The translations under genes were made by a program, and so were the position numbers. DNA of 32,641 nt from Desulfurococcales archaeon. Its GTDB lineage: Archaea; Thermoproteota; Thermoprotei_A; Sulfolobales; Acidilobaceae. Positions 1-32,641 of the stretch are shown here, piece by piece. The DNA lies in contig WAOS01000024.1 of NCBI GenBank assembly GCA_015521185.1, positions 1 through 32,641 on the forward strand, read 5' to 3'. Within the stretch, counting starts at the first letter, position 1. Each line of letters starts with the position of its first letter. Below the pieces are notes generated by a model that saw nothing but the letters and a program-made list of their open reading frames with translations, did no database searches and was not told where the DNA came from.

Positions 1-10
1 ATAGGAGTCC

Positions 11-43
11 GTCCGTGGGCTCGGAGATGTGTATAAGAGACAG
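11..43. other. Nextera transposase adapter remnant (includes 19-bp Tn5 mosaic end at 25-43)
   Basis: gtccgtgggctcggagatgtgtataagagacag matches Nextera read-2 adapter GTCTCGTGGGCTCGGAGATGTGTATAAGAGACAG apart from a small 5' difference; AGATGTGTATAAGAGACAG is the mosaic end. Confidence 0.97.
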
Positions 44-917
44 GGGCTATTGCGTGGGCGAGCCCTAAGCCGCTGTTGGTGAACGCCATACCTGCCATAG
101 TGGCCGCCGCGTGTAGGAGGTCCCAGCCCTCTCCTTCCCGCAGCGCTCTGGGAGCGGTAGTGAATATGAGCGCGGCCGCCTTCTCCGCGAGAGCCTCGCT
201 AAAGGGGTTCGAGGCGGTGCTCGCAATACTCTCCAGCGCGTGACTGAGAGCGTCTACAAGCGCGCCAACGCGCACGCGCTCCGGCGCGCTCCTGGGCAGA
301 TCAGGGTCTAGAACGGAGGCGTGGGGGACAACTTCGAAGCTTCCAACAGCTATCTTCACACGCTCGCCTCCAGGACCCTCACCAACGAGGACTATGCCGT
401 AGCTCGCGTCGCTGCCAGTGCCGGAAGTAGTTGGAACAGCGATGAGATAGGGCTTCTCAAACTCTACCCCGAGAGGGTTGAAAGGAGCCACATCACTAAC
501 GCTAAGCCCAGGCCTCTTAGCAAGGACACTCGCAGCCTTGGCAACATCAATTACACTGCCGCCCCCGATAGCGATCACCGCATCAACATCCCTCGCTAGA
601 GCCGAGGCTTTCTCGGCGACGCTCACAGGGGGCTCGGGAGGAACATCGCTAAACACTCTGACCTCATACGAAGAACTAAGCGAGTCTATTATCTCCCTTA
701 CATGTGGAAGGTTAACTATGACTCCGTCACTAACGATGAGAACTCGCTTAACACCCCACACATTTAGGAGACCAGCTATAGCCTCTCCCGCGCGCTCCCC
801 CCATAGAATTCTCCTGGGAAAACCGAGCTCCGCCAAACCGGACACCCACGATAATATTTTGAGCCCGCGAGCATAAACGTGCTGTCCGCACTCATGAGAT
901 GGCCGGCGGGTAAGCAC
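44..917 (-). CDS. Iron-containing alcohol dehydrogenase family protein, 3'-truncated by the contig edge
   Basis: Own reverse-strand translation (absent from ORF track because partial): ...DVDAVIAIGGGSVIDVAKAASVLAKRP...PYLIAVPTTSGTGSDASYGIVLV...VLDPDLPRSAPERVRVGALVDALSHALESI...GLGLAHAIA; GGGSxxDxAK and PTTxGTGSE-like motifs and metal-ligand D/H positions of Fe-ADH. GTG start at 917 is a guess. Confidence 0.9.
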
Positions 918-951
918 TGAGAAGGGCGAAGTGGGGGGTACACACTCATCC

Positions 952-985
952 GGCCCGGGGGGTCCCCCCGCGCGCCGCCCGGGCC
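952..985. repeat. GC-rich inverted repeat in the divergent 5' intergenic region
   Basis: GGCCCGGG (952-959) ... CCCGGGCC (978-985), with a nested GGGGGG-T-CCCCCC. Confidence 0.55.
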
Positions 986-1094
986 TCGGTGGACTAGTCA
1001 CTCTATATTGAGTAGGCCACAGCAATAAAACCTACTGGTTAGAGAACGAGCACAACCCCCGAGCTTTTTCCCCTCGCTCATATACGCACATCCA

Positions 1095-2543
1095 GTGGTG
1101 TCCGCTGTGGATACGGACATAGTTATTGTTGGCGCCGGGGTTAACGGGCTGGCTGCTGCCAAGGTTCTTGCCGGCGAAGGCTTGAGAGTGCTGGTTATCG
1201 ATGCTAACCCGTTCCCCGGAGGCCTCGCCGGCGGCTTCCCCGGGATTGCTGATAGCATGTTCGCCTACGCCATAGGCCTGGTCCCGGGAGAAGTTGACAA
1301 GTTCCTAGGCATAGGGCTGAGCAGTCTACTGCACGAGCCGGATCCCAGCTGGGTCGATATGGGCGGCGACGGCGAGATACTTTTCAGGTGGTGGAGGAGT
1401 AGGAGCAGGCTCCACGAGGAGGCGCGCGAGAGAGGATTGCCTGGCCTCGAGGGCCTGCTAAGGCTTGTCGACAGCTTCTGGGCCTGCTACAAGCGCGCAG
1501 GACTCTACTACACGTGGGAGCCTCCGAGCCCGGACCGGGCTGCGGCGGCCCTCGGAGAATGCGGTGATAACGCTGCAAGACTATTGGAGGAGTCTAGCTC
1601 TCGGGTCTTGAGAGAGTATCTCCCCGTTCACGCGTGGAGCCTAGTCCTGTACCCGTCAATGTACAATAGCAATGGCTTCGCCCTGGCCTACTACCTTCAG
1701 AATAGCAACGTTTGGAGCCTCCCCCTCGCTGGTACGAGGCTCGTATCTCATAGGCTCTACGAGCTCGCGCGCTCGGCAGGGGCGGAGTTCCTGCTTGGCG
1801 AGATGGTTGTTGGACTAGAGGTTAGCAATAGTGGGGTTGCGGGTGTCCGGACCGCTGGGGGGCGAAGGATTAGTGCTAGAGCAACGCTATACGCCGGCCC
1901 GATATTCTCCCTCCCGCGATTGGAGGGTGCGGGGAGACTATTAGAGGAGTGGGAGATCCGAGCGCTCAGGCTTATGTCTAGGAGGAGGCTGGACGTAGTC
2001 CGCGTCGACTACTATGTTAGGAGGAGGCCTTCTCCTCCTAGAGAGGAGGGCTGGAGGGGCTGGCCCATTATTGTTTACTGGACCGAGCGGGGCGGGGGCG
2101 AGTACACGTATCCCTCCCTTTACGCCGGGAACCCGCTTCTCGTTCAGGGTAGCGGCGGCATACGTGATCCTTTCAATCCTCTACCACCTGGAGTGGAAGA
2201 GGAAGATATTATTGTCGCATACGTGAGGGGGCGTAGAGAACAGGAGAGGTGCTGCTTCAACTCTACGGGGCATCCAGACCATGTGCCAATGGTGGACCCG
2301 TACCTCATGGATAAGAGGCCTCTCCCGGGCTGGGCTAGCTATAAGACGAGCGCGCCGGGCCTCTACCATGGGAGCGCTAGCAGCTACCCGGGAGGAGAGG
2401 TTAATCTCGTCGCCGGGCTCAACGCTGCTATGCGCATACTAGTCGATTTGGGCTACCGTGACCGGGCGGAGAGGATCAGGAGGAGCCTCGAGAGCTTGGC
2501 TTTCAGCGGGAAAAAGCCTAGTGGGGGAGGCCTACTTTCCTAG
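1095..2543 (+). CDS. FAD-dependent oxidoreductase, phytoene desaturase/carotenoid isomerase-like
   Basis: N-terminal dinucleotide fold DIVIVGAGVNGLAAAKVLAGEGLRVLVIDANPFPGG; C-terminal GLYHGSASSYPGGEVNLVAGLNAA. Confidence 0.85.
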   Translation: MVSAVDTDIVIVGAGVNGLAAAKVLAGEGLRVLVIDANPFPGGLAGGFPGIADSMFAYAIGLVPGEVDKFLGIGLSSLLHEPDPSWVDMGGDGEILFRWWRSRSRLHEEARERGLPGLEGLLRLVDSFWACYKRAGLYYTWEPPSPDRAAAALGECGDNAARLLEESSSRVLREYLPVHAWSLVLYPSMYNSNGFALAYYLQNSNVWSLPLAGTRLVSHRLYELARSAGAEFLLGEMVVGLEVSNSGVAGVRTAGGRRISARATLYAGPIFSLPRLEGAGRLLEEWEIRALRLMSRRRLDVVRVDYYVRRRPSPPREEGWRGWPIIVYWTERGGGEYTYPSLYAGNPLLVQGSGGIRDPFNPLPPGVEEEDIIVAYVRGRREQERCCFNSTGHPDHVPMVDPYLMDKRPLPGWASYKTSAPGLYHGSASSYPGGEVNLVAGLNAAMRILVDLGYRDRAERIRRSLESLAFSGKKPSGGGLLS

Positions 2544-4646
2544 GGCGGACTTAAGGGCTTTGGGGAACGCTTGTAGGAGTGGGAACGCTATCATCGCTAT
2601 ACCCAGGGCCGCCACTAGGTCTCCCACTAGCCTGGCCCATATTGCCCAGCCCATGCTGCTCCAGAGGCCTGGCTCGCCGTTGGGCAGGATTAGGCCCTTG
2701 ATCGCCCAGTACCCGTTTGCCTGTGCTACACTCATCTGAGCGAGCATCAGTATTCCCAGGCTAAGTATTATCTGCAGGTAGAAGCCTGCCCCGACAAGTA
2801 TTGCTGCCTTCCTAGCCGTGCGTAGGAAGCTGTCGCTGACAGCGCCGCTAAGGTAGAACGCTACCACCCACATTAGCATAGTCGGCACTCCGTATGCTAG
2901 AGGCATTGCCAGGTGGGCGTGGACCATTGTGGCCTGGGACCCGTGGAGGTAGTAGTTGACTACGGGCAGGTTTATGAGGCCCGCTCCGAACGCCACCACT
3001 CCTATGGCTCCTCCAAAGGCAGCGACAAGCACGAAGGTGAGCAGAGTCTTCTGGAGCTCGGTCTTGACCTCGCCCCTCTTCCACAGCACTAGCGCGTACG
3101 CTATTAGGAATCCTATGGGGAGGACCTCTAGCGTGCTTATCGCTGCGCCAACGTACATCCAGAACGTTGGCTCGCCTCCCCAGTAGTAGTGGTGCGCCGT
3201 ACCTATCATTCCAGTAGCTATCTCCAGGCTCGCGTCTAGACCCGCGACGGCGACCGCTAGCTTTGGCGGTACGAGGCCCGCTATTACTAGGAGTATTAGG
3301 AGTATCGGTATGACGATGGCGGGCCAGAAGCCCTCGACGAAAGCGTGAATTGTTATCCACCGGAAGTACTCGTCCATCGTGAAGTTGGAGAAGGGCTTGA
3401 CGAATGGCAGGGCCCCTATGAAAGCTCCCATCGCTGTGCCTGCCAGCCCTATGCTCAGTATCTTGAGTAGAGCGTTGAACGGGTACTGGTTCTGCCTAGC
3501 AGCCTTATAGGTTACGAGCGCTAGATAGGCTAGTAGAGCCGCAACCAGTACTAGCCACAAGGTGCCAAGGCTCACCACAGGCCTCCCCTGGCTGCCGATG
3601 ACAAACCACAGGGGCTCCGGGATCTTGCCTAGGTAGCTCAGCCATACTCCTAGCAGGCCTAGCAGCGCCACCGTGCCGCCCGCTCCTAGTATGGCGAGGG
3701 CCTTACTGTTGGTGAGCTTCACGCCGAAGTATGGGAGCGTGAACAGGGCGAAGCTCACCCATGTTACGGCGATCCAGAGTATTGCTAGGTTGTAGTGGAG
3801 GCCTCTTGCAACGTTGAAGGGCAGAATGTTGTGCGTGTCTATCCCGTACATGGTCGGCTCCGTGTACATATGCATAAGGTAGCCGCCTAGGAGGCCCTGG
3901 ATCATGAGCCCGAGCATTGCGAGAGCCATTCCGAGTAGAGCGAGCCTTTGCGCGCTGCTAGGGCTCGGCAGATTCACGACTATCCTCTCGTCCCTCCAGT
4001 AGTCTAGGAACTTAATGACGACGTAGCCGGCCAGAGGCATTATTACTAGGAGCAGTATGAACATTGTGAGCCAGGTAGCCCGGACCGGGTCGTGGCTAGC
4101 CTCTACGAGGCCCGGAGTATAGGGGAAGCCATTGGTGTATCCCTGCATAGCTATAAGAGCCGTCCACGTGTAGTAGGAGACTATCTTCCTAATGTCCTCG
4201 TCGCTCAGGAGCCCGTCGGCAAGCCTGTTCTCGCCGAACTCATCTTTAAAGAACTTCTTGAAGAAGTCGAGGCCTGCCTGGTAGCCAGCCTCGACGGCGG
4301 GGCTCACAACGAAAATCTTGCCACCTTCAAGCTGCTCCACGCTGGCCTTTCCAGTAGTGTTCTGAGCGTCCTGTATAAACTTCAGCATGTACGCCGTATA
4401 GTCCATGCCCATGTAGCCGCCGAAGCCCAGAATGCTACCGTAGTCCTGCAGCCCATACCTCTGCACTAGGGCTTTGCCCTCGACTATGTCATTGCCCGTG
4501 AAGAGCACGCCATTCGGCCCCCTCACCTCTTCCGGCACTGGTGGTAGGTGCTGGAATGTGTAGGCGGCACCGGCAAAGTACACTAGATATACGAGTATTG
4601 CTGCCGCGAGCACGACCTTGCTCCAGCCATTACCGTTACGGGCCAA
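2532..4646 (-). CDS. norB: Quinol-dependent nitric oxide reductase-like heme-copper oxidase superfamily protein (qNOR type)
   Basis: 704 aa, many TM segments; N-terminal qNOR-like GPNGVLFTGNDIVEGKALVQRYGLQDYGSILGFGGYMGMDYTA; metal ligands in RGLHYNLAILW, IHAFVEGFW, GTAHHYYWGGEP, TMVHAHLAMPLAYG; no CxxCH. Confidence 0.88.
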   Translation of the reverse strand: MARNGNGWSKVVLAAAILVYLVYFAGAAYTFQHLPPVPEEVRGPNGVLFTGNDIVEGKALVQRYGLQDYGSILGFGGYMGMDYTAYMLKFIQDAQNTTGKASVEQLEGGKIFVVSPAVEAGYQAGLDFFKKFFKDEFGENRLADGLLSDEDIRKIVSYYTWTALIAMQGYTNGFPYTPGLVEASHDPVRATWLTMFILLLVIMPLAGYVVIKFLDYWRDERIVVNLPSPSSAQRLALLGMALAMLGLMIQGLLGGYLMHMYTEPTMYGIDTHNILPFNVARGLHYNLAILWIAVTWVSFALFTLPYFGVKLTNSKALAILGAGGTVALLGLLGVWLSYLGKIPEPLWFVIGSQGRPVVSLGTLWLVLVAALLAYLALVTYKAARQNQYPFNALLKILSIGLAGTAMGAFIGALPFVKPFSNFTMDEYFRWITIHAFVEGFWPAIVIPILLILLVIAGLVPPKLAVAVAGLDASLEIATGMIGTAHHYYWGGEPTFWMYVGAAISTLEVLPIGFLIAYALVLWKRGEVKTELQKTLLTFVLVAAFGGAIGVVAFGAGLINLPVVNYYLHGSQATMVHAHLAMPLAYGVPTMLMWVVAFYLSGAVSDSFLRTARKAAILVGAGFYLQIILSLGILMLAQMSVAQANGYWAIKGLILPNGEPGLWSSMGWAIWARLVGDLVAALGIAMIAFPLLQAFPKALKSALGK

Positions 4647-4672
4647 CTAGTACACCCCATTCTAGCGGAGTA

Positions 4673-4696
4673 TTCGATAATGTGATCGAAACATTA
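4673..4696. promoter_or_regulatory. Overlapping inverted repeats, putative operator near the norB-like gene start
   Basis: TTCGAT-AATGTG-ATCGAA (4673-4690) and TAATGT-GATCGAA-ACATTA (4678-4696), both perfect inverted repeats, between a TATA-like element and the ORF start. Confidence 0.55.
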
Positions 4697-4698
4697 GG

Positions 4699-4708
4699 TC
4701 ATATATGG
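4699..4708. promoter_or_regulatory. TATA-like element in the norB/regulator divergent promoter region
   Basis: tcatatatgg, AT-rich island between divergent ORFs. Confidence 0.45.
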
Positions 4709-4714
4709 TTAGGA

Positions 4715-4729
4715 GTTAACCGGGTTAAC
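4715..4729. promoter_or_regulatory. Perfect palindrome GTTAACC-G-GGTTAAC, putative operator for the divergent regulator
   Basis: 7-bp arms, 1-nt spacer, between the TATA-like element and the regulator ORF. Confidence 0.55.
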
Positions 4730-4799
4730 CCCCTCGCCGCGTACCTACGCCCCGTTAAAACCCCGTGCCGTCCCAGCGGGGAACAGAGGGGCGCTAGTA

Positions 4800-5276
4800 G
4801 TGAAGGCCCTCGTCATCGAAGCGGAACCCTGCGAGACCGTCAAGAAGCTCGCGCCAAGCTCCTATGTCGGCTTCAGAATGCTCTCATGCGGGAAAATAGA
4901 GCACTTGCTCATCGCTGATAACCAGGTTAGAAGAGTCAGGAAGGGGTGCGAGAATTGCGTGCTCGGGGTTCTAGTGAGAAGCGGCCACCTTATAGGACAG
5001 CCCAGCATAACGAAAAGCGGTAAGCTACGCTTCATCGTGGCTGACACCGTGGATACGAGGCGAGTCATAAGGAAGTATGGATCCCAGGTGGTTTCCAGCG
5101 AGCAAGTCGACATTAGGGGTATATCGCTTACGAGGAAGCAGAGGGAGATAGTTGAGATGCTTGCTAGCAACGAGAACATAAGCAGTATCGCTCGAACTAT
5201 GGGCATAAGCAAGGCGGCCGCTTGGAAGCTTGTAAAGAAGACTCTGAGGAAAGTGGCTAGGCTGCACGCGGGCTAG
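4800..5276 (+). CDS. HTH transcriptional regulator with Cys-containing N-terminal domain (Bat/HTH_10-like C-terminus)
   Basis: GTG start; C-terminal ISLTRKQREIVEMLASNENISSIARTMGISKAAAWKLVKKTLRKVARLHAG is a clear HTH; N-terminal Cys11, Cys30 and C50xxC53. Confidence 0.78.
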   Translation: MKALVIEAEPCETVKKLAPSSYVGFRMLSCGKIEHLLIADNQVRRVRKGCENCVLGVLVRSGHLIGQPSITKSGKLRFIVADTVDTRRVIRKYGSQVVSSEQVDIRGISLTRKQREIVEMLASNENISSIARTMGISKAAAWKLVKKTLRKVARLHAG

Positions 5277-5332
5277 GATTTTATCGTAGCGCCCACGCCC
5301 ACCACCTACTCCTCGGGGGAGGGTGCGCCAAA

Positions 5333-6598
5333 ATGGCTAGGTATATTGAGAAACTCACACCTGTATCGGAGGCTTTACGCCTCCTAAAAGAGAGGGTTAG
5401 CCCTATCGAGGAGTGGTTCGACGCTCCCGTCTGGGAGGCTAACGGGATGGTTCTCGCGAGAGACGTACACGCCCCGATAGACTGGCCCCCTAGGGACAGA
5501 AGTGCCTACGACGGTTATGCCGTGAGGAGCGTGGATACGCCTGGGAGGCTTAAGCTCGTGGGCTCTGCGACCATAGGGAGCATCCCCGCGATAAGGCTCG
5601 GCCCTGGAGAGGCAGCATACGTTACCACAGGAGGCTTTCTCCCGGAGGGGGCCGACGCTGTTGTTCCCGAGGAGAACGCTAGTGTCGAGGGCGGACACGT
5701 AATTATTGACCAGAGGGTGGAGCCCGGCAGCTACGTGGACAAGCGGGGCAGCCTCGTCTCGAAGGGGCAACTAGTGGCGAAGCGCGGCACTGTACTAACA
5801 GTATTAGACATAGCAGGCCTAGTCGAGTCGGCAATAACAGAGGTGCCCGTGTATAGGAGGGTTAAGATAGCGATCGTCAGCACTGGCAACGAGCTCATCT
5901 ACCCGGGCGAGCCCGCGTGGACAGCTCGCGAGATCCTGTCTGGAAAGGTTGTGGCGACGACTGGCGCAGTGTTAGCCCAGTACCTTCAAGATTACGTGCC
6001 CTGGGCGGAGCTAGTCCACGAGGCGCTCCTACCCGACGACTTAGAGGCTGTCTCCTGGACCGTTGAGAGGCTACTGCCTCACGCCGACATAATTCTCGTC
6101 ACCGGAGGGACCGGACCGAGCACCATAGATCTCTTCTACAGGCTTAGAGATAAGCTCGGAGGCGAGCTAGTATTCAGGGGGCTCAAGGTCGTGGGAGGCA
6201 AACCCACAAGCGCCTACATAGTAGACGGTAAACCTGTCATAGGGCTGAGCGGCTACCCGATAAGCGCTCTCCACGGCTTCATAAGACTAGTCTACCCCCT
6301 CCTCATACACATGGGCAACGTCAGGAGGCCAGCGCCGCCACTACCAATAGTTTGGGCTGTCCTGGCTAGCAGGGTCGAGCCTAAGAGGCCTAGACCGATA
6401 AAGGTGCGACTCCGCGTTGAGAACGGTAGAATCGTTGCCGAGCCCCTCCCCTGGAAGTACCAGAAGAGCAGCGCTGGGATCGGCCTAGTAATGGCCGACG
6501 GTCTAGCCCTCACAGGCGAGGAGCCGCTGGAGCCGGGGAGCCTAGTACCGGTCCTCCTCTATAGGGCGCCCGCCGGGTGGAGGCCCCCAATCCCGTAG
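5333..6598 (+). CDS. moeA: Molybdopterin molybdenumtransferase MoeA
   Basis: APIDWPPRDRSAYDGYAV, TTGGFLPEGADAVVPEE, IAIVSTGNELI, DIILVTGGTGPSTIDLF, GLKVVGGKPTSAYIVDGKPVIGLSGYPISAL are typical MoeA motifs. Confidence 0.95.
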   Translation: MARYIEKLTPVSEALRLLKERVSPIEEWFDAPVWEANGMVLARDVHAPIDWPPRDRSAYDGYAVRSVDTPGRLKLVGSATIGSIPAIRLGPGEAAYVTTGGFLPEGADAVVPEENASVEGGHVIIDQRVEPGSYVDKRGSLVSKGQLVAKRGTVLTVLDIAGLVESAITEVPVYRRVKIAIVSTGNELIYPGEPAWTAREILSGKVVATTGAVLAQYLQDYVPWAELVHEALLPDDLEAVSWTVERLLPHADIILVTGGTGPSTIDLFYRLRDKLGGELVFRGLKVVGGKPTSAYIVDGKPVIGLSGYPISALHGFIRLVYPLLIHMGNVRRPAPPLPIVWAVLASRVEPKRPRPIKVRLRVENGRIVAEPLPWKYQKSSAGIGLVMADGLALTGEEPLEPGSLVPVLLYRAPAGWRPPIP

Positions 6599-6673
6599 GG
6601 GCTACGCAATAATAGGCGGCCGGGGATAGTCACTTACACGGCTGGGGGGTCTCCCCCGGGGAGGTGCCCTGTC

Positions 6674-7336
6674 ATGCCTAAAATTCCGGTTAAGCTCGTG
6701 AGCTGGGACGAGATCGTCGAGTGGTCGAGAGGGCTTGCTAAGAGGGTTGAGGAGAGCGGTTACACGCCGGACGCTATTGTTGCTGTAGCGAGAGGGGGCT
6801 ACGTTCCGGCCAGGCTCCTATGCGATTTCCTGGATGTAACCGATCTCCTAAGCGTGCAGAGCCAGCACTGGGTCGAGGCGGCGAAGGCGCAGGAGAAGGC
6901 CGTCCTTAAGTACCCCTATAAGGTCGATATGAGAGGTAAGCGCCTCCTCCTGGTGGACGACATAGTTGATACTGGAGAGACCCTTCTCCTCGCTCGGGAT
7001 TTCATACGCGACAACTGGGAGCCCGACGAGGTAAGAGTTGCAGTGCTGCAGTGGATAAGCACTGTCGCGAAGTTCAGGCCAGACTACTACTATATTGAGG
7101 TCCGCGACTGGACCTGGTTCCAGTACCCGTGGACCCGCCTAGAGGACACTCAGCAGTTCATACAGCGCATACTCCGGGAGGACCCGCGGCTCCAAGACAA
7201 GAAGGAGGTTGAGGCAGACCTGCTGGTACAGGTCTTCCGCGAGTGGTACGGCATCTCCCCTGAGGATCTAGGCTGGTACTGGGAGGAGGCTATCAGGAGG
7301 CTTGAGAAGAAGGGAGTCCTACGCGTCAAGAGCTAG
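6674..7336 (+). CDS. Archaeal purine (hypoxanthine/xanthine-guanine type) phosphoribosyltransferase
   Basis: PDAIVAVARGGYVPARLLCDFL and PRPP loop KRLLLVDDIVDTGETLLLA. Confidence 0.92.
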   Translation: MPKIPVKLVSWDEIVEWSRGLAKRVEESGYTPDAIVAVARGGYVPARLLCDFLDVTDLLSVQSQHWVEAAKAQEKAVLKYPYKVDMRGKRLLLVDDIVDTGETLLLARDFIRDNWEPDEVRVAVLQWISTVAKFRPDYYYIEVRDWTWFQYPWTRLEDTQQFIQRILREDPRLQDKKEVEADLLVQVFREWYGISPEDLGWYWEEAIRRLEKKGVLRVKS

Positions 7337-8513
7337 GCCCCTCGCCGCGTTTATCCTACTATCACTCGTAAGCCTCCTCAGCGACACCGCATACGAGGGG
7401 GCGAGAGGGGTCCTAGGACCCTACACGAGGATCCTCCAAGCCAGCATGCTAGTGGCGGGCGGTCTAATGATTGGAGAGCTAGTAGGCCAGCTCGTCCGCG
7501 CGGCGACGGGGGGAATAGTCTATAAGTTGCACACTCCCAGAGCCCTCTGGGGTCTCACGCTTGCCGGCTACATTGTTAACCTCGTGGCCGTCCCCCTGCT
7601 CGCCCTAGTCGGCCGCTGGGAGGAGGCGCTAGCACTCGTAATAGTCGAGAGAGCGGGCAAGGGGCTCAGGGCTCCCGCCAGGGACGTTATCCTAGCGGAG
7701 ATAGCGGAGAAGACAAGAGGGTTAGGGGCTCATAGGGCGTTCGCCCTTCACGAGCTAGCCGATCAGGTGGGCGCCGTCCTAGGGCCGCTAATGATCGCTG
7801 TGGCAGCCTCACACGCGGGAGTCCGCACTGGCCTCGCACTAACAGCAATCCCCGCGGGGCTAGCCCTAGCCGCTCTCGCACTAGCCATATATTACTATCC
7901 GAGCCCGGGCGCCCCAGCCCGGTCCGGGCAGAGCGGGAAAGCGCCCCGCCGGCTCCTGCTCGCGGCCGCAGGCATAGGACTCTCGCTAGCCCCACTACCA
8001 GCGTGGCCCGTAGCTACGTATAACCTAGAACCGGCCAGGGCGGCGGGTCTCTATAGTGCTGCGATGGCAGCTGACGCGCTTGCAGCCCTCGCAGTAGGAG
8101 AGCTTGCCCGTCGAAAGGGGCTGGCAAGCATCTCATCGATACCTGTTCTCGGCCTAGCTACAGGGCTTCTCCTAGCAGTCGCCCTCAGCAAGGGAGGCAA
8201 CTGGATTATCCTCTTCGCCGTCTCCTGGGGCATCACGATGGGCGCCTACGAGGTCCTCTCCCGCTCCAGCGTAGCTGTAATGCTTAGAGGCCCAGGTGCT
8301 AGGGGTCTCGCCTACGGAGTTCTAGGCTTGTCTACAGCGATAGCGATGCTAGCGAGCGGTCTAGGCTACGCCTCCGTAATACCAGCTCTTGGGCCTCTCG
8401 GAGCCATCCTAACAGCTATTATACTAGCAACGCCGGGCCCCGCGCTCCTCATAGCCTCGTTAGCCCGCGGCGACCCGCGCAAAGCGGGGGCGAGTCCTAA
8501 CAGGCCTCGGTAA
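7302..8513 (+). CDS. MFS transporter
   Basis: 12-TM-like hydrophobic protein with LLSDTAYEGARGVLGPY start and ERAGKGLRAPARDVILAE motif; TTG start overlaps upstream CDS end. Confidence 0.85.
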   Translation: MRRRESYASRARPLAAFILLSLVSLLSDTAYEGARGVLGPYTRILQASMLVAGGLMIGELVGQLVRAATGGIVYKLHTPRALWGLTLAGYIVNLVAVPLLALVGRWEEALALVIVERAGKGLRAPARDVILAEIAEKTRGLGAHRAFALHELADQVGAVLGPLMIAVAASHAGVRTGLALTAIPAGLALAALALAIYYYPSPGAPARSGQSGKAPRRLLLAAAGIGLSLAPLPAWPVATYNLEPARAAGLYSAAMAADALAALAVGELARRKGLASISSIPVLGLATGLLLAVALSKGGNWIILFAVSWGITMGAYEVLSRSSVAVMLRGPGARGLAYGVLGLSTAIAMLASGLGYASVIPALGPLGAILTAIILATPGPALLIASLARGDPRKAGASPNRPR

Positions 8514-8559
8514 ATATTTCTTTAGCAGCTTTAGATAGTGCAAATCACCTTATTAGCCC

Positions 8560-8576
8560 CCAGAATATATATGTAT
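8560..8576 (+). promoter_or_regulatory. TATA-box-like promoter of the serine protease gene (near-leaderless spacing)
   Basis: cagaatatatatgtata about 20-30 nt upstream of ATG 8593. Confidence 0.5.
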
Positions 8577-8592
8577 AGCCCAGTGACTCCCC

Positions 8593-9627
8593 ATGAAGAC
8601 TAGCCTGCTGGCAGGCCTCGTAGCGTCCCTCTTACTAGCAAGCGCGGGGCTAGGCCTAGTCGCTTTGGGCTCGCAAAGCGGATCCCTCGAGACACAAGCG
8701 TTTGCCAGCCTATTCCAAGTCCAGAGGTGGAACCCTCCGGATTACCCAGGAGTGATGGGCGTAAAATACACGGTCTACAACTCCGAGGGAGAAGAAAAAT
8801 TCAGCTGCACCATAGGGCTCCCAGTCTACAAGGTTAGGCACTACAAGGTCGAGGTTCCCAGTCCCTTCGAGCCCGGAAGCGACAACCCGAGAATAAAAGC
8901 GTACACCTACGTAACTGAGGTCTACTATTACCTCCTCGTCCCCTGGCACTGCGTTAACGACAGCTATCCCTACGCGTACCAGCCTGACAGCAGCGGCTAC
9001 CTCGTGTCGAGCGAGATATCCTACAAGTTCCCCGTGACGTGGGAAAGCGACTCCTACAAGCCCGTGGACGCCGCCCTCCTCTTAGTAGAGACGAAGACTC
9101 AGGGAAGCATGTTCGGCTATCCCCCGCCGCCACCACCCGAAAAATACACCAACAAGATATTCAAGCCTTGGTACTCGGCATCATGCGACGACTACGGCCC
9201 GGACAACATAACGTTCACCGGCTTCGAGTCCAAATCAGAACTAATAGACCACTACAACAACAATGATACCTTCTACAAGTCGGGAATGGCTACAGGGCTA
9301 ACACGCTCAGAAATAAGTGATTCCTGGGAGGAGTTATGGGGCTTTAATTATGTAGCGTATTATCTGGGTAGTGATAAGAGTAAGTGGGCGTATGGAGTAC
9401 CGTTTGTCCTAGACTATCCTGGCGTCTGCGGAGTGAACGAGACGTTCGCCGAGCCCGGGGACAGCGGCTCCCCGGTATACATATGGTCTTTGAGTGAGAA
9501 CGCCTACCAAGTTGTAGGGCTGGTTTCAGGGGCACATGACGACATAGTGTTCATCGTGCCATTACAGCTCGTCCTTAATGATTACAGGAACTTGACGGGG
9601 AGCTATCTCTACCTGTATACTGGCTAG
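8593..9627 (+). CDS. Secreted chymotrypsin-fold (PA clan) serine protease, putative
   Basis: Signal peptide MKTSLLAGLVASLLLASAGLGLVALG; VPWHCVN (His119), PVDAALLLVE (Asp159), EPGDSGSPVYIW (Ser291) followed by VVGLVSG; six-Pro loop; several Cys. Confidence 0.72.
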   Translation: MKTSLLAGLVASLLLASAGLGLVALGSQSGSLETQAFASLFQVQRWNPPDYPGVMGVKYTVYNSEGEEKFSCTIGLPVYKVRHYKVEVPSPFEPGSDNPRIKAYTYVTEVYYYLLVPWHCVNDSYPYAYQPDSSGYLVSSEISYKFPVTWESDSYKPVDAALLLVETKTQGSMFGYPPPPPPEKYTNKIFKPWYSASCDDYGPDNITFTGFESKSELIDHYNNNDTFYKSGMATGLTRSEISDSWEELWGFNYVAYYLGSDKSKWAYGVPFVLDYPGVCGVNETFAEPGDSGSPVYIWSLSENAYQVVGLVSGAHDDIVFIVPLQLVLNDYRNLTGSYLYLYTG

Positions 9628-9640
9628 GGGGTGTGCTGGT

Positions 9641-10609
9641 ATGAGTGGTATGGTAGGGTTTAGGGGGCTTGTGCCCCTGGCGGTTGCCGTGTTACTCGTT
9701 CTAGTGGTGGCTGCCGCCCCTCTAAGCGCGGCCGCGTCCAGCGTAAGCGTGGCTAAGTACTCGAGCCTTATAAAGCAGGCCGGCCAAGGCAAGGGAGACC
9801 TACACCACCAAGAGCTAGCCTACTATGAGACAAACGTTTGCGGAGCCCGCATAGTGTATGTTATAGATTGGGGCGTATTGGCGACCTTTGGATACAAAGA
9901 ACTACCGCGCCCCACTCATGTTGCCGAGAGCATTTATAACGAGGTAAGGGCGAAGGCCGGTGGGAGCGCTCTAGAGTATATCTATGGTATACAGGCGTTG
10001 AAAAATGATAATGATGAGAGGCTTATTGTAGTGTTTGTTAGGCCCGACACACCCAGGCACGTGCTCGATGTTATCGGGGAGGCCCTCGAGAAGGCAGCGA
10101 AGGACGCAGGGGTGAGAGGGCTAATAGTTATCAACGACCTGCAGAGCGGGGACATCGATGCTCTCAAGGATGCTTGGCCCGCTCTTCGGGAGGCTAGCAT
10201 ACGTCTGGCGAACAGCAGTGATACCCGCAAGCTCGGGATTAGGTGGCTGGAGCCATACATGACAAAGCTGGGCTTCGTGAGCCTTGTAGTGATATGGGAG
10301 CCCGGCAAGGGCCCGACCCCACAGGTGATCAACGCGCTAGCTGAGAAGCTCCTCCGCGAGACCGGGCTCTGCGGCAAGAACATCACAATAGTGATAACAG
10401 AGCCCGTCGTAGCAGAGCCCCTTGTGCCGGGGCAAGCCCAGAGCAGTAGCGGCTCAACAGGCGGGGCCATGGATGCAGACGCTCCCAGCCCGGGCCAGGC
10501 TGGAGGGCCCGGAAGCGTGGAGAGAGCCTCAGCCTCCCTCCCAACGATAGGTCTAACTCTCCTAGTAATGGGCCTAGCGGTCGCCCTAACACTATACCTC
10601 CGCCACTAG
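9641..10609 (+). CDS. Secreted, C-terminally membrane-anchored protein, putative partner of the upstream protease
   Basis: N-terminal signal/TM, alpha/beta-like body, Ser/Gly/Pro-rich linker, C-terminal TM PTIGLTLLVMGLAVALTLYLRH; 13 bp downstream of the protease stop. Confidence 0.65.
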   Translation: MSGMVGFRGLVPLAVAVLLVLVVAAAPLSAAASSVSVAKYSSLIKQAGQGKGDLHHQELAYYETNVCGARIVYVIDWGVLATFGYKELPRPTHVAESIYNEVRAKAGGSALEYIYGIQALKNDNDERLIVVFVRPDTPRHVLDVIGEALEKAAKDAGVRGLIVINDLQSGDIDALKDAWPALREASIRLANSSDTRKLGIRWLEPYMTKLGFVSLVVIWEPGKGPTPQVINALAEKLLRETGLCGKNITIVITEPVVAEPLVPGQAQSSSGSTGGAMDADAPSPGQAGGPGSVERASASLPTIGLTLLVMGLAVALTLYLRH

Positions 10610-10641
10610 GCGCGCAAACCCCCATTTTTCTTCCTGTCGCC

Positions 10642-10896
10642 TTAGCACTCCTGCTGGGGAGTATTCTCCAGAAGCTTCCCGGCCAGGAGTAGTGCCGCTA
10701 CAATGAGGGGCTCTAGGGGGTCTTCTAGGGGGACGAAGCGGTAGGCGTCTAGCACCCGGTATACTTCCTTGATGGCGCGCTCGAGAGCCCTCCTATCCTC
10801 GGGGTCTCTCAGCCTGGCTGAGAACCGGCCGAGCCTGTCTAGCTCTTTCTCTACAAGTAGTCTGTAAGGGGGCGCTGTCCTGCCCATGCCTGCCAC
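10642..10896 (-). CDS. Small conserved-looking protein downstream of the RadA-like gene
   Basis: 84 aa helical LEKELDRLGRFSARLRDPEDRRALERAIKEVYRVLDAYR-type composition; overlaps 3' end of upstream gene, start may be ATG slightly downstream. Confidence 0.6.
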   Translation of the reverse strand: MAGMGRTAPPYRLLVEKELDRLGRFSARLRDPEDRRALERAIKEVYRVLDAYRFVPLEDPLEPLIVAALLLAGKLLENTPQQEC

Positions 10897-11516
10897 CCCA
10901 GCTCTATGCTAGAGATGTAGCTGTTCCGGGGCGTGGGCCTCCAGGGATGCTTCACTAGCTCCGCCCTAGCACCTCTCCTCCAGGTCTCGAGCCTCACTAT
11001 TACGTGCGCGCTGTGAGCGTGGAGGCTCCCCCCTCTGGGCACCCTCTTGCCGTGTGGCGAGGGCTGGTTGAACACTAGTACTGTCACGCCTCGCTGGGAG
11101 GCCTTGCGGAGGCTTCCAGCGACGACCGTGTTCCTCCAGGCCTCCCGAGGGTTCTCGGGCGCGTACATGTAGGGGTGCCTCACAACTATTGTTTCGGCCC
11201 CGAGCGATGATGCCTCATCTACCAGGCCGGGCACGTCTTGATGGCGGAAGGCGCGTGCCACGAGGATCCTGCTTCCTGGTACGCCCCTAAGCCTCATGAG
11301 CCTGTTCAGCCTGTAGGGGTCCAGCCCTCCGAAGTCCTGAACAATCACAACAGCCACGCGGCCCCGCGTGGCGGCCTCTATTATCGCTCGATGCATGACG
11401 GGGCTGACAATACTCCACGGACCGCTGATATCAATTATCCACCCGCTCCTGTACGGGCACACGAGAAGGTCTATCCCGGCTATCCCCGTGAGCCTGCATC
11501 CCATCCCAGACCCCAC
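10851..11516 (-). CDS. RecA-superfamily RadA paralog with degenerate Walker A/B (probably ATPase-dead)
   Basis: RadA-like body SRILVARAFRHQDVPGLVDEASSLGAETIVVRHPY...TVLVFNQPSPHGKRVPRGGSLHAHSAHVIVRLETWRRGARAELVKHPWRPT; Walker A position reads ISGPWSIVSP instead of GxxGxGKT. Confidence 0.7.
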   Translation of the reverse strand: MGSGMGCRLTGIAGIDLLVCPYRSGWIIDISGPWSIVSPVMHRAIIEAATRGRVAVVIVQDFGGLDPYRLNRLMRLRGVPGSRILVARAFRHQDVPGLVDEASSLGAETIVVRHPYMYAPENPREAWRNTVVAGSLRKASQRGVTVLVFNQPSPHGKRVPRGGSLHAHSAHVIVRLETWRRGARAELVKHPWRPTPRNSYISSIELGWQAWAGQRPLTDYL

Positions 11517-11700
11517 GACATTATCGTTGTCTCTCAGATATGCGGGCTTCCGTAACGCAGCTATTGGGAAGGGGCTCTCTGGAAGTTCCGCGGGGGATCG
11601 TAGAAGAGCCGGCGGGCACCCCCCGGGCCGGTAGGGCTGTAACGGTCTCGGAGAGTATTCCTGGAGGGCCTACACTCTCCCTTCTAACCGGTGGAGGGTC

Positions 11701-13662
11701 TTGGAGGGGCTCCTCCTCGACGCCCAAATCGGGCGAGAAGGCCTCGAGCTAGTGCTCGCGGGCCCGGGAGGCCTACACACCACTACTCTCAAGACCGACT
11801 ACAGAGTGTACCTCCTACCCAACCGCTACAGGGCCTCGAGCATAATGGAGAACGCGTGGAGCGCTGGCCTGGATGCCTGGGTCGAGGAGTGGAGGAGGCC
11901 CCCCTGGTATGACAGCTCGGTGAAGATCGTCGTAGTCTCCCACTCAGACCCCAGAGTGATCAGAGCGTTCGCTGCCGCCGCTGAGAGGGAGGGGGCGGCC
12001 TCGAAGGTGAACACTTATCCCGGGATGCTCGTTGATGCCCTCTGGAGGGCTGGCGCTAGGCCGGGATGCATCTTCAGCGAGGGCGAGCCTCCTGACTGCG
12101 AGGGTGCTCTCCCACCGCCGGTCCGCGTGGCTCGTCTACGCGCTTACGCGTGGCACGGGCCCGTCTCTAGCGTGCACGACGAGGCTCTCTACTACGTTGT
12201 GGAGTGCAGGCGAGACAGGGTAATCCTTAGGAGCGCGAGCGAAGCGGTCGACCGCCTCGAAGAGTGCAGACCCCACATAATTGAGGCCAGGCTCGAGGAC
12301 GTGCACAGCCTCCCCCGGGAGCCCCCTGGCCTCCGGCTGGACCCGGAGAGGAGCCTCGTCAGCGCTAGAGGTATGCTAGAGTGGATGCGGGTCTCCTGGC
12401 TCCCCTGGAGCATGGCCCACCAGGCCCCCATAGGGAAAATACTCACCGCCGCCGAGGCCAGGGAGGCCTTCGAGAGGAAGTACCTGGTACGCGCGGAGGA
12501 GCCCCGCCGCGAGGCCTTCAGGCCTCTCGAGCAGCTCGCCGCAGCAGACATGGCTGGGGCCGCCAGGATCCCAAGCCCCGGCACCTACTGGAATGTCTCA
12601 CAGCTAGACTTCACAAGCCTATACCCGACGCTCATAAGCAAGCACAACCTCAGCGCCGAGACCGTTGCCCGACCAGTCCCCTGCGGGGGCGAGACGTGCC
12701 CGGCTGGCCACAGGGTCTGCTCGAGCCCCCGCGGCATAGTAGCTAGCGTTCTCGGCAGGCTTGTGGAGATGAGGGCGCGCTACAAGAGGCAGGGCCTCCT
12801 CGAGGAGGCGGAGGCGCTGAAATGGGTGCTAGTGTCGGGCTTCGGCTACCTCGGCTATAGGAACAGCCTGTTCGGCAGCATAGCAGCGTACGAGTGCGTT
12901 ACGAGTCTAGCGAGGCAGGCTCTGGCCACGGCGGAAGAAGTAGCTGAGAGGCTCGGCTACAGGGTTGTGCACAGCATTATAGACAGCATTATGATTGAGC
13001 CGAGAGCCCCGAGGGCCAGCCCGAGGGAGGTCGCCGAGGAGATCGGTAGGAGGGTGGGCGTGCCGGTCCGCGTCGACGCAGAGTACGACTGGCTCTATAT
13101 ACCCGAGACCCTCCGCGGCGCCGGCGCGGTCAACAAGTACTACGGGAGGCTCCGCGGGGGCAGGATCAAGATGAGGGGGATAGCGGCGGTCCGCCGCGAC
13201 ACGCCGCCCCTCATAGCTATGGCTCAGGCCGCGGCCATCCGGGCTCTAGCGAGCGCTAGGAGCCCGCGGGATATGCCCGAGGCGCTCAAGACTGCTAGGG
13301 AGATAATCATGGAGACCGCGAGACTCGTCGCGGAGGGCCGCGCGAGCCCCGCGCTCCTAGCCATATCAAAGAGGCCCTCCTCCACGGGAAGGAGGACCCC
13401 CTGGGCCAGGGCTTCAAAAGGAATGAACGTGGACACTGTAAAGTACGTGATGACGCCCCACGGCCCGTGGCCTGTCTGGCGAGGGCCTCCGCCCCTAACC
13501 GATAGGAACTACTACTTGAGGCTCCTAGCCGCTGCCGCGAGAGAGCTCCCTCCCGGGGCCAGGCCCCAGCCGGTGAGAACCAAGATAATAATGAGGAGCA
13601 GCCCAGTGGCTCACCACGAAAGAGGTGTCACATGGCGTTGGCCGGAAAGCTCCTCAGCGTAG
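11701..13662 (+). CDS. polB2: B-family DNA polymerase, divergent PolB2-like
   Basis: Motif A QLDFTSLYPTLISKHNLS (Asp303); motif B-like LKWVLVSGFGYLGYRNS; motif C HSIIDSIMIE (Asp428, DTDS replaced by IIDS); no recognisable exonuclease DxE; TTG start with ggtggag upstream. Confidence 0.82.
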   Translation: MEGLLLDAQIGREGLELVLAGPGGLHTTTLKTDYRVYLLPNRYRASSIMENAWSAGLDAWVEEWRRPPWYDSSVKIVVVSHSDPRVIRAFAAAAEREGAASKVNTYPGMLVDALWRAGARPGCIFSEGEPPDCEGALPPPVRVARLRAYAWHGPVSSVHDEALYYVVECRRDRVILRSASEAVDRLEECRPHIIEARLEDVHSLPREPPGLRLDPERSLVSARGMLEWMRVSWLPWSMAHQAPIGKILTAAEAREAFERKYLVRAEEPRREAFRPLEQLAAADMAGAARIPSPGTYWNVSQLDFTSLYPTLISKHNLSAETVARPVPCGGETCPAGHRVCSSPRGIVASVLGRLVEMRARYKRQGLLEEAEALKWVLVSGFGYLGYRNSLFGSIAAYECVTSLARQALATAEEVAERLGYRVVHSIIDSIMIEPRAPRASPREVAEEIGRRVGVPVRVDAEYDWLYIPETLRGAGAVNKYYGRLRGGRIKMRGIAAVRRDTPPLIAMAQAAAIRALASARSPRDMPEALKTAREIIMETARLVAEGRASPALLAISKRPSSTGRRTPWARASKGMNVDTVKYVMTPHGPWPVWRGPPPLTDRNYYLRLLAAAARELPPGARPQPVRTKIIMRSSPVAHHERGVTWRWPESSSA

Positions 13663-15511
13663 ACGAAGTCCTCCGCCTCTCCCGGATCGCATCGCTAAGG
13701 GCGGAGCCCGGTGGGAAGCTGGCCTTCACCGTCTCCAGGCCGGACCCCGAGTCGAACAAAGACGTCGCAGAGCTAGTAGTGCTCGGCCAGGCCGGTGTAG
13801 AGGCCTCCTACGCGGAGGCCGGAAGCCCCGCGTGGGGGCCGGAAGGGAGGCTAGCATTCTCCTCCCGCAGGGGTGCAGGCGAGAAGGAGAAGGGCTCGGG
13901 CGTCTACACCCTCCCGCCGGGCCTGCGCGGGGAGCCTAGGAGGGTCGCCTGGCTCAGGCACGGAGTGTGGGGGCTCGAGTGGCTGGATGATGAGAGGCTA
14001 GTCGCCGGGAGCAGCGTGCCCGAGGGCTGGATGTACGATGATGATGGCGACTACGTCGCGACCCGGAGGCTCCCACTCTGGTTCGACGGGCAGGGGCTTG
14101 TCGCCGGAAGGACGAGACAGCTCTTCCTCTTAGAGGAGTGGAGCGGTAGAACAGTAAAGCTCACGAGCGAGCCGTACGGAGTATCAAGCTATGCAGCATG
14201 CGATGGGAACATCTACTACGCCACCCCGATGGACTGGAGGAACCCAACGGCTCACAGGGTGAAGCTGATTACACGAGGGGGAGAGGAGCGGACCGTCGCG
14301 GAGGACCTACACGTCTCCTCGATAGCCTGCCACGCCCGGGGTACCGCTATAGCGCTCGCCCATAAGGGAGAGATAGGGATAGCGAGCCACAACCGCCTCT
14401 ACCTGCTGACGCCGGACGGCCACGAGTGCCTATCCTGCGGGAGTCTAGACCGGAACATATGGGGGGCTAGTAGCGATGGCGACACTATCTATATGATCGT
14501 AGCTAGTGGTGGGCGGACGCCTGTTTACGCGTTCGAGCCGGACCGGTCCGGGCTGAGGAAGGAGTACGAGGACGATATCGTCGCGAGGGCTATAGCCGCC
14601 TATAGAGGTGGTGTCGCACTAATCGCCTCCTCCCCCACGGTGCCGCCCGAAGTGTACAGGCTCGAGGGGGGCGCCCTGCATAAGGCTACGAGCTACAACT
14701 CGTGGATAAGCGAGTACAGCCTCTCCAAGCCTAGGAAGATCACTATTGAAAGCATGGGCGACACCGTTGAGGGCTGGTCCTCCTGCCTCCCGAGGGAGCG
14801 CCGAGGAGGGAGAGGATGCCTCTAGCCCTCTTCATCCACGGGGGCCCGAAGGGAATGTACGGCTACGGGTTCCATTATGAGATGCAGCTCTTCGCGTCCC
14901 AGGGCTTCATAGTGGCGTACGCGAACCCGCGCGGCAGCGACGGCTACTCGGAGGAGTTCGCCGACATAAGGGGGAGGTACGGAGTAGACGATTACAAGCA
15001 GCTCATGGACTTTCTCGATAGGGTTGTCGAGGAGTATCCTGTCGACAGGGAGAGGATGATGGTCACGGGAATAAGCTACGGAGGGTACATGACTAACCAC
15101 ATAATCACTATGACCGACAGGTTCAGCGCCGCGGTGAGCGAGAACGGCATTGCTGACTGGATATCTGACTACTGGGCCTCCGACGTGGGCTACTGGTTCG
15201 ATCCCGACCAGATAGGGGGTACCCCCCTCGACAGCATGGAGAACTATGTCCGAGCGAGCCCTGCATATAGGGCGGACCGCGTGAAGACCCCAGTACTTAT
15301 CATACACAGCATGGAGGACTACAGGTGCTTCATAGACCAGGCCCTAGCAATGCATACCTCCCTCTCAGTCCTGGGCAAGGACTCAACACTCCTCGTATTC
15401 ACCAGGGGTAGCCACGGGCACAGTGTGCTCGCTAGCCCGAGGCAGAGGAGGAAGAGGCTTGAGATCAAGCTCCGCTGGGTAAAGGAGAAGATGCGCCTCG
15501 GCAACCAATAG
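13632..15511 (+). pseudogene. S9 family acylaminoacyl-peptidase, split by an apparent frameshift near 14777
   Basis: ORF 13632..14825 (propeller) and ORF 14816..15511 (LFIHGGPKG, GISYGGYMTNH, HSMEDYRC, GSHGHS) together align with the intact 653-aa paralog at 27910..29871; inserting one G restores ...VEGWVLLPPEGAPRRERMPLALFIHGGPKG. Confidence 0.85.
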
Positions 15512-15554
15512 GTTATAAGCCCCGCAATATTTATAAGCTAGGGGGTGCTGAAGG

Positions 15555-16322
15555 GTGCAGCCCCTAATAACTCTGCTACTAATCATACTCTTCAGCATAA
15601 TAGTCAACAAGATAGCGACTGCCGCGCTAGTGAGGACAGGCCTCAGCAGGAAGGTCGCCAGCTTCCAGGCCCAGAGCGCCTTCAGCGGTGTGGGCTTCAC
15701 CACGAGCGAGAGCGAGTACGTAGTGAGCCACCCGGTCCGGAGAAAGATCATTAGGATACTCATGCTGCTCGGCAGCGCAGGCCTAACAAGCGCCGTCGCA
15801 ACACTAGTCCTAAGCTTCGTGGGCCAGACGGCTAGGGGCGCCGCTATAAGGCTCGCAGTGCTGGCTATAGGCCTAGCAGTACTGTACGTGTTCGCAACTA
15901 GCAAGACCATAGACAGAGTTCTAGGGAGAATCATAGAGTGGGGTCTCGACAGGTTCACAACGATAAGGCCTGTCGACTACGAGAGCCTCCTAGGCGTGGC
16001 CCGCGGATACATTGTTAGCACGTTCCGCGTCACCCCCGACAGCTGGCTAGCCGGCAAGACCCTGAGGCAGGCCGGCCTCAGGGAGGAGGGTATCGTGGTT
16101 CTCGGCATCTATAGGCGGGTGAACGGCCGAGTGGTCTACCTAGGAGCCCCAAAGCCCGACACTAGAATACTGCCCGGCGACGAACTAGTAGTGTACGGGC
16201 CCGAGGAGGCAATAGCGAACCTAGTGAAGAGGCATAAGGGCGTGAAGGGAGACATGGAGCACGAGAGGATGATAGCGAGGCAGAAGAGGAGGGAGGCCGA
16301 GGAGGCCGCCCTGGCCCTCTAG
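15555..16322 (+). CDS. Membrane protein with C-terminal TrkA_C/RCK_C-like domain
   Basis: Three or so TM segments then LAGKTLRQAGLREEGIVVLGIYRR...PDTRILPGDELVVYGPEEAIANL. Confidence 0.8.
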   Translation: MQPLITLLLIILFSIIVNKIATAALVRTGLSRKVASFQAQSAFSGVGFTTSESEYVVSHPVRRKIIRILMLLGSAGLTSAVATLVLSFVGQTARGAAIRLAVLAIGLAVLYVFATSKTIDRVLGRIIEWGLDRFTTIRPVDYESLLGVARGYIVSTFRVTPDSWLAGKTLRQAGLREEGIVVLGIYRRVNGRVVYLGAPKPDTRILPGDELVVYGPEEAIANLVKRHKGVKGDMEHERMIARQKRREAEEAALAL

Positions 16323-16714
16323 CGGGCCGGGCCCCCATATAGGAGCAAGTGCCCGAATCTAGCCATAATCTCCGCCGCAGGATCGATCAGATCTGTCCTC
16401 TTAACCCTGTACCCGCCCTCGATCTCCTCCAGCACGCCCGCCTTCGCGAGCTCCCTCAGAATCTCCGACACGAACTCTACCGTAACATCCTCAGCCTTCA
16501 CTCCCCAGTCAGTCTCGGGGTGCTCAGCTATTATTCTGCGGGCCTCCTCCGCCACCGTCTTAGGCGTTAGGGGCTCTCCTCTCGTGCTCAGCCTAGCAAC
16601 GGCTAGAAGCGTGAGCACTCTACCGCTCCTCTTGCCGTCGCGGAACAACTTCTCGATCCTGTCTAGATACTTCTTTATCCGCTCCGCTAGCGAGGCCATA
16701 CCCGCCACCCCCAT
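16319..16714 (-). CDS. Hypothetical protein, winged-helix-like
   Basis: VTVEFVSEILRELAKAGVLEEIEGGYRVKRTDLIDP reads like a winged-helix wing region; compact spacing with neighbours. Confidence 0.6.
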   Translation of the reverse strand: MGVAGMASLAERIKKYLDRIEKLFRDGKRSGRVLTLLAVARLSTRGEPLTPKTVAEEARRIIAEHPETDWGVKAEDVTVEFVSEILRELAKAGVLEEIEGGYRVKRTDLIDPAAEIMARFGHLLLYGGPAR

Positions 16715-16759
16715 ATCATAGGCTATGCGCGACGCCTAAATGTTATACTCGGGTAATAC

Positions 16760-17137
16760 TTGGGGGCCTACCAGATACTCTCCTGGCCCGCTGTAGAGAG
16801 TATGCTACTGGGGGTCCGAGTGGGGGGCCGACAACTGTATAGGATGATTTCGGAGCACGCTAGGAGCATGGGCAGGATCGCGGGGAGGCTCCGCGGTGAG
16901 AAGGAGAGGGTGGCGAGGCTCGCCGTTCTAGTGCTTGAGACAGTAGCGGACAAGGCTCTCGCAGGCTCAGCGTCTCCGGAGGATGTTCGCAGGCTCGAGG
17001 AGCTAGCAGTCCTCCTCCGGCTCTACGGTATCCCCTCGGATCCCGTGGAGAAGGCTAGGAAGCTCCTCCTAAGGGTTCCCCTCAGGACTAGTGCCCCCAC
17101 GTTCACGCTCGAGAGCGGCATCACCGCCCTAACCTGA
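16760..17137 (+). CDS. Hypothetical protein
   Basis: 125 aa ORF filling the space between flanking genes; amphipathic helical composition. Confidence 0.45.
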   Translation: MGAYQILSWPAVESMLLGVRVGGRQLYRMISEHARSMGRIAGRLRGEKERVARLAVLVLETVADKALAGSASPEDVRRLEELAVLLRLYGIPSDPVEKARKLLLRVPLRTSAPTFTLESGITALT

Positions 17138-17756
17138 AGACCACTGCCTCGTAGCCGGAGAGAGCGGTCCCACGGGCAACCCTTATCATGGCAATCCTAC
17201 CTCCAGCCCTCATCTCAACATTCCCCGGGGTATCCACGCTCACTATCCTCCCTCCCGGGGGCGCGACCCAGTAGACTGTGTAGGGGTAGGGGGCCTCTTC
17301 GGCCTCGTAGAAATTCTCGTACACATTGTTTCCTGGTCTCGGCCGATAGTGCATCCTCGCGTGGATAACAGCGCTGTGAAGCCTTCTCCCCCTCCTCTCT
17401 AGGAAAGCGCTATCGACGATGCATCTCACCTCTTCCCCGTTGATGATTACTCTCTCCTCGTCCATGAGCTCCTGCATGCTTCTAGCGATATACTCCTCCT
17501 CTTCTCTCCGGAGGGCTGGTTCGTCGACAACTTTTCCCGCCGAGCCCCTCTCTAGGTAGTCGTAGACTATTGTATAGTAAATGATGCCCTTAGCAATGTG
17601 GAAGAAGCCCTGCCCGTACACGGGGACGACCTCGCCCTCCACCCATCTAGCACCCCGAAGAGGGTGGGGCCCTCGCATCCCACTATAAAGGGCCGAGGAC
17701 CACAGGATACCACGCGCGAGGGCCGGGGCATGACGCTGGGAGAGATACACTGCCAC
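17121..17756 (-). CDS. Hypothetical protein
   Basis: 211 aa with balanced composition and many aromatic residues; converges on 16760..17137. Confidence 0.6.
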   Translation of the reverse strand: MAVYLSQRHAPALARGILWSSALYSGMRGPHPLRGARWVEGEVVPVYGQGFFHIAKGIIYYTIVYDYLERGSAGKVVDEPALRREEEEYIARSMQELMDEERVIINGEEVRCIVDSAFLERRGRRLHSAVIHARMHYRPRPGNNVYENFYEAEEAPYPYTVYWVAPPGGRIVSVDTPGNVEMRAGGRIAMIRVARGTALSGYEAVVFRLGR

Positions 17757-18389
17757 TCAACAGCTAGTGATGGGAGCCTGTCTCCTATGGATATCATCAG
17801 ACTAGCAAGATCGAGGGGGCTAAAGCTGGTCTCGGTTACAGACCATAACACTTGGAGGGGTAGCACCCTAGCGGTCCGGGCAGCCAAAATTCTGGGTGGC
17901 GTAGTAGTCCTGCCAGGGAACGAGGTGCGGACCGACGCGGGCGACGTCCTAGTCTATTGCGATAAGCCTCAGCCGGACGAGGAGACGCCCACAGAGCTAG
18001 AGAGCCTTAGGGAGTGGGCCGACAATAACGGGTGCATACTCGTAGCGGCGCATCCCTTCCATGTTGGCAGGAAGAGCGTGGGCCCGCGCATCCGCAAGCT
18101 AGCAGGCCTCTTCGACGCTATAGAAGTCTGGAACAGCAGGGGGATCCCCCTGCTGAACCTGCCGGCTATGAGGCTCGCCGAGAAGCTCGGGATACCCGCG
18201 ACCAGCGGGAGCGACGCGCACGTCAGCCGGGAGCTCGGGACGAGCCCCGTGATACTCCCCGGCGAGCCCCGCGGGCCCGACGAGGCTCTCGAGTGGATAA
18301 GGAGGGGCGCCGTTAGGCCTACTCTAGGCCTGCCCGGGCCTATGGCGATCGCCGAGGCCGTTGCCTGGAGCATTGCTAGGAGAATCTAG
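17730..18389 (+). CDS. PHP domain metal-dependent phosphoesterase
   Basis: GEIHCHSTASDGSLSPMDIIRLARSRGLKLVSVTDHNT...VVVLPGNEVRT...AAHPFH...SGSDAHV; internal ATG at 17730 preferred over ORF-track start. Confidence 0.92.
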   Translation: MTLGEIHCHSTASDGSLSPMDIIRLARSRGLKLVSVTDHNTWRGSTLAVRAAKILGGVVVLPGNEVRTDAGDVLVYCDKPQPDEETPTELESLREWADNNGCILVAAHPFHVGRKSVGPRIRKLAGLFDAIEVWNSRGIPLLNLPAMRLAEKLGIPATSGSDAHVSRELGTSPVILPGEPRGPDEALEWIRRGAVRPTLGLPGPMAIAEAVAWSIARRI

Positions 18390-18803
18390 GACGCACTCAA
18401 GCGCCGCCCGGACCGCCTCGCGGAGGCTGGCACAGAGGAAGAGGTGGCCCGGGCTACCCGGGGAGTCACTGCTCCCGAAGCCTGGAACCGCAACCCTGCA
18501 CCTCTTAGCACACGCGGCAGCAACAAGCTCCTCAACCCTCTCCTCCGAGCACCTAGCTACGGCCAGTACAGGTTTGGCGCCCGCTAGGATGAACTTATCA
18601 ATATGCCAGTGGGCCCTCCTCCTCTTCCCGCATAGATGCCTCTCCAGCCTAGCCCGCAGCCCTCCCGGGCCGAGAGCGCTCCCCACATAGAGGTAAGCTC
18701 CCGGGCCGAGGCGGACCGTCCCGTGCCGGCCCGTGCTGAGGCTCAGCGGGGCCCGGGCCTCGAGCACTACCACGTAGTGCCCCCTACAGTTCACACTCGA
18801 CAC
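18324..18803 (-). CDS. GIY-YIG-like DUF123 family protein
   Basis: GAYLYVGSALGPGGLRARLERHLCGKRRRAHWHIDKFILAGAKP. Confidence 0.87.
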   Translation of the reverse strand: MSSVNCRGHYVVVLEARAPLSLSTGRHGTVRLGPGAYLYVGSALGPGGLRARLERHLCGKRRRAHWHIDKFILAGAKPVLAVARCSEERVEELVAAACAKRCRVAVPGFGSSDSPGSPGHLFLCASLREAVRAALECVLDSPSNAPGNGLGDRHRPGQA

Positions 18804-19623
18804 TTCCCGCAGCCTCCGAGGCTAGCTCTAGCGCTCCCGCAACTAGGCGTGAGGCCTCAACGGCTGCCTCCGCGGGGTCCAGCCCTTCTAGCATTAGGAT
18901 CACGAGCAGCGCTAGAAATGCGTCGCCAGCCCCCGTCGGGTCCTCGAGCCTCGGCCCCAGAGGCTTCTTGAAGAGGAGGCTCCTCCCCCCGCCCCCCAGG
19001 AGCCAGGCCGGTCCGTAGCCGCTGGTTACGACAGTGAGACCTCCAAGCCTCGCGAGGGCCTCTAGGGGGGCCTCGCCTGCTGATGCATGAACTATGTCTG
19101 CGGACCCTCTCGGGAGCGCCTCCAGCAGCCCAGCCCGGGCGTATCCCTGAATGTCGAGCCCTAGGATGGGGAGGCTCCCCCGGAGGAGTGCTGGGAGCCC
19201 GGGGTGTAGGTCTCCGTAGAGCGGGTTTATGACTGCGGCGGGCGGCCTAGAGGATCCTATTGTTCTGAGGGCCTCATCCAACGGGGTAGCTGGGGGCCTG
19301 CTAAGCGCCTCCACCCTCCTCTCCGGACCGGTGTAGTCTAGGAGGAACACGGCCCCCATAGAGGGCTCTGCCGGGCTCAGCCTCTCTACGCCGAGAATCC
19401 TCTCAGCCGCAACACTGCAAGCGTTCGCCCATCCCCACCGGCCCACCGCCAGGGCCCTGTAGCCTAGCACCGCGGCTGCCGCGCCCGCATAGAGGGCCGG
19501 GCCGCCCGGGCGTGCTCGGCGGTACGAGCCGGGTCTCAGGATAAGATCGGTAGCGGGCGGACTCACCAGTAGCAGGAGCCTCCTCAATGCTCCCAGCCCT
19601 GCAGGAGCGGGCTCGAGCGCCAC
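18784..19623 (-). CDS. PfkB family carbohydrate kinase-like protein
   Basis: C-terminal DPTGAGDAFLALLVILMLEGLDPAEAAVEASRLVAGAL. Confidence 0.85.
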   Translation of the reverse strand: MALEPAPAGLGALRRLLLLVSPPATDLILRPGSYRRARPGGPALYAGAAAAVLGYRALAVGRWGWANACSVAAERILGVERLSPAEPSMGAVFLLDYTGPERRVEALSRPPATPLDEALRTIGSSRPPAAVINPLYGDLHPGLPALLRGSLPILGLDIQGYARAGLLEALPRGSADIVHASAGEAPLEALARLGGLTVVTSGYGPAWLLGGGGRSLLFKKPLGPRLEDPTGAGDAFLALLVILMLEGLDPAEAAVEASRLVAGALELASEAAGSVECEL

Positions 19624-19668
19624 TGTATTAAGTACTGTGCAGCCCGCCTTGAGGTCTCACAAGGGAGG

Positions 19669-20811
19669 GTGTCCACCGGCATGGAGCAAGTCAGGGCTCT
19701 CTTACTGTTCGTATCGGGACTGGCAGCCTTCTGGACCGTGGTGTACGCTCTAGGTAGGGGCAGGAAGGGCAGGATCGAGGTGTACCCTGGAGCCCTCCTA
19801 GTGAGGGCTGGGATACGTCTAGAACCTATGGAGCCGGGGCTGCGGAGAAAAGTGGTAGCTGCCTTCGGCTACGTAAGCGTGTTGCTACTCATGATAAGCG
19901 CCGCCCTATTCTACTACTACGTTATCAACCTGTTCGCCCTCAAGTACCTGCGGCCGGGTGGAGGGGAGGTAGCCGGGTTCAGCCCTATAATACCCGGCGT
20001 TACCATAAGCTGGGTCGACAGCATCTACATCATGCTCGCTATCGGGGTAGCAGCGTTCTTCCACGAGCTGAGCCACGCATACGTCAGTAGGGCCATGGGG
20101 ATACGCGTGAAGGACGCGGGGGTAGCCCTCTTCCTATTCATTCCAGCAGCATTCGTCGAGCCAGACGAGGAGGAGATGAAGAAGGCCCCGCTTAGGAAGA
20201 GAATACCTGTTTACAGCGCCGGGGTCGGAGCGAACATAGTCCTAGCAGTAATATTCGTGGCCCTCCTAGCCCAAGTAGCCCAGTCGCTAGCAGCAGGAGT
20301 CACTATCGCAGCGGTAGAGCCTGGGAGCCCCGCGGACAAGGCTGGACTGCGCCAGGGAGATATCATCGTGGCCGTCAACGGGACACCGGTCCGCACGCTT
20401 GACGATCTCATAGACATCCTCAGAAAGGCCGGCGTCGGCGACGCGAACAGGAGCGCAACAATAACCCTAACCGTGCTTAGAGACGGTCGACAGGTAAACG
20501 TTACAGTCGTTAAGCCTGCAGGGACGAAGCTGCTCGGCGTATACTTGTCGCAGCACTTCGAGAGGGGGTGGCTAGTCACCTTCCTCAAGGCTAGCTACAT
20601 CATAAACCTGAGCCTCGCCCTCATCAACGCCGCGCCCCTAGCGATACCCCTCCCCGGCGGGCTCGTCTACGCGGACGGCGGCCAAATAGTGAGGGACATC
20701 GTGGCTGCCCGCTACGGCGAGGATAAGGGCAACCTGGTCGCCGCCCTCATAGGTGTTCTAACACTCCTACTAGTGGTGAGCCTAATGAGCCTCCAGAGAC
20801 TTACCATCTAG
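19669..20811 (+). CDS. M50 site-2-protease family metalloprotease with PDZ domain
   Basis: FFHELSHAYVSRAMG (HExxH), PDZ AVEPGSPADKAGLRQGDIIVAVNGTPVRTLDDL, multiple TM segments. Confidence 0.92.
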   Translation: MSTGMEQVRALLLFVSGLAAFWTVVYALGRGRKGRIEVYPGALLVRAGIRLEPMEPGLRRKVVAAFGYVSVLLLMISAALFYYYVINLFALKYLRPGGGEVAGFSPIIPGVTISWVDSIYIMLAIGVAAFFHELSHAYVSRAMGIRVKDAGVALFLFIPAAFVEPDEEEMKKAPLRKRIPVYSAGVGANIVLAVIFVALLAQVAQSLAAGVTIAAVEPGSPADKAGLRQGDIIVAVNGTPVRTLDDLIDILRKAGVGDANRSATITLTVLRDGRQVNVTVVKPAGTKLLGVYLSQHFERGWLVTFLKASYIINLSLALINAAPLAIPLPGGLVYADGGQIVRDIVAARYGEDKGNLVAALIGVLTLLLVVSLMSLQRLTI

Positions 20812-20861
20812 AGCGTAAATACTCTTCTACCCACCACTATGCCGCCGATACCTAGCAAGGG

Positions 20862-21668
20862 GTGGAGTGCATGGGCGAGCGCGCCTCAATAATACTGGCC
20901 CTAATAATACTCTTGATCGTAGCAGCAGCCGGAGTATACGGCTACGAGGCCTCCCTAGGGAAATACGAGAGACCTCTCAGCAGGCTCGAGCCAAGGGTCT
21001 GCGGGGGCTACCACTACCCCGCGGGCCCGGAGGGCCTAGCTATGGTATACGATAGGAGGGCCACCGCATACGTTGGAAACACAGTGCTTGATAGCACCTA
21101 TAGTAAGGAGCTCGTGTTCATAGCGCAGGTGAACTGCGACGAGGGTTACGCGCTCGTAGCAAACAAGACGTGGTCCCCCCAGCGTGGGGAGAGCCCGTGG
21201 ACCCGAATGCTAATACTGTTCTCGGCCGACCCGACATCCCTCCGCTACGTTATACCGGAGGAGCTCCTCCTAAGCCTAACCAACGCCACCATCGCGCCGG
21301 GCATGATCGCTTGGAAGAGCGTCAGCGGTAGCGCTGGAGGCTACACGATCAACATTTCAATAGCCGGCTCCCCGGGCAAGTACGTGGTCCGCGAGATAGA
21401 CGCTTTCGACCCGTCAACAGGCATCCTGACCTATAGGAGGGTAACCCTCACCTTGAAGGAGGGCTCCAGCGGGTCGCAGGTGCTGCCACTACCGGACCGG
21501 ATAGTGAGCGAGACTGTGATCGAGAAAGCGTACGTGAACGATCCTGGGACAAACAACTTCTACCAGATCCGGAGGCTCGTAGATACTATGGCCGTCATCG
21601 GCCTGGCAATGGGTACTCTAGTCGCAGCGGGCCTCCTAGGAGCCCTCAAGATTCTGGCCGAGGCCTAG
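20862..21668 (+). CDS. Hypothetical membrane-anchored protein with N- and C-terminal TM segments
   Basis: N-terminal TM ASIILALIILLIVAAAGVYG, C-terminal TM MAVIGLAMGTLVAAGLLGAL. Confidence 0.65.
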   Translation: MECMGERASIILALIILLIVAAAGVYGYEASLGKYERPLSRLEPRVCGGYHYPAGPEGLAMVYDRRATAYVGNTVLDSTYSKELVFIAQVNCDEGYALVANKTWSPQRGESPWTRMLILFSADPTSLRYVIPEELLLSLTNATIAPGMIAWKSVSGSAGGYTINISIAGSPGKYVVREIDAFDPSTGILTYRRVTLTLKEGSSGSQVLPLPDRIVSETVIEKAYVNDPGTNNFYQIRRLVDTMAVIGLAMGTLVAAGLLGALKILAEA

Positions 21669-21714
21669 CAGTTTATCCTGTAGGCCCGGGAATACATATA
21701 CCTGGATAGAGCTT

Positions 21715-23067
21715 ATGACGTTAAAATCCTACCTGCCAACCGGTTTAGGCCAGACGAGGTGCACAGGCATGAGTATACCCTGTACTGTCGAGGAGCTTAA
21801 GCCGCCGGCTGAGGGAGAGTTAGCGCGCGTGGAGAACGGGAAGCTCATCGTGCCCGACAAGCCCATAGTTGTATTCATCGAGGGAGACGGGATAGGCCCA
21901 GAGATAATGGCGAGCGCTCGGAAGGTTCTCAACGCCGCTGTAGAGAAGCTCTACGGCGATAAGAGGAAGATCGTCTGGTGGGAGATGGCCGCTGGAGAGA
22001 AAGCCATGAAGCTCTGCGGCAAGCTACTGCCCGAGGCCACGATAGAAGCGATACGCATGACCAGGCTAGGCCTCAAGGGCCCGCTTACGACCCCCGTGGG
22101 AAGCGGGTACAGAAGCCTAAACGTCGCCATAAGGATGCTCCTAGATCTCTACAGCAACATTAGGCCCGTGAAGTACTATGGCCAGCCTGCCCCACACAAG
22201 TACGCGGACAAGGTTAACTTCGTCATATTCAGGGAGAACACCGAGGACGTGTACGCCGGCATAGAGTGGCCCGCCGGCAGCGAGGAAGCTCTCAAGCTGA
22301 TAGAGTTCCTCAAAAAGGAGTTCGGCATCGAGCTCAGGAAGGACACCGGCATAGGGCTTAAGCCGATAAGCGAGTTCAAGACCAAGAGGCATATGAGGAG
22401 GGCGATGGAGTGGGCGATCAGCCACGGAAACAAGCGCGTGACCATAATGCACAAGGGCAACATAATGAAGTATACAGAGGGAGCCTTCCGCCAGTGGGCC
22501 TACGAGGTCGCACTACAGGAGTTCCGCGACTACGTTATAACCGAGGACGAGCTCTGGGAGAAGTACAATGGCCAGATCCCCGAGGGCAAGATACTCGTGA
22601 ACGATAGGATAGCCGACAACATGCTTCAGCAGATAATCACGAGGCCTTGGGACTACGAGATCATAGTGACGCCCAACCTCAACGGTGACTACATAAGCGA
22701 TGAGGCCAACGCTCTCGTCGGAGGAATAGGCATGGCGCCAGGCATGAACATGGGAGACCTGATAGCGGTCGGCGAGCCCGTCCACGGAACCGCTCCTAAG
22801 TACGCGGGCAAGAACGTGATCAACCCGACAGCGGAGATACTAAGCGGCGTTCTACTGGTAGCGGACTTCATGGGATGGCGCGAGGTCCGCCCGCTCGTGG
22901 AGTACGCCATAAGGAAGGCCATAGCAAACAAGATAGTGACGTACGATCTCGCGAGGCACATGCCCGGCGTGGAGCCCGTGAAGACCACCGAGTACACGGA
23001 CGCGCTGATACAGTTCATAAGGGAGGCAGACCTGGAGGAGGTCCTAGGAGGGGAAAAGAAGGGCTAG
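21715..23067 (+). CDS. icd: Isocitrate dehydrogenase (NADP-type)
   Basis: VFIEGDGIGPEIM, GPLTTPVGSGYRSLNVAIR, FVIFRENTEDVYAGIEW, NLNGDYISDEANALVGGIGMAPG, HGTAPKYAGKNVINPTA; start could be ATG near 21769. Confidence 0.95.
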   Translation: MTLKSYLPTGLGQTRCTGMSIPCTVEELKPPAEGELARVENGKLIVPDKPIVVFIEGDGIGPEIMASARKVLNAAVEKLYGDKRKIVWWEMAAGEKAMKLCGKLLPEATIEAIRMTRLGLKGPLTTPVGSGYRSLNVAIRMLLDLYSNIRPVKYYGQPAPHKYADKVNFVIFRENTEDVYAGIEWPAGSEEALKLIEFLKKEFGIELRKDTGIGLKPISEFKTKRHMRRAMEWAISHGNKRVTIMHKGNIMKYTEGAFRQWAYEVALQEFRDYVITEDELWEKYNGQIPEGKILVNDRIADNMLQQIITRPWDYEIIVTPNLNGDYISDEANALVGGIGMAPGMNMGDLIAVGEPVHGTAPKYAGKNVINPTAEILSGVLLVADFMGWREVRPLVEYAIRKAIANKIVTYDLARHMPGVEPVKTTEYTDALIQFIREADLEEVLGGEKKG

Positions 23068-23900
23068 CCCTTCTTTTCCAAGCCATTTTTGATATGCACG
23101 TCTATCTGGGGGAAGGGTATCTCTATCCCTTCTTTCTCGAACTCCTCGTATATCCTCTGTATGGCGCTCGTCTTAGCGCTCAGGAGATCCTCCTTCCTCG
23201 CCCACGCACGGACCTGGAGGTTGATAGCGCTATCACCGAGCTCCCACACGAGCACCTGCGGGGCAGGATCCTGTAGAACGCCGGGCGTGCTCTTCAGCGC
23301 TTCCAGAGCTACGCGGACCGCCTTATCTAGGTCGGTCCCGTATGCGACCCCCACTGTGAAGTCGAACCTCCTTGTCTCGGCGATGCTATAGTTGACTATT
23401 GGGCTGCCCCAGACGCTCCTGTTCGGTATGAACGCTATCTCCCCGCCTGGCAGCCGGAGCTTCGTGCTGAGGACTCCCACGTCCTCGACGGTACCCTTGT
23501 AGCCGCTGACCTGGACGAAGTCGCCCTTATGGAAGGCCCTTATTACTGTGAGCCATATGCCCGCGGCCAGGTTGTTCATAGTGTCCTGGAGGCCGAAGCC
23601 TAGGATGAGGCCGATTACAGCGCTTATGCTTATCACTACTGAGCCCGTGCTTATTCCTAGCGCGCTAACAGACGCGAGAGCGACGGCGAGTAGGAGTATG
23701 ACCTGTGTGAGCCGCGCTATGATTCCGGCGACGAGTGGCGGGGCTCCAAGCCTCTCGAGGGATCTCCTGAGCGCCGAGACCGTAATCTTCACTAGGAAGA
23801 CGCCTACGATGAATATTGTGAGGGCCCAGATGAGGTCCCCAATGGTTATGCTAGTATATGGTATGGTTTTCCCGAGCACGCCCAACAATTCACAGCACAC
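23064..23900 (-). CDS. mscS: Small-conductance mechanosensitive channel, MscS family
   Basis: GLILGFGLQDTMNNLAAGIWLTVIRAFHKGDFVQVSGYKGTVEDVGVLSTKLRLPGGEIAFIPN. Confidence 0.94.
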   Translation of the reverse strand: MCCELLGVLGKTIPYTSITIGDLIWALTIFIVGVFLVKITVSALRRSLERLGAPPLVAGIIARLTQVILLLAVALASVSALGISTGSVVISISAVIGLILGFGLQDTMNNLAAGIWLTVIRAFHKGDFVQVSGYKGTVEDVGVLSTKLRLPGGEIAFIPNRSVWGSPIVNYSIAETRRFDFTVGVAYGTDLDKAVRVALEALKSTPGVLQDPAPQVLVWELGDSAINLQVRAWARKEDLLSAKTSAIQRIYEEFEKEGIEIPFPQIDVHIKNGLEKKG

Positions 23901-23956
23901 CCTTAAGTAATCATTACTCTCCTACCTGGTGCCAGCTTAGTATAAAAGGTACAGAG

Positions 23957-25009
23957 CTAGCACACATCGTAGGGCTCGAGGACCCCCCTAGTCTTAGGGG
24001 GCCTACGCGGCGCGGGGAGGCTTGGGGGCGTGAAGCCGCGGAGGAGTCCAGGGAGGAGCTTCGCCATTCCCGGGGCAAGGGTTAGCCCTGCACCGTTGAA
24101 GCCCGCGAAAACAATCGTGTCACGCCTTATCGCTTTGACTATAGGGAGCCCTTCCCTGCCTACAGCGCAAGGGGCCGCCCATGCCTGGATCACCCTGGCC
24201 TCCCAAGCGCTAGGGTTCCTCTCCGCGTAGCGCTCCAGCACGTCGTATACTGCCTCCATGTCTGTAGCGTACCCATCGAGTGGGTCGTCGAGCAGGGGGT
24301 TCGGCCCGTCGCCTATATTGCTCCGCGAGGGGGAGACCGGGACTATGTAGTAGTCGAGAGCGTCATCCTCGACCGGCATTGGCGGGCGCGCCCCTTCAAC
24401 ACTGGCAGCCTGGCACTTGTACACTACTAGTTCGCTCCGTAGGGAGGGGACCAGGGACGGGGTCCAGGGTCCGGCCGCCACAACAACTATGCCCTCGAGA
24501 CGTTCTCCCCCGGTCCTGTATCTTCCCGGCACTCCAGAGACTGCTTCCTCTACAACCTCCACCCCCAGCCTCTCCGCCTTCTGGAGAAGGAGTGGGAGCA
24601 CTCTTCCAGCATCAACGATAAAGGTCTCTATCACAGCATACGACTCGCTAGGCCTAGCGGAGAGCCACGAAGGCGGACCGTCTAAGAGCCTGCTCCTAAG
24701 GCCCAGGCTCCTATGCTCACCGACGACTCTCTCCATGCAATCCCTATCCTCGGATATCCACAGGGCCTCCACCCTCCTGACAAGGCCGGGATCGAGGCTC
24801 TCATAGAGCCTAACACTATCTAGCGCGTAGCGGAGCAGGGAGCCCCTCATTATGGTGACCACTATCCCCGCGCTCCTCGTGGCTGCACTGTACTTGAGCA
24901 GGGCCTGCTCGTAAACCCTCACCCTGTAGCCTTGTCTAGCCATCTCTATAGCGGCGCTAAGCCCGGCTACACCAGCACCTATCACGCTGACGGCCTCCAA
25001 CTCTTCCAC
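23957..25009 (-). CDS. DAO-family FAD-dependent oxidoreductase
   Basis: AVSVIGAGVAGLSAAIEMARQGYRVRVYEQ; VVAAGPWTPSL; TIVFAGFNGAGLTLAPGMAKLL. Confidence 0.88.
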   Translation of the reverse strand: MEELEAVSVIGAGVAGLSAAIEMARQGYRVRVYEQALLKYSAATRSAGIVVTIMRGSLLRYALDSVRLYESLDPGLVRRVEALWISEDRDCMERVVGEHRSLGLRSRLLDGPPSWLSARPSESYAVIETFIVDAGRVLPLLLQKAERLGVEVVEEAVSGVPGRYRTGGERLEGIVVVAAGPWTPSLVPSLRSELVVYKCQAASVEGARPPMPVEDDALDYYIVPVSPSRSNIGDGPNPLLDDPLDGYATDMEAVYDVLERYAERNPSAWEARVIQAWAAPCAVGREGLPIVKAIRRDTIVFAGFNGAGLTLAPGMAKLLPGLLRGFTPPSLPAPRRPPKTRGVLEPYDVC

Positions 25010-25125
25010 CAGCGCCTACGGCTCGCTCTACGGGTGCTACGCACTTGCAGGAGCATCCCTCACACTTATATTTGAGGTCGAAGTAATATACGGAGTAATG
25101 ACAGATCCTTTTCGGCAACTCATAA

Positions 25126-25869
25126 GTGGGGTGCACTGCCATGCAGGCTGAGATAGTCTTCCCCTATGCAACTGGCGGACTCCTAATAATAGCGGTCGCA
25201 GTCATCCTCGTAATATGGAGGAGACTGGGCATCAACGCCCTATTCTACCTGGCTCTAGGCCTGCTCTTCGTGGCAATAGAGAGCTTCCTCGACGGCTACG
25301 AGGCTGGAAAGGTCCTGGCCTACGGAGGCTGGAACAACGTCCCCCAGGAAAGCCTACACGGACTACTAGTTCTTGACACGATCAGAGGAATATTCATAGT
25401 ACTATGGGCAGCGGTAGAGTTCCTCTTCGCCTTCCTAATCGGCGGCCAGGAGAGGAAGAGCCTAGTCTACGGTGTCCCCGCAATAGTAGCTATAGGCGGG
25501 ACCCTACAGACCATATACTTCAACCTGTACTACACTGGAGCGCCAGACCTGGAGACAAGGATATTCGTGAGCAGCGCGGTAAGGGTCTTCGTGTTCCTAA
25601 TACCCGCAGCGCTCTTCGCAGGTGTCTACATCCTCTACAGCCTATACAGGCCGCTGAAGACTAAGAGCAGCCTACTCTACGGGCTCGGCTTCATCCTCCA
25701 CGGCCTAACACTGCCGACCTACAGCGCTGCCAAGGAGGCCGGCCCCGCATTCCTAGGGCTCTGGTACGCTCTGGGAGGAGTCATACCAGCCTTCCTAGCG
25801 GCGCTCGGCTCGTACTACCTCTATCTAGAGTCGCGGGAGGAGATCGTCGAGGAAGAGGAATCAGAGTAG
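25126..25869 (+). CDS. Seven-TM-like integral membrane protein, function unknown
   Basis: About seven hydrophobic helices and an acidic C-terminal tail EEIVEEEESE. Confidence 0.72.
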   Translation: MGCTAMQAEIVFPYATGGLLIIAVAVILVIWRRLGINALFYLALGLLFVAIESFLDGYEAGKVLAYGGWNNVPQESLHGLLVLDTIRGIFIVLWAAVEFLFAFLIGGQERKSLVYGVPAIVAIGGTLQTIYFNLYYTGAPDLETRIFVSSAVRVFVFLIPAALFAGVYILYSLYRPLKTKSSLLYGLGFILHGLTLPTYSAAKEAGPAFLGLWYALGGVIPAFLAALGSYYLYLESREEIVEEEESE

Positions 25870-26014
25870 TTATACACCCTGCCAAGTACCGGATAAAATC
25901 CGGGCGCAAACTCTCTTTCCAATAAACTAGCGGTCCGCCCGGGCGGGGCGTCCTAAGCTCCACGCATGCCCGAGCGGTCCCATCCCCCGCGCGGGAGCCC
26001 CCAGGTGCCGAGAA

Positions 26015-26440
26015 ATGCCGTGTCCCTACGCTGAGAGGCGGGGCCCAGTCATATACTGTAAAGCCATAGGGAAGGCTGTGAGCCCGCTGACTCATCCGTG
26101 CCTGAGCAAGAATAGATACACTAAGTGCAAGTACTATCGCGCCGCAGAGGCGAAGAAGGCTGAGAAGCCCTCGGCGAAGGCTCAACCAGCTGAGCCGGCC
26201 CGCCCGCCGAGAGAGGCTGAAGCCCCGCAGCCCAGTATGGAGGCAACGCCTCCTCAGCCCGCGATTGCTAGAAGCGACACTAGCACACGTAAAACTCGGG
26301 GGACAACGCTTGACGGGAGGCCCGCGAGAACATGCCTAGAATGCATCTACTACGGATCCAGGACTAAGATGTGCCTCCTCCTAGGCATAGAAGTCAAGGA
26401 CCCCCTCAGACCGCCATGCGCCGAATCCCAGACCGAGTGA
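26015..26440 (+). CDS. Cys-rich protein with two homologous Cys motifs joined by a Pro/Ala/Glu-rich linker
   Basis: CPYAERRGPVIYCKAIGKAVSPLTHPC and CIYYGSRTKMCLLLGIEVKDPLRPPC align with each other. Confidence 0.7.
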   Translation: MPCPYAERRGPVIYCKAIGKAVSPLTHPCLSKNRYTKCKYYRAAEAKKAEKPSAKAQPAEPARPPREAEAPQPSMEATPPQPAIARSDTSTRKTRGTTLDGRPARTCLECIYYGSRTKMCLLLGIEVKDPLRPPCAESQTE

Positions 26441-27905
26441 TTTCCCGGACCAGCCTCCTCACATCCCCGTCTATAACAGCTATCGCGGCGAGAGCTACAG
26501 CATAGTAGATTATGGCGGGAGGCCCGATCAGGGCGGTCTCTTCTAGGAATCTGCTCGAGGGAGCACCCTCGACCCACGGGAGCAAGGCTAAACCCAGGCT
26601 CACAGCCATGTAAGCTAGAGTCCACGAGTAAAGCCTGAGGACCGCTCCCCCGCCGAGGAACCTCGCGGCTTCCCTGCTAATGACCGCGCTATACGACGCG
26701 GTCATCAGGAAGACGCTCACCGCCCAGGCGAGGCCGAGAGTCGCTAAGTCCCGCCCCCGCAACCAGGCGAACGCGGCGACCAGGACCATCGGATACACAA
26801 TGTACGCTGGCAGGAGCTGCTTATAGAGTCTCTCGACGAGGCGTGCATGCTCGTCGGCGCTCTCCACGGATGCTACTGCCGCGCCCAGGTAGGAGTTCTC
26901 GAGGGAGACGCCTAATAGGAGGAATACTGCCTCGACGCTGAACAGCTTGAGCATCGGAGTAGCCCAGAGATATTCGCAGTTGATAAGGCAGATGACGTGG
27001 TCGCTATACACTAGGGAGAACATTAGTATTGGGACTGCTAGAGCCATGCTGAGCCTAATACTGCTCTCGACCTCGCTCCTGCTCCACCCCCTAGAAAAGG
27101 CTGCTTGGAGGAACCGGAACGTGTTCCTCATTATGTCGAGGAGCGTGAACGGGACGAGCCTAGCCACGAAGAAGCCGCTTATGAGTACGTTGCTCCCTGC
27201 TAGGCTTATAACGAGGGGGACGTCTATGTTCGGGAGAAGATAGCTGAACAGCCTGTACGTGCCCGCCCTGGCACGCCTCACGAGGCTCCTAGCCGCGCCT
27301 GCTACGGTGCTCCCCGCCATCCTGAGGTAACTCCTAGCATAGTATGCTAGCCCCGCGACCATGACTAGTGTTCTCGCTAGGAAGCTGGCGAGAGCTCCCA
27401 GAAGGCCGAGCCGCATGACCTGGACTAGCCCTACCACGCCGCCGAGATATACTAGTCTGCCCGTGAGTATCACTAGCGGCGCCCGGACCGGCCTGAGAGC
27501 GTCTAGGAGGAGTCCTAGGACTGCCCGGGCTCCGAGGAGGAGTCCTGCTAGGAACGCTATGGCCGAGTAGAGGCTGCTGCCTGTTAGGGCGTACACGAGG
27601 GCCCAGCCGCTCACCGCGCCTACTCCACCGCTGATAGCGCCGTAGAGGAGCACGCTGCTCTTGATGCTAGAGGAGCTCCTCACCGCGTCGCGTATGAGCC
27701 AGGCCTCATAGAAGACGCTCGTCATCGCCACATACTGCACGACCCTCTTGGTCAGGCTCTGCATGGCAGCATACTCAGCCGGGGAGAGGCGCCTCGCTAG
27801 TATGAGGCCGGCGGCCATCGTCGCTAGGGAGCCTACCAGTAAGAGGCCGGCCCTAGCCGCTATGAGTAGCTGTTTCGGCCCACCACGCTCGGAGGCCCGG
27901 GGCAT
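26406..27905 (-). CDS. Polysaccharide flippase-like (Wzx/MATE superfamily) membrane protein
   Basis: 499 aa, 12+ TM-like segments; start region LLLVGSLATMAAGLILARRLSPAEYAAMQS typical of flippases. Confidence 0.75.
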   Translation of the reverse strand: MPRASERGGPKQLLIAARAGLLLVGSLATMAAGLILARRLSPAEYAAMQSLTKRVVQYVAMTSVFYEAWLIRDAVRSSSSIKSSVLLYGAISGGVGAVSGWALVYALTGSSLYSAIAFLAGLLLGARAVLGLLLDALRPVRAPLVILTGRLVYLGGVVGLVQVMRLGLLGALASFLARTLVMVAGLAYYARSYLRMAGSTVAGAARSLVRRARAGTYRLFSYLLPNIDVPLVISLAGSNVLISGFFVARLVPFTLLDIMRNTFRFLQAAFSRGWSRSEVESSIRLSMALAVPILMFSLVYSDHVICLINCEYLWATPMLKLFSVEAVFLLLGVSLENSYLGAAVASVESADEHARLVERLYKQLLPAYIVYPMVLVAAFAWLRGRDLATLGLAWAVSVFLMTASYSAVISREAARFLGGGAVLRLYSWTLAYMAVSLGLALLPWVEGAPSSRFLEETALIGPPAIIYYAVALAAIAVIDGDVRRLVREITRSGIRRMAV

Positions 27906-27909
27906 CTCT

Positions 27910-29871
27910 CTACTCCTTCCCCTTCTTACCGGCGAGATGCTTCTCGAGCCACTCTATGACGAGCCTCAGACGCGCCACGCGCCTCCTAGGAGTGCCACCC
28001 CTCATCAGGCCGTGGCTCTCCCCGGGGAATAGCGCCAGCCTCGTTGGGACCCTATTGACCCGGAGAGCAGTGTAGAGCTGGAGAGCCTGCTCCATCGGGC
28101 ACCTATAGTCGGCCATGCTATGTATTATGAGGGTCGGCGTTCGAACCTTGTTAGCGCTGAATAGGGGGCTCACCCTCTCGTACTCGCTGGGCTCGTCCCA
28201 CGGCGTATAGCCGATCTGGTCCTCGGCGAACCACCAGCCTATGTCGCTCGTGCCGTAGAAGCTCGTCCAGTTGCTACAGCTCCTCATGGTAACTGCTGCC
28301 CGGAACTCTGTGGTCCTCGTTATTATGTAGTTTGTCATCCAGCCCCCATAGCTCCCCCCGGCGACGCCTCTCAGCTCCTTGCTTAGGGCCTTCATCCTCC
28401 GGACGGCGTCTCGAGCTATAGCTAGTAGGTCCTCGTAGTCGTCGGTGCCGTACCTCCCCCTTATGTCGGCGAACTCCTCCGAGTACCCGTCGCTGCCCCG
28501 CGGGTTACCGTATACGACAGCGATCCCGCTCGAGGCGATAGCGTGGAACTCGAACATGAAGCCGTATCCGAAGCTCGTCTTCGGGCCCCCATGAATGTAT
28601 AGCACCCAGGGCGTGCAGGCCTCGCAGTCGCCGGAGCCGGGAGGCATGAGGATCCAGTAGTCTAGGCTCGCTCCGCCCCTGCTCGCCACGTAGTGGGCTG
28701 GCGTGGTTATGCCTCTCTTCTCGAGCCAGGTGTTGAAGCTCGTGATCTTGCCCTGCTGGGCACTGTATAGCTCCTTTGGGGACGTGGGCGTCATGAGTGT
28801 GTAAAATGTTCCCTTAGGGCTCACGTAGTACTCGTCGACGACCGACTCGGGGGCCTCGATAGCCTCTACTGGCTCGCCCTGCAGGGGCGCCTTGTAAATG
28901 TCGACCCGGCCGGCCTTGTGAATTGGGAAGTACACGTTGTCGTCTAGCCACTGGAGGGGCCTGCTACAGCTCGGACCGCGGGCGTCACTGTTGACACTGT
29001 TAGCGGTGTTGAACTGGAGGTCGCATGACAGGCAGGAGAGCTTCCCGGTCTCCGCGTCAGCAACATATACCCTCTGGTGGGTTGCCGAGCCCCTCTCGCG
29101 GAAGTGCCCCCGGATGGCGACAAGGTCTAGCGTATCTCTCGCGGCGAGAGCGGTTACAGTCATCCTCTTAGCCAGCAGCCTCTTCTCGCCGGTGGACGGG
29201 TTGAAGGCAACCACGTCCGCCTCATACGGGGATAGCTCGTACCTGCGGGCACCATAGATAATCCAGCCGTCCAGCGTCGCGGTGAAGGGATAAGCGTCTA
29301 TATCCTCGGGGGTGGCGCGGACCGCTCTCCCCTGGGGGACGCGGACTAGGTAGATGCTTATCCTCCTGTCAAACACCCAGCCGGTCGCGTCTGCCCAGAA
29401 GGGGAGCCTGTTTATGTCGAGGAAGTCCCTATCCTCGTAGGGCTTCCAGTTGTCCGGCGCGTCGAGGACGGAGACAGCGAGAGTATCGTGCCCCGCCCAC
29501 TCGACACCTAGGACACGCTTCTTCTCCGGCTCCCACACTCTTGTTACCGCCCCGGTATCCGGGTCTAGAAGCGCTACCCCGCTCCTCCTGTTCTTGGAGG
29601 GCCCTCTAGAGTACACTATTGCGACGCTCCCGTCCGGACCGGGCTTGGGACACGTGTAGCTCTCCTCTAGCCCTCCCGCGAGGAGGCGCGGGCGCCCGCG
29701 CCTTACCGAATAGATCCTAGACCTGTACGAGTCCCTCTCTAGTGTTGTTATGACGAATAGGGGGAGGCCCTCGGGCGTGACTACAGGGTCGCTAACGAGA
29801 ACAAGATTATAGAGGTCCTCTGGGGCGACTCCAAGGGGATGCATCCCAGCACAGCACCCAGCATGAGGCAC
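27910..29871 (-). CDS. S9 family acylaminoacyl-peptidase (intact paralog)
   Basis: LYIHGGPKTSFGYGF, AGGSYGGWMTNYI, IIHSMADYRCPMEQA, FPGESHGLMRGG. Confidence 0.93.
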   Translation of the reverse strand: MPHAGCCAGMHPLGVAPEDLYNLVLVSDPVVTPEGLPLFVITTLERDSYRSRIYSVRRGRPRLLAGGLEESYTCPKPGPDGSVAIVYSRGPSKNRRSGVALLDPDTGAVTRVWEPEKKRVLGVEWAGHDTLAVSVLDAPDNWKPYEDRDFLDINRLPFWADATGWVFDRRISIYLVRVPQGRAVRATPEDIDAYPFTATLDGWIIYGARRYELSPYEADVVAFNPSTGEKRLLAKRMTVTALAARDTLDLVAIRGHFRERGSATHQRVYVADAETGKLSCLSCDLQFNTANSVNSDARGPSCSRPLQWLDDNVYFPIHKAGRVDIYKAPLQGEPVEAIEAPESVVDEYYVSPKGTFYTLMTPTSPKELYSAQQGKITSFNTWLEKRGITTPAHYVASRGGASLDYWILMPPGSGDCEACTPWVLYIHGGPKTSFGYGFMFEFHAIASSGIAVVYGNPRGSDGYSEEFADIRGRYGTDDYEDLLAIARDAVRRMKALSKELRGVAGGSYGGWMTNYIITRTTEFRAAVTMRSCSNWTSFYGTSDIGWWFAEDQIGYTPWDEPSEYERVSPLFSANKVRTPTLIIHSMADYRCPMEQALQLYTALRVNRVPTRLALFPGESHGLMRGGTPRRRVARLRLVIEWLEKHLAGKKGKE

Positions 29872-29955
29872 TGAGGGCAGGGGTGGGGGTATTAAGGGCC
29901 GCCAAGAGCCAGCCCTAAGAAGGGGGCCGTGAGGAGCATCCAGACCCCGGGAGGG

Positions 29956-30552
29956 CTAGGAGCTCGGTGACGGGGTGGCGGCTGACCGAGCCCCACAGAT
30001 GTCCTCCTCCAGGAGCCTCCTGGTCAGCCTCTCAAGCCTCCCCTTATACACTGCTAGAGCCCTGCACGCCAGCTCGACGTCCCCCGGTTCCGGCTTGAGT
30101 ATTGTCAGCTTATCGCTGGCTGCAACCTCGACGTGGAAGCCGCCGGGCCTGTACTTCTTGTAGCAGCTCCTGTTGAAACCGCTCTGATCTGCTATCGAGG
30201 CTATCCTCTGCGCCGTATCGAGGGTGAGCGCCGCGAAGTGTAGTATGGGCGGCTGGAGGCTGAGCCACCTCACAGCCCCGGGGCTAGGCTCCCCGCGGAC
30301 CGCCTTTAGTAGGGGCTCGCAATCGCTCGGGTCGTGTGTCTGGGCCAGTATCCTAGCTCCTCTCTTATCGAATATGCTTGGCCCCTCTATTACGGCTAGC
30401 CTCCCACTGCAGCTGCTGGTTGTGAAAGCGCAGTGGTGCTTCTCGTTGAATTCTAGGAGAAATCCTAGGATGTCCCTGTCGACGAGGCCCTTCCTAGCGT
30501 GTTCGCGGAGGCGCTCCACAGCAATGCGCCTAGCGGTTAGCCAGTTCTTCAA
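29956..30552 (-). CDS. taw3: tRNA wybutosine-synthesizing protein 3 (Taw3/TYW3 family)
   Basis: FTTSSCSGRLAVIEGP, ILHFAALTLDTAQRI, AIADQSGFNRS-like ASIADQSGFNRSCY. Confidence 0.9.
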   Translation of the reverse strand: MKNWLTARRIAVERLREHARKGLVDRDILGFLLEFNEKHHCAFTTSSCSGRLAVIEGPSIFDKRGARILAQTHDPSDCEPLLKAVRGEPSPGAVRWLSLQPPILHFAALTLDTAQRIASIADQSGFNRSCYKKYRPGGFHVEVAASDKLTILKPEPGDVELACRALAVYKGRLERLTRRLLEEDICGARSAATPSPSS

Positions 30553-30998
30553 GACCTAGTGCCCCACCGGTGAGCTAGGAGCCTCCGGGCCTCCTCTCCG
30601 GCGCCCACGAGCTCTATGACGGTGAGCTCGAGGAATGGCCTCACCCTCCCATCTACTAGGTGCCCGGCGTACACCTTGTCTGGCGACTTGGCTAGCGTCG
30701 CGTGGAGATGCGTGTAGTAGGACCCGTCGGGGCCCCTGACGCTGTTCCCTATTAGGCTTACGACCTCCAGGACTCTCGCGGGCTCCGCCTCAACATCAGT
30801 CACATAATACTTGTTCTCGTCCGGGCTGAAAACTCCTAGGCGGGCCCATGCCATACCGCCTATGCCCTTTATCACGGCGAACTCGATCCCGTTGTCGGCC
30901 AGGAACTCCTCTATGGCCCTGTGGGGGCTGGCCTCCTCTAGGATCTTGACGAAGAATATGCGGCCGGTGGCCCCATGAACCATCTCGTACTCGGGCAT
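30549..30998 (-). CDS. PPC domain (DUF296) putative DNA-binding protein
   Basis: FAVIKGIGGMAWARLGVF, HLHATLAKSPDKVYAGHLVDGRVRPFLELTVIEL. Confidence 0.9.
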   Translation of the reverse strand: MPEYEMVHGATGRIFFVKILEEASPHRAIEEFLADNGIEFAVIKGIGGMAWARLGVFSPDENKYYVTDVEAEPARVLEVVSLIGNSVRGPDGSYYTHLHATLAKSPDKVYAGHLVDGRVRPFLELTVIELVGAGEEARRLLAHRWGTRS

Positions 30999-31035
30999 TT
31001 CCCATCACCGGGCTACTATCCGGTCCGGCCGGAGC

Positions 31036-32315
31036 CTACTTGAGTATTATGTCGTGGGGGCTAACCTCCTGGTAGCCGAGGGGGGTTATCTTCGCTAGCC
31101 TCCCCTTCTCCCACGCCTCGGGTATGCTCCCGGCCCCAGCGTAGCCAAGCGCTGCCTGGAGACCGTAGAACATGTGTGCAACTACTCTCACAGCGCTTCC
31201 TCGTAGGGGACTAAGCCTTCTACGCCCTCCTCGAGCTTCTTGCTGGGCCTACTGTACCTGTCGCTAGCGTGCCTCCTCTCCATCGCCCCCCTGCTAGCCA
31301 TTCCCCGGTAGGTCTTGAACACGCCCTTCTCCAGCCTGACGAACCTGCTAGCAGCTTCCAGCGTCCCCGCGAGGAGCCGCCCGGCCATCACAGCACTAGC
31401 TCCAGCGATGATCGCCTTAGCAGCATCGCCGGGACCGCGGATGCCCCCGTCAGCGATTATAGGTATTCCACCGTGAAGTCCAGCGCTCTCGAGGGCCAGC
31501 CTAGCGTTTATCGTGGCGGTCAGAGTGGGCATGCTCGCGCCGGCGACTATGCCGGTGCTGCATATGCTACCGCTACTTATGCCCACGCGGAGGCCGGAGA
31601 GCCTGTCGTCCAGTATTGAGAGGAGGTCAACCACGGCCTCCCCCGTTCCTATGTTGCCCGCAATTATCTCGGCGCCCACCCGGTCCGCCACTCGCTTCAG
31701 AGCTCTCATCGCGTTTGTGTTATGTAGGTGGGCGACGTCTACCACTAGGAAGTCGGCTCCCGCCTTCTCCAGCAGGACCGCCCTATCAACGTCGAAAGGG
31801 CTTATGGCAGCGCCTACGAGGAGCCTGCCCTCCTCGTCCAGGCTGGGCTTTACGCCCGACGCCAGCAGGTCGTATAGTAGCTCTGCCTTGACGCCGAGCA
31901 CCCTATAGTCGGCGCCCGCGGGGAGGACGACGAGCTCTGGCCTCCCATCACTGCCGAGGACAACGCTTGGCAAACCCTTGGCGGCCGCCTGCCGGGCTTC
32001 CTCGAGGCTCTCAGCCGCAGGGACCTCGGCCGACGGGCTCGGGTCGGCCTCTTTAACCCTGCGGACCATAGCGGCCTGCTCCTCCTTACTCATGTTTCTA
32101 TGGATGACGCCGACCGCACCGATCCTAGCCAGAAGTGTCGCTAGGCGGTCCTCCGTCACGGTATCCATAGGACTGCTCAGGAGTGGAACACTAATCCTGT
32201 GCCTCCTGGTGATGCTTGTCTCGAGGTTGACCTCGCCGGGCTCCCTCTCGGCTCTGCCGGGAACAATTATCACGTCCCTGAAGGTTAACACTTCAGCCTC
32301 CACGCGTATCCCCAT
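31036..32315 (-). pseudogene. guaB: IMP dehydrogenase/GMP reductase family, split by an apparent frameshift at ~31189-31192
   Basis: ORF 31188..32315: [70 protein letters not shown]. Downstream frame 31036..31191 encodes VRVVAHMFYGLQAALGYAGAGSIPEAWEKGRLAKITPLGYQEVSPHDIILK, the missing C-terminus. Confidence 0.85.
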
Positions 32316-32355
32316 GGGACATCGGCTCGGAGGGGCGAAGATAAAAATAGGGGGT

Positions 32356-32641
32356 TTACTCCACGGTCACCACTCTGCCCAGCCTAACTATCTTGTTCGG
32401 ATAGACTATGATTCCTCTATCGGTTATCTCGAAGAGGTGCCTCTTCATGCTGTGCTTTGTGCCTCGCATCTTCCAGACTATTAGGCTCCTGATTAGCTCG
32501 CCGTTTATCTCGTCGAGGTCAAGCCTTATGATCCCGTCGGCAGCGTGCTCGACTCCGGGCCCGCCGAAGCCCCTGTCGGTCACGCTAACCTGGCTGACTA
32601 GTATGCTCGTGGTCCCAAGTCCGCTCAGCACCCTCTTGAGA
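32356..32641 (-). CDS. KaiC/RecA-superfamily ATPase, C-terminal part only (N-terminus beyond contig end)
   Basis: [73 protein letters not shown] typical of archaeal KaiC-like ATPases. Confidence 0.85.

Follow-up and report, generated by a model that had tools for sequence, protein, structure and literature searches.

The window considered here, the whole stretch of DNA analysed, is a 32.6-kb contig (60% GC) from the genome, 77% complete, of a thermophilic archaeon. It carries a family-B DNA polymerase gene and, divergently oriented, a gene for a RadA-like protein that is overlapped by a small ORF. The three ORFs are confirmed as orthologues of PolB2, iRadA and PPB2 (arCOG07300), the components of the archaeal PolB2 mutasome. 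The first-pass annotation had proposed such a mutasome from a PolB2-like polymerase beside an ATPase-dead RadA-like gene, and family placement, fold and co-occurrence support the proposal, for a system that is not itself new. The features of the locus, each with its basis in parentheses, are:

10642–10887, minus strand: PPB2 (arCOG07300-like), an 81-aa helical protein with an MGRT N-terminus (arm conservation; PPB2 description in PMC11791011)
10851–10887, minus strand: 37-nt out-of-frame overlap of iRadA and PPB2 (both frames read)
10851–11516, minus strand: iRadA, a RadA/Rad51-fold protein of 221 aa (model, Foldseek, 23 aligned orthologues)
10854–10877, minus strand: PIP-box-like motif QRPLTDYL at the iRadA C-terminus, putative PCNA binding (sequence, orthologue alignment)
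11400–11423, minus strand: GPWSIVSP of iRadA, where Walker A would stand (alignment of 23 orthologues)
11517–11700, no strand: 184-bp intergenic region separating the divergent starts of iRadA and polB2 (sequence)
11701–13662, plus strand: polB2, TTG start, encoding a 653-aa family-B DNA polymerase that belongs to the PolB2 group (Pfam, alignment, tree, model)
12430–12459, plus strand: IGKILTAAEA, PolB2 segment preceding the D(K/R) site (alignment of 18 orthologues)
12547–12558, plus strand: DMAG replacing D(K/R)GG (YxGGA region), an Aeropyrum-type variant (PolB2 motif comparison)
12607–12609, plus strand: D303, catalytic Asp of motif A (QLDFTSLYP) (invariant among 18 orthologues)
12820–12855, plus strand: motif B, KWVLVSGFGYLG (standard PolB2 form)
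12982–12984, plus strand: D428, second Asp of motif C (HSIIDS), with Ile at the first Asp (invariant among 18 orthologues)

Both transcription units, iRadA-PPB2 leftwards and polB2 rightwards, would start from the 184-bp intergenic region, which has a GC content of 61%. Neither a clear TATA box nor the damage-response hexamer ANTTTC (Orc1-2-type) was found in it on either strand. An Rfam search of the window gave no match. On one side of the locus, two adjoining plus-strand ORFs of 344 and 322 aa (8593–10609) have no Pfam match and, judging by their hydrophobic N-termini, apparently encode secreted or membrane-anchored proteins. On the other side, an S9-family (prolyl oligopeptidase) gene (13632–15511, plus strand) is apparently split into two overlapping ORFs, probably by a frameshift or sequencing error, and the first of these shares 31 nt with the 3' end of polB2.

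The polymerase and its altered motifs

The TTG start of polB2 at 11701 agrees with the aligned N-termini of its orthologues (xGLLLDA). The protein matches Pfam DNA_pol_B (E 2e-15); among NCBIfam families an archaeal type-B polymerase scores best (NF004416, E 9e-64, below the cut-off of that family), and the AlphaFold model of the protein (pLDDT 87) matches archaeal PolB structures in a structure search. In a tree of 85 sequences that included 14 PolB1 and PolB3 proteins, the polymerase falls within PolB2, as had been anticipated, beside its Acidilobaceae relatives; the PolB1 and PolB3 of the same genome, which keep an intact YGDTD, are placed away from it.

The catalytic residues noted at first sight, the motif A Asp (D303) and the second motif C Asp (D428), are invariant in the alignment of 18 orthologues, together with K374, D283 and, in motif B, FGYLG. 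The first DxD Asp, which is Ile in the window, is Ile or Leu in every aligned orthologue from the same order, so its loss is a feature of the group; the PolB2 of Sulfolobus islandicus has the same IID in motif C (PMC11791011). Motif B had been described as lost, and the KxxxNSxYG consensus is indeed altered, but K374, F381 (replacing Tyr) and G382 still align, and the segment conforms to the standard PolB2 form KW(I/V/L)LV(A/S)xFGYLG. A Pfam search with the sequence found no exonuclease domain at E<=1, in keeping with the earlier failure to see an exonuclease motif.

These changes bear on whether the enzyme is a polymerase at all. It might be catalytically dead, a structural or regulatory subunit that partners iRadA and PPB2, for instance at stalled forks or in replication initiation. 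The lost first Asp, the altered motif B and the additional DMAG change would fit this, and the authors who described the three-gene association in 2014 proposed inactivation of PolB2 with a repair or regulatory role (PMC4104785). However, neither D303 nor D428 varies across the family, as selection for catalysis would give, and Dpo2 of S. islandicus, whose motif C also reads IID, is an active and robust polymerase that lacks an exonuclease and extends mismatched and lesion-containing termini (PMC8764526). A dead PolB2 is therefore improbable. Dpo2 is also damage-inducible and needed for targeted mutagenesis (PMC7390963); the first-pass annotation was accurate in calling Sulfolobales Dpo2 inducible (PMC7390963, PMC8764526). 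By analogy with such relatives, the window system would be expected to show polymerase activity, lesion extension, complex formation and induction by damage. Its PolB2, with no proofreading and an altered motif C, would extend mismatched or lesion-containing primer ends.

The D(K/R) motif that characterises the PolB2 group is changed here: the Asp is kept (D283) and is followed by Met. Nearly all other PolB2 proteins have D-R or D-K at this site, and D-M or D-L is restricted to the clade of the window, which includes the likely Aeropyrum loci, and to loci L038 and L080. An altered YxGGA region and motif A have been reported for Aeropyrum PolB2, which was set apart as mPolB2 (PMC7390963), so the deviation is a published group variant and no bar to PolB2 membership. 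PolB2 has further been proposed as a marker of low-GC crenarchaea (PMC7390963); its presence in the window contig and in other high-GC loci adds exceptions to that proposal. Two interrupted copies were seen among the loci surveyed. In an Aeropyrum sp. MAG (L049, 4104–6137), polB2 is in two pieces that lie on opposite strands, and iRadA stands on that contig at a distance of about 20 kb, which points to either a rearranged pseudogene or a misassembly; in another Desulfurococcales MAG (L072, 4670–6632), polB2 lies in two overlapping frames.

The DMAG variant may be considered together with the complement of bypass polymerases. A search of 48 genomes from the family to which the window belongs, 25 of them at least 90% complete, yielded no Y-family polymerase (IMS domain, PF00817), and control genomes were positive. 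As judged from gene content, PolB2 is thus the only evident candidate for a lesion-bypass polymerase in the family, which makes the family well suited to asking whether translesion synthesis is within the reach of a PolB2 complex by itself. In such a background the mPolB2 clade might have shifted from extender to inserter and extender, with DMAG reflecting the shift, a refinement compatible with the mutasome reading. The lack of Y-family enzymes and the limitation of DM and DL to this clade and its neighbours L038 and L080 speak for it. On the other hand, many family genomes without a Y-family polymerase also lack PolB2, so that PolB2 bypass is not essential there or another route exists, and the D(K/R) site has been assigned to contact with the PPB2 arm and not to catalysis (PMC11791011). 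On balance such a shift seems unlikely.

iRadA, PPB2 and their shared bases

The divergent ORF with GPWSIVSP in place of Walker A is present as described, and a P-loop (GxxxxGK[ST]) occurs in none of 23 aligned iRadA orthologues. The designation RadA-like was borne out by fold and hardly by sequence: the best profile match to RadA has an E-value of 0.0012, and a phmmer search against PDB sequences returned nothing useful (E 0.26), but the AlphaFold model (pLDDT 88.8, pTM 0.87) matches RAD51, DMC1 and RadA structures in Foldseek, including RAD51 filaments, with E-values down to 9e-14 and a TM-score over the query of about 0.77. The predicted structure therefore firmly places iRadA in the RadA/Rad51 fold. 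The N-terminal domain is missing; this trait and the dead Walker A are both given for iRadA in PMC11791011. The genome itself yielded no RadA (PF08423), which is present in three congeners, and an assembly gap is probably responsible.

Near the C-terminus of iRadA, QRPLTDYL aligns with GQRPLEEYL, VQRRLTEWL and similar tails in orthologues, following the pattern QxxLxx[YW][LI], and clamp-binding motifs have been reported for iRadA (PMC11791011). The PolB2-iRadA-PPB2 complex was modelled in 2025, with a PolB2 region that is proposed to mimic the Rad51/RadA oligomerisation motif bound to iRadA and a PPB2 trimer engaged through one MGRT arm (PMC11791011). In the window PolB2, I244, G245, L248 and E252 of IGKILTAAEA (IGxxLxxxE) are invariant across 18 aligned orthologues, and we infer that this segment, which lies in the corresponding region, is the proposed mimic itself. 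By analogy with that model, iRadA, a RadA fold unable to bind ATP, would dock on PolB2 through the oligomerisation mimic, and the PPB2 trimer would reach with one of its MGRT arms into the cleft that PolB2, iRadA and DNA leave between them. The putative PIP-like C-terminal motif of iRadA probably brings the complex to PCNA.

The small ORF overlapping the RadA-like gene had been correctly recognised, but not its start, which is most plausibly ATG at 10887 and not GTG at 10896, giving 81 aa and the MGRT N-terminus common to the orthologues. An [MVL]GR[TSN] arm is kept in all aligned PPB2 orthologues. PPB2 also matched methanogenesis proteins in Pfam and NCBIfam (E 5e-4, below cut-offs), but these matches were put down to helix composition and rejected.

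In the window, the shared 37 nt encode WAGQRPLTDYL* of iRadA and MGRTAPPYRLL of PPB2, and translation of PPB2 would be coupled to that of iRadA through them. The two genes overlap in 21 loci (12 once PPB2s more than 70% identical are collapsed); the length is 37, 40 or 49 nt, in every case 1 mod 3 and hence with the same relative frame. The Thr codon of MGRT together with the next base gives the motif Gln of iRadA, and ATG or GTG as codon 10 of PPB2 gives the Trp of EWL-type tails; PPB2 position 10 is Met in 11 of the 21 overlapping loci and in 0 of 33 others. Related iRadA tails such as RTLIDWI and KTLLEWT occur at loci without overlap, so the clamp-like motif is no mere by-product of it, and three loci (L038, L080, L078) have the overlap with a degenerate iRadA tail. 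Synonymous-codon conservation is 0.47 in the overlap and 0.43 in the rest of the gene, compared with 0.32 and 0.38 in controls without overlap, and codon-specific Fisher tests on the collapsed loci gave p 0.014 and 0.051; these statistics are weak and only suggestive of a dual constraint. The overlap goes unmentioned in the main text of PMC11791011. We tentatively propose that in many crenarchaeal mutasomes the same 37–49 bases lock the iRadA clamp tail and the PPB2 MGRT arm together, so that the two co-evolve, and that the variant mutasome would be the sole lesion-bypass polymerase in this family, where no Y-family enzyme was found; this is possible, with the balance somewhat against it. The overlap would in any case tie clamp binding to complex assembly in a simple way that can be tested.

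Co-occurrence and gene order

Across the window's genome and its relatives, PolB2 and iRadA occur together in 49 genomes, PolB2 alone in 2, iRadA alone in 1 and neither in 95 (Fisher p 2e-35, a descriptive value since the genomes are related). The three exceptions are incomplete drafts (63–76% complete). The locus is missing from many complete relatives and is thus dispensable. A survey of 74 loci (65 records, the window and 8 further genomes) showed iRadA and PPB2 conserved with PolB2 across archaea, and the link of PolB2 to inactive RecA-like genes given in the first-pass annotation is correct (PMC4104785, PMC11791011).

Among these loci, 32 have iRadA-PPB2-PolB2 in one direction with both partners found, and 7, mostly from Sulfolobaceae, have PPB2-PolB2-iRadA. 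Both partners lie opposite PolB2 with PPB2 nearer in 4, iRadA alone is opposite in another 4, and a few loci have other layouts. An intact iRadA-PPB2 pair inverted head-to-head with PolB2 was found at two loci, the window and its congener L035 (an Acidilobaceae archaeon); a third member of the genus (L034, a Desulfurococcales archaeon) has the three genes co-directional. Among the genes compared, these three are the only neighbours common to the window and L034/L035. The orientation of iRadA has changed at least five times on the tree by parsimony, and one inversion common to the window and L035 was weakly disfavoured (p-AU 0.029, for a group named after the data had been seen).

Divergent transcription could suggest that polB2 and the iRadA-PPB2 pair are chance neighbours with no functional relation, as could two Thermodiscus drafts (L036, L037) with iRadA on a separate contig from polB2. 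Against this stand the near-perfect co-occurrence of PolB2 and iRadA and their linkage across many lineages despite otherwise different neighbourhoods, and we consider an unrelated pair a negligible prospect; chance as the origin of the three-gene observation is excluded by conservation over dozens of genomes. Orientation and context vary within one genus and the genes stay together, which supports a functional unit. The three mutasome genes are co-oriented only "in most cases" (PMC11791011), so a divergent layout does not exclude membership. Counted against the mutasome reading are the clade's DMAG in place of D[K/R]GG, the divergent, non-operon layout, the damage-response promoter motif not found and the dispensability of the locus; with these weighed, the three genes very probably encode an archaeal PolB2 mutasome of known kind, here extended to a divergently transcribed form. 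No description was found of the iRadA-PPB2 inversion or of the out-of-frame overlap; the rest of the system is already known.

Comparison with known systems

With the PolB2 mutasomes of Sulfolobales, other archaea and bacteria, the locus shares all three components, the MGRT arm, the dead Walker A, the IID motif C, the lack of a recognisable exonuclease domain and the PIP-like C-terminus of iRadA. It differs in the inversion of iRadA-PPB2 relative to PolB2 and in DMAG for D(K/R)GG. Its PolB2 exceeds the 555 aa of S. islandicus Dpo2 by about 100 aa, and the Sulfolobaceae loci surveyed, with their PPB2-PolB2-iRadA order, have no overlap, unlike the 37 nt of the window. The locus is also close to Aeropyrum pernix mPolB2 (PMC7390963), which shares the clade, the altered YxGGA region (DMPG, compared with DMAG) and a high-GC genome. 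Two likely Aeropyrum loci (L008, L010) have the same 37-nt iRadA-PPB2 overlap; they differ in being co-directional (iRadA-PPB2-PolB2), with a PolB2 about 50% identical to that of the window.

The authors of the 2025 study liken the PolB2 mutasome to bacterial Pol V (UmuC-UmuD'2-RecA), which by analogy also joins a translesion polymerase, a RecA-fold partner and a small subunit with an N-terminal arm (PMC11791011). Pol V differs in its Y-family polymerase and active RecA, and neither its polymerase nor its small subunit is homologous to those of the PolB2 system. The bacterial ImuA-ImuB-DnaE2 system combines a RecA-like accessory protein, an error-prone polymerase and an adaptor. The resemblance to it drawn in the first-pass annotation holds as an analogy and not as homology, since DnaE2 is a C-family polymerase and ImuB an inactive Y-family protein.
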